A stretch of DNA of 64,000 bases from Alphaproteobacteria bacterium (lineage in GTDB: Bacteria > Pseudomonadota > Alphaproteobacteria > Reyranellales > Reyranellaceae): positions 372,001 to 436,000 of the forward strand of contig JAHBYP010000005.1 in NCBI GenBank assembly GCA_019635875.1, read 5' to 3'. The position numbers were made by a program, and so were the translations under genes. The notes below the pieces were generated by a model. It saw nothing but the letters and a program-made list of their open reading frames with translations, had not been told where the DNA came from and ran no database searches. This document shows positions 1 through 64,000 of the stretch, piece by piece; positions within the stretch are counted from its first letter, which is position 1, and each line of letters opens with the position of its first letter.

Positions 1-490
1 CGCAGCCCAGCGCGAAGGCGCCCATCCAGGGATGCAGCATGAAGATCACGAAGACATAGACCGGCGCCCATGGCAGGTCGAACAGGGCGCTGATGCCCTG
101 GCCCGACAGGAACAGCCTGAAGGTGTCGAAATCGCGCAACGGCTGGCTACCGGCGACGTCGCCCCGGCTGGCGGTGGCGAAGGTGGCGGCCATCACCCGG
201 CCGCCCAGCACCCGGTCGAGCCGGATGCCGGCGCGCGCCAGGATGCGGGCGCGTACCCAGTCGAGGCCGGCCATGGTGATGAAGGCGACCAGCAGGGCGA
301 TGGTCAGCATCGCCAGCGTGCTCTTGCTCGAACTCGAGATCACCCGGTCGTAGACCTGGAGCATGTAAAGCGGCGCGGCGAGGTAGAGCAGGTTGATGCC
401 GAGGCTGAAGATGCCCGCGGTCAGGAAGTGACGCCGGCAGAGCTGAAGCGCGCGGGCCAGCTCGTCGGTCTTCTTGGACTTGCGACTCAT
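1..490 (-). CDS. Type I secretion system permease/ATPase, N-terminal part (runs off the window)
   Basis: The minus-strand frame opens at the ATG at 490 (MSRKSKKTDELARALQLCRR) and stays open for 163 codons to the window edge. It has no upstream-strand competitor. The visible part is the N-terminal transmembrane domain of a PrtD/AprD/HasD-type ABC exporter: a short basic cytosolic start, the diagnostic LYLAAPLYMLQVYDRV segment near residue 40, a second hydrophobic helix (TLAMLTIALLVAFITMAGL), and the GSQPLRDFDTFRLFLSG stretch common in this family. Such exporters act in the inner membrane with a membrane-fusion protein and TolC to move unfolded RTX proteins out of the cell using a C-terminal signal. 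The nucleotide-binding half lies outside the window. The RTX protease at 3979 and the acidic protein at 2406 are natural candidate substrates; that link is inferred from position. Confidence 0.88.
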   Translation of the reverse strand, partial: MSRKSKKTDELARALQLCRRHFLTAGIFSLGINLLYLAAPLYMLQVYDRVISSSSKSTLAMLTIALLVAFITMAGLDWVRARILARAGIRLDRVLGGRVMAATFATASRGDVAGSQPLRDFDTFRLFLSGQGISALFDLPWAPVYVFVIFMLHPWMGAFALGC

Positions 491-707
491 TCTCTCCGCC
501 GGCGGCAGATGCCGCACAATGGCTGCCTAATGACCCAAAATAATCTGGCAAGTACATAGCACGCCAACGAAACTTGATCCAGATGGCAATGGGCAACAGC
601 TCGAATACGGACCAGTTTGAATGCACCTGCAAGCTTGGGCGTTCTGTTCGAATCGCCAGCCCTGCGGCGAATCAAGCCGTATTCGCAATCAACTGCAGCC
701 ACCCCTA

Positions 708-2264
708 TTAGATCACGCCCAGCATGCGCCAGCGTGGCAATCTTGTTGTTCTGAACTCGCATACAAACCCCGCGAGTGCCTTTACGTTTTCGGGGTTGTT
801 CTCGACAGGACGACCGTCCCGCATGAATGATTGGCCCGACCGGCCGATACGATCCATGGCCGCCTGAGCGATCGCGAGTTCGTCGCCGGCAAGTGCGTCA
901 GCCAGTAATGGAACGAGGATGCGTTCGGCCTGACTGGCCGGGATTGCTGAACCGAGAACCGGCGAGGCCAAGTAACGATGCGTGTCGGCTGACATCGATA
1001 GGTCCATGACAATGTCATTCAGGCGTAGGGCAACAGACCTGTCGATCAACGTAACACCGGACCGTGCCGGACGGATTAACTTGTTGTGAACTAGCAATTC
1101 TACCAGTGTCCTTGCGCGCTCCTCCTTCAAGCCCAAATTTGTGGCCGCGTCTATCAAGGTGGCACCGTGTACCACTTTACCCTCGACACATCGACACATG
1201 GCATCGAGGACTCTTCCAGGCGGACGAATCTCTCCCAGAGGAGTTTTCAAGGACGTGGGCATTTCAACAACATGGGGCATCAACGCAAATGGCCAGTCCC
1301 TCAGTCGTTGCCGTTGCTGCTGGGGGGTCAACGCTTGCGGTGCCTTGACGTAGACATCTCGGCGAAACTCTTTGCCAGCGATGAAATCCTTCAGCAGTTC
1401 ACGCATTGCCGCATCAGGCGCAGCACTTACTGTGTCGCGTAAGTCCTTGGGAACGCAAAGCTCAACTCGATTTTCACCGACGGCGGCAGAAGCGACATAT
1501 CGGAGCCCAGCTTGGGCCAGGCTGGCGATTACATCCGATACATATAACGGTTGCCACCCCGCGTTCAGAAACTCGTGCACAATATAGCGCCTGTCCCGTC
1601 CCCCCAAGTGGGACAGGTACTTCTTCGACAGTGCGCCGTGCTTCGCTACCTTGCCGTCCGATTTGTCAATTAGCAGTTCCAGTAGCGGCATCGCATTCTC
1701 AATTCGCGCGATGCTATCTCCCTGGCTTCGGCGGGCGGCCTCGAACAGCAGCTTCTGTGTCGGAAGTACACGTGTCCAGCCAGGCATCACGTTGTAGCTG
1801 ATGAATGCCACCCCACCCGAAACCAGCTTCGTCGCCAGAAAATCGTGGATCTCCTCTCGCACCTCCGCGGAGACCCAGCTATAGACACCGTGCAGAGTAA
1901 GAATATCGAAGGCCTCAAGCCCAGCATCGCCTGAACGCGCAGCGTCGTCAAAACTCAACTCATAGAATAGGAGGTTCTCAAGGCCGGCGCGCTTCGCCAG
2001 CGACCGCGCTTCGTCCACGTGTGCTGGACTAAAGTCGACGCCGACAAAATCCATATCTGGATTGGCAGCGGCGAGAAGGATCGTGCTGTAGCCGCGGCCA
2101 CATCCGAGTTCGCAGTACCGCAATCTGCGCGCAGTTGACAGACCATCGACCCCTCCGACAAGGCATGCATAGTCGAGAAACGAGGGCGCGAGTTCGGGAT
2201 GAAAGCCGAGCGTGTATATGACGTCGTCAACATAGCCGGACGCGCGCACGCCTGTCTCTGCCAT
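708..2264 (-). CDS. SAM-dependent methyltransferase with methyltransferase regulatory domain
   Basis: This 518-aa cytosolic protein has a class I methyltransferase fold. Motif I is YCELGCGRGYST (about residues 49-60), followed by DFVGVDFSP for the SAM ribose. A middle region (about 215-300, beginning near LSHLGGRDRRYIVHEFLN) resembles the predicted methyltransferase regulatory domain PF10119. The C-terminal third holds a winged-helix-like stretch (RVLDAMCRCVEGKVVHGATLIDAA). This architecture is shared with rickettsial protein-lysine methyltransferases that modify outer-membrane proteins, so a surface or secreted protein substrate is possible, but this is inference. The start at 2264 has GGAG eight bases upstream. 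The gene is co-oriented with the exporter gene downstream and the acidic protein upstream. Base composition is less GC-rich than most of the window, which suggests an accessory block. Confidence 0.85.
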   Translation of the reverse strand: MAETGVRASGYVDDVIYTLGFHPELAPSFLDYACLVGGVDGLSTARRLRYCELGCGRGYSTILLAAANPDMDFVGVDFSPAHVDEARSLAKRAGLENLLFYELSFDDAARSGDAGLEAFDILTLHGVYSWVSAEVREEIHDFLATKLVSGGVAFISYNVMPGWTRVLPTQKLLFEAARRSQGDSIARIENAMPLLELLIDKSDGKVAKHGALSKKYLSHLGGRDRRYIVHEFLNAGWQPLYVSDVIASLAQAGLRYVASAAVGENRVELCVPKDLRDTVSAAPDAAMRELLKDFIAGKEFRRDVYVKAPQALTPQQQRQRLRDWPFALMPHVVEMPTSLKTPLGEIRPPGRVLDAMCRCVEGKVVHGATLIDAATNLGLKEERARTLVELLVHNKLIRPARSGVTLIDRSVALRLNDIVMDLSMSADTHRYLASPVLGSAIPASQAERILVPLLADALAGDELAIAQAAMDRIGRSGQSFMRDGRPVENNPENVKALAGFVCEFRTTRLPRWRMLGVI

Positions 2265-2338
2265 GGCCGCTGCTCCGCCCTCGTCGCAAGCTGGGGAACG
2301 GTGGGTGCTCTCTTGAACGTATTGACCCGATACGCAAA

Positions 2339-2364
2339 CACCCGGCGACTCACGCCGCCGGGTG
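2339..2364 (-). terminator. Hairpin terminator after the acidic protein gene
   Basis: There is a nine-base perfect stem (CACCCGGCG at 2339-2347 paired with CGCCGGGTG at 2356-2364) with an 8-base loop. In the minus direction it is followed by TTTGCG. It lies 42 bp past the stop of the 2406-3278 gene and before the methyltransferase start, so it probably separates their transcripts. The U-tract is short. Confidence 0.5.
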
Positions 2365-2405
2365 CACAGAGAACCACAGTTACCGATTTTTTGCGCTGAC
2401 GACTG

Positions 2406-3278
2406 CTAAACGACCGTGAACGGATCGGCGACGGTCACATCGTGATCTGCGTCCAACTCCTTGTTCTCGACGATCCAGGGATTCCCGAGGTGGGCGAAAG
2501 GATCATCCACGTCGTCCGGATCGTTGTCAAAATCATACCAGACCTCTTGCTGGCCACCCTTGATCGACACACCCTTCAAGTAGGCTGCCAGGTCGTTACC
2601 GTAGTTTGCGTAAATATAAGCTAGGGCATCCTCATACCAGTCATCGAGATCATTGCTCAGGCCGAGAGCCTCGTTGTCGAACTTGACGGTGAACCATCCG
2701 TCGGGGTTGTTGGCACCCTTGTCACCAACGATCCCTTTGATGTCCCGGGCATCCCCATCAGGCACGTCGAAGTAGAAGGTGACGTGAGAAATGCTTGGCG
2801 ACTCCCACTCGGGGAAGTGGTCCGGATCCTCTTCGGTCTCCCCATCGTCGAACACCGGATCCTTGTCGACCAGCTTGATGCTGTCGCCGCCGTTGACGCT
2901 GGTGGCCCGCACACCAAGCGTGCCGCCGCCGGCGACATTGAAGTCGCCGGTGATTCCGAAATCGGCCAGTGAGAACACAGCGACTTCGCCTTCGGAGATG
3001 AAGCTGTTCTTGTCCTCACCCTCCGTGCCAAGGCCGGCGTTGCTCAGCTTCATCATCCCGTCCCAGTCTTCGCCGGAACCGTTCATGTTGAGGGCGTTGT
3101 CCTGCTTGGACAGCTTGACGTCGCTGCCAGCGGAAGAGCCGTCGTCCCACCACAGCGCGTTCAGATCGAACTTCCCCTCCAGGGAGGTCACGGTGAACGT
3201 CCCCGCCTCGGTGTCGTACACGATCGTAAAGTGAAGGCCGGTGCCGGCTTCACCGTATTCCCAGGTCCAGGTAGCCAT
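2406..3278 (-). CDS. Acidic hypothetical protein, candidate type I secretion substrate
   Basis: The gene encodes a 290-aa protein of unknown function. The start is set at the ATG at 3278 (MATWTWEYGEAG) because AGGAG lies eight bases upstream; the longer GTG-started frame would swallow that Shine-Dalgarno site. The sequence is very acidic, with many Asp/Glu/Gly and few Lys/Arg. It has aromatic-rich beta-type segments such as LHFTIVYDTEAGTFTVTSLEG and FYFDVPDGDARDIKG, no cysteine that I noticed, no Sec signal peptide and no membrane span. The C-terminus ends in Asp-Pro-Phe-Thr-Val-Val, a small acidic then hydrophobic ending of the kind seen on type I secretion substrates. With the exporter gene in the same orientation 2 kb away, export is plausible but unproven. 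No named domain is recognised with confidence. Confidence 0.75.
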   Translation of the reverse strand: MATWTWEYGEAGTGLHFTIVYDTEAGTFTVTSLEGKFDLNALWWDDGSSAGSDVKLSKQDNALNMNGSGEDWDGMMKLSNAGLGTEGEDKNSFISEGEVAVFSLADFGITGDFNVAGGGTLGVRATSVNGGDSIKLVDKDPVFDDGETEEDPDHFPEWESPSISHVTFYFDVPDGDARDIKGIVGDKGANNPDGWFTVKFDNEALGLSNDLDDWYEDALAYIYANYGNDLAAYLKGVSIKGGQQEVWYDFDNDPDDVDDPFAHLGNPWIVENKELDADHDVTVADPFTVV

Positions 3279-3530
3279 TCCCCACTCTCCTATGTTCACG
3301 CACGGAGCAGATGGACAATTCCATCACGACAGTGCGGATGCCGTGCCATCCCCCGCCGACACGCCCCGGCGCGTCATGACGCCAACGGCGAACCCAACCC
3401 ATTGCCCTTATTGCCGCTCTCTCTCCCAGAGCTCCCCGGGGCGAACCACGCCCCTCGAGTGCCGATCTTCCATGGCCTGAAGAACAGAAAAGTGTGCACT
3501 CTCTTTTTAGCCTGCGAGTTATCCCAGAAG

Positions 3531-3559
3531 TTGTCCACTGCATTGTTTTCATTGGACAA
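3531..3559. promoter_or_regulatory. Inverted repeat TTGTCCA-N15-TGGACAA, possible operator
   Basis: A perfect 7-base inverted repeat (3531-3537 and 3553-3559) is separated by an AT-rich 15-base spacer, in the 700-bp divergent region between the acidic protein gene and the RTX protease. Two-turn spacing of half-sites fits a dimeric regulator. It could equally be chance; no promoter can be tied to it with certainty. The rest of 3279-3800 holds no convincing gene. Confidence 0.3.
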
Positions 3560-3821
3560 TCATGACTTTAAGCGGTTTCGACACGTCACATGATAGATTC
3601 TTGATCGCGTTGGGAATTACCGGATCGTGAAAAATGAATCGATGTCTGGAGCCGGCTCTCCATGTAGCTGACCCGATCCTTACCAAAAGCGTTCTTGGTC
3701 GATACCCCCATTGGGTATAGCCATTGCGCCGGCTTCACCCCGGGAATGACCACTGCCGCATCGCCGATGCGAGATCGCACCAAACTGGCTCAGATCGCGG
3801 ATGCCGCGGACAAATATTCAA

Positions 3822-3856
3822 TTGACCTAATGTTTCAGGTCTTTTATATAAGACCT
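3822..3856 (+). promoter_or_regulatory. Sigma-70-like promoter with overlapping operator hairpin for the RTX protease
   Basis: TTGACC (3822-3827), a 17-base spacer, then TATATA (3845-3850) form a near-consensus promoter in the most AT-rich stretch of the window. Overlaid on it are three half-sites: GACCT at 3824, AGGTCTT at 3837-3843 and AAGACCT at 3850-3856. The last two form a 7-bp stem around the -10 box. A repressor bound here would block RNA polymerase directly. The inferred leader to the ATG at 3979 is about 120 nt. Confidence 0.6.
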
Positions 3857-3978
3857 ATTATTCTTTAGTTATTTTACCAAATTCATTCTTCTGCCGGTTG
3901 TCATCGGCGCGCCCTTCTCGAAGTTCGCGAGAAAATATCTGTGCGCTCCTGGTGTGGCCGGGAACATGGGAATATTTC

Positions 3979-6438
3979 ATGCGCAATGCCGCTCCCCGGT
4001 CTTCGGCTGCCTTCGATCGCGACTTATTTCAGAACCCCTTCGACAACCTGCCCTGGCTCACCGGCGATGATGTGGCACCGGGCCTCGAAGCCAAGGGCGG
4101 CAATACGGACGGGTCGACAAAGGGCGGCGGCTCCGACTCTCCGACCAAGGGCAAGAAGGGTGGCGGCGACACATCCGGCGGCACCGACACGTCGACGGGT
4201 GGTTCGACGGGCGGAGATACGTCGGGCGGCGGCACGACCGGCGGCGGCACCTCCGGCGGCACGTCGGGCGGCACGTCATCCGGCGGCGGCTGGGATCTCG
4301 CCCCGCCCACCGGCGACAGCGCCCTGCCCACCGATACTTACTTCAAGCAGCAATGGGCGCTCAACAGCACGACCGCCGGCATCAACGTCACCAAGGTGTG
4401 GCAGAACTACACCGGCGAGGGCGTCAAGGTCGGCGTGATCGACACCGGCATCGACTACCTGCACTCCGACCTGGCGCCCAACTACCTGTCGGCGCTCGAC
4501 TATGACACGGTGGGCCGCGACTACGATCCCTACTACGAGCAATCGTCCGAGTACCACGCCACCAACGTCGCCGGCGTCATCGCCGCCGCCAACAACGGCA
4601 CGGGCACTGTCGGCGTCGCCTACGATGCCGGGATCGCCGGCTACCGCGCGATCGGCGGCGGCAGCATCTCCGAGGCGTTCTACCAGGCGCGCATCAACGG
4701 GATGGACGTCGTCAACAACAGCTGGGGCTACTCGACGCCGTTCGCCGACAATTACGGCACGTCGGGTCCGTCGTTCATCCGCGACGCCGTATCGCTGGGC
4801 CGCGACGGCCTGGGCATGAACGTGGTGTTCTCCGCCGGCAACTATCGCTCCTCCGGCGACAACGTGAACTACCACAGCTTCAAGAACAGCCCCTACGTCA
4901 TCACGGTGGCCAGCACCGACAGCTCGGGCAAGGTCGCGTCCTCGAGCTCGCCGGGCGCGGCGATTCTGGTGTCGGCGCCGGGCGTGTCGATCATGACCAC
5001 CGACGTCACCGGCACGGACGGCAAGTCGAGCGGCGATTACGTCACCAATTCCGGCACCTCCTTCGCCGCGCCGCACGTCTCGGGCGTGGTCGCGCTGATG
5101 CTGCAGGCCAACGCCGATCTCGGCTATCGCGACGTGATGGAGATCCTCGCCTACTCGGCGTGCAAGACCGACGCCGCGAGCAGCGGCTGGGCGACCAACG
5201 GCGCCACCACCTGGAACGGCGGCGGCCTGCATTTCAGCCACGATTACGGCTTCGGCCTGGTCGACGCCTTCGCCGCGGTGCGGCTGGCGGAGAGCTGGCA
5301 GGCGCAGTCGACCTACGCCAACCTGGTCACGCTCTCGGCGACCAACGCCACCAAGTCGGCGATCCCTGACGGCTCGGGCAGCCTGAAGAGCACGATCACG
5401 CTCGCCGGCGGGCTGGACATCGACCGCATGGTGGTCGACCTCAACATCACCCACGCCATGGCCAGCGACCTGGTCGTGACCCTGACCTCGCCCAAGGGCA
5501 CCACGGCGACGCTGATCGCGCAGCCCGCCAACGGCGTCGGCGGCGGCATCGTATTCTCGACCACCGCCAACAATTTCTGGGGCGAGGATACCGCGGGCAA
5601 CTGGACGCTGACGGTGACCGACAAGGTCGTCGGCAACACCGGCACGCTCAATTCGTGGACCCTGAAGGCGCTGGGCGATTCGGCCGACGCGCCCAACGTC
5701 TATATCTACACCGACGAGTTCGCGACCATCACCGGCGCCACGCGCTTCGTGCTGAACGACAGCAGCGGCACGGCGATGATCAACACCGCGGCGGTCACCA
5801 GCAACTCGACGATCGACCTCCATGCCGGCGCCACCAGCACGATCGCCGGCCGCGCCGTGCAGATCGGCGCCGACACGGTGATCAAGAGCGTGTGGGCCGG
5901 CGACGGCAACGACCTGATCATCGGCAACGATTACGGCAACACCATCCAGAGCGGCCGCGGCAACGACACGATCAAGGGCGGCGCCGGCAACGACAACCTG
6001 CATGGCGGGCCGGGCGACGACGCAATCTACGGCGGCGCCGGGCACGACTTCCTGTGGGGCGAGGCCGGCAACGACCAGCTGTTCGGCGGCGCCGGCAGCG
6101 ATCGCCTCGCCGGCGGCGTCGATGGCGGCACCTGGCGCTACGACCCGGCCGACCTGAACTTCGCCGGCCTGATCGTCGGCGACCGGCTGAGCGGCGGGGC
6201 CGATGCCGACATCTTCTTCTACGGCTTCGGCGACGGCGTCGACCTGGTGCTCGACTTCACGCGCGGCCTCGACATGTTCGAGATCCAGGGCTACGCGGCC
6301 GATCAGGTGCGCTTCCTGGGCGGCATCGACTACACCGTCATCGGCTTCGTCGACGCCTCGGGCAACTGGCTCGACAATGCCGCCATCCAGGTGATGACGA
6401 TCACCGATCTCAGCTTCGCCGACCTGCGCTTCGTCTAG
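3979..6438 (+). CDS. Secreted subtilisin-family (S8) serine protease with P-domain and RTX repeats
   Basis: The product is an 819-aa extracellular protease. The start is placed at ATG 3979 (MRNAAPRSSAAFDRDLF), with GGGA upstream, rather than the TTG at 3898. After a short N-terminus comes a Gly/Ser/Thr-rich linker of about 65 residues, then the S8 catalytic domain: Asp155 in GVIDTGID, His193 in SEYHATNVAG, oxyanion Asn288 in SAGN and Ser361 in GTSFAAPHVSG. A proprotein-convertase P-like domain follows (about 455-560, containing SDLVVTLTSPKGT). Calcium-binding RTX nonapeptides occupy about 640-715 (GGAGNDNLHGGPGDD and similar). The C-terminal 80 residues lack repeats and probably carry the secretion signal. 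There is no Sec signal peptide, which fits type I export by the transporter encoded at 1-490. It probably acts as a nutrient-releasing or processing protease outside the cell; the substrate is unknown. Confidence 0.93.
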   Translation: MRNAAPRSSAAFDRDLFQNPFDNLPWLTGDDVAPGLEAKGGNTDGSTKGGGSDSPTKGKKGGGDTSGGTDTSTGGSTGGDTSGGGTTGGGTSGGTSGGTSSGGGWDLAPPTGDSALPTDTYFKQQWALNSTTAGINVTKVWQNYTGEGVKVGVIDTGIDYLHSDLAPNYLSALDYDTVGRDYDPYYEQSSEYHATNVAGVIAAANNGTGTVGVAYDAGIAGYRAIGGGSISEAFYQARINGMDVVNNSWGYSTPFADNYGTSGPSFIRDAVSLGRDGLGMNVVFSAGNYRSSGDNVNYHSFKNSPYVITVASTDSSGKVASSSSPGAAILVSAPGVSIMTTDVTGTDGKSSGDYVTNSGTSFAAPHVSGVVALMLQANADLGYRDVMEILAYSACKTDAASSGWATNGATTWNGGGLHFSHDYGFGLVDAFAAVRLAESWQAQSTYANLVTLSATNATKSAIPDGSGSLKSTITLAGGLDIDRMVVDLNITHAMASDLVVTLTSPKGTTATLIAQPANGVGGGIVFSTTANNFWGEDTAGNWTLTVTDKVVGNTGTLNSWTLKALGDSADAPNVYIYTDEFATITGATRFVLNDSSGTAMINTAAVTSNSTIDLHAGATSTIAGRAVQIGADTVIKSVWAGDGNDLIIGNDYGNTIQSGRGNDTIKGGAGNDNLHGGPGDDAIYGGAGHDFLWGEAGNDQLFGGAGSDRLAGGVDGGTWRYDPADLNFAGLIVGDRLSGGADADIFFYGFGDGVDLVLDFTRGLDMFEIQGYAADQVRFLGGIDYTVIGFVDASGNWLDNAAIQVMTITDLSFADLRFV

Positions 6439-6450
6439 CGGACGCATCCG

Positions 6451-6514
6451 TCATCCCGAGCGCAGCGAGGGATCCAGGCTCAACCCTGGATCCCTCGCTG
6501 CGCTCGGGATGACA
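6451..6514. repeat. Dispersed palindromic repeat, family A (full copy)
   Basis: The two arms TCATCCCGAGCGCAGCGAGG and its complement flank GATCCAGG/CCTGGATC, giving a long imperfect hairpin just after the protease stop. This family recurs at least ten times in the window, almost always between genes, and may serve here as a terminator or mRNA-end stabiliser. Confidence 0.9.
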
Positions 6515-6540
6515 AAGCGGCCAGGGATCGAGCGGTTGAC

Positions 6541-6580
6541 CGGACGCATCCGTCATCCCGAGCGCAGCGAGGGATCCAGG
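6541..6580. repeat. Family A half-copy, direct duplicate of 6440-6478
   Basis: A roughly 40-bp segment beginning CGGACGCATCCGTCATCCCG is repeated from just downstream of the protease stop (6440-6478). It carries only the left arm of family A. This looks like a local tandem duplication followed by loss of the right arm. Confidence 0.75.
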
Positions 6581-6645
6581 GCGGCCAGGGGGGAGCCGGG
6601 CGGTCGGCTGTTCCCACCGCCGCCGGCCGCGACTATCATCGCGCC

Positions 6646-7017
6646 GTGCAGCGCGGACCCTTCAGCACGATGGCGTCGGCGGCATTCGCCGCCGCGGTGC
6701 TCTGCGCCTGCGACGGCGAGGAGCCGGCCGCGGCGCCTCTGCCCGCGGAGAGTTCCTCAGGCCCCATCGGCGCCGATCGCCGCGTGGCCGCCAAGGGCAT
6801 CGCCGTCGACCGCAGCCGGGCGCGCTACGATTCCGACCTCGCCGCCCGGGATGAGACGCGCGGCCTGAACATCGGCGCCTTCGTCGTGAGTCCGTCGCCC
6901 GATCAGCGCCGCCCCGAGCCGCCCGAACGCCCGCCGGTGCCCGAGCCGATCGCTCCCAGCGCCGCCCAGCCGTCACCGGGCCTCTTCTCCCGGCTGTTCG
7001 GCCCGTCGCGCGACTAG
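6646..7017 (+). CDS. Small putative lipoprotein, Pro-rich, unknown function
   Basis: The ORF encodes 123 aa from the GTG at 6646, or 115 aa from the ATG at 6670; neither has a strong Shine-Dalgarno site. The N-terminus (FAAAVLCACDGEE) looks like a lipoprotein signal peptide with the acylated cysteine followed by Asp-Gly, which in enterobacteria would favour inner-membrane retention. The mature part is hydrophilic, with a central region (GADRRVAAKGIAVDRSRARYDSD) and a Pro-rich tail, ending SRLFGPSRD. No domain is recognised. It is isolated between two copies of repeat family A. Codon use matches the GC-rich surroundings, so it is probably real, but it could be over-predicted. Confidence 0.55.
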   Translation: MQRGPFSTMASAAFAAAVLCACDGEEPAAAPLPAESSSGPIGADRRVAAKGIAVDRSRARYDSDLAARDETRGLNIGAFVVSPSPDQRRPEPPERPPVPEPIAPSAAQPSPGLFSRLFGPSRD

Positions 7018-7023
7018 CGCCCT

Positions 7024-7089
7024 GACATCCCGAGCGCAACGAGGGATCCAGGCGGCTTCCCTGGATCCCTCGCTGCGCTCGGGATGACA
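7024..7089. repeat. Dispersed palindromic repeat, family A
   Basis: A full inverted copy lies between the convergent lipoprotein gene and the FecR-domain gene. The left arm carries one change (CGCAACGAGG). It is placed where a bidirectional terminator would be expected. Confidence 0.88.
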
Positions 7090-7108
7090 GATTGGTCGAC
7101 CAGGCTGA

Positions 7109-8134
7109 TCAGCGGTTGCCGCCACCGCCGCCGGCACCACCGCCGCCGGCACCGCCAGCTCCACCGGCACCACCAGCTCCGCCGGCACCACCAGCTCCGC
7201 CGGCACCGCCAGCACCGCCAGCTCCACCGGCGCCACCAGCGGCTCCGGCTGCTCCACCGCCGCCGTCTGCGCCGGCGCCACCAGTTCCACCATTGCCGGA
7301 TCCGCCGCCGCCGTTGCCGGCGCCATCGCCCTGTCCGCTGTTGGCGCCGCCGTTGCCCGTGCCGGGGCCGCCGCCGCCGGTGTTGCCGCCGCCGGAATCA
7401 TTGGCCGCGTTGCCGTTGCCGTTGCCCGGTCCGCCGGCCGGGCCTCCGGGTGCGGCGGGACCGGGACCGTCGGTGTCCGCCACGGCCGCACTCGACACCG
7501 CGGCCGCAGCCGCGGCCGCCGGCGATGCGTCGCCGTTGGAGTTCGCGGCGGTGACCGAGACCGACACGGTGCAGGTGACGTCGACGGCCAGCGAATAGCC
7601 CGCCTCGGCGACATAGGCGTTGGCCGACGTGCGCGGCGCGTCGCAGGCCCAGACCCGCACGATGCCGCGCTCGACGCGCACCTCGGTCGCGCCGTCGGCC
7701 AGCACCTTGATCGAGAACTCCGTGCCGCGGATGCCGATCGTCGCCGTCGGCGTGTTGATGCGCACGCCGTCGCGCTGGACGTTGCCCGAGACGAAGCGCA
7801 GCGCGCCCTTGGCGACGCCGAGCACGGCGGTGGCGCGCGCGCCCGGCTTGTATACGTAGTCGTCCAGGGTCAGCCGCGAATCCGGCCCGACCGCCAGCCG
7901 CGAGCCGTCCTGGAAGGCGAGGTCGATGCGGCCCTGCGGCGAGGTCTCGATGACGTCGTTGCTGAACAGCCGGCTGTCGAGCGCGAGCGCGACAGGGCTG
8001 TCCTGCCCCTGCTGTCGGGTTCCCATCGGATCGATCTTGCGCACGCTGGCGATCTGCTGCTGGGCGAGCGCCTCGGCAGAGAACGCAAAGCATGCGGCCG
8101 CGGCCAGCGCCCGGCCCAGCGCACGAATCTTCAT
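7109..8134 (-). CDS. FecR-domain protein with collagen-like glycine-rich C-terminal tail
   Basis: The product is a 341-aa exported protein. The start is at the ATG at 8134 (MKIRALGRALAAAACFAFSAEALAQ), which gives a clean Sec signal peptide cut after AEALA-Q; a longer in-frame extension to 8230 is unlikely. A FecR domain follows at about 45-150: PQGRIDLAFQDGSRLAVGPDS, then LRFVSGNVQRDGVRINTPTATIGIRGTEF, the classic TPTATIGIRGTE segment. After a Cys-containing beta region and an Ala-rich linker, the last 120 residues are almost only Gly, Ala, Asn and Asp, ending in GGAGGAGGA-type tripeptides. FecR domains in periplasmic or surface proteins often sense or bind polymers; this copy has no sigma factor beside it, so a structural or surface role is as likely as signalling. 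Confidence 0.82.
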   Translation of the reverse strand: MKIRALGRALAAAACFAFSAEALAQQQIASVRKIDPMGTRQQGQDSPVALALDSRLFSNDVIETSPQGRIDLAFQDGSRLAVGPDSRLTLDDYVYKPGARATAVLGVAKGALRFVSGNVQRDGVRINTPTATIGIRGTEFSIKVLADGATEVRVERGIVRVWACDAPRTSANAYVAEAGYSLAVDVTCTVSVSVTAANSNGDASPAAAAAAAVSSAAVADTDGPGPAAPGGPAGGPGNGNGNAANDSGGGNTGGGGPGTGNGGANSGQGDGAGNGGGGSGNGGTGGAGADGGGGAAGAAGGAGGAGGAGGAGGAGGAGGAGGAGGAGGAGGGGAGGGGGNR

Positions 8135-8300
8135 CGCCAACCCCCGTACACGCCTGCGGCGCGCACCCGTCGGGTGCACGCATTCCAACCGCAGATATGT
8201 CCCTGACCCTGGCGCCCTCGACCTTCCCAATCGACGGCGTCTGTCCTGTGGATAGATTATCGCTTATTTCAGCGAGAACGACAATTGCTATCAGCGCATG

Positions 8301-8672
8301 CTATCTGCGCGGAGGCAGGCCGGTCACGATCCTGGATTCGCTCTCGATCGTCCATTCGCCGCTGGTGCGGCACTTGTCGTTCTCCTGCCGGCACCAGTCG
8401 AGGCAGCCGGTCTGCCCGGGCTGGTTCTTCGAGCACCACTCCACGCACCAGCGCAGGTACTGCGAGCAGCTCTGCCCGCGACCCGCCGGGACGCGCGTCA
8501 TGGCCTTGGCGGCCGGCGGCTGGGCCGCGGGCGGAGCGAGGCGCGGCGGCGCGGTGTAGGACGGGCCCGGGGGCGGCGGAACCGGCTCGCTGACCGACGG
8601 CGGCGTCGGGTTGGGCTGGCAGGCGCCCAGCAGCACGACAAGACCAAGCAACAACAAACAAAACGCTCTCAT
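8301..8672 (-). CDS. Cysteine-rich lipoprotein, unknown function
   Basis: The gene encodes 123 aa from the ATG at 8672 (MRAFCLLLLGLVVLLGAC). The LLGAC lipobox gives a mature lipoprotein starting Cys-Gln-Pro. A Pro-rich linker of about 45 residues leads to a compact C-terminal module with six cysteines (CSQYLRWCVEWCSKNQPGQTGCLDWCR, then KC), which suggests disulphide pairs in the periplasm. No family is recognised. It is transcribed in the same direction as the FecR gene downstream (166 bp gap) and is divergent from the molybdenum hydroxylase gene. Confidence 0.68.
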   Translation of the reverse strand: MRAFCLLLLGLVVLLGACQPNPTPPSVSEPVPPPPGPSYTAPPRLAPPAAQPPAAKAMTRVPAGRGQSCSQYLRWCVEWCSKNQPGQTGCLDWCRQENDKCRTSGEWTIESESRIVTGLPPRR

Positions 8673-8824
8673 GTCGTTCCAGCCGGCAAGCATAGGGGCG
8701 TACTTCTAGCACGACCGCCGACGTTCCGCAGCGTCGTTGCCCGCGCGGCGCCACGGTCATTGCGAGCGCAGCGGGGAATGACACGGTGATTCGATCCGCG
8801 CGCATTACGCGCTAGGCTCGCGTC

Positions 8825-11116
8825 ATGACCCGTTCGATCATCGGCGATCAGCCCCGCCGGCGCGAGGATGCGCGCTTCGTCACCGGACACGGTGCCTATC
8901 TCGACGATCTGCCGTTCGCGGACCTCGCGCACGCTGTCGTGCTGCGCTCGACGCACGCGCATGCGCGGATCGCCGGCATCGACGTCGCCGCCGCCCGCCA
9001 GGCGCCGGGCGTGCGCGCGGTGCTGACCGCGGCCGAGGTCGAAGCCGACGGCCTGCAGGCGCTGCGCCCGCATGTCGAGGCCAACGTGCAGACCGGCGAG
9101 AAGTTCAAATTCCTGCCGCAGCCGCTGCTCGCCACCGACCGCGTGCGCTATGTTGGCGAGCCGGTGGCGCTGATCGTCGCCGACACCAAGAACCAGGCGC
9201 TCGACGCCGCCGAGCTGGTCGCGGTCGAGTACCGGCCCCTGCCCGCCCTGGTGACGCCCGCCGACGCCACGAAGCCCGGCGCGCCGCTGATCGCCGAGGA
9301 CGTGCCGGACAACACCTGCCTCGACTGGCGCATCGGCGATCAGGCGGCGGTCGAGGCCGCCTTCACGCGCGCCGCGCATGTCGTGAGGCTCAGCCTCGAC
9401 AACCACCGCATCACCACCAACCCGATGGAGCCGCGCGGCGCGGTGGCCCAGTTCGACGCGCAGACCGGCCGCTACACGCTGCACGTCTCGAGCCAGAACA
9501 TCCACGGCATCCGCAATTTCACCGCCCGCGCGCTCAACGTGCCGCCGGCGCAGGTGCGCTTCATCGCGCCCGATGTCGGCGGCGGCTTCGGCGCCAAGAA
9601 CTTCGTCTATGCCGAGTTCCCGCTGCTCGCCTGGGCGGCCAAGCGCACCGGTCGCGCCGTCAAATGGATCGCCACGCGTGCGGAGGTGATGACCGCCGAC
9701 CACGCCGCGCGCGACCACCAGGCCGAGGCCGCGCTGGCGCTCGACGCCGCGGGCCATTTCCTCGCACTGCGCTGCGACAGCGTGTTCAACGTCGGCGGCT
9801 ATCTCTGCGGCGCCGGCGCCGGCGTGGCAACCTTCCAGCACGTGCACCTGCCCGGCTCGGTCTACGCCATCCCGGCGATCGAGATCGGCGTCAAGGCGGT
9901 GCTGACCAACACCGCGCCGATCGGCGTGACGCGCGGACCGGGCTTCGCCGAGTCGATCAACGTCGTCGAACGCCTGATCGACGAGGCCGCGCGCCGCCAC
10001 GGCTTCGACCGCGCCGACCTGCGCCGCCGCAACATGGCGCCGACGCCGATGACGAATGCGTTTGGGTTCAAGGTCGACAGCGGCGCCTTCGCCGAGACCA
10101 TGGACCAGGCGCTGCTGCGCGCCGACGTCGCGGGCTTCGCCGCGCGAAAGAAGGCGAGCGAGTCGCGCGGCATGCTGCGCGGGCTGGGCTTCGCCTGCCA
10201 CATCAAGGGCACCGGCGGCTCGCCCGACGAGAACGTCGACGTGCGCTTCGACGCGGACGGCACGGTGCGGCTGATCACCGGCACGCAGACCATCGGCCAG
10301 GGCCACGAGACGACCTTCCCGCAGATCCTCGCGCACCGCCTGGGCATCGACAACGCGCGCATCCGGCTTTGCCAGGGCGACACCGATCTGATCGTCAACG
10401 GCGGCGGCCACGGCAGCTCGCGCGCCACCTACATGGGCGGCACGGCGATGTGGCGCGCCTCGGACGAGATCATCAGGAAGGGCACGACGCTGGCGGCACG
10501 CGCGCTCGAGGCGGCCGAGGCCGACATCGTGTTCGAGGACGGCGCCTTCCGCGTCGCCGGCACCGACCGCGCCATCGGCATCCTCGACATCGCCGCGCTG
10601 GGCCGCGACCAGGGCACGCCGCTCGACACCTTCCACGCCTGGACACGCGAGGCGATGACCTTCCCCAGCGGCACGCATGTCGTGGAGGTCGAGATCGATC
10701 CCGAGACCGGCGCCACGCGCCTGGCGCGCTACACCGCGGTCGACGATTACGGCGTGCTGGTCAACCCGATGGTCGCCTCGGGACAGGCGCACGGCGCGAT
10801 GGCCCAGGGCATCGGCCAGGCGCTGCTGGAGAAGGCGGTGTATGACGGCGAGAGCGGCCAGCTGCTGAGCGGCACGTTCATGGACTACACGCTGCCGCGC
10901 GCCGACGACATGCCGAGCTTCGACCTGGCGTTCAACCCGACGCGCTGCACGACCAACCCGCTGGGCGTGAAGGGCTGCGGCGAGGCCGGCGCGATCGCGG
11001 CGTTCCCGGCGATCCACAATGCGATCCTCGATGCGCTGGCATCGTTCAACGTCAAGAACATCGACGGCCCCCTGACCCCGATGCGCGTGTGGCGAATGAC
11101 CGGAGGCGCACGCTGA
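8825..11116 (+). CDS. Xanthine dehydrogenase-family molybdopterin-binding subunit (stand-alone)
   Basis: This 763-aa large subunit of the molybdenum hydroxylase family is the CoxL/xanthine dehydrogenase type. The N-terminal Ald_Xan_dh_C a/b hammerhead domain (DDLPFADLAHAVVLRSTHAHARI, VRYVGEPVALIVAD) is followed by the cofactor-binding region with GGGFGAKN near residue 252. The catalytic-glutamate motif GCGEAGAIAAFPAIHNAI lies near residue 720. The position that reads AYRCSFR in CO dehydrogenase is GVTRGPGFAES here, so it is not a true form I CO dehydrogenase; the substrate is probably an N-heterocycle or aldehyde. No FAD subunit or 2Fe-2S subunit gene is adjacent, so partners must be encoded elsewhere. 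The start at 8825 is the only reasonable ATG. The next gene begins 25 bp downstream. Confidence 0.9.
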   Translation: MTRSIIGDQPRRREDARFVTGHGAYLDDLPFADLAHAVVLRSTHAHARIAGIDVAAARQAPGVRAVLTAAEVEADGLQALRPHVEANVQTGEKFKFLPQPLLATDRVRYVGEPVALIVADTKNQALDAAELVAVEYRPLPALVTPADATKPGAPLIAEDVPDNTCLDWRIGDQAAVEAAFTRAAHVVRLSLDNHRITTNPMEPRGAVAQFDAQTGRYTLHVSSQNIHGIRNFTARALNVPPAQVRFIAPDVGGGFGAKNFVYAEFPLLAWAAKRTGRAVKWIATRAEVMTADHAARDHQAEAALALDAAGHFLALRCDSVFNVGGYLCGAGAGVATFQHVHLPGSVYAIPAIEIGVKAVLTNTAPIGVTRGPGFAESINVVERLIDEAARRHGFDRADLRRRNMAPTPMTNAFGFKVDSGAFAETMDQALLRADVAGFAARKKASESRGMLRGLGFACHIKGTGGSPDENVDVRFDADGTVRLITGTQTIGQGHETTFPQILAHRLGIDNARIRLCQGDTDLIVNGGGHGSSRATYMGGTAMWRASDEIIRKGTTLAARALEAAEADIVFEDGAFRVAGTDRAIGILDIAALGRDQGTPLDTFHAWTREAMTFPSGTHVVEVEIDPETGATRLARYTAVDDYGVLVNPMVASGQAHGAMAQGIGQALLEKAVYDGESGQLLSGTFMDYTLPRADDMPSFDLAFNPTRCTTNPLGVKGCGEAGAIAAFPAIHNAILDALASFNVKNIDGPLTPMRVWRMTGGAR

Positions 11117-11141
11117 TCCCTCGCCATCAGGATCACCGCTG

Positions 11142-12812
11142 ATGCCTCGACCGATCGGGCAAACCATCCGCCGCGCCGGCGCCGCCGTCCGCACCGCCCT
11201 CGAGGCCGCCGCCTCCGGCATCGCCGTCTGGTTCCGCGTGACCTTCGTCGATCTCGGCCGGCACATGCGCTGGTCCTACTTGCCGCCGCTGATGGTCTAT
11301 TTCGCGGCCGGCATATCCAGCCTGACGGCGATCGTCGGCACCTTCTTCGTCAAGGACTACCTCGGCCTGTCGGCCGCCTTCCTGGCCGGCCTCACCTTCT
11401 GGGCCGGCATCCCGTGGGCGCTGAAGATGCCGCTGGGCCATCTGGTCGATCTCATCTGGCGCTGGAAGGCACTGCTGGTGTGGTTCGGCGCCGGCCTGAT
11501 CGCCGCCAGCATCGCCATCATGTACGCGCTCATCGCGCAGACCGACTCGATGACCGCGATCATGCCCGCCGGCGCCTGGTACGTGCTCGCCGCCCTGCTG
11601 GCGCCCAGCGGCTATGTCGTCCAGGACGTGGTCGCCGATGCGATGACGGTCGAGGCCGTGCCCGCGTTCGACAAGGACGGCAGGAAGTTCGCCGAAGCCG
11701 AGATCAAGGCCATGCATACCACCATGCAGACGCTCGGCCGCTTCGCCATCATCGGCGGCACGGTGGCGGTGGCGGTCGTCAACGTCGCGATGTTCGAAGG
11801 CGTCGAGAAACTGGGGACGGCGCAGACGGCCGCCGTCTACGCCGACATCTACCTGCTGGCGCTGATCATCCCGCTGGTCTCCGTCACCGGCGTGACCCTT
11901 GGGTCGCTGACGCGGTATCGGCACGCCCGGCGGCTGCACGCCATGGGCGTCGCGGAAGCCCCGCCGGAGAAGGTCGAGCCCAACTGGTGGATCCTCGGCG
12001 GCAGCGGCGTTTTCGTGGTCTTCAGCATGGCCACCGGACTCGCCGACGTGCCCTATGCGCAGGAGATCATCTTCCTCGGCTCCCTGGCCATCGTGCTCTT
12101 CCTGATCCGCCGACTCCTGTTCGAGATCGCGCCCGATCTGCGCGGCCCGCTGATCGGCACCGCCGTCATCATCTTCGTGTTCCGCGCCGTGCCGCTGCCC
12201 GGACCCGGCGCCACGTGGTTCCAGATCGACGTGCTGAAGTTCGACCAGCAGTTCATCTCGGTGCTGGCGCTGATCACCTCGGTCTTGACCCTGGTCGGCC
12301 TGGTGGTGCTGCGGCCGCTCATGGCCCACCGTTCCATCGCCTATATCGTCGTGCTGCTGACCATCGCCGCCGGCGTGCTGTCGCTGCCCAACATCGGCCT
12401 GTTCTACGGCGTGCACCACTGGACGGCGGCGTGGACCGGCGGCCTGGTCGATGCGCACTTCATCGCGATCATCGACACCGCGCTCGAATCGCCGCTGGGC
12501 CAGGTGGCGATGATCCCGATGCTGGCCTGGATCGCCCGCAACGCGCCGGCCAACCTCAAGGCGACCTTCTTCGCGGTGATGGCCTCGTTCACCAACCTCG
12601 CCCTGTCGGCGTCGGCGTTGCTGACCCGGTACCTCAACCAGGTCTTCACCGTGACGCGCGAGGTGACCAGCCCCGCGACCGGCGCCATCGAGACCGCCGC
12701 CGACTACGGCGAGCTGGGCTGGATCCTGATAGCGGCCGCCATCATCGGCGTCGCGGCACCGCTGGCGGCGGTCGCGATCGTGCAGAGGAGCCGACTGCGC
12801 ACCGAGCAGTGA
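11142..12812 (+). CDS. BT1/folate-biopterin-type transporter (MFS-related), 12 TM
   Basis: The product is a 556-aa integral membrane protein with about twelve hydrophobic helices. The region SLTAIVGTFFVKDYLGLSAAFLAGLTFWAGIPWALKMPLGHLVD and the segment GYVVQDVVADAMTVEAVP match the BT1 (PF03092) family, whose eukaryotic members carry folate and biopterin. The bacterial substrates are mostly unknown. There is an unusually long loop (about 155-200, DKDGRKFAEAEIKAMHTTMQ) between transmembrane segments. The gene sits 25 bp after the molybdenum hydroxylase and is probably co-transcribed, which makes import of that enzyme's substrate a reasonable guess. It ends before a GC-rich hairpin at 12819. Confidence 0.78.
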   Translation: MPRPIGQTIRRAGAAVRTALEAAASGIAVWFRVTFVDLGRHMRWSYLPPLMVYFAAGISSLTAIVGTFFVKDYLGLSAAFLAGLTFWAGIPWALKMPLGHLVDLIWRWKALLVWFGAGLIAASIAIMYALIAQTDSMTAIMPAGAWYVLAALLAPSGYVVQDVVADAMTVEAVPAFDKDGRKFAEAEIKAMHTTMQTLGRFAIIGGTVAVAVVNVAMFEGVEKLGTAQTAAVYADIYLLALIIPLVSVTGVTLGSLTRYRHARRLHAMGVAEAPPEKVEPNWWILGGSGVFVVFSMATGLADVPYAQEIIFLGSLAIVLFLIRRLLFEIAPDLRGPLIGTAVIIFVFRAVPLPGPGATWFQIDVLKFDQQFISVLALITSVLTLVGLVVLRPLMAHRSIAYIVVLLTIAAGVLSLPNIGLFYGVHHWTAAWTGGLVDAHFIAIIDTALESPLGQVAMIPMLAWIARNAPANLKATFFAVMASFTNLALSASALLTRYLNQVFTVTREVTSPATGAIETAADYGELGWILIAAAIIGVAAPLAAVAIVQRSRLRTEQ

Positions 12813-12818
12813 GGCCAT

Positions 12819-12847
12819 GCGCGGCGGGCTGTTCAGCGCCGCCGCGC
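12819..12847 (+). terminator. GC-rich hairpin after the BT1 transporter gene
   Basis: An 8-bp stem (GCGCGGCG at 12819-12826 with CGCCGCGC at 12840-12847) has a 13-base loop. It starts 7 bp after the transporter stop. It lacks a U-tract, so it may only stabilise the 3' end. Confidence 0.4.
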
Positions 12848-12882
12848 TCTGACACTGTTGCCGGATGGCTCGGGGGGCAACG

Positions 12883-13398
12883 ATGGGAATTCGCAGATGG
12901 TCGCTCGGCGCGCTTGCGGCGCTGGCGCTGTTCGCCGTCGGCGGCGCGTCGGGACAGCAGGGCAGGCTGGACCGGATCGAGATCATCCAATCAGGCCTGT
13001 ACAGCGCCAGCATCGTGCGCCGGGACAGCGCGCACGGCACACCCACTGGCCAGGCCTCGCTCCTCGACAGCCCGAGCTTCTACGCGGATGCCGCACGCGT
13101 GCCGGCGCAGATCGGCATCCGGTTCGGCTTCCAGTACCGGCTGATCGGATCGCCGCCGGGTCGCGAGGTCGCGCTGCGCGGCGTGTGGCAGATCCCCGCT
13201 CCCGGCATCACCAACCCGGTCAACGGCAACACCTATCGCGAGAGCGCGCGCGACTTCACCGCGCGGATCGGCGACACGCAGATCCACGGCTACGGCTTCG
13301 ATCAACCGTGGGAGATCGTGGCGGGAAACTGGGTCCTCGAGATCTGGCACGAGAAGCGCCTGCTCGCGAGCCGGACGTTCCTGGTCGAGGCGCCGTGA
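12883..13398 (+). CDS. DUF3859 domain exported protein
   Basis: The gene encodes 171 aa from the ATG at 12883 (MGIRRWSLGALAALALF), chosen because GGGGGG lies five to ten bases upstream; an ATG 18 bp earlier lacks such a site. A cleavable signal peptide (ALAALALFAVGGASG-Q) is followed by a beta-rich domain: RLDRIEIIQSGLYSASIVR, then IRFGFQYRLIGSPPGREVALRGVWQIP, and the closing GNWVLEIWHEKRLLASRTF. These features match DUF3859, a periplasmic family of unknown function. It is transcribed alone and converges on a small membrane-protein gene. Confidence 0.8.
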   Translation: MGIRRWSLGALAALALFAVGGASGQQGRLDRIEIIQSGLYSASIVRRDSAHGTPTGQASLLDSPSFYADAARVPAQIGIRFGFQYRLIGSPPGREVALRGVWQIPAPGITNPVNGNTYRESARDFTARIGDTQIHGYGFDQPWEIVAGNWVLEIWHEKRLLASRTFLVEAP

Positions 13399-13422
13399 CG
13401 CGATCTTGTTCGTGTTCAGCCC

Positions 13423-13566
13423 TCATCGCGGCGGTTGCTTGTCGGAGTCCCGCCTGCGTCGCGCGACCCATCTGAAGAAGACGACCACGATGATGCTGCA
13501 GGCGATGGACGTCAGGCCATACCGCAGCAGGGCCGCCACGAGCTCGCCTGTCGTCCAGTCCATCAT
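13423..13566 (-). CDS. Small single-pass membrane protein (47 aa)
   Basis: A short frame reads MMDWTTGELVAALLRYGL, then a hydrophobic helix (SIACSIIVVVFF), then a strongly basic stop-transfer end (RWVARRRRDSDK), ending Pro-Pro-Arg. The sequence ATGATG at 13566-13561 is preceded by GGGAA six bases away. The layout (short periplasmic or cytosolic head, one helix, basic tail) is typical of genuine small membrane proteins, and the frame fills otherwise empty space between DUF3859 and a repeat. Function unknown. Confidence 0.5.
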   Translation of the reverse strand: MMDWTTGELVAALLRYGLTSIACSIIVVVFFRWVARRRRDSDKQPPR

Positions 13567-13625
13567 GCCGCGTTCCCGGGATCGGACGTCCAACCAATGC
13601 GGTATCCGAGCAAGCTCGACTTGCT

Positions 13626-13691
13626 GTCATCCCGAGCGCAGCGAGGGATCCAGGGAAGCTGACTGGATCCCTCGCTGCGCTCGGGACGACA
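13626..13691. repeat. Dispersed palindromic repeat, family A
   Basis: A full inverted copy lies upstream of hicA; the right arm ends GGGACGACAG. The hicA promoter must lie in the 45 bp between this repeat and the ATG at 13738, which contains ATAATACC. Confidence 0.88.
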
Positions 13692-13737
13692 GGGAAGACC
13701 CATTGCATAATACCACCACAACACTTATGTTGCTTGC

Positions 13738-13926
13738 ATGAATGCCGCTGAACTTCGCCGCTGGCTCGCCAGGCAGGGCTGCAAGTTCGAGAGCCACAAG
13801 GGCGGCAGCGGCCATGTAACGGTGACGTTGGGCAACAGGAAATCCCAGCTGCCGATGCACGGCTCCAACAAGGAACTCGGCACCGGTCTGGTCAACAAGA
13901 TCAAGAAGGATCTCGGCCTGAAATAG
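13738..13926 (+). CDS. hicA: HicA-type mRNA interferase toxin
   Basis: The 62-aa protein has the HicA double-stranded-RNA-binding-like fold: MNAAELRRWLARQGCKF, then SHKGGSGHVTVTL with the catalytic His of the GSHxKY/HVTV region, and LPMHGSNKELGTGLVNKIKKDLGL. HicA toxins cleave mRNA during stress and are neutralised by HicB. The gene sits 28 bp upstream of hicB in the usual toxin-first order. Spacing and partner make the call firm. Here the residue before Lys in the catalytic motif is Ser-His-Lys-Gly-Gly, so the active His is retained. Confidence 0.92.
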   Translation: MNAAELRRWLARQGCKFESHKGGSGHVTVTLGNRKSQLPMHGSNKELGTGLVNKIKKDLGLK

Positions 13927-13954
13927 ACCGGGCGCACACAGAAAGCAGAACCCT

Positions 13955-14383
13955 ATGCGTACCCTTTCCTACCGTGTAACGCTGACCCCCGATGACAACG
14001 ACACAGTGCTCGTAACCTGCCCGGACCTGCCGGAGGTCACCACCTTCGGCGACGACGCCGACGATGCGCGATTGCGGGCGGTGGACGCGATCGAGGAAGC
14101 GCTTGCCGCCCGGATCGCACGACGGGAACCGATCAAGGCCCCGACCAGAGGCAAAGGCCCGCTGGTCACGCTGCCCGCCCTGACCGCGCTGAAGGTGGAA
14201 CTCTACCGAGCCGCGCTGAAGGACAATGTCCGCAAAGCCGAGCTGGCACGCCGGCTGTCGGTCCACGCGCCCCAGGTCGATCGGCTGTTCGATCTGACGC
14301 ACGATTCGAAGCTCGAGCAGATCGAGTCAGCGTTCAGGGCGCTCGGACGCAGGATCGTCGTGGGAATCGAGAAAGCGGCTTAG
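13955..14383 (+). CDS. hicB: HicB-type antitoxin with C-terminal DNA-binding domain
   Basis: The 142-aa protein has an N-terminal HicB RNase H-like fold (SYRVTLTPDDNDTVLVTCPDLPEVTTFGDDADDARLRAVDAIEEAL), which masks HicA. The C-terminal half (LPALTALKVELYRAALKDNVRKAELARRLSVHAPQVDRLFDLTHDS) is a helix-turn-helix of the Xre-like type that probably binds the operon promoter and mediates autoregulation. It is co-transcribed with hicA. The pair marks the left edge of a lower-GC island extending to about 15.66 kb. Confidence 0.92.
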   Translation: MRTLSYRVTLTPDDNDTVLVTCPDLPEVTTFGDDADDARLRAVDAIEEALAARIARREPIKAPTRGKGPLVTLPALTALKVELYRAALKDNVRKAELARRLSVHAPQVDRLFDLTHDSKLEQIESAFRALGRRIVVGIEKAA

Positions 14384-14463
14384 CCCGGCGTCAGGCCGCC
14401 AAAGGCGCTATCGGCAATATCGATGCAATCCATCTCTCACTTTGGCAGCCCAGGAGATTTTCA

Positions 14464-14616
14464 TTGAAGCCTCTGTTCACGATCCACGCCGGAGAATTCC
14501 TTGTAGGTCACGAACTACAGCGCAGGTTCCGACGGGCTAATGTCTGGATGCCAGCGAAAGATAGGCGAGAGTTCACAGCTTTGGTAGCGGCCGAGAGTTC
14601 AGTAACGCAAGCCTGA
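14464..14616 (+). pseudogene. Truncated gene remnant, 50 codons (LFTIHAGEFLVG family)
   Basis: A TTG start at 14464 with AGGAG six bases upstream opens a frame reading KPLFTIHAGEFLVGHELQ and then FRRANVWMPAKDR before losing similarity and stopping. The opening resembles the start of a family of defence- or nuclease-associated proteins in which PLFT-HAGEYLVG is followed by NVW-PSKDTG-DLLV; the Asp-Leu-Leu-Val part is missing. The most economical reading is the 5' remnant of a gene cut by deletion. It could instead be a real short protein. The remaining intergenic space, 14384-14463 and 14617-14690, shows nothing else. Confidence 0.4.
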
Positions 14617-14690
14617 CGCCGCCATGATGACAACCTCTCGATGATCATATCCGGCAGCAATCAAACGCGTGTGGCATCTTATACATTCAC

Positions 14691-15659
14691 TCAGATGACC
14701 TTGATCGGTGACCGCCGGACCAACGTCGCGGGGTAGCCAAGACGGGCTAACAATCGCTTGGCGCGTTGCAACGCAACGGGTGATGCATGGTATCCGACAA
14801 TCACTTTGTGCAGGCTCGACCTCAACGGCAGTTTGGTACTGATGAAGCGCCTGCTGCCTTCCCTCCGCTCATGCGGAGAAAGTAGTTTCTTATCTCCGAT
14901 CACAAATATTCTGATCTCGCGCTCATCGGCGTAGTGGGGTCGCTTGGTGCAGATCGCGTTAGATAAGAGTGGAACCGCCATGTGGACAGCCATCGCCTGC
15001 AAAAAGCCTGGTCGCGAGAAGAGGTTCAGCTCCGCCAAGATTTCGGGCCGACTTATCACCTGCAATGTCTTCTCAATCACCTGTCGCTGGCGCCTGATCG
15101 CTTGTGCCCGATTGTAAACGATAGGCTGCGCGAACACGATCCGTGTGGGGTCTTTCGGCCGTCGTTGCACTCTTGGATGAAAATACGCTGGGCGTAGCCC
15201 GATTGCGGTCCCCGTCCCATCGCGGCCGAACGATTTCCAGTGCTTCGCGCTATCGATGTGCCGGGTGAAGCACCCGATGAAGAAGCGGAAAACCTTCGAC
15301 ATGGACTTCGCGGTCATCCAGCTCGCTGACTGCACACAGAAGAACCGAACGGTTTGCGCTCGCCAGTTGTTCTCCCTGACGCGGTCCCCGATTCGCTGCA
15401 GCATCTTGCGTGCCAGCATCATTCCATATTCGATCTCAACCTTGTCCCACTTCTTGAGGTCTCGGAAGTCTGTCAATCGAAGTAGCGACGTACCGAGAAT
15501 AATTGATGCGACGTCACTTCCTGTGTAGTGGAATAGAGGATCGTCAATCGAGACCTTCACGTGCAGGTCAAGATTCGCATCCCGCTCGCGCGCCCAATTG
15601 GACATCTCCTGTAGGGCAGCATCGAGGATCGGGCTGCCGGTCGGATCGCCCATGCCCAC
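14691..15659 (-). CDS. DUF2971-like protein
   Basis: The gene encodes 322 aa from a GTG at 15659 (or an ATG two codons on, at 15653). Recognisable segments are PLFHYTGSDVASIILGTSLLRLTDFRDLKKWD near residue 40, where DUF2971 proteins carry their H-Y-T...L-W-T-D...N-D motif, and CFTRHIDSAKHWKSFGRDGTGTAIGL near 130, matching the S-W---Y----G-A-G motif. The C-terminal part contains RPHYADEREIRIFVI, the E-E-R motif. The family is often seen in defence and mobile islands and its biochemical role is not established. Codon use is less GC-biased than in the flanking genes, which agrees with horizontal acquisition together with the hicAB pair. Confidence 0.68.
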   Translation of the reverse strand: MGMGDPTGSPILDAALQEMSNWARERDANLDLHVKVSIDDPLFHYTGSDVASIILGTSLLRLTDFRDLKKWDKVEIEYGMMLARKMLQRIGDRVRENNWRAQTVRFFCVQSASWMTAKSMSKVFRFFIGCFTRHIDSAKHWKSFGRDGTGTAIGLRPAYFHPRVQRRPKDPTRIVFAQPIVYNRAQAIRRQRQVIEKTLQVISRPEILAELNLFSRPGFLQAMAVHMAVPLLSNAICTKRPHYADEREIRIFVIGDKKLLSPHERREGSRRFISTKLPLRSSLHKVIVGYHASPVALQRAKRLLARLGYPATLVRRSPIKVI

Positions 15660-15662
15660 GAA

Positions 15663-16658
15663 TCAAGAATCCGCCGTGAACCCGATCTTCTTCACGATCG
15701 GCCCCCACCGGTCGTAGCTCGTCTTCAGCAGCGTCGCCAGCTCCTGCGCCGACGACGAGGTCGCCACCAGCCCCATGGTCGCCACGCCGTCGATCACCTC
15801 CTTGGTCGCCAGCGCCTTGACCAGCGCGGCGTTGGCGCGCGCGATCGCCGGGGCGGGCGTGCCGCCGGGGGCGAAGAAGCCGAACCATTCGCTGAAGATG
15901 AGGTCCTTGAAGCCCTGCTCGACCAGGGTCGGCACGCCGGGCGCGAAGCGGTTGCGTGTGGCGCCCGTCGTGGCCAGCAGGCGCAGCTTGCCGGCGGCGA
16001 CGTGCTGGGTGAACTCGCCGACCGGCGCGGACACCGCCTGGATCTGGCCGGCGAGCAGGTCCTGCACCGCCGGCGCCGAGCCGCGATAGGGCGCGTGCTT
16101 GAGCTCGACGCCGCCGGCCTGGCCCAGCAGCACGCCGATGAAGTGCGGCACCGCGCCGGCGCCGGGCGAGCCGTAGTTGGCCTTGTCAGGGTTCGCCTTG
16201 GCCCAGGCGAGGAAGTCCGGCACGGTCTTGACGCTGTCGGGCACCGCCGGGCCGACGCACCAGCCGAAATCGAAGGTGCAGCCCAGCGACACCGCGGTGA
16301 CGTCGGCGAAGGCGTCGTAGGCGAGCTTCTTGTAGATGTGCGGATAGATCATCAGCATCGAGGCCGGCGTCAGCAGCAGCACCGAGCCGTCGGTCGCCGC
16401 ACCCTTCATCGACTGCACGGCGATCTGGCCGCCGGCACCGGGCTTGTTCTCGACCAGGATCGATTTGGCGTAGCCGCCGACGCGCAGCGCCTCGGCGGTG
16501 CGGCGCGAGAGCGTGTCCGACGTGCCGCCCGGCGGGAAGCCCAGCACGATGCGCGCGTTGTCGAGCGGCGCCTGGGCATGGGCGGCGGTGGTCGTTGCCG
16601 CCAGCGCCAGCGCGGCGGCCGAAGCGCCGACGAAGGCGCGGCGGTTGATGGTCGTCAT
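15663..16658 (-). CDS. Bug-family (TctC-like) tripartite tricarboxylate transporter substrate-binding protein
   Basis: The product is a 331-aa periplasmic binding protein. The start is the ATG at 16658 (MTTINRRAFVGASAAALALA), preceded by GGGGAG; longer frames extend into the divergent gene's region. NRRAF plus the hydrophobic stretch suggests a signal peptide, possibly Tat, cut after AHA-Q. Family marks include IVLGFPPGGTSDTLSR (ligand carboxylate loop), NKPGAGGQIAVQSMKGAATDGSVLLL, and GAVPHFIGVLLGQAGGVELKHAPYRGSAPAVQDLLAGQI. Bug proteins bind small carboxylates or amides. No TctA/TctB membrane partners are adjacent, as is common for orphan Bug genes. Only 3 bp separate its stop from the next gene start. 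Confidence 0.93.
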   Translation of the reverse strand: MTTINRRAFVGASAAALALAATTTAAHAQAPLDNARIVLGFPPGGTSDTLSRRTAEALRVGGYAKSILVENKPGAGGQIAVQSMKGAATDGSVLLLTPASMLMIYPHIYKKLAYDAFADVTAVSLGCTFDFGWCVGPAVPDSVKTVPDFLAWAKANPDKANYGSPGAGAVPHFIGVLLGQAGGVELKHAPYRGSAPAVQDLLAGQIQAVSAPVGEFTQHVAAGKLRLLATTGATRNRFAPGVPTLVEQGFKDLIFSEWFGFFAPGGTPAPAIARANAALVKALATKEVIDGVATMGLVATSSSAQELATLLKTSYDRWGPIVKKIGFTADS

Positions 16659-16830
16659 GGTTGCTCGCTCCCCGGGACAATTCTTGCGGCAAGTGTCGCG
16701 CAATTGGCGGCGGGGCGCCATGGGACGAATCGGGAGACGATTCGGAGACGCGCTTCGGGCTGGAAAGGGTACAGATGCGGTTGCAAGGTCCGGACCGGGA
16801 CAGAGCAGCCTGCAGGGATGGGACGTGCCG

Positions 16831-17274
16831 ATGCTGAACCTCGTCAAGATCGTCGCCGCTTTGCTCGGCTGCCTGGTCGTCGCCGACATCGTCGGCGTGA
16901 TCGCCTGCGTCGTGATCGACGTGGCGCCGCTGCGGTTCAAGAGCGCGCCCCTGCCCTACGTCATCTGGTTCGTGCTGGGCGTCTTCACCGGCCTGTTCGC
17001 CTACGGCGCCGCCGGCGCATGGACGGCACCGGACGCGGACAGGGAGTGGACCGAGCAGCCCGGCGCGGCGCGGCGCGGCATGCTGATCGTGGCCATCGGC
17101 GCGCTCGTGCTGATCGCGCTGGGCTTCCTCTTCCACGCGCTGTTCTGGAGCCGCGGCGTCGCCGGGGAATATTTCGTGCCCGACAGCGCACCGCACACGA
17201 TCGTCTTCTTCGCCAGCGTCGGCGCCTCGATGCTGCTGTTCCACCGCCTGCTGATGCCGGCAGCCAGGACCTAG
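16831..17274 (+). CDS. Four-helix inner-membrane protein, unknown function
   Basis: The gene encodes 147 aa from the ATG at 16831 (MLNLVKIVAALLGCLVVADIVGV), with GGGA seven bases upstream; a GTG two codons earlier is an alternative. Four hydrophobic segments are visible (about 3-28, 40-60, 82-103 and 122-138). A charged cytosolic-looking loop (APDADREWTEQPGAARR) lies between the second and third. No domain is recognised. It is divergent from the Bug-family gene; the 170-bp spacer must hold both promoters but no clear boxes stand out. Confidence 0.62.
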   Translation: MLNLVKIVAALLGCLVVADIVGVIACVVIDVAPLRFKSAPLPYVIWFVLGVFTGLFAYGAAGAWTAPDADREWTEQPGAARRGMLIVAIGALVLIALGFLFHALFWSRGVAGEYFVPDSAPHTIVFFASVGASMLLFHRLLMPAART

Positions 17275-17309
17275 ACGCGATCGTATACGGGCAGTTTCAC
17301 TCATGAAGT

Positions 17310-17430
17310 ACCTTGCCCCGGAGGGGGAAGGTGGCGCGCAGCGCCGGATGGGGGATGCCTCAACGAAGCCGGTGTCCGTCTTCGACATCCCCCTTCCGCC
17401 CTTCGGGCACCTTCCCCCTCCGGGGGAAGG
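17310..17430. repeat. Dispersed inverted repeat, family B (CTTCCCCCTCCGGGGGAAGG type)
   Basis: The element has outer arms CCCCGGAGGGGGAAGGTGG and CACCTTCCCCCTCCGGGGGA, and inner arms GGGGGATG-C / GACATCCCCCTTCCGCCC. Each arm is itself a hairpin, so the element is a double or cruciform palindrome. Other copies are at 20213, 33060 and 34311. Confidence 0.85.
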
Positions 17431-17439
17431 GAATAAGTC

Positions 17440-17469
17440 TTACCTTCCCCCGCTGGCGGGGGAAGGTAA
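17440..17469. repeat. Perfect 14-bp stem hairpin next to family B repeat
   Basis: TTACCTTCCCCCGC, a 2-base loop, then GCGGGGGAAGGTAA form a perfect palindrome. It looks like an isolated arm-pair of family B. Nothing gene-like is seen between here and 17597. Confidence 0.75.
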
Positions 17470-17597
17470 GGGATGCTGTCGTGCCGAGCACCGCTAGGAA
17501 TCTAAATAATCCCTGTCCCACTTGCACCAAAGCGGCGTCGGCGACACGCGTAGGGGTATAAATTGCTCCCGGCGGCGAGAGGCGTAGCTTCGCCGCC

Positions 17598-18554
17598 ATG
17601 AGCACCGAACCCACACCCCCTCTCTCGCCGCGCCACGAGCGCTTCGTCCTGGAGTTCCTCAAGGACGGCAACGCCACCCAGGCCTATGTCCGCGCCGGCT
17701 ATTCGCCGCGCGGCGCACAGCCCAGCGCCTCCCGGCTCTTGCGTGACCCCCGGATCGAGGCCGCCATCACCGCCGGCCGGGCGCGCATGGCCCAGGCGCT
17801 CGAGGTCGACGTCACCCGCCTGGCCCAGGAATACGCCAGGATCGCCTTCGCCAATGTCGTGGACTTCCTCACCGTCGAGGCCGACGGCCGGGTGCGCGTC
17901 GACCTGATGAAGGCGAGCCAGGCGCAGTGCGCCAGCATCGTCGAGCTGAAGGTCAGCAACCATGGCAAACAAGAGCAGACCGTGACCCTGAAGCTCGGCA
18001 AGCTGCAGGCGCTGAACATGCTGACGAAGCAGGTCGGCCTGCTGGTGGCCAAGCCGAAGCCGGGGCTGACGCCGGAGGATCGCGAGCGCTACGAGGAGCG
18101 CATCGCCGGCTACGAGCGCGGGCTCGACCATAGAGATGAAGAGAAACGGCGCTGGCGCCAGGAGCTCGAGGAGGTGCGCGCGGCGCTCAAGGCGGCGCAC
18201 GCCACCATCGACGCCGCCAACCTGATCCGCCCCGGCCCCGGCAAGCCGCCGCCAGAGTCGCCTACGGAGTCGCCGCCCGCCGAGCCGCCACCCGCCGAGT
18301 CGCCGCCTGCCGAGACGAAAGCCGAGCCGCAGCGCGCGGTGGAGCCGGGCATGCCGACGACGCCGCCGCCGGATTACACGCCCGGCCATCTCAACGGCAA
18401 GATGATCCAACGCAGCGGGCCCCGGCTCGGGCCGAACTGGGCCGACGCCCTGCGCGACATGAAACCCGGCGGCTTCGACCCGCCCGGCTGTTCCAGGCAA
18501 GCCGAGGACTCCAGCGAGGAGATCGCCGCCCACATCCGCGCGGCATTACGGTGA
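17598..18554 (+). CDS. Phage terminase small subunit-like protein (orphan) with Pro-rich tail
   Basis: The 318-aa protein has an N-terminal 150 residues that match terminase small subunits (PF03592): LSPRHERFVLEFLKDGNATQAYVRAGYSPRGAQPSASRLLRDPRIEAAI forms the helix-turn-helix DNA-recognition part, and RLAQEYARIAFANVVDFL follows as in phage homologues. A coiled-coil (about 165-205, RERYEERIAGYERGLDHRDEEKRRWRQELEEVR) leads to a Pro/Glu-rich repeat region (PPAEPPPAESPPAE) and a conserved-looking C-terminus (WADALRDMKPGGF). No large terminase, portal or capsid gene is nearby, so it is an orphan or domesticated copy rather than part of a prophage. Confidence 0.8.
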   Translation: MSTEPTPPLSPRHERFVLEFLKDGNATQAYVRAGYSPRGAQPSASRLLRDPRIEAAITAGRARMAQALEVDVTRLAQEYARIAFANVVDFLTVEADGRVRVDLMKASQAQCASIVELKVSNHGKQEQTVTLKLGKLQALNMLTKQVGLLVAKPKPGLTPEDRERYEERIAGYERGLDHRDEEKRRWRQELEEVRAALKAAHATIDAANLIRPGPGKPPPESPTESPPAEPPPAESPPAETKAEPQRAVEPGMPTTPPPDYTPGHLNGKMIQRSGPRLGPNWADALRDMKPGGFDPPGCSRQAEDSSEEIAAHIRAALR

Positions 18555-18602
18555 AGCGGCGATGACGGGTCTGGCACTGCGCCCGTCCCTCTCCCACAAT
18601 GC

Positions 18603-18667
18603 TGTCATCCCGAGCGCCGTGAGGGATCCAGGATGGCGACTGGATCCCTCGCGGCGCTCGCGACGAC
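18603..18667. repeat. Dispersed palindromic repeat, family A
   Basis: This full copy has GCGCCGTGAGG and GCGGCGCTCG arm variants. It lies 18 bp upstream of the acyl-CoA synthetase start, so it is inside the leader or promoter of that gene, which is less usual for this family. Confidence 0.85.
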
Positions 18668-18685
18668 AACGGGGAGAGCACGCGT

Positions 18686-20209
18686 ATGGCAACCGGCATC
18701 ACGGCCGAGGACTGGATCGCGCATCACAGGCTGATGACGCCGCAGGCGCCGGCGGCGCATGACCTGGCGTCGGGGCGGCGCTTCACCTACGCGCAGCTCG
18801 ACGAACGCATCACCCGCGCGGCGCTGTGGCTGCGGGGCGCCTTCGGCGTGACGCGCGGCGATCGGGTCGCGGTGCTGTCGATGAACGACACCGACGTCTT
18901 CGAGCTGCAATTCGCCTGCCAGCGCCTGGGCGCGATCTTCATGCCGCTGAACTGGCGGCTGGCGGTGCCGGAGCTGGAGTTCATCGCCAGGGACTCGACG
19001 CCCGTCGTGCTGATCCACGGCACGGAGTTCGCCGAGGCGGCGCGCGCGGTGCAGAAGCTCGCCGCGATCCCGCACATCGCCAGCCTGGCCAACGGAAAGC
19101 ATAGCAATTACGAGGCCGGCCTCGCCGCCGCGACCGGCACGCTCGATCAGCCGGCGCTCGACCTCGATGACACCTGGACCATCATGTACACCTCGGGCAC
19201 CACCGGCCGGCCCAAGGGTGCGCGCATCACCTACAAGATGGCGGCGTTCAACTGCGTGCATTGCTCGATCGGCGTCGGGCTGACCTCGAAGAGCCGCAAC
19301 CTGGTGTTCCTGCCGACCTTCCACACCGGCGGGCTCAACGTCTACGGCAACCCGACCTTCCACACCGGCGGCTTCAACGTGGTGATGCGCGCCTTCGATG
19401 CCGCGCAGTTCCTGGCGCTGCTGACCGACAAGCAGCTCGGGCTGACCCATGCGCTGGGCGTGCCGACCAACTTCCTGATGCTGTCGCAGCAGCCGGGCTT
19501 CGCCGAGGCCGATTTCTCGCACCTGCATCACCTCGGCATCGGCGGCTCCGCCGCGCCGCTGCAGGTCATCGAGACCTTCTCGCGCAAGGGCGTGCCGATG
19601 CAGCAGCTCTGGGGCATGACCGAGACCGGGCCGCTGGGCCTGCTGCTGACGGCGGACAAGGCGCTCTCCAAAATCGGCTCGTCGGGCCTGCCGCCGCTCT
19701 ACGTGCACCTGAAGATCTGCGATCCCGAGGGCAACGAGGTCAAGCGCGGCGAGACCGGCGAGCTGATGATCAAGGGGCCCAACGTCACGCCGGGCTACTG
19801 GAACCGGCCGGAGGCCAACCGGACGTCGTTCACCGCGGACGGCTGGTTCCACACCGGCGACGCCGCACGCCAGGACGACGACGGCTACTACTATATCGTC
19901 GACCGCTGGAAGGACATGTTCATCTCCGGCGGCGAGAACGTCTATCCGGTCGAGGTCGAGAACGTGATCTACCAGCTCGACGGCGTGCTGGAGAACGCGG
20001 TGGTGGGCGTGCCGCACGACAAATGGGGCGAGGTCGGCCGCGCCTACGTGGTGCTGAAGCCCGGCGCCAACCTCGACGAGGGCGCCGTGCTCGACCACTG
20101 CGGCACCCAGCTGGCGCGCTACAAGGTGCCGAAGGAGGTGAGATTCATGGAGGAGCTGCCGCACAACGCCACCGGCAAGATCCTCAAGCACCAGCTGCCG
20201 CGGACATAG
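18686..20209 (+). CDS. AMP-forming acyl-CoA synthetase (FadD-like)
   Basis: This 507-aa ANL-superfamily ligase activates a carboxylic acid to its CoA thioester through an acyl-adenylate. Motifs are the P-loop IMYTSGTTGRPKGARITY (near residue 168), LWGMTETGPLG (A5 region), ADGWFHTGDAARQDDDGYYYIVDRWKDM (A7/A8 hinge with the Asp-Arg pair) and NATGKILKHQLPRT with the catalytic Lys near the C-terminus. The GGENVYPVEVENVIYQLDGV segment is standard. Substrate chain length cannot be read from sequence. GGGGAGAGC precedes the ATG. It ends directly at a family B repeat. Confidence 0.93.
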   Translation: MATGITAEDWIAHHRLMTPQAPAAHDLASGRRFTYAQLDERITRAALWLRGAFGVTRGDRVAVLSMNDTDVFELQFACQRLGAIFMPLNWRLAVPELEFIARDSTPVVLIHGTEFAEAARAVQKLAAIPHIASLANGKHSNYEAGLAAATGTLDQPALDLDDTWTIMYTSGTTGRPKGARITYKMAAFNCVHCSIGVGLTSKSRNLVFLPTFHTGGLNVYGNPTFHTGGFNVVMRAFDAAQFLALLTDKQLGLTHALGVPTNFLMLSQQPGFAEADFSHLHHLGIGGSAAPLQVIETFSRKGVPMQQLWGMTETGPLGLLLTADKALSKIGSSGLPPLYVHLKICDPEGNEVKRGETGELMIKGPNVTPGYWNRPEANRTSFTADGWFHTGDAARQDDDGYYYIVDRWKDMFISGGENVYPVEVENVIYQLDGVLENAVVGVPHDKWGEVGRAYVVLKPGANLDEGAVLDHCGTQLARYKVPKEVRFMEELPHNATGKILKHQLPRT

Positions 20210-20212
20210 TTC

Positions 20213-20332
20213 CCTTCCCCCGGAGGGGGAAGGTGCCCGAAGGGCAGAAGGGGGATGCCGAAGACGGACGCCGAACGGGTTGAGACATCCCCCTTCCGGC
20301 GCTGCGCGCCACCTTCCCCCTCCGGGGGAAGG
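20213..20332. repeat. Dispersed inverted repeat, family B
   Basis: It begins three bases after the synthetase stop. Outer arms are CTTCCCCCGGAGGGGGAAGG and CACCTTCCCCCTCCGGGGGA; the inner arms contain GGGGGATGCCG and GACATCCCCCTTCC. It probably ends the synthetase transcript. Confidence 0.85.
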
Positions 20333-20418
20333 TAAAAGGAGGCATAAGAGCCTTGCTGCACAATCAAACCGGCGCCTGCTAGTCTCGCCCCCGAACGCGA
20401 CCACCAGGGATGCCCGCC

Positions 20419-22662
20419 ATGAACGTCGAAGCCCCGGCCAGCAACAAATGGATCGGCCAGCGCACGCTTAGGCCCGACGGCCTCGACAAGGTCACCGGCC
20501 GCGCCGCCTATGCCGCCGACACCACCATGCCCGGCATGATCTGGGGCAAGGTGCTGCGCAGCCCGCACGCCCATGCCCGCATCAAGTCGATCGACACCGC
20601 GGCGGCCGAGAAGCTGCCGGGCGTCAAGGCGGTGATGACGGCGAAGGACATGGTGTTCTTCCCGGTCGAGAAGTCGGTGATGCTGGGCATCCAGGACATG
20701 CGCTGGATGTCGCGCAACGTCATGGCGCGCGACAAGGTGCTGTTCCCCGGCCACCCGGTCGCGGCGGTGGCGGCGACGACGCAGGCGATCGCCGCCCAGG
20801 CGCTCGAGCTGATCAAGGTCGACTACGAGGTGCTGCCTTTCGCCATCGACATCGAGGACGCGATCAAGCCCGACGCGCCGATCCTGCACGATCACATCCG
20901 CTTCAACGACAAGCCCTCGAACATCGCCGGCAAGCTCGAGCACAAGCTGGGCGACATCGAGGCCGGCTTCAAGGAAGCCGAGGTGATCGTCGAGCGCAAG
21001 TTCACCACCGAGCCGGTGCACCAGGGCTATATCGAGCCGCATGCCTGCCTGGTGAGCGTGCTGGCCGACGGCAAGGCGACGATCTGGAGCTCGAGCCAGG
21101 GCCAGTTCATGGTGCGCGCCATGTGCTCGTACCTCACGGGCATCCCGCAGAGCGACATCCGCGCCATCCCGGCGGAGATCGGCGGCGGCTTCGGTGGCAA
21201 GACCATCGTCTACCTCGAGCCGGTGGCGCTGATCCTGTCGCGCAAGTCAGGCAAGCCGGTGAAGATGCAGATGACGCGCGAGGAGGTCTTCCGCGCCTCG
21301 GGCCCGACCTCGGGCTCGGTGTGCACGGTCAAGCTCGGGGCGAAGAAGGACGGCACCCTGGTCGCCGCGCACGGCATCTTCTACCTGCAGGCGGGCGCCC
21401 TGCCCGGCTCGCCGATCCGCGGCGCGGCGGGCTGCTCCTTCGCGCCCTACAACATCCCCAACGTGCTGAGCCAGGGCTTCGACGTGGTGTCGAACCGCTC
21501 GAAGGTCGCCGCCTATCGCGCGCCCGGCGCGCCGATCGGCGCCTATGCGGTGGAGTGCACGATCGACGAGCTGTGCCAGAAGCTCGGCATGGATCCGCTG
21601 GAGTTCCGCCTGAAGAACGCCGCCAAGCAGGGCACCAAGGCCGCGCACGGCCCGGTGTTCCCGGTGATCGGCTACATGGAGACCATCAAGGCGGCGATGG
21701 CGCATCCGCACTACAAGGCGCCGCTCGGGCCGAACCAGGGCCGCGGCGTGGCCAGCGGCTTCTGGTTCAACGCCGGCGGCGAGTCGAGCGCGCAGGTCAA
21801 CATCAACGAGGACGGCACGGTCGTCGTCATCACCGGCCATCCCGATATCGGCGGCTCGCGCGCCTCGACCGCGAACATCACCGCCGAGCTGCTCGGCATC
21901 GACTACCGCAAGGTCAACGTGCTGATCGGCGACACCGCGACGATCGGCTTCTCCAACCTCACCGGCGGCAGCCGCGTCACCTACGCCTCGGCCATGGTGG
22001 TCACGCAGTCGACCGAGAAGGTGATCACCACGCTCAAGGAGCGCGCGGCCAAGATCTGGAAGATCGACCCCGACGCGGTGGTCTGGGAGAACGGCGAGGC
22101 GCGGCCGGCCGGCGACAACGCCGGCAAGTTCGACCCGCTGTCGCTGGCGCAGATCGCGGCGCGCGCCAGCGAGACCGGCGGGCCGATCGGCGGCGGAGTC
22201 TCGCTGAACACCACGGGCGCCGAGGGTGGCTTCGCCACCCATATCTGCGACGTCGAGCTCGATCCCGCGACCGGCCAGTCCAAGGTGGTGCGCTACACGT
22301 CCTTCCAGGATGTCGGCCGTGCGATCCATCCGGCGTACGTCGAGGGCCAGATGCAGGGCGGCGTGGCCCAGGGCATCGGCTGGGCGCTGAACGAGGAATA
22401 CATCTACGACAAGAACGGCCGCGTCGATAACGCGAGCTTCCTCGACTACCGCATGCCGGTGGCCTCGGACCTGCCGATGCTCGACACGGTGATGATCGAG
22501 ATCCCCAACCCGAAGCATCCCCAGGGCGTGCGCGGCGTCGGCGAGGTGCCGCTGGTGCCCGCACTGGCCGCCGTCGCCAACGCGCTCACCGCCGCGGCGG
22601 GCCACCGCTTCGACAGCCTGCCGATGTCACCGCCCAAGGTGCTGGCGGCGCTGGACAAGTAG
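20419..22662 (+). CDS. Xanthine dehydrogenase-family molybdopterin-binding subunit
   Basis: The gene encodes 747 aa from the ATG at 20419 (MNVEAPASNKWIGQ), chosen over an ATG nine bases earlier because AGGGA lies eight bases before it. It is a molybdenum hydroxylase large subunit: RPDGLDKVTGRAAYAADTTMPGMIWGKVLRSPHAHARI (N-terminal domain), GGGFGGKTIVYLEPVALILSRKSGKPVKMQMTREEVF, AYRAPGAPIGAYAVE in the active-site loop and GVRGVGEVPLVPALAAVANAL with the catalytic Glu near residue 709. The RAPG loop is closer to xanthine dehydrogenase/hydroxybenzoyl-CoA reductase types than the protein at 8825. No FeS or FAD subunit is adjacent. The preceding acyl-CoA synthetase could supply a CoA-thioester substrate; this is only suggestive. 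Confidence 0.9.
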   Translation: MNVEAPASNKWIGQRTLRPDGLDKVTGRAAYAADTTMPGMIWGKVLRSPHAHARIKSIDTAAAEKLPGVKAVMTAKDMVFFPVEKSVMLGIQDMRWMSRNVMARDKVLFPGHPVAAVAATTQAIAAQALELIKVDYEVLPFAIDIEDAIKPDAPILHDHIRFNDKPSNIAGKLEHKLGDIEAGFKEAEVIVERKFTTEPVHQGYIEPHACLVSVLADGKATIWSSSQGQFMVRAMCSYLTGIPQSDIRAIPAEIGGGFGGKTIVYLEPVALILSRKSGKPVKMQMTREEVFRASGPTSGSVCTVKLGAKKDGTLVAAHGIFYLQAGALPGSPIRGAAGCSFAPYNIPNVLSQGFDVVSNRSKVAAYRAPGAPIGAYAVECTIDELCQKLGMDPLEFRLKNAAKQGTKAAHGPVFPVIGYMETIKAAMAHPHYKAPLGPNQGRGVASGFWFNAGGESSAQVNINEDGTVVVITGHPDIGGSRASTANITAELLGIDYRKVNVLIGDTATIGFSNLTGGSRVTYASAMVVTQSTEKVITTLKERAAKIWKIDPDAVVWENGEARPAGDNAGKFDPLSLAQIAARASETGGPIGGGVSLNTTGAEGGFATHICDVELDPATGQSKVVRYTSFQDVGRAIHPAYVEGQMQGGVAQGIGWALNEEYIYDKNGRVDNASFLDYRMPVASDLPMLDTVMIEIPNPKHPQGVRGVGEVPLVPALAAVANALTAAAGHRFDSLPMSPPKVLAALDK

Positions 22663-22669
22663 CCTTTCT

Positions 22670-22734
22670 GTCATCCCGAGCGGAGCGAGGGATCCAGGCC
22701 GCCCCTGGATGTCTCGCTTCGCTCGACATGACAG
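22670..22734. repeat. Dispersed palindromic repeat, family A
   Basis: The repeat lies between the convergent hydroxylase and dodecin genes, overlapping neither. Arms are GTCATCCCGAGCGGAGCGAGG and CTCGCTTCGCTCGACATGACA. A bidirectional terminator role is likely. Confidence 0.85.
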
Positions 22735-22736
22735 GG

Positions 22737-22955
22737 TCAAGCCTTGGGCTCGTAGCGCAGGCCGAGCTTGAGCGTGACCTGGTAGCTCGCGACCTTGTTG
22801 TCGCGGATGGTGCCGCGCACCTCGGCGACCTCGAACCAGTCGAGGTTGCGCAGCGTGCGCGACGCCGTGCCGATCGCCGAGTCGATGGCGTCCGAGACCG
22901 ACTTGTCGGACGTGCCCACCACTTCGGTCTTCACGTACGTACGGTTGGTGGTCAT
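22737..22955 (-). CDS. Dodecin family flavin-binding protein
   Basis: The gene encodes 72 aa from the ATG at 22955 (MTTNRTYVKTEVVGTS), with GGGAGGGG upstream. Dodecins form hollow dodecamers that bind riboflavin, FAD or CoA and buffer flavins. Visible family features are YVKTEVVGTSDKSVSDAIDSAI, the LDWFEVAEVRG segment whose Trp stacks on the flavin, and the closing strand YQVTLKLGLRYEP. The length is normal. The only room for a promoter is the 70 bp to the hairpin at 23027, which has no obvious -10 box, so transcription may come from the small-ORF promoter further upstream by read-through. Confidence 0.92.
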   Translation of the reverse strand: MTTNRTYVKTEVVGTSDKSVSDAIDSAIGTASRTLRNLDWFEVAEVRGTIRDNKVASYQVTLKLGLRYEPKA

Positions 22956-23026
22956 GGGCCCCTCCCTCCCTGTCACGAACGGCCGGCGATCTCACGCACG
23001 TGGCAACGACGTGGCCCAAATGCAAG

Positions 23027-23052
23027 AAGGGCCGCCCTCGCGGGCGGCCCTT
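23027..23052 (-). terminator. Strong 11-bp hairpin closing the small mRNA (or attenuating dodecin)
   Basis: AAGGGCCGCCC (23027-23037) and GGGCGGCCCTT (23042-23052) pair perfectly around a 4-base loop. In the minus direction the hairpin follows the small ORF stop by about 40 nt and is trailed by CTTGCATTTGG, a weak U-tract. It can end the small transcript or act as an attenuator before dodecin. Confidence 0.65.
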
Positions 23053-23093
23053 CCATTGCCACGGCCTCGATTTCCGGGGCCAAGACGGCTCGA

Positions 23094-23171
23094 TCAGTCG
23101 GTGTTCCCCGAAGTGGAGACAGCAACGATCCAGGCCTTGGCCTTACGGGGCCGAACGTGACAATGAGACAC
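23094..23171 (-). CDS. rreB/rreR-type small ORF (25 codons) with extended Shine-Dalgarno
   Basis: The frame starts with GTG at 23171 and stops with TGA at 23096-23094. The peptide begins VSHCHVRPRKAKAWIVAV and ends SGNTD, basic in its first half. The GTG sits seven bases after AGGAGG within a 17-nt block perfectly complementary to the 16S rRNA 3' end. A promoter at 23210-23238 and a hairpin at 23027-23052 bracket it, giving a predicted mRNA of about 180 nt. A 165-nt Bradyrhizobiaceae mRNA (rreB) with a 17-nt Shine-Dalgarno, a GTG start and a very short peptide, and a Rhodobacter-lineage counterpart (rreR), have been described; all those traits recur here. Family membership is inferred from architecture, not from peptide alignment. 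The peptide may matter less than ribosome capture by the leader. Confidence 0.72.
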   Translation of the reverse strand: MSHCHVRPRKAKAWIVAVSTSGNTD

Positions 23172-23187
23172 TGGATCACCTCCTTTC
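23171..23187 (-). promoter_or_regulatory. Extended Shine-Dalgarno: 17 nt complementary to 16S rRNA 3' end
   Basis: Minus strand GAAAGGAGGTGATCCAG; its plus-strand complement CTGGATCACCTCCTTTC is the standard alphaproteobacterial 16S 3' terminus. The last G is also the first base of the GTG start codon. Ordinary sites pair over 4-8 nt. Confidence 0.85.
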
Positions 23188-23209
23188 GGTTGTTGGAACA
23201 AGGACAGGC

Positions 23210-23238
23210 ATTATGACGGATCGCGCGGCGCACGACAA
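23210..23238 (-). promoter_or_regulatory. Promoter of the small mRNA, overlapping the start of the divergent synthetase gene
   Basis: Reading the minus strand, TTGTCG (23238-23233), a 17-base spacer, and CATAAT (23215-23210) make a good sigma-70-type promoter. The predicted start is near 23203, giving a leader of about 30 nt before the GTG. The -10 box covers the ATG of the divergent acyl-CoA synthetase at 23213. Confidence 0.6.
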
Positions 23239-25093
23239 CAGGGTCCGCAACCTGGCCGACATCGAGGCGCTCGAGCGCGTGCCGGTGGGCGAGCGCATCC
23301 GGGCGCAGAACGTGCTGGAGCTGCTGCAGGGGGCGGCGCAGAAGAACGGCCGCTCCGTCGCCCTGCGCTACCTCGCCGGCACCGGGCCGGACGCCGAGAT
23401 CGAGGACGTCAACTTCCTGCAGCTGCTGCGGCGCACGATCCAGGCCGCCAACCTGCTGCGCAGCCACGGCATCGCCCACGACGACGTCGTGACGCTGCTG
23501 ATGCCCAGCGTGCCGCAGACCTTCTACGCCCTGTGGGGCGCGCAGATCATCGCGGTCGCCAATCCGGTGAACTACTTCCTCGAGGCACAGCAGATCGCCG
23601 GCATCATGAAGGAGGCTGGCGCCAAGGCGCTGATCGCCGCCGACCCGTCGATCTTCCCGGACATCTGGCCCAAGGTCGAGGCGATCCGCGCCGCCATGCC
23701 GGAGCTGAAGGTCTTTCGCGTCGGCGGCGGCGGCAACCTGCCCGGCGTTATCGACTTCGACGCCGGACGCGCGGCGCAGGCCGGCGACTGGCTGCTGTCG
23801 AAGAAGCCACTGCGCGCCGACACGCTGGCCGCGCTGTTCCACACCGGCGGCACCACCGGCCTGCCCAAGCTGGCGCGCCACACGCATGGCGCGCTGGCGC
23901 TGATGGCGTGGACCAACACGCTGCTGTTCGACATGGCGCCGGGCACGGTGCTGCTCAACCCGCTGCCGCAATTCCATGTCGGCGGCTCGCTGTTCGGCGC
24001 GCTGGCGCCGGTGGCCAATGGCTGGACGGTGGTGATCCCCACGCCGCTGGGCGCGCGCAACCCCAACGTGGTGCGCGACTACTGGGGCATCGTCGAGCGC
24101 CACAAGGTCACCATCGGCGGCGCCGTGCCGACCTCGCTGGCGGCGATCATGAACGTGCCGCGCGAGGGCCACGACATCTCCTCGCTCAAGGCCTTCGTCA
24201 CCGGTGGCTCCACCGTGCCGGTCGAGCTGATCCGCCGCATCGAGCGCGAGATCGGCGCGCCGGTGATCGAGGGCTACGGCATGACCGAGGTGCACTGCTA
24301 CTCGACCATGAACCCGCTGCACGGCGAGCGCCGCTCGGGATCGGTCGGATTGCGCCTGCCCTACCTGCAGCTGCGCATCGCCGACGTCGCGCCCGACGGC
24401 ACGATCCGGCGCGACTGCGCCACCGGCGAGATCGGCCATGTGCTGATGAAGGGGCCGCAGGTGACGCCGGGCTATCTCGACACCCGCCACGACAGGGGCG
24501 CGATGCTGGCCGATCGCTGGCTCGATTCCGGCGATCTCGGCCGGCTCGACGCCGACGGCTATGTCTGGCTCACCGGCCGCTCGAAGGATCTGATCATCCG
24601 CGGCGGCCACAACATCGATCCGGTGGTGATCGAGGAGGCGCTCAACCGTCATCCCGCGGTCGAGACCGCCGCCGCGGTGGGCCTGCCCGACACCTATGCC
24701 GGCGAGCTGCCGATGGTCTACGTGCAGCTCAGGCCCGGCGCGACGGCGACGGCCGAGGAGCTGCGCGAATTCTGCCGCAGCGAGATCCCCGAACGTGCCG
24801 CGGTGCCGGTGCAGGTCGTGACGATCCCGGTCATGCCGGTGACCGGCGTCGGCAAGATCTACAAGCCGGCGCTCAGGCTCGACGCGGCGCAACGCGCCTT
24901 CGACGCCGCGCTGGCGCCGCTGCGCGCCGAGGGCGTGGGCGCCGAGGTCACGGTCGGCAATGACGCAACGCACGGCACGCTGGCAACGGTGCGCGTGGCA
25001 GCCGCCGGCGAGGCGTCGAAGGACGCGATCGTCAAACGCTGCGCGGATCTGCTGGGCGGCTTCCAGATCCGCCACGCCGTGACGTTCCTCTGA
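23213..25093 (+). CDS. AMP-forming acyl-CoA synthetase
   Basis: The gene encodes 626 aa from the ATG at 23213 (MTDRAAHDNRVRNLADIEALERV), with AAGGA eight bases upstream; the longer open frame upstream is antisense to the small ORF. ANL-superfamily motifs are LFHTGGTTGLPKLARHTH (P-loop, near residue 208), EGYGMTEVHCYS (A5), SRWLDSGDLGRLDADGYVWLTGRSKDLIIRGGHNIDP (A7/A8) and VTGVGKIYKPAL with the catalytic Lys. After it there is an extra C-terminal region of about 75 residues (VGAEVTVGNDATHGTLATVRVAAAGEASKDAIVKRCADLLGGF), unusual for the superfamily. The P-loop has HTGGTTGLPKL instead of the common TSGTTGxPKG. The acid substrate is unknown. Confidence 0.9.
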   Translation: MTDRAAHDNRVRNLADIEALERVPVGERIRAQNVLELLQGAAQKNGRSVALRYLAGTGPDAEIEDVNFLQLLRRTIQAANLLRSHGIAHDDVVTLLMPSVPQTFYALWGAQIIAVANPVNYFLEAQQIAGIMKEAGAKALIAADPSIFPDIWPKVEAIRAAMPELKVFRVGGGGNLPGVIDFDAGRAAQAGDWLLSKKPLRADTLAALFHTGGTTGLPKLARHTHGALALMAWTNTLLFDMAPGTVLLNPLPQFHVGGSLFGALAPVANGWTVVIPTPLGARNPNVVRDYWGIVERHKVTIGGAVPTSLAAIMNVPREGHDISSLKAFVTGGSTVPVELIRRIEREIGAPVIEGYGMTEVHCYSTMNPLHGERRSGSVGLRLPYLQLRIADVAPDGTIRRDCATGEIGHVLMKGPQVTPGYLDTRHDRGAMLADRWLDSGDLGRLDADGYVWLTGRSKDLIIRGGHNIDPVVIEEALNRHPAVETAAAVGLPDTYAGELPMVYVQLRPGATATAEELREFCRSEIPERAAVPVQVVTIPVMPVTGVGKIYKPALRLDAAQRAFDAALAPLRAEGVGAEVTVGNDATHGTLATVRVAAAGEASKDAIVKRCADLLGGFQIRHAVTFL

Positions 25094-25123
25094 AGCGCTT
25101 CGCTATCGCGCCGACCCATCGCT

Positions 25124-25152
25124 GCCGTCCCGAGCGTAGCGAGCGATCCAGT
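25124..25152. repeat. Family A half-copy
   Basis: Only the left arm is present (CGTCCCGAGCGTAGCGAGCGATCCAG with two changes). It abuts the first possible start codon of the DUF502 gene. Confidence 0.65.
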
Positions 25153-25168
25153 CATGGAGAGAGCCCCT

Positions 25169-25849
25169 GTGAGCCAGAGAACTCCCATAAGGTCTGTCGG
25201 ACGATACATCGTCGTCGGGGTCATCACGGCGGCGCCGCTTGCGATCACCTGGATCATCGTCGACTTCCTCTTCGGGCAGCTGTCGCGCATCGGACGTCCC
25301 TGGGTGAGAGCGGTTGCGCGTACGGTTGCCCCGGAACAGCCCCTCCTGGCCGCCTGGCTCCAGAACGAGACGCTTCTGTCGATCCTTGCCGCCATCACCA
25401 TACTGGCCGCGCTATGGGCGCTTGGCTGGATGACGACCCGTGTGGTCGGGCGACGGTTGATCGGCTTCTTCGAGAGGTTGATCGGCCTGGTCCCCTTCGT
25501 CGACAAGATCTATCAGGCGACGAAGCGATTCCTGACGGTCGCTGGCAGCTCGTCCGATGGCGAGAGGCGCGTGGTCCTGATCAACTTCCCCTCGCCCGAA
25601 ATGAAGGCCATCGGCCTCATCACCCGCACGCTCAGGGACAAGGAAACCGGCAAGGAGCTGGCTGCCGTCTACGTGCCGACTTCGCCGAACCCGACCTCGG
25701 GCTATATCGAGATCGTGCCCATGCGCAACGTGACGTTCACCGACTGGACTTTCGACGAGGCGATGGCATTCGTCGTCACCGGCGGCTCCAATGCGCCCGA
25801 GACGATCACGTACTTCGCCAAGCCGGATGAGCAAGGGAGCGCGACATGA
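25169..25849 (+). CDS. DUF502 family membrane protein
   Basis: The gene encodes 226 aa from the GTG at 25169 (MSQRTPIRSVGRYIVVG), preferred to the ATG at 25154 because GGAGAG lies seven bases before it and the ATG directly abuts repeat sequence. Two transmembrane helices (YIVVGVITAAPLAITWIIVDFLF and LLSILAAITILAALWALGWM) precede a soluble domain with the family marks LVPFVDKIYQATKRF, RVVLINFPSPEMKAIGLIT and AAVYVPTSPNPTSGYIEIVP. The role of DUF502 proteins is unresolved. The stop lies 31 bp before mrpA, so the gene is likely the first cistron of the antiporter operon. Confidence 0.88.
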   Translation: MSQRTPIRSVGRYIVVGVITAAPLAITWIIVDFLFGQLSRIGRPWVRAVARTVAPEQPLLAAWLQNETLLSILAAITILAALWALGWMTTRVVGRRLIGFFERLIGLVPFVDKIYQATKRFLTVAGSSSDGERRVVLINFPSPEMKAIGLITRTLRDKETGKELAAVYVPTSPNPTSGYIEIVPMRNVTFTDWTFDEAMAFVVTGGSNAPETITYFAKPDEQGSAT

Positions 25850-25880
25850 CCATCCTGCTGGCGCGGTCCTGAGGTAAGCC

Positions 25881-28694
25881 ATGGAGCCGGCACCGCTCAT
25901 CGCGCTCTTGCTGACACCCTTTGTCGCGGCGCCGCTGGTCGCGGCTCTGGCACGGCGGAGAAGACGCGATGCGGCCTGGGCCGCGGCCGCGGCGAAGCTG
26001 GTGGGGCTGGCGCTGCTGGCCCCCCTGGTACCGGGCGTGCTGGCCGGCGATTCGACCGTCGTACGCCTGTCATGGCTGCCCGAATGGGGGCTCGACATCG
26101 CGCTGAGGCTGGACGGTCTCGGGCTGATGTTTGCGCTCCTGATTCTGGGCATCGGGCTGCTCATCGTCCTCTACGCGGCCTATTACCTGCCTGAATACGA
26201 TCGTCTCGGGCGCTTCTACGCGCTCCTGCTGACGTTCGCCGGCGGAATGCTCGGCGTCGTGCTGGCCGAGAACCTGATCCTGATGCTGGTGTTCTGGGAG
26301 GTGACGAGCCTCACCTCCTTCCTGCTGATCGCCTACAAGTACGAGGCGCACGACGCCCGCATCGCCGCGCGCATGGCGCTTGCCGTCACCGGCGCAGGCG
26401 GCCTTGCGCTGCTGGCGGGCTTCCTGCTGCTTGGGTACATCGCGGGCAGCTTCGAGCTGAGCGAGATTCTGCGACGCGGCGACGCCATCCGCGCCCATCC
26501 GCTCTATCCCCTCATGCTGGTCCTGATCCTGCTCGCCGCGTTCACCAAGTCGGCGCAGTTTCCCTTTCACTTCTGGCTGCCCAACGCCATGGCCGCGCCG
26601 ACGCCGGTCTCCGCCTATCTGCACTCGGCGACGATGGTGAAGGCCGGCGTGTTCCTGCTGGCGCGTTTCTATCCGGTGCTGTCGGGCACCGACCTGTGGC
26701 TCGTTCTGGTGGGCACGACAGGGGCGGTCACCTTCGCCTACGGGGCCTATGTCGCGCTGCTGAAGCACGACTTCAAAGGCCTCCTGGCATACTCGACCAT
26801 CAGTCACCTGGGGCTCATCACGCTGCTCTTCGGTCTGGGCACGTCGATGAGCGCGGTCGCCGCCGTCTTCCACATCATCAACCACGCCATCTTCAAGGCC
26901 TCGCTGTTCATGGCGGCCGGCATCATCGACCACGAGTGCGGAACGCGCGACATGCGGCGCATCAACGGGCTGTTCAAGTACATGCCCTGGACAGGGACGC
27001 TGGCGATACTGGCCGCCGGCTCGATGGCCGGCGTGCCGCTCCTCAATGGCTTCCTGTCGAAGGAGATGTTCTTCACCGAGACGGTCGGGCATCCCGCTTT
27101 TCAGGGCTATACGACCTGGCTTCTGCCGGCCTTCGCGACCATCGCCGGCATGCTCTCCGTCGCCTATTCGGCGCGCTTCGTGCACGACGTGTTCTTCAAC
27201 GGCGAGCCGGTCAACCTGCCGCGAACGCCGCACGAGCCGGCCCGCTGGATGCGGTTGCCGGTCGAGGTTCTGGTCGTCCTCGTGCTGCTCGTCGGCCTCC
27301 TGCCGCAGTTCTCCGTCAGGACCATCCTCACGGCCGCTGCGGAAGCCGTGCTGGCGGGGGCCGCGCCCGACTTCAAGCTGGCGGTCTGGCACGGCTGGAA
27401 CCTGCCCCTGACGATGAGCATCGCCGCCTTCGGCCTGGGTCTCATGCACTACTGGCGCCGCCGCCATCTGTTCGATCTGCACGAGCGCTACGCGCCGAAG
27501 ATCTCGAGCCCCGTCGCCTTCGAGCGAGTCTATCGTGAAGCCGGCCGCTGGTCGTCCTGGCTCCTGCACGCCATCGACAACCGCTCGCTGCAGCGCTACC
27601 TGACCCTGCTCCTCGCGTTCGTCGTGCTCTACTGCTTGTGGGCCTGGTGGAGTGTCCAGACAAGACAGCTGTCTGGCCCGCTCGGCGTGACACCGCCCGA
27701 CGCCATGAGCGTCGCGGCCTTCGTCGCCCTCGCGGTCGGCGCCGTCGGCACCGTCGCCTTCCGTCGTCAAAGGCTGGTCGCCGTCATCTTCATGAGCGTC
27801 GTCGGGCTTGTCGTCGCCCTCGCCTTCATTCGCTTCAAGGCCCCGGACCTTGCCCTGACCCAGCTCTCGGTCGAGGTGGTGACGATCGTTCTCCTGCTCC
27901 TGGCGCTGCGCTTCCTGCCCGGCGACGCTAGGCCGCTCAGCTCGTCCGCCCGAAGATCGCGCGACGCCGGACTCGCCCTGCTCGGTGGCGGCGGCGTCGC
28001 GGCACTCGCCTATGCCATGCTGACGCGGCCATTCGAGACGATCTCCGGCTTTCACCTTGCCAATGCCGTACCGGGCGGCGGCGGCAGCAACGTGGTCAAC
28101 GTCATTCTCGTCGACTTCCGGGGCTTCGACACGCTGGGCGAGATCGCCGTGCTCGCCATGGCGGCGCTGGGCCTGCACGCACTGCTGGACGGTCTGCGCC
28201 TCGCGCCCCATGCGGGCGGCGCCCAGAGGGAGGCGGATCGCCATCCGATCATGCTGGCCCAGCTGATGCGCCCGCTGTTGCCGCTGGCGCTCGCCGTCGC
28301 TGTCTACATCTTTCTCAGAGGGCACAACCTGCCGGGCGGCGGCTTCATCGCCGGCCTCATCGCCGCCGTCGCGCTGATGCTGCAATACCTGGCCGGCGGG
28401 ATCGACTTCGCGACGGCGCGGCTTCGGGCCGACTACGTCCGCGTGCTCGGCGTCGGCCTCAGCGTCGCCACGGCTACGGGCGTGGCGAGCTGGCTCCTGG
28501 GCTATCCCTTCCTCACCAGCACCTTCGGCTACGTCCATCCGCCGGTGATCGAGAAGTTCGAGCTGGCCTCGGCAATGGCCTTCGATCTCGGCGTGTTCCT
28601 GGTGGTGGTGGCGAGCGTCCTGCTGGCGCTCTCCGAGCTCGGAACCCTGAGCCGGCGCGAGGCGTCAGCGCAATCCGGAAAGACGAGGCCCTAG
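25881..28694 (+). CDS. mrpA: Mrp/Pha Na+(K+)/H+ antiporter subunit A fused to subunit B
   Basis: This 937-aa polytopic membrane protein is related to NuoL. The proton-channel part includes FWEVTSLTSFLLIAYKYE, FPFHFWLPNAMAAPTPVSAYLHSATMVKAG with the conserved Lys/His residues, and LLAYSTISHLGLITLLFG. After about residue 620 comes the MrpA-specific tail (FIRFKAPDLALTQLSVEVVTIVLLLLALRFLP). From about residue 790 there is a domain equivalent to MrpB (LMRPLLPLALAVAVYIFLRGHNLPGGGFIAGLIAAV). The A-B fusion is the usual arrangement in rhizobial Pha systems. The hetero-oligomeric complex exports Na+ or K+ in exchange for protons for alkali and salt tolerance. GAGGT precedes the ATG. It is followed by mrpC-G with tight spacing. 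Confidence 0.95.
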   Translation: MEPAPLIALLLTPFVAAPLVAALARRRRRDAAWAAAAAKLVGLALLAPLVPGVLAGDSTVVRLSWLPEWGLDIALRLDGLGLMFALLILGIGLLIVLYAAYYLPEYDRLGRFYALLLTFAGGMLGVVLAENLILMLVFWEVTSLTSFLLIAYKYEAHDARIAARMALAVTGAGGLALLAGFLLLGYIAGSFELSEILRRGDAIRAHPLYPLMLVLILLAAFTKSAQFPFHFWLPNAMAAPTPVSAYLHSATMVKAGVFLLARFYPVLSGTDLWLVLVGTTGAVTFAYGAYVALLKHDFKGLLAYSTISHLGLITLLFGLGTSMSAVAAVFHIINHAIFKASLFMAAGIIDHECGTRDMRRINGLFKYMPWTGTLAILAAGSMAGVPLLNGFLSKEMFFTETVGHPAFQGYTTWLLPAFATIAGMLSVAYSARFVHDVFFNGEPVNLPRTPHEPARWMRLPVEVLVVLVLLVGLLPQFSVRTILTAAAEAVLAGAAPDFKLAVWHGWNLPLTMSIAAFGLGLMHYWRRRHLFDLHERYAPKISSPVAFERVYREAGRWSSWLLHAIDNRSLQRYLTLLLAFVVLYCLWAWWSVQTRQLSGPLGVTPPDAMSVAAFVALAVGAVGTVAFRRQRLVAVIFMSVVGLVVALAFIRFKAPDLALTQLSVEVVTIVLLLLALRFLPGDARPLSSSARRSRDAGLALLGGGGVAALAYAMLTRPFETISGFHLANAVPGGGGSNVVNVILVDFRGFDTLGEIAVLAMAALGLHALLDGLRLAPHAGGAQREADRHPIMLAQLMRPLLPLALAVAVYIFLRGHNLPGGGFIAGLIAAVALMLQYLAGGIDFATARLRADYVRVLGVGLSVATATGVASWLLGYPFLTSTFGYVHPPVIEKFELASAMAFDLGVFLVVVASVLLALSELGTLSRREASAQSGKTRP

Positions 28695-28699
28695 GCGAC

Positions 28700-29029
28700 A
28701 TGGAAGCACTAGTTTCGCTCGGTATCGGCCTGCTGACTGCCTGCGGCCTCTACCTGGTTCTGAGGCCGTCGACCTTCTCGGTCGTGCTCGGCCTCACGCT
28801 TCTGTCCTACGCGGTCAATACGCTGATCTTCTTCGGCGGGCGGCTCAATGCGACCGCGCCGCCGCTGATGCTCCCTGGCTCGAGCGGTCATGCCGATCCG
28901 CTGCCGCAGGCTCTCGTGCTGACGGCGATCGTCATCGGATTCGGGATGACCGCCTACCTCGTCGCCCTGGCATTGCGCGCGAAGGGCGAGAGCGGCACGG
29001 ACCACGTCGATGCGGCGGAAGATCGATGA
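28700..29029 (+). CDS. mrpC: Mrp antiporter subunit C (NuoK-like)
   Basis: The 109-aa protein has three transmembrane helices, related to complex I subunit NuoK. VSLGIGLLTACGLYLVLRPSTFSVVLGLTLLSYAVNTLIFFGG contains the conserved Glu-free first helices of MrpC, followed by DPLPQALVLTAIVIGFGMTAYLVALALRA. It starts 5 bp after mrpA and its stop overlaps the mrpD start by 4 bp (ATGA), implying translational coupling. It is needed for assembly of the antiporter complex. Confidence 0.94.
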   Translation: MEALVSLGIGLLTACGLYLVLRPSTFSVVLGLTLLSYAVNTLIFFGGRLNATAPPLMLPGSSGHADPLPQALVLTAIVIGFGMTAYLVALALRAKGESGTDHVDAAEDR

Positions 29030-30567
29030 GCCATCTGCCCATCCTTCCCGTCGTGATCCCGCTCGGCGCCGCGGCGTTGCTGCTCGTCCTGCACGGCATC
29101 GGCAGCGCGGGAAAGCGCATCGTCTCTCTGGTCTCGGTGCTGGCTCTCGCGGCTGTCGCCGTCGCCCTGCTGTGGTCGGCGAGCGAGGGCCCGATCCAGG
29201 TCTACCGGCTCGGCGACTGGCCGGCTCCCTATGGCATCGTGATCGTGCTCGACCGGCTCGCGGCCCTCATGGTCGCCTTGACCGCGGCGCTGGCGCTGCC
29301 CGTCGTCCTGGCGGCGACGTCGGGCGCGGACACGCGGGGCCGGCACTTCCATGCCCTGCTCCAGCTCCAGATAGCGGGGCTGAGCGGCGCGTTCCTGACG
29401 GGTGACCTGTTCAATCTCTTCGTCTTCTTCGAGATTCTGCTGCTCGCCTCCTACGGGCTGCTGCTGCACGGCGGCGGACTCGCGCGGGCTCGCGCGGGAC
29501 TTGCCTACGTGATCCTGAACCTCGTCGGCTCGGCGCTCTTCCTCATCGCGCTCGGCCTGCTGTACGGCACGTTGGGCACCCTCAACATGGCGGATGTGGC
29601 GACGGTCCTGCCGCTTGTCGCCGCGCAGGACCAGGCGCTGGTCAAGACGGCGGCGGCACTGCTGGTGGCGGTGTTCCTGCTGAAGGCCGCGCTGCTGCCG
29701 CTCGGCTTCTGGCTTCCCCATGTCTACACGGCGGCCTGCCTGCCCGTGGCCGTTCTGTTCGTGATCATGACCAAGGTGGGCGTCTACGCCCTGCTGCGCG
29801 TCTCCCTGACCGGCTTCGCTGCGGCGCCCTTCACGGCGGACCTCCTGCAGCCCTGGCTGCCGTGGCTGGCGATCGGCACCATCGCCGTCGGTGCCGTCGG
29901 CGCGCTGGCCGCCGATCGCCTTGCGATGGTCGTCGCCAACGTGGTGCTGATGTCGAGCGGAACGCTGCTGCTCGGCGTCGCCACCTCGAGCATCGAGGCG
30001 ACGACGGCCGCGCTCTACTACCTGGTGCACACGACGATCGTCACCGCCGCGCTGTTCCTGCTGGTCGACGCGCTCGCGCGGCAGCGCGGCGCGCTTGCCG
30101 ACAGCCTGGGGAAGGGCCCACGGCTGGCCAGCCTGATGGCCCTCGGCACCGCGTATCTACTGCTCGCGGTAGCGGCAAGCGGTGCACCACCGCTTTCCGG
30201 CCTGATCGGCAAGCTGATGGTCATGCAGTCCCTCGCCGGGACCGGCACGGGACCTGCCGCATGGGGAGCGCTGCTGGTCTCCGGCCTCGTCGTCGCGCTG
30301 GTCCTGGCGCGGGCGGCGAGCGCTTTCTTCTGGGAGCCGGGCACGGCGGATAATGCGGCCCCGCCCGCCAGTCGTGCGTCGACGGGAACCAGAGGCTTGT
30401 GGCTGGCGCTGATCCTGATGCTCGCCGTGACACCTGTCCTGACGCTGGCGGCCGGCCCCATCGCCGGATACGCGCGGGCCACGGCCAGGGAGCTGGCGGC
30501 CAGGGAGGCCTACGTGACGGCCGTGCTGGGGATGCGAGCCACCATCGAGCGGGAGCGCCGACCATGA
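29026..30567 (+). CDS. mrpD: Mrp antiporter subunit D (NuoM/NuoN-like)
   Basis: The 513-aa protein with about fourteen helices is the second proton-translocating subunit. Key segments are FETGD-like LTGDLFNLFVFFEILLLASYGLLLHGG, with the conserved Glu of transmembrane helix 5 (FEI), and KAALLPLGFWLPHVYTAACLPVAVLFVIMTKVGVYALLR, with the Lys of helix 7. The C-terminal region has APPLSGLIGKLMVMQSL. It overlaps mrpC upstream and mrpE downstream by 4 bp each. Confidence 0.95.
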   Translation: MSHLPILPVVIPLGAAALLLVLHGIGSAGKRIVSLVSVLALAAVAVALLWSASEGPIQVYRLGDWPAPYGIVIVLDRLAALMVALTAALALPVVLAATSGADTRGRHFHALLQLQIAGLSGAFLTGDLFNLFVFFEILLLASYGLLLHGGGLARARAGLAYVILNLVGSALFLIALGLLYGTLGTLNMADVATVLPLVAAQDQALVKTAAALLVAVFLLKAALLPLGFWLPHVYTAACLPVAVLFVIMTKVGVYALLRVSLTGFAAAPFTADLLQPWLPWLAIGTIAVGAVGALAADRLAMVVANVVLMSSGTLLLGVATSSIEATTAALYYLVHTTIVTAALFLLVDALARQRGALADSLGKGPRLASLMALGTAYLLLAVAASGAPPLSGLIGKLMVMQSLAGTGTGPAAWGALLVSGLVVALVLARAASAFFWEPGTADNAAPPASRASTGTRGLWLALILMLAVTPVLTLAAGPIAGYARATARELAAREAYVTAVLGMRATIERERRP

Positions 30568-31061
30568 GCCTGATCGAACGCCTCGTTCCGCAACCGATCA
30601 TGACACTCGCGATCCTCGGGTTGTGGATGGTGCTCGCATCGAGCCCGAGTCTCGGCAATCTGCTGCTCGGCACGATTCTGGGCCTGGCCATCCCGTGGCT
30701 TACCCAGAGCTTCTGGCCGGACTTCCCGCGCGTCGCCCGCCCGCTTCGCGGCACCTTGCTGTTCGTTCGCATCGTCGGCGACATTCTCATCGCCAACTGG
30801 CAGGTGGCGCGCCTGGTCGTCGGCCCGCTCAAACGGCTCCGTCCAGCGTTCGTGGAGATTCCCATCGAGATCGAGGACCCCTTCGTCGCCAGCCTTCTCG
30901 GCAGCATCGTCTCCCTTACGCCCGGCACCGTGTCGATCGAGATCGACCGCGAGCGCAACGTGCTGATGGTTCACGCCCTCGATGTGGAGGACCAATCAAG
31001 GATGATCGCCACGATAAAGTCGCGTTACGAGGCGCCGCTGAAGGAGATCTTCCGATGCTGA
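30564..31061 (+). CDS. mrpE: Mrp antiporter subunit E
   Basis: The gene encodes 165 aa from the ATG at 30564, which overlaps the mrpD stop as ATGA; the frame is open further upstream but that is inside mrpD. The N-terminus forms two to three helices (MTLAILGLWMVLASSPSLGNLLLGTILGLAIPW). The soluble part has LIANWQVARLVVGPLKRLRPAFVEIPIEI and SLTPGTVSIEIDRERNVLMVHALDV, the PGT-sensing motif typical of MrpE. It belongs to the antiporter complex. Confidence 0.94.
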   Translation: MSLIERLVPQPIMTLAILGLWMVLASSPSLGNLLLGTILGLAIPWLTQSFWPDFPRVARPLRGTLLFVRIVGDILIANWQVARLVVGPLKRLRPAFVEIPIEIEDPFVASLLGSIVSLTPGTVSIEIDRERNVLMVHALDVEDQSRMIATIKSRYEAPLKEIFRC

Positions 31062-31324
31062 GCATCGCCATCACCCTCGCCCTCACAGTGCTTGCCGTTG
31101 CCATGGCGCTCAATCTCTGGCGTCTCGCCAGGGGCCCGAGCATGCCGGATCGCATCCTCGCGCTCGATACTCTTGCCATCAACACCATGGCCCTTGTCAT
31201 GCTGGTGGGCATCGGCCTGTCGTCCGCGGTCTACTTCGAGGCGGCGCTGCTGATCGCCATGATGGGCTTCGTCGGGACGGTCGCGCTTTGCAAGTTCCTC
31301 CTGAGCGGCGACATCATCGAGTAG
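31055..31324 (+). CDS. mrpF: Mrp antiporter subunit F
   Basis: The 89-aa protein has three helices. The start at ATG 31055 overlaps the mrpE stop by 7 bp. ALNLWRLARGPSMPDRILALDTLAINTMALVMLVGIGLSS contains the R-GPS-PDRILALD motif that defines the family, followed by AALLIAMMGFVGTVALCKFLLSGDIIE. It is a small structural subunit of the antiporter. Confidence 0.95.
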   Translation: MLSIAITLALTVLAVAMALNLWRLARGPSMPDRILALDTLAINTMALVMLVGIGLSSAVYFEAALLIAMMGFVGTVALCKFLLSGDIIE

Positions 31325-31333
31325 GAGCCTGAC

Positions 31334-31648
31334 ATGCTCACCGAGCTGGCGATATCCATACTCATCCTGATCGGCGCGGCGTTCGCGCTCCTCGGCTCGA
31401 TCGGGCTGGCGCGTCTGCCGGATTTCTTCACCCGCCTGCACGGCCCGACCAAGGCCACGACGCTTGGCGTTGGGGCGATCGTGATCGCCTCGCTGGTCCA
31501 CTCCAGCGCCACGAGCGGCGGCGTGAGCCTGAGGGAACTCGCGATCTCGCTGTTTCTCTTCATCACGGCGCCGGTCAGCGCGCATCTGCTCGGAAAGGCC
31601 ATGCTCCGCACGAGCAGCCGACGCGGCGACGAGGGGGCCGAAAGCTGA
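31334..31648 (+). CDS. mrpG: Mrp antiporter subunit G
   Basis: The 104-aa protein has three helices and is the last gene of the operon, starting 9 bp after mrpF. ILIGAAFALLGSIGLARLPDFFTRLHGPTKATTLGV is the hallmark MrpG signature (RLPD--TRLHA-TKA-TLG). FLFITAPVSAHLLGKAML follows, then a charged tail. Transcription probably ends in the 90-bp gap before, or in, repeat A at 31734. Confidence 0.95.
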   Translation: MLTELAISILILIGAAFALLGSIGLARLPDFFTRLHGPTKATTLGVGAIVIASLVHSSATSGGVSLRELAISLFLFITAPVSAHLLGKAMLRTSSRRGDEGAES

Positions 31649-31733
31649 CACACGTCCCTTGGCGGAGAGCACGACACGGGCAAGTTTGCCGGCCTGCCCC
31701 GCCAGAGCAGCGAGCGAAGATTCGAAGTCACCT

Positions 31734-31798
31734 GTCATCCCGAGCGCAGCGCGGGATCTAGGGCTGAGCCTGGATCCCTCGCTGCGCTCGGGATGACA
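31734..31798. repeat. Dispersed palindromic repeat, family A
   Basis: A full copy lies between the convergent mrp operon and the MFS gene. The left arm has GCGCAGCGCGGGATCTAGG, two changes from the common form. Confidence 0.87.
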
Positions 31799-31826
31799 GG
31801 GTGGTGCCGGATTCGGGCTCGTCGCT

Positions 31827-33056
31827 CTAGCCACGCGCAAGAACGCGCAGGCCGTAAAGGCCGACGATGAGGCATGGCAGGCCGCCAATCACGAAGCCGA
31901 TGCGGTAGCTGTCGGCCAGCGCCAGCGCGGCGCTGAACAGCAGCGGCAGCAGCAGCGATCCCGCATCGCCGAAGGACAGCACGACGCCGGTGGTGGCGCC
32001 GATGCGCCCGGGCGGCGACAGGCGCGCGACCTCGGCCAGCAGCACGCCGTGCCAGCTCACCGCGGTGGCGCTGAACAGGCTCGCCGACAGCACCAGCAGC
32101 CAGATCGGCCAGTCGCCCTGCAGCGCGGCGGTCAGAGCGGCGGCGGCCGACATGGCGATGCCGAGCAGGGCGAGCAGCCGGTCGGGCCGCATCAGGCGCG
32201 AACCGACCCAGCCCCAGCCGATGCGCGCCGGCACCGCGACGGCGACGGCGACCGAGAACACCAGCCCGGCGCGCGCCAGCTCGTTGCCCAGGCCCTGCAC
32301 CAGGTAGAGCACGAAGAAGCCGGTGAACAGCGCCTGCAGGCCGACGAAGCTGAACATGGTGAAGCACAGCAGGCGCAACGCCGGCTCGCGCAGCACCGAG
32401 ACGATGTTGCCGCGGATCGCCGCCGGCGTCAGCGGCTGCGTCGGGTTGCGGTCGGTGTCGAAGCGCGCGCGCAGCGGCTGCAGCGCCACCGCCGTGCCGG
32501 CGCAGATCGCGGCGCAGACCAGGATCGCCGCCTGCCAGCCATAGGCCTCGACCAGCGCCGGCGCGAGGATGCCGGCCAGCATCAGCCCGGCCGGCACGCC
32601 GGTCTGCTTGAGCGAGAAGATCAGCGGCGCCAGGTGCGGCGGCGAGAAGCGGCCCAGCAGATGCGAGCTCGACGGCGTCGATACCGCCTGGCCCAGGCCG
32701 CTGGCGAAGCCGCCGGGCACGAAGCTGCCGACCCAGCCGATGGCGCTGAGCGCCAGCCCGCCGCCCAGCGACAGCATGCCGACCTGCGTCATGCGCAGCG
32801 CGCCGAAGCGCAGGATGAAGCCGCCGCAGACCAGGGTGGAGAGGAAGCCGGCGGCCGAGGAGATGCTGAGGAAGACGCCGACCAGCGCCGGGCTGATCGC
32901 CAGATCGGCGACGATCGCCGGCGCGATCAGCGGGACCACCGCGCGCCCCAGGGTGGCGCAGGTCTGCTGCAGCAGCATCGCCACCAGGGCGATCTTGAGC
33001 GGGGAAATCGGTCGGGCCTCCGTCACGCTCGTAGCATATGGCCAACTTGACCTCAT
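31827..33056 (-). CDS. MFS transporter
   Basis: The product is a 409-aa, 12-helix major facilitator from the ATG at 33056 (MRSSWPYATSVTEARPISPLK), or 399 aa from a GTG at 33026; the frame continues further upstream only through repeat sequence. N-terminal half: IALVAMLLQQTCATLGRAVVPLIAPAIVADLAISPALVGVFLSI. The loop 2-3 motif is RFGALRMTQVGML. The fourth/fifth-helix SLKQTGVPAGLMLAG contains the conserved Lys-Gln-Thr-Gly. The second half ends GGLPCLIVGLYGLRVLARG. Drug or metabolite specificity is not predictable. Upstream lies repeat B, then an enolase-superfamily gene in the same orientation, which would suit uptake of a sugar acid. Confidence 0.88.
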   Translation of the reverse strand: MRSSWPYATSVTEARPISPLKIALVAMLLQQTCATLGRAVVPLIAPAIVADLAISPALVGVFLSISSAAGFLSTLVCGGFILRFGALRMTQVGMLSLGGGLALSAIGWVGSFVPGGFASGLGQAVSTPSSSHLLGRFSPPHLAPLIFSLKQTGVPAGLMLAGILAPALVEAYGWQAAILVCAAICAGTAVALQPLRARFDTDRNPTQPLTPAAIRGNIVSVLREPALRLLCFTMFSFVGLQALFTGFFVLYLVQGLGNELARAGLVFSVAVAVAVPARIGWGWVGSRLMRPDRLLALLGIAMSAAAALTAALQGDWPIWLLVLSASLFSATAVSWHGVLLAEVARLSPPGRIGATTGVVLSFGDAGSLLLPLLFSAALALADSYRIGFVIGGLPCLIVGLYGLRVLARG

Positions 33057-33059
33057 CTC

Positions 33060-33182
33060 CCCTTCCCCCGGAGGGGGAAGGTGCCCGAAGGGCGGAAGGG
33101 GGATGTCGAAGACGCACTCCAGCGTCCGTCTTCGGCATCCCCCTTCCGGCGCTGCGCGCCACCTTCCCCCTCCGGGGGAAGG
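33060..33182. repeat. Dispersed inverted repeat, family B
   Basis: A full element separates the MFS gene from the enolase-superfamily gene. Arms are CTTCCCCCGGAGGGGGAAGG and CACCTTCCCCCTCCGGGGGA. It starts 4 bp before the MFS start codon, so the MFS promoter or leader must include it. Confidence 0.85.
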
Positions 33183-33186
33183 CAAC

Positions 33187-34281
33187 TCATGCCTTGAACC
33201 GGGCGATCGCCTTCTCGTCGAACGTCAGGCCCAGTCCCGGCTTGTGCGGCAGCACCAGCATGCCGTCCTCGATCGCCGGCGTCTCCTCGTAGAGCGCCAG
33301 CATCCACGGCATGTACTCGACGGTGAGCCCGTTGGGGCACGCCGCCACCATGTGCAGCAGGATCTCGGGCATCACGTGACTGACCACCGGCAGGTTGAAG
33401 GCCTCGGCCATGCCGGCGACCTTCATCCATTGCGTCACGCCGCCGACGCGCGCCAGGTCGATCATCACGATGTCGACCGAGCGCGCCTCGATCATGTGGC
33501 GGAAGGGCACGATGCCCCAGACATACTCGCCGCCGGCGACCGGCGTCTTCAGCGCCGCCGTGACGCGCGCGAGGCCGGCGTAGTCGTCGTGCGCCGTGAC
33601 GTCCTCGAGCCAGAACAGCCCGACATCCTCGATGCGGCTGCCGAAGTCGATCGCCTGCTCCGGCCGCCAGCGCTGGTTGATGTCGCACATCAGGGTGATG
33701 TCCGGCCCGATCGCCTCGCGCACCACGCGCACGCGGCGCGCTTCCTCCGCCGGCGTCGGATTGCCGGGCAGCGCCATCTGGGTCTTCATCGCCTTGAAGC
33801 CCTTGCGTACCAGGATCCCCGCCGCCTGCCTGGCCTGCGCGTCAGTCAGGCCACGGCGCAGCGAGCCCGAGGCGTAGGTCGCAACCCGATCGCGATGGCC
33901 GCCCAGCAGCTTCCACAGCGGCTGGTCGAGCGCCTTGCCCCTGATGTCCCACAGCGCGGTGTCGATCGCCGACAGCGCGAGCGTGAAGATGCCGCCCGGC
34001 CCGCAGGCATCGCCGGTGCCGGCGCGCAGCTTGGCGACGATGTGCTCGATGCGCATCGGATCCTCGCCGACGATCGCGGCGCCGAGATCCTCGACCGCGG
34101 CATGCAGCGAACGCGTCAGGCGCCCGCCATAGAGCGTCACGCCGATACCCTCGATGCCGCTGTCGGTGCGCAGGCGCAGGATGACGATGGGCCGCAGCCG
34201 GCCCGCCTCCTCCGGCATGTCGGCCAGCGGATCGTCCTCGGGCACACGCAGGATCGTGGCCTCGTAGCTGGCGATCTTCAT
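33187..34281 (-). CDS. Mandelate racemase/muconate lactonizing enzyme family protein
   Basis: The gene encodes 364 aa from the ATG at 34281 (MKIASYEATILRVPEDD), with AGGAGAA seven bases upstream. It is an enolase-superfamily acid-sugar dehydratase, racemase or cycloisomerase that abstracts a proton alpha to a carboxylate. Visible catalytic elements are the Lys pair in RKGFKAMKTQMAL (near 160), metal ligands in LMCDINQRW (Asp), FWLEDV (Glu) and VAGGEYVWG (Glu), and a possible His dyad in VSHVMPEILLHMV. The exact substrate is not inferable. It is flanked by family B repeats on both sides, and MFS and VOC genes lie in the same direction. Confidence 0.9.
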   Translation of the reverse strand: MKIASYEATILRVPEDDPLADMPEEAGRLRPIVILRLRTDSGIEGIGVTLYGGRLTRSLHAAVEDLGAAIVGEDPMRIEHIVAKLRAGTGDACGPGGIFTLALSAIDTALWDIRGKALDQPLWKLLGGHRDRVATYASGSLRRGLTDAQARQAAGILVRKGFKAMKTQMALPGNPTPAEEARRVRVVREAIGPDITLMCDINQRWRPEQAIDFGSRIEDVGLFWLEDVTAHDDYAGLARVTAALKTPVAGGEYVWGIVPFRHMIEARSVDIVMIDLARVGGVTQWMKVAGMAEAFNLPVVSHVMPEILLHMVAACPNGLTVEYMPWMLALYEETPAIEDGMLVLPHKPGLGLTFDEKAIARFKA

Positions 34282-34310
34282 TGACGTATTCTCCTGGGCA
34301 TCAGTCCTAC

Positions 34311-34440
34311 CTTCCCCCGGAGCGGGAAGGTGGCAGCGCGAAGCGCTGACGGATGGGGGATGTCGAAGACGAACGCAGGAGTCCGTCTTCGACATCCCCC
34401 ATCCGCCCTTCGGGCACCTTCCCCCTCCGGGGGAAGGTAG
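34311..34440. repeat. Dispersed inverted repeat, family B
   Basis: An element with arms TACCTTCCCCCGGAGCGGGA and CACCTTCCCCCTCCGGGGGA lies between the enolase-superfamily gene and the VOC gene; a central GATGTCGAAGACGAA / GTCTTCGACATC pair extends the stem. Confidence 0.83.
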
Positions 34441-34450
34441 TCTTGTCCTT

Positions 34451-35365
34451 TCACAACCGCCGGCGCTGGGCGTCGCGGGGATTGTCCATCGATTCGCGGA
34501 TTCCGGCGATCCACGCGTCGTGGCCCTGCGCGTAGTTGCGGTTGTTCTGCTGCGGATCGCGGTTGACCAGCGGGCGCGCGTACATCGGATGCGTCATGCT
34601 GCGCACCTCGTGCTCGATCTTGAACAGCTCCTTGCCGCTCTCGGGATCGACGATGCTGGCGAAGCGATACTGGTACTTGTTGCTCTCCTCGGTCACGAGG
34701 CCGAGCTTCGACAGCGCCTTGTGCGGGCCGGAGAAGCTCGCGACGTAGACCTGGATGTGATGGTTGTCGTAGGGCTTGATCGGCGCGTCGGTCTCGCGGA
34801 ACACCAGCTCCTGCGCCTCGCCGACGGACACGTGCGCCGCCTTGGCCGCCTTGGTCTCCTCGACCCGCGCCTGCGTGCCCATCACCTTGCGGTAGAACGC
34901 GGCGATGCCCTTGGCGGCGCCCATCGGCACGTCGAAGGCGACATAGGGCATGGCCAGAGTCGTGCGGCCGAAATCCGCCGACGGCTCGTGGCAGCGCATG
35001 ACGTTGCCCCAGGGACACGTCGTCTCGACATAGTCCTCATACTCGGTGAAAGCGAAGCGGGTGTTGCGCAGCAGCTCCTTCACGCGGCCCAGACGCGTCA
35101 GCAGCGCCGCGCGGTCGGGGATCACCAGGCCGACCTGGCCGCGCAGCACCTGCGGCGAGCCGGTCGGCAGATGGAACTGGCTGCGCGGCCCGACATTGAT
35201 CCACATGCTGTCGATGCTGGTCATCATGTAGGGATCGCGCGTCAGGCCGAGCCCACTGACGTAGTACAGCGTCGCCAGCCCCTGGTCGGGCACGGTGACG
35301 TTGACATGCTCCAGCCCGACAACGTTGCCGAGATCCTCGGCGCTGCGATCGAAGGTCTTGCTCAT
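34451..35365 (-). CDS. VOC-superfamily (glyoxalase/dioxygenase-like) protein
   Basis: The gene encodes 304 aa from the ATG at 35365 (MSKTFDRSAEDLGNVVGLEHVNVTVPD). Two VOC modules can be traced. The first (about 15-130) begins GLEHVNVTVPDQGLATLYYVSGLGLTRDP, with a His at the first metal-ligand position. The second (about 150-250) contains AFDVPMGAAKGIAAFYRKVMGTQARVE and PYDNHHIQVYVASFSG, with adjacent His residues. The C-terminus (YARPLVNRDPQQNNRNYAQGHDAW) is extended. It is not close enough to a named dioxygenase to assign a reaction. It lies 8 bp from the molybdenum-enzyme gene upstream, so it belongs to that operon. Confidence 0.75.
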   Translation of the reverse strand: MSKTFDRSAEDLGNVVGLEHVNVTVPDQGLATLYYVSGLGLTRDPYMMTSIDSMWINVGPRSQFHLPTGSPQVLRGQVGLVIPDRAALLTRLGRVKELLRNTRFAFTEYEDYVETTCPWGNVMRCHEPSADFGRTTLAMPYVAFDVPMGAAKGIAAFYRKVMGTQARVEETKAAKAAHVSVGEAQELVFRETDAPIKPYDNHHIQVYVASFSGPHKALSKLGLVTEESNKYQYRFASIVDPESGKELFKIEHEVRSMTHPMYARPLVNRDPQQNNRNYAQGHDAWIAGIRESMDNPRDAQRRRL

Positions 35366-35373
35366 CGCCAACC

Positions 35374-37491
35374 TCAATTCTTGAGAAGCGCCGCCATGAC
35401 GCGCTCGCGCGTCAGAGGCATGTCGTGGATACGAACGCCCAACGCATGGGCGACGGCGTTGCCGATCGCTGCCGCCGTCGGGCCGACGGTGCATTCGCCG
35501 ACGCCGAGCGGCGGATTGCCGGCGGCGTCGACCAACTCGACCTCGATCTCGGGCACCTCGCTGAAGCGCAGGATCGGGTAACTGTCCCAGTCGCGCGAAG
35601 CGATGCCCTGCGCGTCGAGCCTGACCTGCTCCTTGAGGGTCCAGCTCACCGCCTGGACGATGCCGCCCTCGAGCTGGTTGCGCGCGCCGTCGGGATTGAC
35701 CACGAGGCCGGCGTCGGCGACGCACCACACGCGATCGACCTTCACCGTCTCCTGCACGGTGACCGATGCGGCCACCGCGGCATAGGCGGCGCGGTTCTTG
35801 TAGCGCGCCATGGCCAGGCCCAGCCCCTTGCCCGAACCGCCGGTGCCGCGCGCATTCCAGCCGGCGCGCCCGGCGACCCGCTCGAGGATGTGGCGTGCGC
35901 GCTTCTCCGAGAGGATCGACAGGCGATAGGCCAACGGATCCTCGCCCGCCTTCGCCGCCAGCTCGTCCATCAGCATCTCGATGGCATAGACATTGGGCAG
36001 CGCGCCCAGCCCGCGCAGCGCCGAGGTGCGCACCGGCGGCCGCTGCACCAGGTGATGCACGATGCGATGCGCCGCCACATCATAGATCGGCACGGCGTTG
36101 CGCGTGCCGCCGCCGCCGCGCGCCTCCGGCGGATCGGTCGGCTTCACCTCGGGCGGCGGATCGGCCAGCGCCTCGGTCGCCAGCAGATAGCCGCTGCCGC
36201 TGCCCGGCCGCTGCACGTGCGTGGGGCTCCAGATCTCCGTCGTCCAGTCGACCGGCCTGCCCTTCTCGTTCAGGTCGACATGCAGGGTCACCAGCATCGC
36301 TGGCCCGACCGGCTCGAAGGCGAACTCCTCCTCGCGCCGCCATTGCAGGCGGATCCAGCGATCGGGAATGCGCAGCGCGACCAGCGAGGCATCGAGCGCC
36401 GCGTCGTCGGCGCCGTTGTGGCCGTAGCAGCCGGCACCGTGCAGATGCTGCGCCGTGATCGCCTCGATCGGCAGCTTCAGCGCCGCCGCCAGGTTCTTGC
36501 GCAGCGGATGCATGCCCTGCCCGTGCGAGCGCACGGTAAGATGGCCGTCATGGAACCGCACCAACGCGCAGGAGGGCGCCATCGAGGCGTGCGCCACATA
36601 GGGCCGCGAGACGGTGATCCGCGCCATATTCTTGGGCGGCGCGGTCGCGGCCGGCGAGCCGATATGGCGATCCTCCGCCGGCTGGTCCTTCAGCCACTGC
36701 GCTTCCTGCTGCTCGGGACCGATCGGCCGCACGTCGCGCCAGGTCGCGTAGCGCTCGGCCGCCACCGCCGCTGCCTGTGCCACGCTCTCGACCGGGCTGA
36801 CGAAAGCGACGAAGTTGGCTTCGCGCACGATCTGCAGCTCGCCCTTCGCAGCGCGGCGGATCGCGGCCTCGTCGAGCGCAGCCAAGGTCGCGCCGCGCGA
36901 GGGCTGACGCAGGGTGCGCGCGTGCAGCACGTCCGCCGGCAGCACATCGTGCACGAAGGCGGCGCCGCTGAGCTTCGCCGGCAGGTCGATGCGCGGCACG
37001 CTCTGGCCGACGACCTTGTACGACGCGCTCGGCTTCACCGGCGCGCTGCCGGTGACGTTCTGGCTGAGATCGATCTCGCCGGCGACGCTCCAGTAGTCCT
37101 GGCCGCTCTCGGCGCCGTTGCGCAGGAAGCGCCCGCCCTCGACGCTGAGATCGTCGGGGCTGCAGTTCAGCCGCAGCGCCGCGCGCTCGATCGCCTTGGC
37201 CCGCACTTCGGCGCAGACCAGCCGCACCGAGCCGCCCGACACCTCGATCGACAGCGACGAGGTCGTGTAGAGCTCGTCGGGTCCGGCATCGGTGTCGCCC
37301 GACAGCACGACGACGCGCTCTAGCGGCAGGTCGAGCTCGTCGGCGGCGATCTGGCCGATGGCGGTGACGACGCCCTGGCCGATCTCGACCTTGCCGGTGG
37401 CGATGCGCACGGTGCGATCAGGCAGGAAGGCGATCCAGCGATCGAGCCGGGGATTTTCGACCAGGCTGGCCGGCAGGGTGGGCGCGTTCAT
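35374..37491 (-). CDS. Molybdopterin-binding oxidoreductase large subunit (isoquinoline 1-oxidoreductase beta-like)
   Basis: The gene encodes 705 aa from the ATG at 37491 (MNAPTLPASLVENPRLDRW), overlapping the FeS-subunit stop by 4 bp. It has the permuted/IorB-type layout that starts directly with the second molybdopterin domain: RIATGKVEIGQGVVTAIGQIAADELDLPLERV. The a/b-hammerhead-like section is internal (VPRIDLPAKLSGAAFVHDVLPADVLHARTLRQP), followed by SHGQGMHPLRKNLAAALKLPIEAITAQHLHGAGCYGHNGADDAALDA, RTSALRGLGALPNVYAIEMLMDELA and PPLGVGECTVGPTAAAIGNAV with the catalytic Glu. Such two-subunit enzymes hydroxylate N-heteroaromatics or oxidise aldehydes and pass electrons to a cytochrome. The gene has no Tat signal. 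Confidence 0.88.
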   Translation of the reverse strand: MNAPTLPASLVENPRLDRWIAFLPDRTVRIATGKVEIGQGVVTAIGQIAADELDLPLERVVVLSGDTDAGPDELYTTSSLSIEVSGGSVRLVCAEVRAKAIERAALRLNCSPDDLSVEGGRFLRNGAESGQDYWSVAGEIDLSQNVTGSAPVKPSASYKVVGQSVPRIDLPAKLSGAAFVHDVLPADVLHARTLRQPSRGATLAALDEAAIRRAAKGELQIVREANFVAFVSPVESVAQAAAVAAERYATWRDVRPIGPEQQEAQWLKDQPAEDRHIGSPAATAPPKNMARITVSRPYVAHASMAPSCALVRFHDGHLTVRSHGQGMHPLRKNLAAALKLPIEAITAQHLHGAGCYGHNGADDAALDASLVALRIPDRWIRLQWRREEEFAFEPVGPAMLVTLHVDLNEKGRPVDWTTEIWSPTHVQRPGSGSGYLLATEALADPPPEVKPTDPPEARGGGGTRNAVPIYDVAAHRIVHHLVQRPPVRTSALRGLGALPNVYAIEMLMDELAAKAGEDPLAYRLSILSEKRARHILERVAGRAGWNARGTGGSGKGLGLAMARYKNRAAYAAVAASVTVQETVKVDRVWCVADAGLVVNPDGARNQLEGGIVQAVSWTLKEQVRLDAQGIASRDWDSYPILRFSEVPEIEVELVDAAGNPPLGVGECTVGPTAAAIGNAVAHALGVRIHDMPLTRERVMAALLKN

Positions 37492-37958
37492 GCGGCACCG
37501 CGCAAGGCAGAGGCGGCGCGCTCGACCGCGCGCAGGATGCGCTGGTGTGTGCCGCAGCGGCACAAATGCCTGTCGAGCGCCGTGACGATGTCGGCGCGCG
37601 ACGGGTTGGGATTGCGATCGAGCAGCGCCTTGGTCGACATCACGATGCCGGAGAGGCAGTAGCCGCACTGGCCCGCCTGCTCGTCGAGGAAGGCCTGCTG
37701 GATCGGGTGCGGCCTGTCCGCCGTGCCCAGCCCTTCGACGGTCATCACCGAGCGCTTGGCCAGCGTGCCGATCTCGCGCGTGCAGGCATGCGCCGGCGCG
37801 CCGTCGACCAGCACCACGCAACTGCCGCACTGCTCCAGCCCGCAGCCGTAGCGCGTGCCCATCAGGCCCAGCCGATTGCGCAGAACGTCGAGCAGGCTCG
37901 CGGTCGGCGGCGCATCGACCGTGCGGGCCACGCCGTTGACGGTGAAGGCGATGTCCAT
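37488..37958 (-). CDS. (2Fe-2S)-binding small subunit of molybdenum hydroxylase (IorA/CoxS-like)
   Basis: The 156-aa protein (MDIAFTVNGVARTVDAPPTAS) carries both clusters of the family: plant-ferredoxin type CGLEQCGSCVVLVDGAPAHAC (about 40-60) and the C-terminal four-helix domain with QCGYCLSGIVMSTKALL and HLCRCGTHQRIL (about 100-145). It passes electrons from the Mo cofactor of the partner encoded directly downstream. With no FAD subunit nearby, the complex resembles isoquinoline or nicotinate oxidoreductases of the two-subunit kind. Confidence 0.93.
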   Translation of the reverse strand: MDIAFTVNGVARTVDAPPTASLLDVLRNRLGLMGTRYGCGLEQCGSCVVLVDGAPAHACTREIGTLAKRSVMTVEGLGTADRPHPIQQAFLDEQAGQCGYCLSGIVMSTKALLDRNPNPSRADIVTALDRHLCRCGTHQRILRAVERAASALRGAA

Positions 37959-37983
37959 GCTCTACCTCCCCAGCGCACGCCAT

Positions 37984-38110
37984 CTCTCCCTCTCCCCGTT
38001 TACGGGGAGAGGGTCGGGGTGAGGGGCTGTATCAGGTGGCGTACCGCGGCTGTGCGCTACCTGAAGCGCCCCCTCACCCCAACCCTCTCCCCGCACGCGG
38101 GGAGAGGGAG
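37984..38110. repeat. Dispersed inverted repeat, family C (CTCTCCCCG..CGGGGAGAG type)
   Basis: Each arm is a small hairpin (CCCTCTCCCCGTTTACGGGG and CCCTCTCCCCGCACGCGGGG), and the arms pair with one another through GGTCGGGGTGAGGGGC / GCCCCCTCACCCCAACC. A second copy is at 41750. It lies between the FeS subunit gene and the selenoprotein gene. Confidence 0.82.
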
Positions 38111-38119
38111 CTGAAGGCA

Positions 38120-38974
38120 TCACGACGGCCGCCTGGCGCGCTGGCGGCGGCGTTCTTCGCCGCGCGCCAGCAACGCCTCGCGCTCCGCCGGATCGATGCG
38201 GTTGTAGCGCGCGCGCCAGCCGGGATCGTCCTTCCAGGCGAAGGGCGTGCGAACGGTCGTGCGCGGCGCGTTCGCGGACTCCAGCAGGCGCAGCCCCTGC
38301 TCGGCGATGGCTCGCTGCATGTCGGGCCGCCAGGGATGGCCGGCGGGATTGCCCAGCGGGAAATCGCTGAACAGGAAACGCGGCACGCCGCAATGCTCGA
38401 CGATGTCGAGCGCCGAGCCGAGGATCACGGTCGGCACGCCGTGGGCTTCGAGATGACGGGCGACCAGACTCACGGTCTGGTGACAGACGGGTCAAAGCGC
38501 GCACAACAGCGCGGCATCGGCGCCGTCCTCGCGTATTCGCGCCAGCACGTCGGGCGCGTCACGCTCCATCGTCTTCTTCTGGCTGTACTCGGTCGGCACG
38601 CCCACGAAGCGCGGCGCGATGCCGCCGATCACGCCGTCGGCCGCCAGCGCCGTCACGGCCTCGATCGGCAGGTAGCTCTCGCGATCGTCGGTGTGCGTCG
38701 AGTCCCTGTCCCAGGCGACATTGGTCGTGAGGCCCTGCGGCGGCGGCGACACCGGCGCCGACCAGGCATGCCGCACGCCATGCGCGTCGCGATTGCCGTC
38801 ATCGGGCGGGCCGGCCGTGGTGATCAGCGCGATGCGCGCCTGCGACAACGGCTTGCTCAACCGGGCGAACGGCACGTCGTCGAAATGCGCCCAGACATAG
38901 TCGTTGGCGTAGCCCAGCGCGCGGTAGTAGTGCCGCGTGCGCTCCATGTAGCCGGTCGGTGAACTATCCATCAT
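38120..38974 (-). CDS. Glycine/D-proline reductase selenoprotein-B-like protein with UGA-encoded selenocysteine (U161)
   Basis: Read straight through a single in-frame TGA (38494-38492), the frame from ATG 38974 gives 284 aa. The junction reads ALLCAL-U-PVCHQTVSLVARH and continues LEAHGVPTVILGSALDIVE, FLFSDFPLGNPAGHPWRPDMQ, and a basic tail. The upstream half includes DDVPFARLSKPLSQARIALITTAG and ESYLPIEAVTALAADGVIGGIAPRFVGVP, typical of the GrdB/PrdB family, where the matching position is Cys or Sec in a U/C-x-x-C motif (here U161, C164). A SECIS-like hairpin begins 10 nt after the UGA. Without Sec insertion, two meaningless fragments would result. The start overlaps the stop of the nitroreductase gene (TGATG). 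Its true reaction in an aerobe is unknown; a thiol/selenol redox role is likely. Sec machinery is not in the window. Confidence 0.82.
38463..38481 (-). promoter_or_regulatory. Bacterial SECIS-like hairpin for the GrdB/PrdB-like selenoprotein
   Basis: On the mRNA, ACCAGAC (38481-38475), loop CGTGA (38474-38470), GTCTGGT (38469-38463) form a perfect 7-bp stem. The loop starts 17 nt after the UGA and has G as its second base, meeting the usual bacterial SECIS rules. TGAC at the UGA can also pair with GTCA at 38457-38454 as a lower stem. Confidence 0.7.
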
Positions 38975-39612
38975 CACGCCTCCGCGTAGGGCTGGCCCCA
39001 CTTCTCCGCATACACGAACTCCGACAGCCTGCCGCGACCCACCGGCCCGAACTTGCCCATGGGATAGCCGATCGGCAGGATCGCATACGAATGCACGCCC
39101 GGCGGCAGGCCGAGCGCCGCGTCGGCCTCCTTCTCGAACAGGATGTGGCGCGTGGTCAGGGTCGAGCCCAGCCCGAGCGCGCGCGCCGCCAGCAGCATGT
39201 TCTGCACCGCCGGATAGATCGACGCACCGGCCGAGCGATTGGGATTCGCGCCGTCCTCGAGGCAGCAGACGATCCACACCGGCGCCTCGTGGTAGTGCTC
39301 GGTGAGGTACTCGACGGCGGAGTGCTGGCGCTTGAACTTCGCCGGGTCGGAGCCCGGCGGCGGCGCCGAGCTGGCGTAGCGCGGGCCGACGACCTCGTCG
39401 AAGGCCTTCTTGTACCAGACCTGCACCGCCCTCTTGATCTCGGGCTTCTTCAGCACCATGAATTTCCACTTCTGCGCATTGCCGCCGTTGGCGGCGCAGA
39501 TGCCGGCTTCGAGGATCCTGCGGATGAGCTCGTCCGGGACCGGATCCGGCTTCAGCCGCCGCATCGCCCGCGTCGTGTGCATGATGTCGAAGACGTCGGT
39601 GCTGTCAGCCAT
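38974..39612 (-). CDS. Nitroreductase family FMN oxidoreductase
   Basis: The 212-aa protein (MADSTDVFDIMHTTRAMRRLKPDPVPDELIRRILEAG) carries the N-terminal TTRAMRRLKPDPVP segment that binds FMN phosphate through Arg. APSGGNxQPW is represented by AANGGNAQKWKF, and GASIYPAVQNMLLAARALGLGSTLTT is the central family motif. These enzymes reduce nitro groups, quinones or enones with NAD(P)H. Translational coupling (TGATG) to the selenoprotein suggests they work together, for example as an electron donor and a selenol reductase; that is inference. Confidence 0.9.
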   Translation of the reverse strand: MADSTDVFDIMHTTRAMRRLKPDPVPDELIRRILEAGICAANGGNAQKWKFMVLKKPEIKRAVQVWYKKAFDEVVGPRYASSAPPPGSDPAKFKRQHSAVEYLTEHYHEAPVWIVCCLEDGANPNRSAGASIYPAVQNMLLAARALGLGSTLTTRHILFEKEADAALGLPPGVHSYAILPIGYPMGKFGPVGRGRLSEFVYAEKWGQPYAEA

Positions 39613-39647
39613 GGTGTTCGCTCCTCCTCGTCATCCCGAGCGTTGCA

Positions 39648-39808
39648 TCTTCCCTTCTCCCCGCGAAGGCGGGGAGAAGGTGCCGAGCGTCAGCGAGGCG
39701 GATGAGGGGCTTCTCGCGCAACGACAAGCATCGGTGCTGTCGAGCCTCCGCGAAGCCCCTCATCCGCCCTTCGGGCACCTTCTCCCCGCCTTCGCGGGGA
39801 GAAGGACA
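39648..39808. repeat. Dispersed inverted repeat, family D (CTTCTCCCCGCGAAGGCGGG type)
   Basis: This 160-bp element has outer arms CTTCTCCCCGCGAAGGCGGG and CCCGCCTTCGCGGGGAGAAG and inner arms GATGAGGGGCTTC / GAAGCCCCTCATC. It is the only copy seen here. It lies between the LLM oxidoreductase gene and the nitroreductase gene. Confidence 0.82.
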
Positions 39809-39849
39809 TGCCTGCCAATGATCCTGCGCCGCGCCTGGAATGACACTCC

Positions 39850-40902
39850 CTAGTTGCGCACGTGCGGAATGACATCCTTGCACAGCAGCTCGAGCGAGCG
39901 CATCACCCGGGCGTGCGGGATCTGCGCGCCGCAGTTCATCTCGGCGAGGATGCCGTCCAGCCCGAGTTCGGCCTGCAGCGCCTTGAGCCGTGCGACGACC
40001 TGATCGGGCGTGCCGACGATGATCTTCTCGCTGAGCGCCTCGTCGTAGCTGACGCTGCCCAGCTGCGCCGCCCGGCCGGCGCGATCCTCGAGCGCGCGCG
40101 TGCCCTCGGCATTGGCGCTGGCCGCCAGGATCGCGGCCATGTCCTGGTAGAACTGCATGATGCTGGCGCGCGGCTCCTCGTAGGCGCGCGACTCGCTCTC
40201 CGCGACATAGACCGGCACGCGCAGGTAGATCTCGCCCCGGCCGGGATGGCCGGCCTTCTGCCAGGCGGCGTGGTACTGCGCGATCAGCGGCGCCAGCTCC
40301 GACAGCACGCCGAGACGGACCGCGACGAAGATGGGGAAGCCCAGCGTGCCGATGCGCGCGTAGCTGTCGGGACTGGTGGCGGCGATGCGGATCGGCGGGT
40401 GCGGCTTCTGCCACGGCTTGGGCACGAGATGCACGTCGCTGAAGCTGTGGTACCTGCCCTGGAAGGAGAAGCTGGGCTGCGTCCAGGCGCGGCGGATGAT
40501 CTCCAGCACCTCGGCGAAGCGCTCCTGGCTCTCGCCGTAGGGCACGCCATAGGCCTGGTAGGTGCGCGGGAAGCCGGAGCGGCCGACGCCGAAGATCAGC
40601 CTGCCGCGGCTGATGTGGTCGACCGTGGCCGCCTCTTCGGCCACGCGCAGCGGATGGCAGAGCGGCAGCACCTGCACGGCGATGCCGATCTTCATGCGCG
40701 TAGTGCGCGCGGCGATGGCGCTGGCGATCGCCAGCGGCGCGGAGGCCACCGAGCGCGTCGGCGCGACATGCAGCTCGGCCAGCCACATGCAGTCCAGCCC
40801 CCAGCTTTCCGCCGCGTCGACCTGCTCGAACGACTCGGCGAAGGCCCGCTCCTCGCTGTAGCCGCGCGGGCATTGGAACTCGTGGAACATGCCGATTTCC
40901 AT
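39850..40902 (-). CDS. LLM-class flavin-dependent oxidoreductase
   Basis: The 350-aa TIM-barrel enzyme is of the bacterial luciferase-like superfamily (MEIGMFHEFQCPRGYSEERAF). Family segments are ESWGLDCMWLAELHVAPTRSVASAPLAIASAIAARTTRMKIGIAVQVLPLCHPLRVAEEAATVDHISRGRLIFGVGRSGF, a good match to the alkanal monooxygenase group, and KIIVGTPDQVVARLKALQAELGLDGILAEMNCG near the C-terminus. It uses FMNH2 (or F420) and probably oxygen; the substrate is unknown. GGAGGAGCGGCC precedes the ATG. It stands alone between repeats. Confidence 0.92.
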   Translation of the reverse strand: MEIGMFHEFQCPRGYSEERAFAESFEQVDAAESWGLDCMWLAELHVAPTRSVASAPLAIASAIAARTTRMKIGIAVQVLPLCHPLRVAEEAATVDHISRGRLIFGVGRSGFPRTYQAYGVPYGESQERFAEVLEIIRRAWTQPSFSFQGRYHSFSDVHLVPKPWQKPHPPIRIAATSPDSYARIGTLGFPIFVAVRLGVLSELAPLIAQYHAAWQKAGHPGRGEIYLRVPVYVAESESRAYEEPRASIMQFYQDMAAILAASANAEGTRALEDRAGRAAQLGSVSYDEALSEKIIVGTPDQVVARLKALQAELGLDGILAEMNCGAQIPHARVMRSLELLCKDVIPHVRN

Positions 40903-40958
40903 GGCCGCTCCTCCCTCGACGCATGCTAGAGCACATTTCCAACGGATAGAAACATCCT

Positions 40959-41023
40959 GTCATTCCGAGCGAAGCGGGGAATCCAGAACGTTCCCTGGAT
41001 TCCTCGCTTCGCTCGGAATGACA
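40959..41023. repeat. Dispersed palindromic repeat, family A variant
   Basis: This copy has GTCATTCCGAGCGAAGCGGG and CGCTTCGCTCGGAATGACA arms, a distinct subfamily from the CCCGAG type. It lies between divergent genes, 20 bp before the hydrolase start. Confidence 0.85.
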
Positions 41024-41049
41024 GGAGACGGGATACGGGAGGGATGGCC

Positions 41050-41739
41050 ATGACCAGTTTCGTGCTGATCCACGGCGCATATCAGGGTGGCTGGATCTGG
41101 AAGCTGGTCGCCGAGCGGTTGCGCGCCGCCGGCCACACGGTCCACGCCCCCTCGCTCGACGGCTGCGCCGAACGCGCGCCGCAGCTGCGGCCGGGCATCG
41201 ACACCGAATCGCACGGCGAGGAGATCGCCCGGCTGATGTACTACGAGGACCTCAGGGACGTGGTGCTGGTCGGCACCTCGAGCGGCGGCATGGTGCTGGC
41301 CGCCGCCGCCGAGCGCGCGCGCGATCGCATCGCCCGGCTGGTCTATGTCGACGCGCTGGCGCTGCTCGACGGCGAGAAGCTGCGCGACATCGTCAGCCGC
41401 CCCGCCACCATCAACAACGAGCATTCGCTGGGCCCCTCGCGCGAGGATGCGCTGGGCCGCATGTTCGCCGGCATGGACCGGTCGCTCGCCGAATGGGCGG
41501 CCGATCGCATCACCCCGCATCCGATCAAGGTCTTCACCCAGCCGGTGACGCTGCCGTCCTTCTGGCAGCAGGACTGGAATGCCAGCGTGGTCTACTGCCC
41601 GCAGGCACAGAACCCTGGCGAGCCGCACCAGCGCCGCTGCGCCGATCGGCTCAAGGCAAGCTGGCACGTCATCGACACCGGCCACTACCCGATGCTCAGC
41701 ACGCCCGACGAGCTGACCAAGTTGATCTTGTCGGGTTGA
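41050..41739 (+). CDS. Alpha/beta-fold hydrolase
   Basis: The gene encodes 229 aa from the ATG at 41050 (MTSFVLIHGAYQGGWIWKLVAERLRAAGH), preferred over the ATG two codons earlier because GGAGGG is then at proper distance. The HG oxyanion motif is LIHGAYQGGW, the nucleophile elbow GTSSGGM (Ser near residue 79) and the catalytic His IDTGHYPML near residue 213. It resembles the plant methylesterase/salicylate-binding-protein-2 type more than lipases. A small ester or lactone substrate is likely. Confidence 0.88.
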   Translation: MTSFVLIHGAYQGGWIWKLVAERLRAAGHTVHAPSLDGCAERAPQLRPGIDTESHGEEIARLMYYEDLRDVVLVGTSSGGMVLAAAAERARDRIARLVYVDALALLDGEKLRDIVSRPATINNEHSLGPSREDALGRMFAGMDRSLAEWAADRITPHPIKVFTQPVTLPSFWQQDWNASVVYCPQAQNPGEPHQRRCADRLKASWHVIDTGHYPMLSTPDELTKLILSG

Positions 41740-41749
41740 TCGCAGTATC

Positions 41750-41891
41750 TCCCTCTCCCCGCGTGCGGGGAGAGGGTCGGGAGGGGCCGGGAATCATCGG
41801 ACCGCGGCCGCGGTTTGTCGCACGAACCCCTCACCCTCCCATCGCGCTGCGCGCGACGGGCCCCTCCCTCTCCCCGCCCGCGGGGCGAGGG
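41750..41891. repeat. Dispersed inverted repeat, family C
   Basis: Arms CCCTCTCCCCGCGTGCGGGG and CCCTCTCCCCGCCCGCGGGG lie between the convergent hydrolase and ABC ATPase genes. It contains an insertion around GGGGCCGGGAATCATCGG compared with the 37984 copy. Confidence 0.8.
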
Positions 41892-41894
41892 AAG

Positions 41895-42614
41895 CTAACC
41901 GAAGTACGCGCGTTCCAGGCGATTGTGCAGGTCGGGCTCCTTGGTGTCGGCCTCGAGCACGATCGAGCCGCGGGCGAGCGCGTAGACGCGGTCGGCGAGC
42001 TTCAGGGCCTTGTCGATCAGCTGCTCGACCAGCAGCACCGCGGTGCCCGCCTCGCGCAGCTGGCCGGCGGTGGTCAGCACCCGGTCGACCAGCACCGGCG
42101 ACAGGCCGGCCGACGGCTCGTCGAGCATCAGCAGACGCGGCCGGCGCACGAGGCCCTGCGCCACCGCCAGCATCTGCTGCTGGCCGCCGGACAGCGTCAC
42201 GGCGCGGTCGTGGCGCTTCTCGGCGATCTCCGGAAAGTACGACAGCGCCTCCTCGACCCGCTGGGCGCGGTCGGCCGCGGCCATGCCGTAGCCGGCCAGC
42301 ATCAGGTTGTCGGCGACGCTGAGCTGGGTGAAGACGCGGTGGCCCTCGACGACATGCACCAGCCCGGCGTTGACGGCGTCGCGCGGGCCGGCGCCGCTCA
42401 TGTCCTGGCCGCCGAAGCGGATGCTGCCGGTGCGCGGCAGCAGGCCGGAGATCGCCTTCAGCAAGGTGCTCTTGCCGGCGCCGTTGGGGCCCAGCAGCGC
42501 CACGATCTCGCCGGCGCCGACCGAAAGGTCGATGCCGCTCAGCACGCCGATCTTGCCGTAGCCGGCCGACAGCCCCTTGATCTCGAGAAGCGGCTCAGCC
42601 GCCGAGATAGGCAT
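41895..42614 (-). CDS. livF: Branched-chain amino acid-type ABC transporter ATP-binding protein (LivF-like)
   Basis: The 239-aa cytosolic ATPase has Walker A GPNGAGKSTLLKAISGL, Q-loop VVEGHRVFTQLSV, signature LSGGQQQMLAVAQGL, Walker B LLMLDEPSAGLSP, and H-loop EQLIDKALKLAD (the His is not seen in the usual place, as often in LivF). It is the last gene of the importer operon and overlaps the fused LivM-LivG gene by 20 bp. Together they would import an amino acid, amide, urea or an aromatic acid; the specificity is set by the binding protein at 45264. Confidence 0.95.
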   Translation of the reverse strand: MPISAAEPLLEIKGLSAGYGKIGVLSGIDLSVGAGEIVALLGPNGAGKSTLLKAISGLLPRTGSIRFGGQDMSGAGPRDAVNAGLVHVVEGHRVFTQLSVADNLMLAGYGMAAADRAQRVEEALSYFPEIAEKRHDRAVTLSGGQQQMLAVAQGLVRRPRLLMLDEPSAGLSPVLVDRVLTTAGQLREAGTAVLLVEQLIDKALKLADRVYALARGSIVLEADTKEPDLHNRLERAYFG

Positions 42615-44406
42615 TCACCACCTCCCGGTGCGAGCGGATCTCGTCGGGCGTGCCGGCGGCCAGCATCCTGCCGAGGTTGAGCACGGTCACCCGGTCGCTG
42701 ACCTCGAAGACCATGTCGGCGTGGTGCTCGACCAGCATCACGCCCACGCCCTCGCGGCTGATCGCCTTGATCAGCGCGCTCAGGCGACGGATCTCCTCCG
42801 CCGACAGGCCGGCGGCCGGCTCGTCGAGCATCAGGAAGGCGGGCCGCAGCATCAGGGCGCGGGCGATCTCCATGAAGCGCAGCTCGCTGTGCTGCAGGCG
42901 GTCGGCGCGCACCGCCGCCAGCGACTCCAGGCCGACGGTCTGCAGCGCCAGCATCGCCGCGGTGCGCAGCTTCCGCTCGTCCCTGAGGTGGCGCGGCAGC
43001 AGCAGCATCGACTCGGCGAAGCCGGCCTGGCCGTCGATCGTGCCGCCGATCATCACGTTCTGCAGCACCGAGGCGCCGCCGATCAGGCGCGGCGTCTGGA
43101 AGGTGCGCGCGATGCGGTAACTCGCCCGCGTGTGCGGCGCGCCGAACGGCAGCGGCGCGCCGTTGAGCGTCGCCGTGCCCGAGCGCGGCGCGTAGTAGCC
43201 GGAGATCACGTTGAGCGTCGTGGTCTTGCCGCTGCCGTTGGGGCCGATCAGCCCGTGCACCTCGCCCGAGCGGATCTCCAGATCGAGCCCGTCGATCGCC
43301 CGCACGCCGCCGAAATGCAGCGAGATGTCGCGCAGCTCGATGGCGCCGGGCCTGGCGTCCTGGGCGCGATCGAGCACGCGCGCCAGCAGCTCGGGCCGGG
43401 CGAGGATCTCGCGGTGCTGCTGCAGCGGGCGGCGGTTCTTGTAGTCGAGCAGGTCGGCGATGCCGCCGGGGATCGCCAGCACGATCACCAGCAGGAGCGC
43501 GGCGTAGAGGAAGGTCGACCATGCGACCAGCGGTGCGGCGAACTCCGGCAGCGCAGTGAGGATGATGGTGCCCAGCAGCGGCCCCATGATCGAGCCGCGC
43601 CCGCCGATCAGGATGGCGATGAAGAACAGCACCGAGAGATCGAAGGTGAAGGCGTCGGGCGTGATGTAGCTCTGCAGCGAGGAGAACAGCCCGCCGGCGA
43701 CGCCGGCCAGCGCGCCGGCGAAGACGAACACCGTCATCAGCAGGCGCGGCTTGGCGATGCCCGAGGCCTCGGCCGCGACCTCGGCGTCGCGGATCGCCAC
43801 CAGCGCGCGGCCGAAGCGGCTTGAGGCGACGTTGGCCGTCATCCACGTCGCCAGCGCCGCCAGCAGCAGGCACAGATAGTAGAAGCCCCACTCGGGGTTG
43901 AAGGGCCACGGGAACTCCGGCCCCGGCGTGCCGACGCCGCCGCCGGTGACGTCCGTCCACGCCAGCGCGACCTGGGTGATGATGGTGGAGAAGCCCAGAG
44001 TGGTCATCGCGAAGTAGAAGGTGCGCAGGCGCAGCGCCGGCAGGCCGACGATGACGCCGAATACCGCGCCCATGACGGCGCTGGCGGCCAGTGCCAGGAA
44101 CGGGTCCCACGCCGTCGTCACCCGCCCGGCGGTGAGCACCGCCGTGGTGTAGGCGCCCACGGTCAGCAGCGCCACCCAGCCGATGGCGATCTGGCCGGCA
44201 TAGCCGACCACGAGGTTCAGCCCGGCGCACAGGATCCAGTAGATGCAGGCGCGCTGGACGATGACGCCGATGTAGGAATCGTCGAGCAGCGGCAGGCCGA
44301 CGCCGGCGATCGCCAGCGCGACCCACGGCGCGGCGCTCTCGAGACGCGCGAGGCGACCGGCCGCACTCGCGCCCGCGACGGACGGTGAGGCGGTCGCTTC
44401 CGTCAT
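42595..44406 (-). CDS. Fused ABC permease-ATPase (LivM-LivG fusion)
   Basis: The gene encodes 603 aa from the ATG at 44406 (MTEATASPSVAGASAAGRL), which overlaps the LivH stop (ATGA). Residues about 30-330 form a LivM-type permease (ACIYWILCAGLNLVVGYAGQIAIGWVALLTVGAYTTAVL; FGLPALRLRTFYFAMTTLGFSTI; FIAILIGGRGSIMGPLLGTIIL). Residues about 360-603 form a LivG-type ATPase: Walker A GPNGSGKTTTLNVISGYY, Walker B FLMLDEPAAGLS, H-loop MLVEHHADMVFEVSDRV. The signature motif is unusual: LQHSELRFMEIARAL replaces the common LSxGQQ-x-x-E-IARAL. The fusion locks permease to ATPase in one chain. Confidence 0.92.
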   Translation of the reverse strand: MTEATASPSVAGASAAGRLARLESAAPWVALAIAGVGLPLLDDSYIGVIVQRACIYWILCAGLNLVVGYAGQIAIGWVALLTVGAYTTAVLTAGRVTTAWDPFLALAASAVMGAVFGVIVGLPALRLRTFYFAMTTLGFSTIITQVALAWTDVTGGGVGTPGPEFPWPFNPEWGFYYLCLLLAALATWMTANVASSRFGRALVAIRDAEVAAEASGIAKPRLLMTVFVFAGALAGVAGGLFSSLQSYITPDAFTFDLSVLFFIAILIGGRGSIMGPLLGTIILTALPEFAAPLVAWSTFLYAALLLVIVLAIPGGIADLLDYKNRRPLQQHREILARPELLARVLDRAQDARPGAIELRDISLHFGGVRAIDGLDLEIRSGEVHGLIGPNGSGKTTTLNVISGYYAPRSGTATLNGAPLPFGAPHTRASYRIARTFQTPRLIGGASVLQNVMIGGTIDGQAGFAESMLLLPRHLRDERKLRTAAMLALQTVGLESLAAVRADRLQHSELRFMEIARALMLRPAFLMLDEPAAGLSAEEIRRLSALIKAISREGVGVMLVEHHADMVFEVSDRVTVLNLGRMLAAGTPDEIRSHREVVNAYLGG

Positions 44407-45260
44407 ACCCGCCTGGCCGTGGCCGCGCCGGCCAGCCCCTCTGGCCGCAGCAGCAGGACGAGGATGAAGACGACGAAGACGGCGACCGAGGCGAAGATGC
44501 CGCCGACCAGGAAGTTGGCGGCCTGCTGGAACAGTCCCAGCGACAGCCCGCCAATCACCGCGCCGCGATTCGAGCCCATGCCGCCCAGCGCCACAGGGAT
44601 GAACCCGTAGAAGGCGAGGATCGCCTGGTTGCCGAAGAAGGCCAGCAGCATCTGCGCGCCGGTGAAGCCGGCGAGCGCGCCGATCATGCCGGCCAGCATG
44701 AAGCTGGCGATCCTCAGCCGGGTCTCGGGCAGGCCGAGCGCGCGGGCGGCGTAGCTGTCCTCGGCGATGGCGAGGAAGGCGCGGCCGATCAGCGTCCGGC
44801 GGTAGAGGAGCTCCAGGCCGACGATGGTCAGCACGCAGGCCAGGATCGGCAGCCAGAACTGCTGGTCGAGGATGCCCGGCCCGATCGGGATCAGGCGCGG
44901 AAAGGGCTGCGCGTCGGTGCCCCAGTATATGGCGACGACCTGCTGCACCATGAGCGCGAAGGCGAGCGTCGATAGCACGTAGAGATGCTGCTCGACGCTC
45001 TTGAGCACCGGTCGCACCGCCAGGAACTCGGTGACGACGCCGAGGAAAGCGCCGCAGGCGAGCACGAGCACGAGGCCCACGATCGCCGGCAGGCCGAGCT
45101 TGTTGATGAAGAGCGCGCCCAGCACGCCGCCCAGCATTCCCAGCATGCCAGCGGTGAAGCTGAACACGCGCGAGGCGGAGAACATCACGTTGTACGTGAT
45201 GCCGATCAGTGCGTAGACCGCTCCTACCGCCAAACCGTAGGAGACGATCGACTGCAGCAT
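44403..45260 (-). CDS. livH: Branched-chain amino acid-type ABC transporter permease (LivH-like)
   Basis: The 285-aa inner-membrane protein has about eight helices. Family marks are YGLAVGAVYALIGITYNVMFSASRVFSFTAGMLGMLGGVLG at the start, LIGRAFLAIAEDSYAARALGLPETRLRIASFMLAGMIGALAG (the EAA-like coupling loop) and YGFIPVALGGMGSNRGAVIGGLSLGLFQQAANFLVGG. It starts 3 bp after the binding-protein stop and overlaps the downstream fusion gene by 4 bp, so the operon is tightly coupled. Confidence 0.94.
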   Translation of the reverse strand: MLQSIVSYGLAVGAVYALIGITYNVMFSASRVFSFTAGMLGMLGGVLGALFINKLGLPAIVGLVLVLACGAFLGVVTEFLAVRPVLKSVEQHLYVLSTLAFALMVQQVVAIYWGTDAQPFPRLIPIGPGILDQQFWLPILACVLTIVGLELLYRRTLIGRAFLAIAEDSYAARALGLPETRLRIASFMLAGMIGALAGFTGAQMLLAFFGNQAILAFYGFIPVALGGMGSNRGAVIGGLSLGLFQQAANFLVGGIFASVAVFVVFILVLLLRPEGLAGAATARRV

Positions 45261-45263
45261 CGT

Positions 45264-46460
45264 TTAGCTGCTGTAGCCGGGCGCGAGGTTGAAGGCGCCG
45301 TCCTTCAGCGAGTTCACCTCGCACATCACGACCTCCCGGTCGGGGAAGCCGTTGTGCTGCTGCGGCGTCCAGGTCACCGTGCCGTAGATGCCCGGCCAGT
45401 TGGTGAGCTTGTTCCAGTGAGCGACGATGTCGTCGGCCTTGGTGCCGGTCTGCTTGAGCGTGTCGGCGATCAGGGTCACGCCGTCCCAGCCCAGCGCCAC
45501 CCACCACAGCAGCGTGTCGCCGAACTCGATCTTGGCCTTCTTCAGTCGCTCGACGAATTCAGCGGCGCGGTCCGGCAGCTTGCCGTCGACATAGCAGCAA
45601 TTGCGGAAATTGTTGGAGTAGACCTTGTTCCAGTTCTCGGGCTTCTCCAGCAGCGCCTTGGTCTGGCCCGATCCCAGCGTCGTCTGGCCGACGACGGGAA
45701 CGTCCCAGCCCATCGCGCCACGGGTGTTGAGGATCCGCGAGAGGAATCCGGCGTTGACGCTCCACGGCATGATCGCCTCGGCGCCGGCGCTCTGCATGCG
45801 CAGCAGCTCGGGCTTGAGGTCGGGATTGGCCGCGTCGACATGATTCTCGTACACCACATCGGCGCCCTTGCCCTTGAGCATCGGCACGTAGGTCTTGACC
45901 GAGGCGGTGCCGTAGCCCGTCGTATCGGAGATCACCGCGACTTTCTTGAGCTTCAGCACGTCGACCACGTAGTGGTGCGCACCGATGCCGACCTGGGTGT
46001 TGGTCGGGGCCTGGCGGAACGCCATCGGGTACTTCTTGACGTCGATCAGCTCGTCGACCCAGCACGGGTGCAGCATCGGCACCTTGTCGCGCGCGATCAG
46101 CGGCGTCGCCGCCAGCGCCTCGCCCGAGTTCAGCGGCCCCCAGATCAGCGCGACCCTCTCGCGCTTGGTCAGCTCGGCCACCGCGTTGACCGCCTTGGTT
46201 GGATCGCTCTGCGTGTCGCGCACGATCAGCTCGATCTTGGCGCCGTTGATGCCACCGGCGGCGTTGATCGCCTCGACCGCGAGCATTGCGCCGCGGTTGA
46301 TGCCGACGCCTGTCGAGGAGCTCGGGCCGGTGAGCGCCGGCAGATAGCCGATCTTGATCGGTCCAGGCGCGGAGATCGCGGGCTTCGGCAGGCTGGACGC
46401 GAGCGACAGCGCACTGATCGCTGTGGCCCCGGACAGAATCTGGCGACGACGCATCGACAT
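45264..46460 (-). CDS. ABC transporter periplasmic substrate-binding protein (LivK-like)
   Basis: The gene encodes 398 aa from the ATG at 46460 (MSMRRRQILSGATAISALSLA), preceded by GGAGG. The RRRQIL start plus hydrophobic stretch suggests a Tat-type signal peptide, cut near KPAISA. The mature protein has IKIGYLPALTGPSSSTGVGINRGAMLAVEAINAAGGINGAKIELIVRDTQSDPTKAVNAVAELTKRERVALIWGPLNSGEALA, the Peripla_BP_6 fold. The ligand-site equivalent of the LivK Ser-Ala-Ser region reads LNSGE, and two adjacent Cys (RNCCYVDG) are unusual. Ligand unknown. Confidence 0.93.
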   Translation of the reverse strand: MSMRRRQILSGATAISALSLASSLPKPAISAPGPIKIGYLPALTGPSSSTGVGINRGAMLAVEAINAAGGINGAKIELIVRDTQSDPTKAVNAVAELTKRERVALIWGPLNSGEALAATPLIARDKVPMLHPCWVDELIDVKKYPMAFRQAPTNTQVGIGAHHYVVDVLKLKKVAVISDTTGYGTASVKTYVPMLKGKGADVVYENHVDAANPDLKPELLRMQSAGAEAIMPWSVNAGFLSRILNTRGAMGWDVPVVGQTTLGSGQTKALLEKPENWNKVYSNNFRNCCYVDGKLPDRAAEFVERLKKAKIEFGDTLLWWVALGWDGVTLIADTLKQTGTKADDIVAHWNKLTNWPGIYGTVTWTPQQHNGFPDREVVMCEVNSLKDGAFNLAPGYSS

Positions 46461-46561
46461 GGCGTTTCCTCCACTGCGTTTCTTTGGCGGGCACTCCCAC
46501 AGATTCCGATTTCGCGCGGCGAGCCTAGTCCCCGCCCGAGCCGGTGGTCAAAGCAAGGCAG

Positions 46562-47500
46562 TCATGCTCCCAACGCCGGCCTGCCGTTGTCGCGACGGAT
46601 GTCGTTGATGATCTGCAGCACGCGCTCGCGGTAAGGCCGGTACTGCACGCCGAACTCCTGCACCAGGCGTGAATTGTCGATCATGTAGTTGCCCGAAGCG
46701 TCGCGTCCGCCGGTCTCCTTGCCGAAGCTGATCTTCGCATCCGGCAGGTAGCCGCGCACGATATCGGCGATCTCGCCCAGGCTGATGGTGAAGCCGCCGG
46801 TGCTGTAGATGCGATGCGCGGGCTTCTCCGCCATCAGCACGCGGGCGAAGACCTCGCAGATATCGTCGACGTGGATCGGGCAGCGCATCGCGTCTTTGAA
46901 CGGGAAGGCGATGGCGTTGCCGCGCGCCGGTTCGGTGATCAGGTTCACATGGTCGACCGATCCGCGCACCTTGTCCGGCCCGGTGACGTTGGCCGGACGG
47001 ATGCCGGTGATCAGCATGCCGAACTTCTCGACATAGTCCTGCGCCTGCCATTCATTGACGATCTTGTGCTTGGCGTACTGGTACTCGCCATGCACGTCGT
47101 CGGCCTCGGTCACCGGCCGGTCGCCGTAATGCGTCTGCTTGCCGTTCACCGCCAGCGAGCTGGCGTACATGGTGTGCTTCACGCCGAGCAGACGCGCCGC
47201 CTCGAAGCAATTGTCCATGCCCAGGATGTTGAGCTTCATCGCCACGTGCGGCGCGTGCTCCGAGCCGAGGAAGTACGAGAGATTGACGACGCGCTCCGGC
47301 TGCGCCTTGCCCATCGCCGCCATCAGCTCGTCGAACTGCGTGACGTCGCCGCGCAGCGAGACGACGTTGTCGCCGAGATCGGTGAAGGAATGTGCCGCCG
47401 GGTTGATGTCCATGCACGTGACCCGATGACCCTGTGCCACCAGCAGGCGAACCAGGCGATGGCCGATGAAGCCGGTGCCGCCGACGATGAAGATCGACAT
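46562..47500 (-). CDS. NAD-dependent epimerase/dehydratase family protein
   Basis: The 312-aa extended SDR has the Rossmann motif FIVGGTGFIGHRLVRLLVAQGHRV at the N-terminus, acidic DINPAA after strand 2 (NAD preference), NLSYFLGSEHAPH, and the active-site Tyr-Lys in GEYQYAKHKIVNEW. The RPANVTGPDK segment is typical of epimerases. The fold usually acts on nucleotide sugars or hydroxy-acyl compounds; the genetic setting among acid-metabolism genes does not support a cell-wall sugar role. It starts 61 bp before the binding-protein gene promoter region in the same orientation. Confidence 0.9.
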   Translation of the reverse strand: MSIFIVGGTGFIGHRLVRLLVAQGHRVTCMDINPAAHSFTDLGDNVVSLRGDVTQFDELMAAMGKAQPERVVNLSYFLGSEHAPHVAMKLNILGMDNCFEAARLLGVKHTMYASSLAVNGKQTHYGDRPVTEADDVHGEYQYAKHKIVNEWQAQDYVEKFGMLITGIRPANVTGPDKVRGSVDHVNLITEPARGNAIAFPFKDAMRCPIHVDDICEVFARVLMAEKPAHRIYSTGGFTISLGEIADIVRGYLPDAKISFGKETGGRDASGNYMIDNSRLVQEFGVQYRPYRERVLQIINDIRRDNGRPALGA

Positions 47501-47524
47501 GAGTCCCTCCCTGGCTGAACCCGC

Positions 47525-47914
47525 TCAGCCTGCGGGCTTCATCCGCCGGTCGATTTCCGCCTCGAGCTGCCTGACGCGGGTATTGTACTGGTTGTCGATG
47601 GTGCCATCGCGCTCGTCGAGATTGAGCGAGCTGTGATAGCGGATGCTGTAGCGCTGCGGACTGTAGAGGATCGTCACGACGGCGACCTTGTTGTCCCACT
47701 CCTGCGTCGCGCGCAGCTCGCCCGGCCGCATCTTGTCGGCCTTCCAGCCCTTGGTCGTGATCGCCTGGTTGATGTAGGCCTCGATCTGGTAGGCGCCGGC
47801 GGGCTGCACCGCGGCCGGGATCGGCTTGTCGACGGTGTAGATTCCGGTGCCGAGCGCACCACATGCTGCGAGTGCCAGGGCGAGCACGACGCCGGCAAAC
47901 CTGATCCCCTTCAT
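47525..47914 (-). CDS. Small putative lipoprotein
   Basis: The gene encodes 129 aa from the ATG at 47914 (MKGIRFAGVVLALALAACGALG), with GGAG upstream. Lipobox LAAC places the acylated Cys at about residue 18. The mature domain (AYQIEAYINQAITTKGWKADKMRPGELRATQEWDNKVAVVTILYSPQRYSIRYHSSLNL) resembles a family of small periplasmic lipoproteins with a repeated alpha-beta unit, in which Y-S--YSI-Y--S--LN is conserved. Function unknown. It lies between the methylisocitrate-lyase-like gene and the epimerase gene in the same direction. Confidence 0.75.
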   Translation of the reverse strand: MKGIRFAGVVLALALAACGALGTGIYTVDKPIPAAVQPAGAYQIEAYINQAITTKGWKADKMRPGELRATQEWDNKVAVVTILYSPQRYSIRYHSSLNLDERDGTIDNQYNTRVRQLEAEIDRRMKPAG

Positions 47915-47940
47915 CACCCGTTCTCCCCGATTGCGGCGCC

Positions 47941-48864
47941 TCACTCTAGGCGATCCGCTGGCCCGTTCGGCAATACCGTGCGGACGATCGAGGCGTCGAG
48001 CGCCTCGTAGTCGTGATAGCCAATGGTGGCGTAGAGCTCGGCGCGGGTCTGCATGCGCGGCACCATCCTGTGCGTGCCGCCGTCGCGCCGGATCGCGGCG
48101 TACAGCTCCTCCTGCGCCCTGTTCGCCACGCGCAGCGAGGACGCCGGCCAGATCACCATGCGGTAGCCCATGGCCTCGAACTCGGACGCCGTGAAGAACG
48201 GCGTGCGACCGAACTCGGTCATGTTGGCCAGCAGCTGCACGCCGGGCATGGCCTGGGCAAAGGCCCGGAACATCTCGGCGCTGGTCAGTGCCTCCGGAAA
48301 GATCGCGTCGGCGCCGGCCTGCAGATAGAGCTTCGCGCGCGCCACGGCGCCGTCGATGCCCTCGCTCGCCGCCGCGTCGGTGCGCGCGATCAGGAAGAGA
48401 TGGCGCCTGGCCCGGGCGGCGGCCGCGACCTTGGCCGCCATGTCGCGCGCATCGGCCAGCTTCTTGTCATTGAGGTGGCCGCATTTCTTGGGCAGCAGCT
48501 GGTCCTCGACATGCACCGCCGCGGCGCCCGCCTCCTCGAAGGCACGCACCATGTGCATGACGTTGAGCGCCTCGCCGTAGCCTGTGTCGCCGTCGACCAG
48601 CACCGGCAGCCCGCTGCGTGCTACCTGGCGGATAAAGAAGCAGACCTCGTCGACGGTGATGATACCGAGGTCGGGCAGGCCCATCGACGCCGACATCGCC
48701 GCGCCGGAGAGATAGGCCGCCTCGAAGCCGGCGGCCTTCGCCTGCAGCGCGGCCAGGCCATTGTGCGTGCCCGGCATGCCGAGGATGCCGGGCTTCGCGA
48801 GCAGCTGGCGGAATCGCTGGCCCGCAGGCTCGCGCGGCCGATCGGAGTCGACAAGGTAGGGCAT
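47941..48864 (-). CDS. prpB: Isocitrate lyase/PEP mutase family protein (methylisocitrate lyase-like)
   Basis: The gene encodes 307 aa from the ATG at 48864, overlapping the dehydrogenase stop by 3-4 bp. The TIM-barrel lyase carries all key elements: LPVLVDGDTGYGEALNVMHMVRAFEEAGAAAVHVEDQLLPKKCGHL with Mg ligands (DGD, EDQ) and the KKCGHL catalytic loop with the active Cys, then FLIARTDAAASEGIDGAVARAKLYLQAGADAIFPEAL. It splits 2-methylisocitrate into pyruvate and succinate, or cleaves a related 2-hydroxy acid such as oxaloacetate. No prpC/prpD is adjacent, so the methylcitrate-cycle role is not secured. Confidence 0.86.
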   Translation of the reverse strand: MPYLVDSDRPREPAGQRFRQLLAKPGILGMPGTHNGLAALQAKAAGFEAAYLSGAAMSASMGLPDLGIITVDEVCFFIRQVARSGLPVLVDGDTGYGEALNVMHMVRAFEEAGAAAVHVEDQLLPKKCGHLNDKKLADARDMAAKVAAAARARRHLFLIARTDAAASEGIDGAVARAKLYLQAGADAIFPEALTSAEMFRAFAQAMPGVQLLANMTEFGRTPFFTASEFEAMGYRMVIWPASSLRVANRAQEELYAAIRRDGGTHRMVPRMQTRAELYATIGYHDYEALDASIVRTVLPNGPADRLE

Positions 48865-49949
48865 CAGAAGGCGATCACCTGGCGCGCGACCTCGCCCTTC
48901 TTGAGCTCGGCATAGGCCTCGTTGATCTGCTCCAGCGCCACGCGGCCGGAGATCATCAGGTCGAGCTTGAGCAGACCGCGCATGTAGAAGTCGACGAAGC
49001 GCGGCATGTCGGTGCGGAAGCGGTTCGAGCCCATGGCGCAGCCCTGGATGCGCTTCTCGCCCAGGATCTCCGCCCCCGAGACCTCGAAGCGCATGCCCAC
49101 CGGCATCATGCCGATCACCGTCGCGCAGCCGCCGCGCTTCGTCATGCGGAAGGATTGCTCGACGGTCTGCTTCAGCCCGACGCACTCGAAGGAGTAGTCG
49201 ACGCCGCCGTCGGTCATGGCGCGGATCTCCTTCACCGGATCGACCGTCGAGGCATCGACGAAGTCGGTGGCGCCGAACTCCTTTGCCAGGTTCGACTTCG
49301 AGGCCACGCGGTCGATGGCGATGATGCGCCCGGCGCCGGCGATCGCCGCACCGTTGATCGCCGACAGGCCGATGCCGCCCAGGCCGATCACCGCCACCGT
49401 CGAGCCCGGCTCGACCTTCGCGGTGCGGAACACCGCGCCCACGCCAGTGGTGACGGCGCAGCCGATCAGCGCGGCGCGATCCAACGGCATGTCCTGGCGG
49501 ATCTTCACCACGGCGTGCTCGTGCACCAGCATGTGGTCGGCGAAGGACGAGAGATTGCCGGGTTGCGGCATCGCCACGCCATTCAGGCTCATGCGCGCCG
49601 GCGCGGTCTCCGGCCGGCGCGTCGCCGGACTGACGCACAGCGACATGCGGCCGCTCAGGCAGTACTCGCATTCGCCGCAGAACACCGAGACGCAGGTGAT
49701 GACGTGGTCGCCCGGCTTGACGTAGGTGACGTCGGCGCCGACCGCGAGCACCACGCCGGACGATTCATGGCCCAGCACGCAGGGGCAAGCGCGCGGGTAG
49801 AGGCCTTCCATGTAGTGCAGGTCGCTGTGGCAGACGCCGGCGAACGCCGTCTTGATCAGCACCTCGTTGCGCGCCGGCTGGTCAAGATCGATCATCTCGA
49901 TCGTCAACGGCTCGTGCGGCCGGTGCATGACGGCTGCCTTGGCTTTCAT
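48864..49949 (-). CDS. Zinc-dependent alcohol dehydrogenase (MDR family)
   Basis: The gene encodes 361 aa from the ATG at 49949 (MKAKAAVMHRPHEPLTIEMIDLDQPARNEVLI), with GGAGGGGAGG upstream. Catalytic zinc ligands are visible in GVCHSDLHYMEG (Cys, nearby His) and GHESSGVV (His-Glu). The structural-zinc lobe is CVSVFCGECEYCLSGRMSLC. The Rossmann motif is VIGLGGIGLSAINGA, followed by an acidic residue (IAIDRV) for NAD. It belongs to the class III-like/NDMA-dependent branch of alcohol and formaldehyde-type dehydrogenases. It is probably the first gene of the two-gene unit with prpB-like. Confidence 0.92.
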   Translation of the reverse strand: MKAKAAVMHRPHEPLTIEMIDLDQPARNEVLIKTAFAGVCHSDLHYMEGLYPRACPCVLGHESSGVVLAVGADVTYVKPGDHVITCVSVFCGECEYCLSGRMSLCVSPATRRPETAPARMSLNGVAMPQPGNLSSFADHMLVHEHAVVKIRQDMPLDRAALIGCAVTTGVGAVFRTAKVEPGSTVAVIGLGGIGLSAINGAAIAGAGRIIAIDRVASKSNLAKEFGATDFVDASTVDPVKEIRAMTDGGVDYSFECVGLKQTVEQSFRMTKRGGCATVIGMMPVGMRFEVSGAEILGEKRIQGCAMGSNRFRTDMPRFVDFYMRGLLKLDLMISGRVALEQINEAYAELKKGEVARQVIAF

Positions 49950-50010
49950 GGGACGCCTCCCCTCCTGACGGACTAGACTAGCGCCCACACAATGACGGAG
50001 GAAACGAACG

Positions 50011-51171
50011 ATGCTCAAGACCGGACGTGTCGCGCTGGGCCGCATGGAGGAAGTGATCTTCGGCAAGCCGGCGGCGGAGGCCGTGGCCGAAGTGGTCGGG
50101 CGCGTCGGCGCCGAGCGCGTGTTCCTGATGGTCAGCGGCACGCTCAACCGCAGCACCGACGAGATCGAGAAGCTCAGGCGGGCGCTGGGCAATCACTGCG
50201 TCGGCACCTTCGACACGATGCCGCCGCACACGCCGCGCAAGGCGGTGATCGAGGCGGCCCGCCAGGCGCGCGAGGCCAAAGCCGACCTGATCGTCACCCT
50301 GGGCGGCGGCTCGATCACCGACGGCGCCAAGGCGGTGCAGCTCTGCCTGGCGCGCAACATCACCACGCCCGAGGGCATGGATGAATGCCGCGCAACCCCG
50401 GGCAAGGACAGCGCGCCGGAGCCGGCGCTGGGCATCCGCCAGATCAGCGTACCGACCACGCTGTCGGCCGGCGAGTTCAGCGCCATCTCGGGTGTCACCG
50501 ACGAGCGCACCAAGGTCAAGGAGCTGTTCCGCCATCCCATGGTGATCCCGCAGGCGGTGATCCTCGATCCCCGCGTCACGGTGCACACGCCGGAATGGCT
50601 GTGGCTGTCGACCGGCATCCGCGCCGTCGACCATTGCGTCGAGGGCGTGTGCTCGAACGAGGCGCATCCCTATGCCGATGCGCAGGCGCTGCGCGGGCTC
50701 ACCCTGCTGACGCAGGGGCTCAACGCCGTGAAGGCCGACCCGTCCAACCTCGAGGCACGGCTCGATTGCCAGCTCGGCTCGTGGCTGTCGATGGGCCCGC
50801 TGGCCAGCGGCGTGCCGATGGGCGCCAGCCACGGCATCGGCTACATCCTGGGCGCCGCCTTCGACGTGCCGCACGGCCATACGTCGTGCATCATGCTGCC
50901 CTCGGTGATGCGCTGGAACAAGCCGGCCAATGCCGATCGCCAGGCGATGGTCGCGGCCGCCATGGGCAAGCCGGACGCCGAGGCCGCCGACGTGCTGCAC
51001 GCGTTCATCGCCGGTCTCGGCATGCCGCGCAGCCTCGGCGCGGTGAAGATCGGGCCGGAGCATTTCGACAAGATCGCCGCGGGCGCGATGAGTACGCCCT
51101 GGGTGCCGCGCAACCCGCGGCCGATCCCGACGCCCGCGCAGGTGCGCGAGATCCTCGAGCTGGCGGCCTGA
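50011..51171 (+). CDS. Iron-containing alcohol dehydrogenase (maleylacetate reductase-like)
   Basis: The 386-aa protein is from group III dehydrogenases. The NAD-binding motif LIVTLGGGSITDGAKAVQL (about 90-110) and ISVPTTLSAGEFSAISGVTDE are standard, and metal-site residues lie in IRAVDHCVEGVCS (Asp, His), ASHGIGYILGAAFDVPHGHTSCIMLP (His) and the second His nearby. This resembles maleylacetate reductase in the T-L-SAGEFS segment. It starts the operon 50011-53005, divergent from the zinc dehydrogenase; the 60-bp spacer (49950-50010) must hold both promoters. Confidence 0.9.
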   Translation: MLKTGRVALGRMEEVIFGKPAAEAVAEVVGRVGAERVFLMVSGTLNRSTDEIEKLRRALGNHCVGTFDTMPPHTPRKAVIEAARQAREAKADLIVTLGGGSITDGAKAVQLCLARNITTPEGMDECRATPGKDSAPEPALGIRQISVPTTLSAGEFSAISGVTDERTKVKELFRHPMVIPQAVILDPRVTVHTPEWLWLSTGIRAVDHCVEGVCSNEAHPYADAQALRGLTLLTQGLNAVKADPSNLEARLDCQLGSWLSMGPLASGVPMGASHGIGYILGAAFDVPHGHTSCIMLPSVMRWNKPANADRQAMVAAAMGKPDAEAADVLHAFIAGLGMPRSLGAVKIGPEHFDKIAAGAMSTPWVPRNPRPIPTPAQVREILELAA

Positions 51172-51173
51172 CC

Positions 51174-52232
51174 ATGGCGACCAAGGGCGAATATCGCGGG
51201 CTGATCCACCGCAACAATGCCGACCTCGCCGCGTGGCTGGCGAAGCGGCAGGCCGAGGCGGCGCTCGAGCCCGAGCTGCCGATCATCGATCCGCACCACC
51301 ATTTGTGGGACACGCCGCAGCGCGGCGAGTACCTGCTGCCGGAATTCCTCGCCGACGCCGGCGGCGGCCACAACATCGTTTCCAGCGTCTTCCTCGAATG
51401 CCAGTCGATGTTCCGCGCCAGCGGTCCCGACGAGATGAAGTCAGTCGGCGAGGTCGAGTTCGTCAACGGCGTCGCAGCCATGGCGGCGTCGGACGGTTAC
51501 GGCAAGACGCGGGTCTGCGAGGCCATTGTCGGCTGGGCCGACCTGATGCTGGGCGCAAAGGTGCGCGAGGTGCTCGAAGCGCTGATCGCCGCCGGCAACG
51601 GCCGCTTCCGCGGCACGCGCTACGGCACGTCCTACGACGAGGGCATCGCCGGCAAGTACGTCTCGCGCCGCATCCCGCAACACCGCCTGCTCGATCCCAA
51701 GTTCCGCGAGGGCTTCGCCGAGCTGGGCAAGCTCGGCCTGACCTTCGACTCCTGGCACTTCCATCCGCAGCTGCCGGATCTGGTCGACCTCGCGCGTGCC
51801 TTTCCGCAGCAGACGATCATCGTCGACCACGTCGGCGGCGTGCTGGGCGTCGGCCAATACGCCGGCAAGAACGCCGAGATCATGCCGATCTGGCGCAAGA
51901 GCATCGCCGACCTCGCCGCCTGCCCCAACGTCAACATCAAGCTCGGCGGCCTGGGCATGACCTCGTTCGGCTTCGGCTTCCACGAGCGCGACGTGCCGCC
52001 CTCCTCCGAGGAGCTGGCGGCGACCTGGAAGCCCTATATCGAGCCGTGCATCGAGGCCTTCGGCGTCGATCGCTGCATGTTCGAGAGCAACTTCCCGCCC
52101 GACAAGCAGTCCTGCGGCTACACCGAGCTGTGGAACGCCTTCAAGCGCATCACCGCGAACTTCTCATCGAGCGAGAAGAAGGCGCTCTACAGCGGCACCG
52201 CCGCGCGGGTCTACAAGATGACCGCGCCATGA
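51174..52232 (+). CDS. Amidohydrolase 2 family metal-dependent hydrolase
   Basis: The gene encodes 352 aa from the ATG at 51174 (MATKGEYRGLIHRNNADLAAW), 2 bp after the dehydrogenase stop. The TIM-barrel hydrolase of PF04909 has the LPIIDPHHHLWDT metal motif near residue 38, FDSWHFHPQLPDLVDLARAFPQQTIIVDHVGG with further His ligands, and GVDRCMFESNFPPDK with the catalytic Asp/Glu region. Relatives are gluconolactonase-like lactonases, 2-pyrone-4,6-dicarboxylate lactonase and o-succinyl decarboxylases. Next to a maleylacetate-reductase-like gene, ring-cleavage lactone hydrolysis is an attractive but unproven role. Confidence 0.9.
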   Translation: MATKGEYRGLIHRNNADLAAWLAKRQAEAALEPELPIIDPHHHLWDTPQRGEYLLPEFLADAGGGHNIVSSVFLECQSMFRASGPDEMKSVGEVEFVNGVAAMAASDGYGKTRVCEAIVGWADLMLGAKVREVLEALIAAGNGRFRGTRYGTSYDEGIAGKYVSRRIPQHRLLDPKFREGFAELGKLGLTFDSWHFHPQLPDLVDLARAFPQQTIIVDHVGGVLGVGQYAGKNAEIMPIWRKSIADLAACPNVNIKLGGLGMTSFGFGFHERDVPPSSEELAATWKPYIEPCIEAFGVDRCMFESNFPPDKQSCGYTELWNAFKRITANFSSSEKKALYSGTAARVYKMTAP

Positions 52233-53005
52233 AGCTGCCGGCGCTGCACGCCGGCATGCTCGAACGCATCAAGGCGGCGCTGCCCGGCGACGCCAGGATC
52301 GCGGCGCTGCTCGGCGGCGGCTCGATGGTGCAGGGCGGCTTCGACGAGCAATCCGACCTCGACCTGATCGTCGTGGTGCACGCCGACGCGCATGTCGCGC
52401 TGCTCGCCGACGCCCGCGCCTTCGCCGCGCAGTTCGGTTCACTGCTCTCGGCCTTCACCGGCCAGCATGTCGGCGAGCCGCGCCTTCTCATCTGCCTTTA
52501 CGGGCCGCCGCTGCTGCATGTCGATCTGAAGTTCATCACGCCAGCTGACCTCGACGAACTCTACGAGCGGCCGCTCGTGCTGTGGGCACGCGACGACGAG
52601 GCGATCAGGCGGCGAATTGCCAATACGAGGATTTCGCCACCGCAGACGCGCGACGCCCAATGGTACGAGGAGCGGATGTGGCTCTGGCTCCACTACGGCG
52701 CGACCAAGCTGCTGCGCGGCGAGTTGATGGAGGCCGCGAGCACGCTCGATTTCATCCGGCTGATGGTGCTGGGCCCGATGCTGCAGCGCAATGCCGGCGT
52801 CCGTCAGCGCAACGTGCGGCGCATCGAGGAGATACCGGGGGCGCGCGAGAAGCTGGTGCCGACGATGCCGACCTGTGACCCGGTCGCGACCGCCGAGGCG
52901 TATCGCTTCACCTGCGCCCTCTATGTCGAATTGCGCCAGTCCGAGCCGCCGCCGTCGCCCGTGGCAGGCATGCCCGGCCTGATGATCGACTTCATCGATC
53001 GTTAA
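52229..53005 (+). CDS. Nucleotidyltransferase-fold protein
   Basis: The gene encodes 258 aa from the ATG at 52229, overlapping the amidohydrolase stop (ATGA). The N-terminus carries the pol-beta-type motif LLGGGSMVQGGFDEQSDLDLIVVVHAD, with the GS and D-x-D metal ligands, followed by a third acidic strand in LLHVDLKFI. The C-terminal half is helical (YEERMWLWLHYGATKLLRGELMEAASTLDFIRLMVLGPML), similar to aminoglycoside adenylyltransferase-like and minimal NTase substrate domains. A role in antibiotic or small-molecule nucleotidylation is possible; no close family is named with confidence. It ends just before repeat A. Confidence 0.78.
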   Translation: MKLPALHAGMLERIKAALPGDARIAALLGGGSMVQGGFDEQSDLDLIVVVHADAHVALLADARAFAAQFGSLLSAFTGQHVGEPRLLICLYGPPLLHVDLKFITPADLDELYERPLVLWARDDEAIRRRIANTRISPPQTRDAQWYEERMWLWLHYGATKLLRGELMEAASTLDFIRLMVLGPMLQRNAGVRQRNVRRIEEIPGAREKLVPTMPTCDPVATAEAYRFTCALYVELRQSEPPPSPVAGMPGLMIDFIDR

Positions 53006-53013
53006 GATCACCT

Positions 53014-53080
53014 GTCATCCCGAGCGCAGCGAGGGATCCAGGCGGCTTTCCCTGGATCCCTCGCTGTGCTCGGGATGACA
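53014..53080. repeat. Dispersed palindromic repeat, family A
   Basis: A full copy lies between the convergent nucleotidyltransferase and monooxygenase genes, separated from both stops by less than 10 bp. It probably terminates both transcripts. Confidence 0.88.
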
Positions 53081-53085
53081 GAGAA

Positions 53086-54693
53086 CTAACCCAGCGCCAG
53101 TTCCCTGTAGTCGTTGGCCGCAACCTCGTCGCAGCGCTGGCGGTAGGCCGGCGCGCTGCCGCTGTAGCGCGCGATGATGCGCGTGGTCTTGCCCTCGACG
53201 TTGCGGTTGATGCCCGTCATCCACGAATCGATCTCGTTGGACAGCAGGCCCACGCCCAGCGCCTTTACATGGTCGGTCCACGACTTCACGCCGGCGGGCG
53301 TCGCCGCGATGCGCGAGACCTGGTGGTCGCGGGCGTGGCGGATCAGGCCGGTGACCCATTCGACGTTGTACTCGATGCTGCGCGGGATGTTGCCGAGCGC
53401 GGTGTGCGGGCCCATCAGCATCATCATGTTGGGGAAGCCCTCGACCATCACGCCGAGATAGGTCTTCGGTCCGCCCTTCCAGTGCTCCTTCAGCTTCAGC
53501 CCGTCGGCGCCCTGGATGTCGATGCGGTCGAAGCTGCCGGTGATCGCGTCGAAGCCGGTGGCGTAGATGATGATGTCGAATTCGTACTCGGCGTCGCTGG
53601 TCCTGATGCCCGTCGCGGTGACGCGCTCGATCGGCGTCTCGTTGATGTCGACCAGCTTGACGTTGGGCTGGTTGTAGACCTCGTAGTACCTGGTCTCGAG
53701 CGGCACGCGGCGCGTGCCGAAGCCGTGGTTCTTCGGGATCAGCTTCTCGGCAACCGCCTGGTCCTTCACCCGCTCGCGGATCTTGCGGGCGACGAAGTCG
53801 GAGATCAGCGCGTTGGCCTTGCGGTCGGTCAGGATGTCCCTGAAATTGCCCTGCCAGATGCCGAAGCCCTTCTCGGCATACAGCTTCTCGAAGAAGGCCT
53901 CGCGCTCCGCGTCCGTCACCTCCAGCGCGCTGCGCGGATCGGGCGTGTGCAGGAAGCAGCTGAAGGTCTCCTGGCAGCGCTGGAAGATCGCCGGATACTC
54001 GGCCCGGATCCTGGCCATCTCCTCCTTGCCGATCTTGCCGTTGTGCAGCGGCGCGCACCAGTTGGGCGTGCGCTGGAAGATCGTCAGCGTGCCGGCCGTC
54101 TTGGCGACCTCCTGGATGGTCTGCACGCCGGTGGCGCCGGTGCCGATCACCGCCACGCGCTTGCCCTCGAACCTCACCTCCTCGTGCGGCCACTGGCCCG
54201 TATGGAAGGAGCGTCCCTTGAAGCTGTCGATGCCCTCGATGCGCGGCATGGTCGGCGCCGAGAGCGGGCCGATGGCGGTGATCATGAAGCGGCAGCGGAA
54301 GCGGCTGCCATCCTCCAGGGCGATGTCCCAGCCGCGGCGCGCCTCGTTGTAGTGCGCCACCTTGACCCGGCTGCGGAACTGGATGTCGCGACGCAGATCG
54401 AACTTGTCGGCGACGAAGTTGAGGTAGCGCAGGGTCTCGGGCTGGGGTGAGAAATGCTCGGTCCAGTCCCACTCGTCCAGCAGCTCCCGCGAGAACGAGT
54501 AGCCGTAGGAGTAGCTCTCGGAGTCGAAGCGCGCACCCGGGTAGCGGTTCCAGTACCAGGTGCCGCCGACGCCCGTGCCAGCCTCGAGCACGCGCACCTT
54601 CAGCCCCAGCTCGCGCAGGCGGTAGAGCTGGTACAGGCCCGAGATGCCGGCGCCGATGACGATGGCATCGAAATCCTGCGGCAAAGCGGTCAT
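53086..54693 (-). CDS. Flavin-containing Baeyer-Villiger-type monooxygenase
   Basis: The gene encodes 535 aa from the ATG at 54693 (MTALPQDFDAIVIGAGISGLYQLYRL). The FAD Rossmann motif is GAGISGLYQ (about 14-22). The Baeyer-Villiger fingerprint FKGRSFHTGQWP is near residue 165, and the NADPH Rossmann motif GTGATGVQTIQE near 185. YATGFDAITGSFDRIDIQG near residue 380 is the second family mark. It converts ketones to esters or lactones with NADPH and O2. Class I BVMO length fits (about 540). It is divergent from the LLM gene at 54872, with a 178-bp shared upstream region. Confidence 0.95.
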   Translation of the reverse strand: MTALPQDFDAIVIGAGISGLYQLYRLRELGLKVRVLEAGTGVGGTWYWNRYPGARFDSESYSYGYSFSRELLDEWDWTEHFSPQPETLRYLNFVADKFDLRRDIQFRSRVKVAHYNEARRGWDIALEDGSRFRCRFMITAIGPLSAPTMPRIEGIDSFKGRSFHTGQWPHEEVRFEGKRVAVIGTGATGVQTIQEVAKTAGTLTIFQRTPNWCAPLHNGKIGKEEMARIRAEYPAIFQRCQETFSCFLHTPDPRSALEVTDAEREAFFEKLYAEKGFGIWQGNFRDILTDRKANALISDFVARKIRERVKDQAVAEKLIPKNHGFGTRRVPLETRYYEVYNQPNVKLVDINETPIERVTATGIRTSDAEYEFDIIIYATGFDAITGSFDRIDIQGADGLKLKEHWKGGPKTYLGVMVEGFPNMMMLMGPHTALGNIPRSIEYNVEWVTGLIRHARDHQVSRIAATPAGVKSWTDHVKALGVGLLSNEIDSWMTGINRNVEGKTTRIIARYSGSAPAYRQRCDEVAANDYRELALG

Positions 54694-54871
54694 TTCCTCA
54701 CTCCCGTGACAGCTACAGTATAACCGCCACGGCTGCGGACTTTCTGCAACGGTGACATGCCCCCTGCGGCCGGGCGTGATGTCGCGGAGCGAACCGGCGC
54801 CCGCCGCCGCAATGCTAACTTCCGGCCCGCCCCCAGCACCCCTCCTCCCCAGCGCCCCAGGAGCTCCTCCC

Positions 54872-56119
54872 ATGGCCCGCCTCAAGTTTGGCGCCTTCCT
54901 CGCGCCGCATCATCCCATCGGCGAGCACCCGATGCTGCAGTTCCGCCGGGACCTCGATCTGGTCGAGCACCTCGACAGGCTGGGCTACGACGAATTCTGG
55001 TGCGGCGAGCACCACTCCTCCGGCTGGGAGATGATCGCCTCGCCGGAGATGTTCCTGGCCGCCGCCGGCGAGCGCTCGAAGCGCATCATGCTGGGCACCG
55101 GCGTGGTCTCGCTGCCCTACCACCACCCCTTCAACGTCGCCCAGCGCATGGTGCAGCTCGACCACATGACCGGCGGCCGCGCCATCTTCGGCTCGGGCCC
55201 CGGCGCGCTGGCCTCGGACGCGCATACCCTGGGCATGGACCCGATGGTGCTGCGCGACCGCCAGGACGAGGCGATCGGCGTCATCCGCCGGCTGATGCGC
55301 GGCGAGCGGGTCACGGCGAAGACCGACTGGTACACCCTGCAGGACGCCGCCCTGCAGCTGCTGCCGCTGCAGGAGGACATGCCCTTCGTGGTGGCCTCGC
55401 AGATCAGCCCCTCGGGCATGACGCTCGCCGGCAAGCACGGCATCGGCATCATCTCGATCGGCTCGATGTCGGACGAGGGCCTGCAGTCGCTGCCGCAGCA
55501 ATGGGCCTTCGCCGAGGACGCGGCGAAGAAGCACGGCACCACCGTCGATCGCAGGAACTGGCGCGTGCTGCTCAGCTGGCACATCGCCGAGACGCGCGAG
55601 AAGGCACGCGAACAGGCGCGTGACGGCCTGCTGCGGCATCACAACGAGTACATCACCGCCACCCTGCAGCGGCCGGGCGCGCGGCCCTTCAAGTCGCCCG
55701 ACGAGGCGGTGGACAAGATGGCGTTCTCCGAGGGCACGGCCGCGACCATCGGCACCCCCGACGATCTGGTGGCCAGGATCAAGTCGGTGCTCGAGGTCAG
55801 CGGCGGCTTCGGCACGGTGGTCGGCTTCGTGCACGACTGGGCCAATCCGGAGAACACGATGCGCAGCTGGGACATGGTGGCGCGCTACGTCGTGCCGGAG
55901 ATCAACGGCTACCTGAAGGGCCTGCGCACCTCGCAGAAATTCGTGATCGAGAACCGCGACGTCTTCATGCGCGCACGCGAGGCGGTGATGAGCAAGATCA
56001 TGGGCAACGAGGCCGCCGCCGCGGCGCTCGCCGTCACCAGGTCGCCGATGCTCGCGGCGTCGAGCTCGAACGTTCCGGATCTCGGCGAGGCACGGGCGAA
56101 GGCCGGGGCGAAGAAGTAG
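54872..56119 (+). CDS. LLM-class flavin-dependent oxidoreductase
   Basis: The gene encodes 415 aa from the ATG at 54872 (MARLKFGAFLAPHHPIGEHPMLQFRRDLDLVEHLDRLGYDEFW), with AGGAG eight bases upstream. Family marks are CGEHHSSGWEMIASPEMFLAAAGERSKRIMLGTGVVSLPYHHPFNVAQRMVQLDHMTGGRAIFGSGPGALASDA, a very close fit to the limonene/alkanal monooxygenase-like branch. TIGTPDDLVARIKSVLEVSGGFGTVVGF follows, with an extended Ala-rich C-terminus. Divergent arrangement with a Baeyer-Villiger enzyme suggests a joint oxygenative pathway. Confidence 0.93.
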   Translation: MARLKFGAFLAPHHPIGEHPMLQFRRDLDLVEHLDRLGYDEFWCGEHHSSGWEMIASPEMFLAAAGERSKRIMLGTGVVSLPYHHPFNVAQRMVQLDHMTGGRAIFGSGPGALASDAHTLGMDPMVLRDRQDEAIGVIRRLMRGERVTAKTDWYTLQDAALQLLPLQEDMPFVVASQISPSGMTLAGKHGIGIISIGSMSDEGLQSLPQQWAFAEDAAKKHGTTVDRRNWRVLLSWHIAETREKAREQARDGLLRHHNEYITATLQRPGARPFKSPDEAVDKMAFSEGTAATIGTPDDLVARIKSVLEVSGGFGTVVGFVHDWANPENTMRSWDMVARYVVPEINGYLKGLRTSQKFVIENRDVFMRAREAVMSKIMGNEAAAAALAVTRSPMLAASSSNVPDLGEARAKAGAKK

Positions 56120-56138
56120 CGCGACCCTCTTCCTCTTT

Positions 56139-56167
56139 GGGAGCGCCGGCGTCCCGCCGGCGCTCCC
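56139..56167 (+). terminator. Perfect 13-bp hairpin after the LLM gene
   Basis: GGGAGCGCCGGCG (56139-56151), a 3-base loop, then CGCCGGCGCTCCC (56155-56167) begin 19 bp past the stop codon. There is no U-tract. It is the first thing outside the left end of the IS element. Confidence 0.55.
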
Positions 56168-56189
56168 AGGAAGTCAGGGAGAACGCTAG

Positions 56190-57828
56190 CCCGGATATCT
56201 CACAGGGAAGAAGTGAGAGAGTGGAGTGATGGGCGCAGGGTGTGTGGCGTGATGGTCTGAGTGATATCGGTGATTTTGGCCGGATCGCGAGCGCGGATGA
56301 AGGCCGCCGGAAGCGGTGAGCGGAAGGTATGTCGGCTGTGCGGTGTCTGGTTCGTGTCAGGCGTCGGCGGCCATGGCGTGGTAGGCGATGGCCCAGTCGC
56401 GCTGCCAGGGATGGCCTGAGGCCATGGCGATCCTGACCCTGCGGACGGAGACGCGGACGAGGGCGCCGATCTTGAGCAGCTTCAGCCGGATCGAGCCGCA
56501 GGTGGCATCGGCCAGGGCGGTGGTCTTCAGGGCGATGCGGCGCAGGCCGTCGAGCAGGACATAGGCGAACGAGGCGAACCACAGGCGCAGCTGGTTGGCG
56601 CGCATGGTGGCGCTGGAGGTGCGGTCGGCGAAGAGGTCGAGCTGGCACTCCTTGATGCGGTTCTCCATCTCGCCGCGGGCGCAGTAGAGGCCCTCGTAGA
56701 GAGCGCGGGCGCCGGCGCGGTCGGGGCCAAGCGAGGTGACGACGAAGCGCGGGTTGGCCTCGTCCTGGGTATGCTCGGCCTTGCCGACGACGCGACGCCT
56801 GCGGCTCCAGCTGTCGCGCGTCGTCCACAGGAAGTCCTTGAAGCGGCGCGCCGGGGCGCCAGTGATGGTGCTCTCGGCAGCGGCCATGGCCAGTTCCGCG
56901 GCGATCTCGCCGACCAGGCGGGCGTTGCGCGCCAGGCCGAACAGATAGTCGACGGCGTTGGCCTCGCACCAGGCCATCAGCGCCTCGCGGGCGAAGCCGG
57001 AGTCGGCGCGCAGCACGATGCGCACCGCGGGCCAGCGGGCGCGGATCTGGGCGACGATGCGCGCGATCTCCTCCTGTGCGCCGGCCGCGGCGTCGATGTT
57101 GGCCGGCCGCAGCTTGGCCGCCAGCAGGTGGCGGCCGCAGAAGACGTAGAGCGGCAGGTAGCAGTAATGGCCGTAATAGCCGTGGAAGAAGCGGCCTTCC
57201 TGCGCGCCGTGCAGCGGATCGTCGGTGGCATCCAGGTCGAGCACGATCTCCTCGGGCGCCTTGGCATGCGCCTCGAGGAAGACCTCGACCAGCAGCGCCT
57301 CGATCGCCGCCGCGTCGTGGCCGATCTTGTGGTAGCGCGTCGGCTCCGGCCGGCTCAGCTCCAGCCGGTTCAGCGTCGACTTGCCGGCCACCGCCGCACA
57401 GTCCTTGCGCCGCGCCGCAAGCTTGCCCGCCAGCACCGCCATCACAGGGTCGTGCCGCAGCCAGTCGTGGTCGTTCAGATCCTCGTAGCCCAGCGCCAGG
57501 CCATAGACGCGCTGCCCGACCAGGGTACGAACCTCGTGCTCGATCAACTCGCGGTTCCGACGATCGACGAAGCAGCCGGCAAAGCGCTCGATCAGACCCA
57601 GCGCCCGGTCCGTCGCCCCCAGCAGCAGCCCGCCGGCATCCGACGTCATCGACCCGCCGTCGAACGACGCCGCGACCACGCGTCTTTCCACGGCTGCAAA
57701 GCCAAACAATTCCGCGATACACTCTGTCGGCATCGGGGTTCTTTCCTCTGTTCGCGAAAGTCGTTGCGGCACAACAACTTTCTCAGAGGCAGGACTCCGA
57801 TGCACCCTTTACCTTTGAGATATCCGGG
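56190..57828. mobile_element. Complete IS1380-family insertion sequence, 13-bp terminal inverted repeats, CTAG target duplication
   Basis: The left end CCCGGATATCTCA (56190-56202) and the right end TGAGATATCCGGG (57816-57828) are perfect inverted repeats. CTAG flanks both sides (56186-56189 and 57829-57832), the expected 4-bp target duplication. The 1.64-kb length and a single transposase gene fit IS1380. The right-hand CTAG supplies the TAG stop of the LLM gene at 57829-58911, so insertion left that gene intact. Perfect ends and an intact transposase suggest recent arrival. Confidence 0.9.
56357..57733 (-). CDS. IS1380-family transposase
   Basis: The gene encodes 458 aa from the ATG at 57733 (MPTECIAELFGFAAVERRVVAASFDGG). 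Family marks are LGLIERFAGCFVDRRNRELIEHEVRTLVGQRVYGLALGYEDLNDHDWLRHDPVM. The DDE acidic residues appear in VLDLDATDDPLHG, VLRADSGFAREALM and ARGEMENRIKECQLDLFADRTS. The C-terminus ends with the region RVRIAMASGHPWQRDWAIAYHAM. There is no frameshift or internal stop, so it is probably active. It is read towards the LLM gene at 54872. Confidence 0.95.
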   Translation of the reverse strand: MPTECIAELFGFAAVERRVVAASFDGGSMTSDAGGLLLGATDRALGLIERFAGCFVDRRNRELIEHEVRTLVGQRVYGLALGYEDLNDHDWLRHDPVMAVLAGKLAARRKDCAAVAGKSTLNRLELSRPEPTRYHKIGHDAAAIEALLVEVFLEAHAKAPEEIVLDLDATDDPLHGAQEGRFFHGYYGHYCYLPLYVFCGRHLLAAKLRPANIDAAAGAQEEIARIVAQIRARWPAVRIVLRADSGFAREALMAWCEANAVDYLFGLARNARLVGEIAAELAMAAAESTITGAPARRFKDFLWTTRDSWSRRRRVVGKAEHTQDEANPRFVVTSLGPDRAGARALYEGLYCARGEMENRIKECQLDLFADRTSSATMRANQLRLWFASFAYVLLDGLRRIALKTTALADATCGSIRLKLLKIGALVRVSVRRVRIAMASGHPWQRDWAIAYHAMAADA

Positions 57829-58911
57829 CTAGTACTTCGCGATCACCTTCTCCGCGAAGTCCTTCAGGTTGCGCCGCGCGGTCGCCATCGCCGGCAGCAG
57901 CGTGATCTCGCTCAGGCCCATCGCCTCGCGTTCGCGCAACGCGGTGATGATCTCCTCGGGCGTGCCGACCAGGCCGCCGGTCGAGCGGATCAGCTCCTCG
58001 GTCACGAAGCGCCGCTCCTCCGGCGGCACGAAGGCGCAGTGGCCGAGATGGACCTGCTGGTAGCGCTTGGCTGCCGGCACATCCATCTTCTGCGTGAAAG
58101 CGAGATACTCCTCCCACAGGTCGCGGCAGCGATGCGCCACGGTGCTGGTGTCGCCGTCCTTCATGTAGGCTTCCCACCAGTAATGCAGCGAGGCGATCGC
58201 CATCGGCCCGACCTCGTCGATCACCCGGTCGGAGTTGATCTTCTCGCCCGGCTGCAGCACGCAGGCATAGCCCAGCGCCGCGGTATAGAAATCCTTCGGG
58301 AACGCGCGGCCCGCCGCCTTGGCGCCCTCCTTCATCGTATCGAGGCTCTGCAGCAGGCGCGCCTTGGTCTGGTTGTGCGAGCAGACTCGGCCGTCGCCAT
58401 AGGCGCCCGCCGTCTTCAGCGCCAGCGGACCGTCGGCGGCGACGTAGATCGGCACCGGCTGCTCGACATTGACGAAGCCCATTTTGGGATGAAGGAAGCG
58501 GATGTCGTTGGTCTCGCCCAGCAGCGGGTAGTCGACCTCCTCGCCGTGCAACAACGCGCGCAGCACCCGCAGGTACTCGCGGAACTCCCTGGCCTTCACC
58601 GGGTCCTTGCCCATCACCCGCATCGCGGTGTGGCCGGTGCCCATGCCGATGAAGGTGCGGCCCGGCGCGAGCTGGTTGATCGAGGCGATGGAATGCGCGG
58701 TCACCGGCGCCAGCCGCGTGCCGGCCACGGAAACACCGGTGCCCAGCCGGATGCGCGAGGTGTTGGCCGCCGCCAGCGACAAGGTGGCGTAGCAGTCGGA
58801 ATAGAGCATCTGGGAATCGGCCGCCCAGGCGGCGTCGTAGCCCATGTTCTCCAGATCGACGAACAGCCGCCAGTCGGAGATGCGCGGGACGACGGTGACG
58901 CCGAACTTCAT
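57829..58911 (-). CDS. LLM-class flavin-dependent oxidoreductase (F420-type)
   Basis: The gene encodes 360 aa from the ATG at 58911 (MKFGVTVVPRISDWRLFVDLENMGYDAAW). Segments RIRLGTGVSVAGTRLAPVTAHSIASINQLAPGRTFIGMGTGHTAMRVMGKDP and KTAGAYGDGRVCSHN fit the luciferase-like F420-dependent group, such as methylene-H4MPT reductase-like oxidoreductases. GTPEEIITALREREAMGLSEITLLP closes the barrel. The TAG stop sits in the CTAG target site duplicated by the IS element, which begins immediately after. It lies 4 bp after the carboxymuconolactone decarboxylase-like gene and is likely co-transcribed with it. Confidence 0.92.
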   Translation of the reverse strand: MKFGVTVVPRISDWRLFVDLENMGYDAAWAADSQMLYSDCYATLSLAAANTSRIRLGTGVSVAGTRLAPVTAHSIASINQLAPGRTFIGMGTGHTAMRVMGKDPVKAREFREYLRVLRALLHGEEVDYPLLGETNDIRFLHPKMGFVNVEQPVPIYVAADGPLALKTAGAYGDGRVCSHNQTKARLLQSLDTMKEGAKAAGRAFPKDFYTAALGYACVLQPGEKINSDRVIDEVGPMAIASLHYWWEAYMKDGDTSTVAHRCRDLWEEYLAFTQKMDVPAAKRYQQVHLGHCAFVPPEERRFVTEELIRSTGGLVGTPEEIITALREREAMGLSEITLLPAMATARRNLKDFAEKVIAKY

Positions 58912-58915
58912 GGCG

Positions 58916-59464
58916 TCAGCCCTTCTTCGGCAGGAAATCGTCGAGCGGCACGCCAAAGCTGTTGAGCGCCCACGACACCAGGTTGTACTGGCCGATGGTG
59001 AAGACGATGTCCATCATCTGCTCGGTCGAGTAGCTCTTCGACAGGATCGCCCAGGTCGTGTCGGCCACGACGGAGTGCTCGAACAGGTCGTCGGCCGCCT
59101 GCAGGAGCGCGCGCTCTTTTTCGCTCCAGCCGGCGTCCGGGCCGGTCTTGATCCATTCGATGTCGGCGTCACTCAGCCCCCCGCGCTTCGCGATCAGCTC
59201 GTGCTGGGCGAACTCGTACTCGGCCTGGTTCAGCCAGCCGATGCGCAGGATCAGCATTTCGCGATCGCGGAACGGAAGGGTCTGCTTGCTGAGCACATGG
59301 CCGGCGAACGGCGTCCAGCGCTTCACCAGCTGCGGATGGTTGGCCAGCACCTTGAAGATGTTGAAGATCTGGCCGTTCATCGAGTTCTTCTCGACGATCT
59401 CGCGATCGGCCGCCGGCATGGTCGACAGGTCGCGCATGGCGACGCGCTGCTTGCGCTTGATCAT
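58916..59464 (-). CDS. Carboxymuconolactone decarboxylase family (AhpD-fold) protein
   Basis: The 182-aa all-helical protein (MIKRKQRVAMRDLSTMPAADREIVEKN) carries the CMD fold: HPQLVKRWTPFAGHVLSKQTLPFRDREMLILRIGWLNQAEYEFAQHELIAKRGGLSDADIEWI, then LFEHSVVADTTWAILSKSYSTEQMMDIVFTIGQYNLVSWALNSFGV. The usual CxxC peroxidatic pair is absent (the active segment reads AEYEFAQH), so a lyase or hydratase role is more likely than alkylhydroperoxidase. It forms an operon with the LLM gene downstream. Confidence 0.9.
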   Translation of the reverse strand: MIKRKQRVAMRDLSTMPAADREIVEKNSMNGQIFNIFKVLANHPQLVKRWTPFAGHVLSKQTLPFRDREMLILRIGWLNQAEYEFAQHELIAKRGGLSDADIEWIKTGPDAGWSEKERALLQAADDLFEHSVVADTTWAILSKSYSTEQMMDIVFTIGQYNLVSWALNSFGVPLDDFLPKKG

Positions 59465-59523
59465 CGGGCATTCCTCCTCGGGTTCATCCGCACCAAAGCA
59501 ACATCCGGCAAGTTGAGCCTCCT

Positions 59524-59589
59524 GTCATCCCGAGCGCAGCGAGGGATCCAGGATGACTCCCTGGATCCCTCGCTGCGCTCGGGATGACA
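59524..59589. repeat. Dispersed palindromic repeat, family A
   Basis: A near-perfect copy with a GGATGACTCC centre lies between the deformylase-like gene and the carboxymuconolactone gene, both on the minus strand. It may punctuate the two transcripts. Confidence 0.88.
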
Positions 59590-59635
59590 GAGGCGCTTCG
59601 ATTTGCCCCAGCAAAGCACTCGATACGGCAACTGC

Positions 59636-60127
59636 TCAAGGCCGGCCGAGCTTGGCGAACCGCTTGGTGAGACGGTCGCGCTTCAGCCGCGACAGCCGGT
59701 CGATCCAGAAGATGCCGTTGAGCTGGTCGATTTCGTGCTGCAGGCAGGTGGCGCGGAAGCCGTCCGCCTCCTCGGCCTTCTGCACGCCATCGAGATCGCG
59801 GAAACGCACGCGCACCTTGGCAGGCCGCTCGACCTCCTCGTTGATTCCGGGCATCGAGATGCTGCCCTCGGCGATGCGCGTCGTCTCGGGCGAGGACCAT
59901 TCGACCACCGGATTGACGTAGACGCGCACATCGCCGCCCAGCTCGATCACGACGACGCGCCGCATGACGCCAATATGCGGGCCGGTGATGCCGACGCCCG
60001 GCGCCGCGCGCATGGTATCGAGCAGGTCGGCGGCCAGCGCTTTCAGCGCATCGTCGAATGCGGTGACCTCGGCCGCCTTCTGCCGCAGCCGCGGATCGGG
60101 AAAGCGGACGATCGGATGGATGGCCAT
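59636..60127 (-). CDS. Peptide deformylase-like protein with altered metal site
   Basis: The gene encodes 163 aa from the ATG at 60127 (MAIHPIVRFPDPRLRQKAAEVTAF). Fold and length match peptide deformylase, which removes formyl from initiator Met using Fe2+. However, all three motifs deviate. Motif 1 is GVGITGPHIG (usually GxGLAAPQIG). Motif 2 is EGSISMPG, with Ser where the metal-binding Cys should be. Motif 3 is QHEIDQLNG, with Gln where the second metal-binding His should be; the catalytic Glu and first His remain. Only one of the three metal ligands is kept, so normal activity is doubtful. A true def gene presumably exists elsewhere. It is divergent from the AhpD-like selenoprotein gene. 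Confidence 0.85.
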   Translation of the reverse strand: MAIHPIVRFPDPRLRQKAAEVTAFDDALKALAADLLDTMRAAPGVGITGPHIGVMRRVVVIELGGDVRVYVNPVVEWSSPETTRIAEGSISMPGINEEVERPAKVRVRFRDLDGVQKAEEADGFRATCLQHEIDQLNGIFWIDRLSRLKRDRLTKRFAKLGRP

Positions 60128-60172
60128 CCACCTAGATGAACCATGGAACCGGCCCGCGTCGAATCCATTTGA

Positions 60173-60229
60173 CGCAGTCGCGACTGCGCCTGCCTGGATC
60201 CAACACACGCGGCGACATTGTTGTGTTGG
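60173..60229. promoter_or_regulatory. Two palindromes in the divergent promoter region of the selenoprotein gene
   Basis: CGCAGTCGCGACTGCG (60173-60188) is a perfect 16-bp palindrome. Twelve bases on, CCAACACA (60200-60207) and TGTGTTGG (60222-60229) are an 8-bp inverted repeat with a 14-base spacer. Both lie between the deformylase-like start at 60127 and the selenoprotein start at 60274, so they are good candidate operators. Confidence 0.45.
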
Positions 60230-60273
60230 CGGCTGGCGTCGGACTAACGTGCGCCCATGCCACCGCACGAACC

Positions 60274-61338
60274 ATGCGCACCGAACTGACCGAGGCCCAG
60301 GACCGCGCCCGGGCGCGCCTGGCCGCGCCCGGCACGTGGTGGACCGGCGCCGAGCGCGTGGCGATCGCCGCCGAGGCGCGCCAGGCGATGCGTTGCCGGC
60401 TGTGTGCCGAACGCGCGCAGGCGCTGACTGCCGGCGCCGTCGCAGGCTCGCATGACAGCCTGGGCGCCCTGGACCCGCTCGTCGTGGAAGCCGTCCACCG
60501 CATTCGCACCGATTCCGGGCGTCTGTCGCGAAGCTGGCTGGACGGCCTGCTGGACCAGGGGCTGGCCGTGGAGCGTTACGTCGAGCTGGTCGGCGTGATC
60601 GCCACGGTCATTGCCGTCGATACGTTCGAGCAGGGACTGGGGCGGGCGCCGCGCGACCTGCCCGAACCGCGACCAGGGGCAGCATCGCAACAGCGTCCGG
60701 CCGGCGCGCGCATCGACCGGGCCTGGGTGCCCACCCTGGCGCCCGAGGATGTCGGGCCCGACGATCCGCCGCTCTACGCCGGCCTCGCCGGCGTGAACAT
60801 CCACCGCGCGCTCAGCCTCGTGCCGGCCGAAGTCATCGGCTTTTTCGACCTCGACGCCGCGATGTACCTGCCGGACCGGCAGCTGCGCGACTATGGCACC
60901 GAGTACCGGGCGCTGACGCACGCGCAGATCGAGCTGCTGGCGGCGCGCCTGTCGGCGCTCAACCGCTGCGTCTATTGAACCACCAGCCATGTGGTCCTGC
61001 TCCGGGGGAGCGGCGAGTTTACGGGACACGGTTACGATTTCTCCGTCGTCATGGACGGCAGCGGCGACGGCGGCGTGCCGCAGGGCAAGCTGCTGATGGA
61101 TTTCGGCGCCGCCGTGGTTGGCGGCGACGAGCGCGCCCTCGCCGCCTGCCGCGACGCGGTGCGGCGCGCGCTGGGCGAGGAGGCGTTGGCCGACGCTGCC
61201 GGCGTGGCGGCGATCTTCAATGCCGTCGTGCGCATCGCCGACGCTACCGGCATCCCGCTGGAGGACGCCAAGGCGGCAGCCAGCCACGCGGTGCGGGCCG
61301 AGATCGGCATCGATGCCCTTGCCGACGGCAAGGAGTGA
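60274..61338 (+). CDS. AhpD-related selenoprotein with UGA-encoded selenocysteine (CVYU, U235)
   Basis: From ATG 60274 (MRTELTEAQDRARARLAAPG) one in-frame TGA at 60976-60978 splits two coding parts that together make a 354-aa protein. The first part includes TWWTGAERVAIAAEARQA, a C41-x-x-C44 pair and YVELVGVIATVIAVDTFEQGLG; its end ALTHAQIELLAARLSALNRC leads into C232-V-Y-U235-TTSHVVLLRGSG. This C-x-x-U-(x)3-H arrangement matches the C-x-x-C-(x)3-H redox centre of AhpD proteins, with Sec as the resolving or attacking residue. I recall that public annotation uses the name alkylhydroperoxidase-related (seleno)protein for this family. The second part is helical (RDAVRRALGEEALADAAGVAAIFNAVVRIADATGIPLED), typical of the AhpD fold. 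A SECIS-like hairpin follows the UGA by 18 nt. It is probably a peroxide or thiol-redox enzyme. Confidence 0.86.
60997..61013 (+). promoter_or_regulatory. Bacterial SECIS-like hairpin for the AhpD-related selenoprotein
   Basis: CTGCTCC (60997-61003), loop GGG (61004-61006), GGAGCGG (61007-61013) form a 7-bp stem with one G-U pair. The loop begins 25 nt after the UGA and opens with G, matching bacterial SECIS rules. A weaker competing stem (ACCAC / GTGGT) lies between the UGA and this hairpin. Confidence 0.68.
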
Positions 61339-61367
61339 GCGCGGAATCAGGGGGTATTGTCCACGAT

Positions 61368-61466
61368 GTCGTCCTGAGCGCAGCGAAGGACCTTGCGGTA
61401 TCTCGGCCCTCGAAACGTGGCGACCAATCGCACCACCGCCAGGTCCTTCGCTGCGCTCAGGACGAC
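61368..61466. repeat. Inverted repeat, distinct variant (GTCGTCCTGAGCGCAGCGAA)
   Basis: Arms GTCGTCCTGAGCGCAGCGAAGGACC and its complement flank a 50-base unpaired centre. It is related in sequence logic to family A but with GTCCTGAG in place of ATCCCGAG. It lies between the convergent selenoprotein and amidohydrolase genes. Confidence 0.85.
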
Positions 61467-61473
61467 GGAGACT

Positions 61474-62601
61474 CTACGTCGGATGCCACCATTTTCCGCC
61501 GAGCACGACGCCGGTCGAAAGCAGGCGGCGGTCGCCCCTCAGGTGCTCGCCGATGCAATCGACGTAGTCGAAGCCGCCCTGGCTCAGCTCGAGGATGCTG
61601 GCTTCGCCAACGCTGCCCGGCTTCAAGGTGCCGAGATCGGGACGGCGGATCGCAGCGGCGGGGCCGGCAGTCGACAGCCTGATCACCGTGGCGAGGTCGA
61701 CGCCGAGGCAGAGGAACTTCGACATCGTCGTCAGCAGGTCGTAGGCCGGACCCTCGATCGACACGCTGTGAACGTCGCTGGAGATCGCGTCGGGCAGGAA
61801 GCCGGCGGCCAGCATGCCACGCGTCGTGGCGAAACCGAACGAGCCGCCGCCATGGCCGATATCGAACAGCACGCCGCGCTCGCGCGCCGCCGCCACCTCC
61901 TCGCGCACCTGACCGTCGCTCCGCACCGGCGCGTTGGGGAAGGGGCGGAAGCAGTGGGTGAGGATGTCGCCGCGGCGCAGACGCGAGATCACCTCGAGAC
62001 GCGAGGGCGGCGGGTTGTCGAGATGCGCCATGACCGGCAGGCCCACCTCCTCCGCGACCTCGAGCGCCATATCGAGCGGCATCACGCCGTTGTCGCCGCC
62101 GGCGCCCTTGCCGACGCGCACCTTGATGCCCAGCACCAGGTCGGCGTTCTCGCGCGCCACGCGGGCGCATTCGCGCAAGTCGAGCAGGCGGATGTCGGCC
62201 GCCTCGCCCACCATCACCGCCTTTGAGAAGGCGAAGATGCCGGGAAACGAGAGGTTGAGATACGGCAGGATGCGCACCGGCGACGGCTCGATCACGTGCG
62301 CGCGAAAGCCGTGGAAGTTGCCCGGACCGGCGCTGCCGGCGTCGATGAACGTTGTCACGCCGCCGCTGCGCGCCAGCGATTCCGCGGCCACGCCCAGCGA
62401 CGTGCCGCCCCAGTAGACGTGGGTGTGCAGGTCGATCAGGCCGGGACAGACGATTCTGCCCGCAACGTTGCGCGAGTCCGAGCCCGAGAGATTGTCGCCG
62501 ATCGCCGCGACCTTGCCGCCGGCGAACGCGATGTCCGTGACCTTGTCGACGCCCTGCGACGGGTCGATCAGTCGCCCGCCCTTCAATACCAGATCGCTCA
62601 T
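61474..62601 (-). CDS. Amidohydrolase/deacetylase family metallohydrolase
   Basis: The gene encodes 375 aa from the ATG at 62601 (MSDLVLKGGRLIDPSQGVDKVTDIAFAGGKVAAIGD), seven bases after AAGGG; an ATG two codons earlier is too near that site. It has the amidohydrolase composite beta-sandwich plus TIM barrel: VCPGLIDLHTHVYWGG (metal HxH), LGIKVRVGKGAGG with the bridging Lys, VMAHLDNPPPSRLEVI and DILTHCFRPFPNAP (His ligands), SSDVHSVSIEGP (catalytic Asp). Relatives are annotated as dihydroorotase-like or N-acyl deacetylases. It lies 2 bp from the DinB-fold gene upstream and is co-transcribed with it. Confidence 0.92.
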   Translation of the reverse strand: MSDLVLKGGRLIDPSQGVDKVTDIAFAGGKVAAIGDNLSGSDSRNVAGRIVCPGLIDLHTHVYWGGTSLGVAAESLARSGGVTTFIDAGSAGPGNFHGFRAHVIEPSPVRILPYLNLSFPGIFAFSKAVMVGEAADIRLLDLRECARVARENADLVLGIKVRVGKGAGGDNGVMPLDMALEVAEEVGLPVMAHLDNPPPSRLEVISRLRRGDILTHCFRPFPNAPVRSDGQVREEVAAARERGVLFDIGHGGGSFGFATTRGMLAAGFLPDAISSDVHSVSIEGPAYDLLTTMSKFLCLGVDLATVIRLSTAGPAAAIRRPDLGTLKPGSVGEASILELSQGGFDYVDCIGEHLRGDRRLLSTGVVLGGKWWHPT

Positions 62602-62603
62602 GA

Positions 62604-63410
62604 TCATCCCTTGGTTTCGCGCCGCCGCGTGCCGGGCGCGGGTGGAGTCTCGGGCGGACCGGCGAAGCATTGCGCTATCGCCATCCAGGCGCGCGCCGTC
62701 TCGCCGCTCACCCTGAGCCTGGTGTCGGTGACGTGGCGCGTCTGCGCCACGACCTGACAGAATTCCTCGGCATCGCCCTCGACCGCGTTGTCGCTGCTAG
62801 GCGTGTTCCATTCCCAGACCGCGCCCGACGGTGCGTCGAGGCGCACATAGGGTGCCGGCCCCGGCGGCTTCTCGCCGCGATTGGCGAAGGTCCAGCCGAA
62901 GGTGCGCACGCCGATCACGGCGATGTTCTGCAGCCGGTCGGAGCGCGGCCGCACCATGCCCAGCATGTCGTAGATCGCCTGGCCGTGCGCCCAGATCTCC
63001 ATCTGGCGCGCCGTGGTGAACATGCGCACGCCCATGTCGGGACCGGCCCATTTCAGGCGATCGTCAGGCGCACGTGCCCCCAGCGTGTCGGCGAGCTTGC
63101 CCAGCGTCTCGTGCCAGCGCGCCAGCAGGGCGCGGTCCGTGAGATCACCCAGGCGTTGCCGCTGATCCTCCAGTCGCGTCAGTCCGCTCTCCCGCCTGGC
63201 CTTGATGTCGGCCTGCAGGGCGAAGAATGCCGCCTCGTCGGTGGCCGAGGCGTAGCCCATCAGGTCGCCCATGTGCAGGTGGCCGACGATGTCGTTGAGG
63301 GTCCAGCCCTTGAAGCGCGTGGCGCGACTCCAGTCGGAGTCCGGGAGCGGCGACAGCAGATGGTGCAGTTCGTCGGCCTCGGCCCGCAGATCGACAGCTT
63401 GTGAAAGCAA
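62604..63410 (-). CDS. TIGR03084-type DinB-fold metal-binding protein
   Basis: The gene encodes 268 aa. A TTG start at 63410 (MLSQAVDLRAEADELHHLLSPLPDSDWSRATRFKGW) is chosen because GGAGG lies eight bases upstream and it matches the usual family N-terminus; the longer frame runs antisense through the divergent gene. Metal-site features of the mycothiol-dependent maleylpyruvate isomerase N-terminal fold are WTLNDIVGHLHMGDLMGY (His), MFTTARQMEIWAHGQAIYD (Glu, His) and the C-terminal EWNTPSSDNAVEGDAEEFCQVVAQTRHVTDT. The family is found in bacteria lacking mycothiol; the reaction is unknown. It lies in the same operon as the amidohydrolase. Confidence 0.85.
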   Translation of the reverse strand: MLSQAVDLRAEADELHHLLSPLPDSDWSRATRFKGWTLNDIVGHLHMGDLMGYASATDEAAFFALQADIKARRESGLTRLEDQRQRLGDLTDRALLARWHETLGKLADTLGARAPDDRLKWAGPDMGVRMFTTARQMEIWAHGQAIYDMLGMVRPRSDRLQNIAVIGVRTFGWTFANRGEKPPGPAPYVRLDAPSGAVWEWNTPSSDNAVEGDAEEFCQVVAQTRHVTDTRLRVSGETARAWMAIAQCFAGPPETPPAPGTRRRETKG

Positions 63411-63500
63411 TTCGGCACCCTCCCGCGCGCAGCATGCATGGGTGCGCGCTTGTCCGCCACCGTCGAACAGGGGCACGATCGCGCGCGGGAGGATCACACC

Positions 63501-64000
63501 ATGCGCGTTGGTTTCGTTGGACTGGGAATCATGGGAGCCAGCCTTGCAGCAAACGTGCAGAAGGCCGGCCATTCGCTGACGGTGCACGACGTGCGCCGCG
63601 ACGCCGCGGCCAAGCATATCGCCGCCGGTGCCACCTGGGCGGACTCGCCCAAGGCCGTCGCAGCGGCATCGGATGTCGTGCTGACCTCGCTGCCCGGCCC
63701 GCCCGAGGTCGAGGCGGTGGCGCTGGGCGAAAACGGCCTGCTGGCGGGCATCAAGGCCGGCGCGTCGTACTTCGACCTGTCGACCAATTCGCGCGCGACG
63801 GTGCGCAAGATCAACGAGGCCTTCACCGCCAAGGGCGCGCACATGTTCGATGCGCCGGTCAGCGGCGGGCCCAAGGGCGCCTTTACCGGCAAGCTCGCGA
63901 TCTGGGTCGGCGGCGACAAGGCGATCTTCGAGCGCGATCGCGCGGCGCTCGACGCCATGGGCGACCAGGTGCGCTATGTCGGCGCCATCGGCCAGGCGAC
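63501..64000 (+). CDS. NAD(P)-dependent 3-hydroxyacid dehydrogenase (HIBADH family), 5' part
   Basis: The frame from ATG 63501 (MRVGFVGLGIMGASLAANVQKAGHSLTVHDVRRDAA) is open to the window end (166 codons of about 295 expected). GGAGG lies nine bases before the start. The Rossmann motif GLGIMGASLA binds the dinucleotide, and the Arg-Arg after strand 2 (VHDVRR) suggests NADPH is possible. The substrate-binding segment DAPVSGGPKGAFTGKLAIWVGGD, corresponding to the D-x-x-V-S-G-G-x-x-G-A motif, is complete. The catalytic Lys lies outside the window. The spacer to the divergent TIGR03084 gene is about 90 bp. Confidence 0.93.
   Translation, partial: MRVGFVGLGIMGASLAANVQKAGHSLTVHDVRRDAAAKHIAAGATWADSPKAVAAASDVVLTSLPGPPEVEAVALGENGLLAGIKAGASYFDLSTNSRATVRKINEAFTAKGAHMFDAPVSGGPKGAFTGKLAIWVGGDKAIFERDRAALDAMGDQVRYVGAIGQA

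Follow-up and report, generated by a model that had tools for sequence, protein, structure and literature searches.

A CC2171/rreB-type small RNA gene of a Reyranellaceae bacterium, with an extended Shine-Dalgarno site and a covarying partner inside its own short frame

The locus and its Rfam family

The DNA analysed here, the window, is a 64,000-nucleotide stretch of contig JAHBYP010000005.1 from an alphaproteobacterium of the Reyranellaceae (assembly GCA_019635875.1). Its minus strand carries a small RNA gene for which the original prediction had described a 17-nt anti-16S site, a GTG at the last base of this site, a 25-codon ORF, a promoter and an 11-bp hairpin; all of these were confirmed base for base, at the correct coordinates. 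The extended Shine-Dalgarno site GAAAGGAGGTGATCCAG (23171..23187, minus strand, as for all elements of the RNA given below) is complementary, along its 17 nt, to the 3' end of alphaproteobacterial 16S rRNA. The ORF (23094..23171) runs for 25 codons from the GTG at 23171-23169 to the TGA at 23094 and would encode the peptide VSHCHVRPRKAKAWIVAVSTSGNTD. Upstream of the site its most conserved bases form the 5' leader CAACAACC (23188..23195). A -35 element TTGTCG (23233..23238) and a -10 element CATAAT (23210..23215), separated by 17 nt, constitute the only sigma-70-like match in 351 bases (0.0 expected), and six other members of the bacterial family, two of them congeneric, retain a CTTG...CATAnT layout with the spacing unchanged. 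About 40 nt past the ORF stop lies the terminator hairpin AAGGGCCGCCC-GCGA-GGGCGGCCCTT (23027..23052) of 11 bp, and the promoter and terminator together predict a transcript of about 170-175 nt.

A cmscan search recovered RF01867 (CC2171) as the sole above-threshold match in the window (23028-23195, minus strand; 83.9 bits against a curated gathering score of 75; E 9.7e-16). The match begins at the 5' leader and covers the whole model, positions 1-159 of 159. We are thus nearly certain that the locus is a genuine small RNA gene, present in one copy, and that it belongs to CC2171, a family known from Alphaproteobacteria that also takes in the rreB genes published from Bradyrhizobiaceae (Hahn et al., 2017, RNA Biol 14:1353, as cited in PMC7298713). 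It is an additional member of an already catalogued family, and the idea that it represents an unrecorded kind of gene falls away. The family structure of this Caulobacter sRNA already includes the helix termed P1 below. However, RF01867 is filed as an sRNA without an ORF, which the window RNA has, and the structure line of its model contains no pairing between the extended site and an ORF segment. With Rfam 15 the family gained one covarying pair (PMC11701678).

The extended site

At 17 nt directly before the start codon, the site exceeds the complementarity of at least 16 nt to the 16S 3' end by which rre genes are recognised (alphaproteobacterial tail CTGGATCACCTCCTTTC), and the GTG start and the very short ORF of 25 codons likewise agree with that class. 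The computed pairing energy with the 16S tail is -32.2 kcal/mol, as against -11.6 kcal/mol for an 8-nt site. A search of the genome's own assembly found no rRNA, and the tail (...CTGGATCACCTCCTTTCT) was taken from alphaproteobacterial plasmid and chromid records; 209 plasmid and chromid records contain it at at least 99% identity over 52 bases, and the 30 listed among them are alphaproteobacterial. Chance can be ruled out as the origin of the site, because a 17-mer has an estimated expectation of about 0.0007 in 12.4 Mb of strand, a 15-mer of the site occurs once in the genome, and the genome's other GGAGGTGATCCNNTG / GGAGGTGATCC site falls inside a coding frame, which resembles a GMC oxidoreductase by eye. 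Another exact copy of AAGGAGGTGATC in the window, at 15792-15803, was also rejected, being within an ordinary coding frame.

Distribution and relation to rreB and rreR

Homologues of RF01867 were detected in 94 of 387 alphaproteobacterial genomes (E <= 0.001). In one draw, the pattern of extended site plus start was present in approximately 66 of 113 alphaproteobacterial genomes versus 5 of 186 genomes of other Pseudomonadota; three of these five matches were set aside as the starts of ordinary longer coding frames (71 or more codons). The site-bearing loci found by the covariance model have ATG, GTG or TTG at the same place. Within this common layout the ORFs fall into several kinds: named Bradyrhizobium loci have 14-codon GTG ORFs such as VSYLKRCHLAGIAR; Methylobacterium, Bosea, Roseiarcus, Microvirga and others have VSHC-type ORFs resembling that of the window; and the Sphingomonadales loci have 18-codon ATG ORFs. 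The exact site is found in 36 of the 41 genomes of the genus of one Bradyrhizobium-type genome (G305). The classification as rre-type holds: site, fixed-spacing start, short ORF and terminator recur together across the Alphaproteobacteria, and Bradyrhizobium-type loci with the features of rreB match RF01867.

The rreB mRNA reportedly has a 17-nt site, a GTG start, a tiny ORF and a length of about 165 nt, of which the first three are common to it and the window locus. Two loci with a 14-codon GTG ORF (L238 and L243) match RF01867 significantly, with E-values of 9.8e-8 and 2e-9, though they fall short of the curated cut-off; we take these to be rreB from the like ORFs of the named Bradyrhizobium loci L142, L152 and L191 together with its reported features. 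They differ from the window locus in having 14 rather than 25 codons and a different in-ORF partner of the site. The rreR genes of the Rhodobacter/Roseobacter lineage, with the same layout, are said to contain an 18-codon ORF. Candidate 18-codon GTG loci, which we presume to be rreR from ORF length alone, also match below the curated cut-off (L256, E 4.6e-4; L258, E 2.8e-5); here the partners of the site are found within a hairpin early in the ORF and close to the terminator (CCACCTCC), whereas that of the window RNA is mid-ORF. CC2171, rreB and rreR, the last via its reported 18-codon feature, are best read as one family. A literature search that did not extend to the main rreB paper found no statement of this connection, of a neutral peptide or of an in-ORF partner of the site; in part these may already be published.

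Several further variants of the arrangement were observed. The other two of the five non-alphaproteobacterial pattern matches, in gammaproteobacterial-type genomes (G435 and G611), are rre-like loci (L253, L254) with TAAGGAGGTGATCATATGTCG and 18-codon ORFs bearing AMSEGR near their end, followed by CGGAAAGCCGC and a terminator; only 2 of the 80 genomes in their family have such loci, which gave no Rfam match. Three other loci (L099 and, from Azospirillum, L158 and L185) have the extended site before a 57-59-codon ORF with a signal-peptide-like start (MSHGA...). Rhodobacter-type loci such as L258 and L259 show a palindrome, CCACAAAATCTGTGG, upstream of the site near the promoter, with variants in several related loci; it is possibly an operator.

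Two interleaved helices

The first helix, P1, pairs codons 2-6 with the segment preceding the terminator. In the minimum-energy fold of the window RNA, which it closes (fold z-score -4.6), its 5' strand is TCTCATTGTC (23159..23168, codons 2 to 5) and its 3' strand GGCAATGGA, directly before the terminator (23052..23060). The two strands correspond to the consensus helix of RF01867 between a post-start and a pre-terminator segment. P1 covaries from UA to CG at two pairs in the alignment of the VSHC group (A1), and in other lineages it is formed by different yet matching sequences, such as CAUGGUUCAGC:GCUGACCAUG. P1 is strong in the window RNA but weak in Bradyrhizobium and its rreB.

The second helix, P2, forms between the extended site and a segment of the ORF (CTGGATC ... 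CTCC; 23115..23133) that resembles the 16S tail. Unconstrained RNAalifold on a 58-sequence alignment returns this pairing. Across its 11 pairs, 92.3% of cells can pair, with slid versions reaching 33-58%; 0 of 500 shuffles came as high, these leaving the relatedness among loci in place. When the site variants were permuted among loci, the observed P2 energy was reached in 0 of 500 permutations (z -6.2). The pair at columns 16/68 reads AU in 44, GC in 5, UA in 2 and CG in 2 sequences, and full double changes in P2 are confined to one pair and a few lineages. Many pairs vary on the partner side alone (GC/GU), as is expected since the 16S rRNA fixes the side of the site. Where the site itself leaves 16S complementarity, as GATCCTG, GATCCCG, GATCTCG or GATCCGG, the ORF segments match it as CAGGATC, CGGGATC, CGGGATC and CCGGATC, respectively; accordingly, the segment tracks the site rather than the 16S rRNA. 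Within the window's own bacterial family, GATCCAG:CTGGATC of the window is replaced by the compensated GATCCTG:CAGGATC in L050-L052. These belong, with L042, to another genus, whose loci have GATCCTG as the site and a different ORF, the matching segment being CAGGATC, or CGGGATC in L042; most genomes of this genus escape detection by Rfam. In Bradyrhizobium, GAGGTGA of the site pairs with TCACCTC in an invariant stretch of the ORF. The Sphingomonadales give no clear P2.

P1 and P2 interleave along the RNA, in the order site, codons 2-6, ORF partner and pre-terminator strand, and must therefore form a pseudoknot or else represent alternative states. In nested folds of the full-length transcript, P1 exceeds a probability of 0.5 in 48 of the 58 members and P2 does so in 1, and RNAfold does not support P2 as a stable nested fold. 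As forming P2 without P1 costs about 8 kcal/mol in the window RNA, P2 may be transient or pseudoknot-dependent.

A trans-acting sRNA would account for some of this differently: the exposed site or its 16S-tail-like partner would pair with other mRNAs, and the ORF would be a by-product. Such a function would fit the cataloguing of the family by Rfam as an sRNA in Caulobacter. It would also fit a published list of predicted intergenic sRNAs (PMC5596092), which includes the homologue MH_s33 (RF01867) of Mesorhizobium huakuii and gives it two sets of mapped coordinates, and an anti-SD-like segment could bind many leaders. However, the start codon, the open frame and the 16S complementarity demand a ribosomal explanation, and the partner segment changes together with the site of the same RNA; we regard a trans-acting role as unlikely.

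An open frame with a neutral peptide

The frame is kept open in relatives: of 217 loci, 209 have 10-35 open codons in frame 0, versus 94 and 79 for the other two frames, a control partly affected by conserved motifs and the relatedness of the loci. The peptide behaves otherwise. Over 64 non-overlapping closest relative pairs the ORF has a pN/pS of 0.94 (bootstrap 0.80-1.11), as opposed to 0.24 for flanking ORFs (44 of the same 64 pairs); hence, purifying selection on amino acids, as anticipated for a functional small protein, is not seen, and there is no detectable selection on the peptide sequence despite the open frame. The peptide also has no match in Pfam. What evolution retains appears to be the RNA rather than the peptide.

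These values speak against the reading of the locus as a small-protein gene, in which the 25-residue peptide would be the functional product and the strong site would serve high output. The conserved start codon, spacing and open frame could be taken in this sense, as could the recurring S-H-C-H and T-W-I-x-A-S motifs. However, the peptides are wholly different between lineages sharing the RNA layout, and the variation in the Bradyrhizobium ORFs consists mainly of amino-acid changes at codons 3-4, the remainder being nearly invariant, synonymous sites included. The W-I motif, moreover, coincides with the P2 partner, and in L145 the partner segment has slipped into another frame with the overall ORF length retained. 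We accordingly find a small-protein gene quite improbable, and the suggestion that the peptide might define a further version of these genes does not survive.

Neighbouring genes

The promoter of the RNA (23210-23238) shares sequence with the opening codons of an acyl-CoA ligase-like gene that runs divergently (23213-25093; Pfam AMP-binding), such that the CAT of the -10 element is the complement of that gene's ATG; this gene also adjoins the RNA in two congeneric genomes. On the other side, a dodecin gene starts about 70 nt past the terminator on the same strand as the RNA, but a role of the RNA as its leader or attenuator is scarcely credible, as the terminator separates the two and no dodecin lies in the fetched flanks of any other locus, including the two congeneric ones. 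The association with dodecin that had been anticipated in relatives was thus seen in the window's own genome only, and the adjacency is incidental.

A proposed 30S-binding, self-masking RNA

We propose that the window RNA is probably an element that binds 30S subunits and masks its own site, with no more than token translation. To the site, P1, P2 with its covariation, the open frame, the neutral peptide, the promoter, the terminator and the family membership, all of which are read from sequence, this proposal would add the capture of 30S subunits in this organism, a switch and possibly a regulatory output. In it, a free-standing RNA of about 170 nt belonging to the CC2171/rre family would bind 30S subunits tightly by forming 17 bp between its extended site and the 16S tail. 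A 30S subunit so bound should initiate poorly, because the pairing would extend to the initial G of the GTG and P1 would lock up codons 2-6, an added barrier just behind the start codon. With the start codon in the P site, a duplex of this kind could not remain intact. This incompatibility fits what is reported of rreB, the mRNA of which is said to be retained on the 30S subunit and weakly translated; for rreB the binding is thus reported, for the window RNA it is predicted. Alternatively, the site might pair with the 16S-tail-like stretch of the ORF and be hidden from ribosomes by P2, with P1 and P2 forming a pseudoknot or alternative states, of which nested folding favours P1. The ORF would stay open and probably be translated at a low level, its peptide being without detectable function. 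The selected property might then be the balance between 30S binding and self-masking, with a possible role as a ribosome-gated regulator or a sensor of free 30S subunits.

The closest analogues elsewhere are the pseudoknots of E. coli rpsO/S15 and the alpha operon, which trap the 30S subunit on the mRNA. The likeness would lie in a possible start-codon pseudoknot with a bound, non-initiating 30S subunit; however, the window RNA involves no repressor protein or downstream gene, and its masking strand resembles the 16S tail. More tentatively, we raise the possibility that these loci represent one ancient alphaproteobacterial RNA device, which combines a maximal site for 16S binding with an imitation, in its own frame, of the 16S tail. 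Free 30S subunits and the imitation would compete for the site, the peptide would be a trace of the pairing, and the RNA would report or buffer free 30S subunits, with CC2171, rreB and rreR as local versions.

In terms of the family, an uncharacterised sRNA of Rfam thereby becomes linked to the rreB small mRNAs, and the analysis of its loci tells selection for an open frame apart from selection for a peptide. The opposition of the site and its in-ORF partner offers a directly testable pairing model for the retention of an RNA on the small ribosomal subunit. It also carries a warning: a conserved short peptide beside a strong site can be the shadow of an RNA structure.

Follow-up and report, generated by a model that had tools for sequence, protein, structure and literature searches.

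Proline and glycine reductases depend on a partner subunit that carries a pyruvoyl group and derives from PrdA or GrdE. PrdB-type UxxC selenoproteins were described in marine metagenomes, where they ranked third in abundance among the known families of the Sargasso Sea set, with 42 sequences, and numbered 235 in GOS (PMC1088965, PMC2398784). An early survey with a limited genome set reported formate dehydrogenase as the sole selenoprotein of Alpha- and Betaproteobacteria (PMC1794560), and a later one termed genomes with at least six selenoprotein genes 'selenoprotein-rich', these being mostly anaerobes (PMC5029168). The gene analysed here lies in a 64,000-nucleotide stretch of an alphaproteobacterial contig (hereafter the window), and the explanation that fits best overall, and in which we have good confidence, is that it encodes a free-standing PrdB/GrdB-superfamily selenoprotein with a Sec161-x-x-Cys164 pair, working without a pyruvoyl subunit.

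The PrdB/GrdB-like gene occupies positions 38120..38974 on the minus strand, the strand having been left out of the original prediction. Read from 38974 to 38120 with TGA as U, it forms one frame of 284 amino acids, in which the sole internal TGA is codon 161 (38492..38494, minus) and the true stop is 38122-38120. The claim of a split gene, consisting of two same-phase frames with a TGA between them, was therefore confirmed as a single frame with one internal TGA. The motif at codon 161 is U-P-V-C-H-Q-T (context ALLCAL-U-PVCHQTVSLVARHLEAHG / ALLCAL-U-PVCHQTVSLVARHLEA) and was predicted to stand at the family redox site; in the alignment its position is indeed that of PrdB. The codon of Cys164, the second residue of the UxxC pair (38483..38485, minus), is invariant in alignment A1, including clostridial PrdB.

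Profile searches of the source genome (6.2 Mb, 17 contigs, reported as 100% complete) recovered the complete selenocysteine machinery that had been named as a check, namely selA (558 bits), selB (457 bits, cut-off 242), selD (266 bits, cut-off 125) and tRNA-Sec (72.3 bits; anticodon tca with ARAGORN). selB adjoins selA on contig C2, tRNA-Sec lies on the opposite strand about 180 bases beyond the 3' end of selB, and selD is found about 17 kb from this locus.

Residue 161 was encoded by TGA, TGC or TGT in every homologue listed, so that the TGA is aligned with a conserved Cys. The 80 homologues from genome contigs comprised 8 with Sec (TGA) and 72 with Cys, with no other residue at this codon. 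selB was above the cut-off in 7/8 Sec genomes vs 3/31 Cys genomes searched (Fisher p 6e-5, without correction for kinship, the statistics ignoring shared ancestry in a Sec set dominated by one family); the lone Sec genome without selB over the cut-off is a draft MAG. Three genomes had a Cys homologue and yet selB (G091, G093 and G107, with loci L034, L036 and L072), and G093 carried two selB-like genes over the cut-off. The Cys homologues of Roseomonas and Haematobacter, with their kin in Bradyrhizobium, share 44-68% identity and the same motif with C for U, but they differ in having Cys161 and a mostly decayed SECIS, mostly without selB in the genomes searched. Those of Roseomonas and Haematobacter are annotated as 'glycine/sarcosine/betaine reductase selenoprotein B family protein'. 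In Bradyrhizobium the direction of change was most likely from Sec to Cys, because the four Cys161 orthologues formed a clade (100) nested within a mostly Sec clade (99) in a quick tree, selB was absent and the hairpin was partly decayed. This switch offers a natural comparison on why Sec is retained.

The geometry of the SECIS-like hairpin was as originally described: on the minus strand, at 38463..38481 (ACCAGAC-CGUGA-GUCUGGU), the stem ACCAGAC/GUCUGGU starts 10 nt past the UGA, and the loop CGUGA lies 17 nt from it with G at loop position 2. With the T of TGA counted as 1, positions 14-20 pair with 26-32 around CGUGA. The six inner pairs form in 23/23 distinct Sec sequences, whereas all six were kept in just 3/58 distinct Cys sequences. 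Compensatory variants occurred at four of the six pairs among the 23 Sec sequences (C-G/G-C; A-T/G-C; A-T/G-C/C-G; A-T/G-C), in which the loop was CGTGA or CGTGG. Protein constraint does not account for this conservation, because within the identical peptide PVCHQTVSL the Val-Ser pair was encoded by GTG-AGT in 17/17 Sec genes vs 2/51 Cys genes. A paralogue in L102, with the peptide UPFCTRAVS, had another stem (GCGCGC/GCGCGC) with loop, position and pairing unchanged. Scanning the genome for the pattern TGA-N16-CCGTGRG gave 14 matches, and 6/6 pairs were present solely in the five PrdB-like genes, each with long frames on both sides. Folded as a single sequence, the hairpin did not stand out from chance (z +0.28 to -1.25), and the proof of the SECIS is comparative; an Rfam scan of the window at gathering thresholds gave no match to the hairpin. 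The proposed SECIS check was answered through covariation instead of bSECISearch, and it indicated a downstream element with a small loop and an early G that is under selection.

Based on genomics and covariation, the gene almost certainly encodes a genuine UGA-recoded selenoprotein, as judged from sequence, and the in-silico checks (sel genes, tRNA-Sec, residue 161 and SECIS) lend strong support to what had been predicted. Mechanical ORF calling yields two ORFs, as would be expected if the UGA were an ordinary stop and the locus held two genes, or a truncated gene followed by a downstream ORF (GTG at 38473). We consider this extremely improbable, since homologues continue through this position with a Cys codon in place of the TGA, the hairpin is kept in TGA members and seldom in Cys members, the TGA recurs in each of the five paralogues as well as in relatives from several genera, and the genome carries the sel genes. 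A sequencing error, or a recent nonsense mutation of a Cys codon that left a pseudogene, would take a single base (TGC or TGT to TGA); its probability is practically negligible given the identical TGA in separately sequenced relatives (82-83% identity) and dozens more, the intact frame on both sides of the TGA and the covariation of the SECIS.

The assignment to the GrdB/PrdB family in the original prediction held as remote homology and did not extend to function. The PrdB model TIGR04483 was matched with E 1.3e-24 and 87 bits vs a cut-off of 300, a genuine PrdB scoring 420 bits on the same model. The Grd models overall (GrdF/GrdH/GrdB) gave 31-39 bits vs cut-offs of 65-800, and the curated protein B models were likewise missed (TIGR01917, 31.3 bits vs 602; TIGR01918, 33.9 vs 65.45). 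Pfam GRDB (PF07355) barely passed, with 25.6 bits vs a gathering threshold of 22 and over residues 22-64 only. The UxxC redox position was present, and eleven columns were invariant down to clostridial PrdB, including Sec161, Cys164, D97, P103, G114, R199, G208, G212, P214 and Q220. A search with PF09338 (PrdA/GrdE-type), which covers both PrdA and GrdE, gave no match in the genome or in three single-contig relatives; as a positive control, the model matched a Terrisporobacter plasmid with prdA. Given scores this far below the cut-offs and no PF09338 partner detected, alongside five divergent paralogues, it is highly probable that the PrdB-like protein is not a classical proline or glycine reductase.

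The PrdB of clostridial D-proline reductase resembles the protein in homology over ~210 residues, in the Sec position, in U-x-x-C-H and in the invariant residues. It differs in ~30% identity, in the motif (UGTC there, UPVC here) and in gene context, and the protein described here has additional N- and C-terminal stretches and no PrdA-type partner that could be found. GrdB/GrdF/GrdH (protein B of glycine, sarcosine and betaine reductase) share UxxC, and the homology, which is weak, lies in the C-terminal half of GrdB, but the present protein has about two thirds of their length, scores far under their cut-offs, and a GrdE-type subunit was not found in the genome. The marine metagenome 'proline reductase PrdB' (Sargasso Sea, GOS) has the UxxC motif, was assigned to pfam07355 in GOS and is abundant in surface water (PMC1088965, PMC2398784). 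The gene and these marine sequences probably belong to the same free-standing group, a likeness by description only, and the differences lie in the five paralogues in one organism and the known gene context of the present case. It is very likely that free-standing PrdB-like selenoproteins from oxic waters represent a kind already known and filed as 'proline reductase'. The oddity of finding such a protein in an aerobe, which had been implied originally, is weakened by marine surveys that list PrdB/UxxC as common (PMC1088965, PMC2398784).

The AlphaFold2 model, for which the underlying alignment leaves out plasmid-derived rows, had a pLDDT of 88.5 and a pTM of 0.89 and predicts a Rossmann-like alpha/beta domain. 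Foldseek with this model returned nothing below E 0.001. VIA-align gave a best Z of 9.1 to a LacI/periplasmic-binding type, and numerous unrelated Rossmann-like folds scored nearly as high; membership of the LacI/periplasmic-binding family was dropped, as these close-scoring unrelated folds point to a common alpha/beta arrangement. No meaningful relative was found in a PDB sequence search, and a match to 7rmy, covering 30 residues of a designed protein, was discounted.

In the mechanism that we propose, SelA and SelD would form Sec on tRNA-Sec, and SelB would bind the CGUGA hairpin and deliver Sec at the UGA, giving the 284-aa protein. The Sec161 selenolate would attack an electrophilic or oxidised small substrate, Cys164 would resolve the selenenyl intermediate to a selenenylsulfide, and this would be re-reduced by cellular thiols, thioredoxin or glutathione. 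The PrdB-like protein would act without the pyruvoyl subunit required by proline/glycine reductases, and in the genus of the source genome the overlapping nitroreductase-family flavoprotein may function in the same pathway. This chemistry was drawn from the motif and the homology to PrdB/GrdB, and the UxxC redox cycle of Sec161/Cys164 is about an even call; it cannot apply to every member, because tandem U-P-L-D paralogues are without the second Cys. Our best guess is a stand-alone selenol reductase, which probably carries out some reduction other than that of proline reductase, since the obligatory proline reductase partner is missing. For GrdB relatives, an attack on the C-F bond of fluoroacetate has been proposed (PMC10838667), which makes carbon-heteroatom cleavage a reasonable candidate chemistry.

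Upstream of the selenoprotein gene, a nitroreductase-family gene (PF00881; 38974..39612, minus) has a stop that overlaps the selenoprotein start; the predicted overlap is real and amounts to one base (TGATG at 38974), and the same neighbour is present in two same-genus relatives. A luciferase-like (LLM) monooxygenase gene further upstream (39850..40902, minus) and a gene for the [2Fe-2S] subunit of a molybdenum hydroxylase-type enzyme downstream (37488..37958, minus) are conserved in the genus as well, the gene order being nitroreductase, selenoprotein, [2Fe-2S] subunit, Mo hydroxylase, VOC protein and racemase-like protein at 69-92% identity. Beyond the genus, neighbours vary between genera, and clustering of the neighbours found no constant partner gene; as far as seen, the nitroreductase link is limited to the genus of the source genome. 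A TPR-repeat-like protein of ~440 aa (cluster c4) was noted beside or near PrdB-like genes in six loci of Sec and Cys genomes (L139:5995-7272, L145:5893-7302, L025:5858-7165, L027:5794-7158, L132:7605-8912 and L153:1874-3229) and is a possible functional partner of PrdB-like proteins.

These neighbours and family scores bear on three other functional readings. A true component of D-proline or glycine/betaine reductase would explain why the PrdB and GrdB models are the best family matches and why the redox position is the same as in PrdB, but with 87 bits vs 300 for PrdB and 31-39 vs 65-800 for the Grd models, no partner detected with PF09338 in the genome and neighbours that are not amino-acid reductase genes, it is very improbable. 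Unlikely, to a lesser degree, is a stand-alone antioxidant or thiol-disulfide type oxidoreductase instead of a metabolic reductase: the UxxC pair is as in redox selenoproteins, and PrdB was placed among thiol-dependent redox selenoproteins (PMC1088965), but the predicted fold is Rossmann-like with no thioredoxin-like fold among the matches listed, and no oxidative-stress genes were noticed adjoining. Within the genus, the protein could be a dedicated partner of the nitroreductase in a catabolic pathway that would also comprise the LLM monooxygenase, the Mo hydroxylase and the VOC and racemase-like proteins; it might, for instance, cleave a xenobiotic intermediate or reduce it. The one-base overlap and the gene order kept in three genomes of the genus speak for such a role, which we nonetheless regard as somewhat doubtful, as orthologues with 66-72% identity in other genera sit elsewhere, without the nitroreductase.

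The free-standing selenoprotein is one of five PrdB-like members in the genome, each with one in-frame TGA. Besides the gene under study (C5:410123-410974), these are C9:227822-228646 (66% identity), C2:452602-453453 (48%), C1:915883-916638 (38%) and C12:123675-124292 (33%). The C1 paralogue lies 3' of a sulfurtransferase-like gene and 5' of peptide ABC transporter genes, and a CoA ligase-like gene is near the C12 paralogue, the names having been given by reading the sequences. The presence of several paralogues suggests different substrates. A formate dehydrogenase with one TGA was also detected (C8:100854-103898, 1479 bits), as in most of the order, bringing the genome to at least six selenoprotein candidates. 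In a sample of 76 genomes of the order, 75 of them from one family, the PrdB-like family was matched in 74/76, nearly all listed matches carrying one TGA, and selB was over the cut-off in 72/76; the sole genome of the order's other family had neither a PrdB-like match nor selB over the cut-off.

Three genomes (G049, G052 and G072) carry selB and Sec PrdB-like genes, and in none of them did the matches listed for two models include a formate dehydrogenase with a TGA. Two of these, G049 and G052, are single-contig relatives (99 and 100% complete), in which the PrdB-like family alone may for this reason maintain the 21st amino acid. A wider proposal is that Reyranellaceae-type Alphaproteobacteria keep the Sec machinery largely for expanded, partnerless PrdB-like selenol reductases, with as many as five or six matches in one genome and a tandem U-P-L-D partner among them, which would catalyse reductions new to the proline/glycine reductase superfamily; we offer this tentatively, inclining slightly against it.

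Among openly licensed papers, none was found that deals with UPVC selenoproteins and none of relevance to the selenoproteins of Reyranella, and neither repeated paralogy in one alphaproteobacterial family, nor the absence of the partner, nor genomes with the family as possible main Sec user were found described. What is new is the five-fold paralogy in an alphaproteobacterial family together with the missing partner, the PrdB-type kind itself being known. A partnerless PrdB-like enzyme is a tractable entry to the superfamily, for which the sequence search found no solved structure.

Some further observations were made on the relatives and on the window. Four relatives (L152-L155) carry a PrdB-like selenoprotein with U-P-L-D-H-Q-T, in which Asp replaces the second Cys, with the same SECIS type and the loop CGTGG (L152:1258 on the plus strand; L153, L154 and L155 on the minus strand at reverse-complement offsets 4087, 645 and 4611). 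In L152-L154 this gene and a U-P-V-C selenoprotein gene form a direct tandem; U-P-L-D is perhaps a Sec-only variant, and the two products perhaps a heteromeric pair. Large palindromic intergenic elements at 37986-38110 and 39653-39805, with CCCTCTCCCCGT-type and CCTTCTCCCCGC-type arms, flank the nitroreductase-selenoprotein pair. The sole Rfam match in the window, unrelated to the gene, was the Caulobacter sRNA CC2171 (RF01867) at 23028-23195 on the minus strand, with 83.9 bits vs a gathering score of 75.
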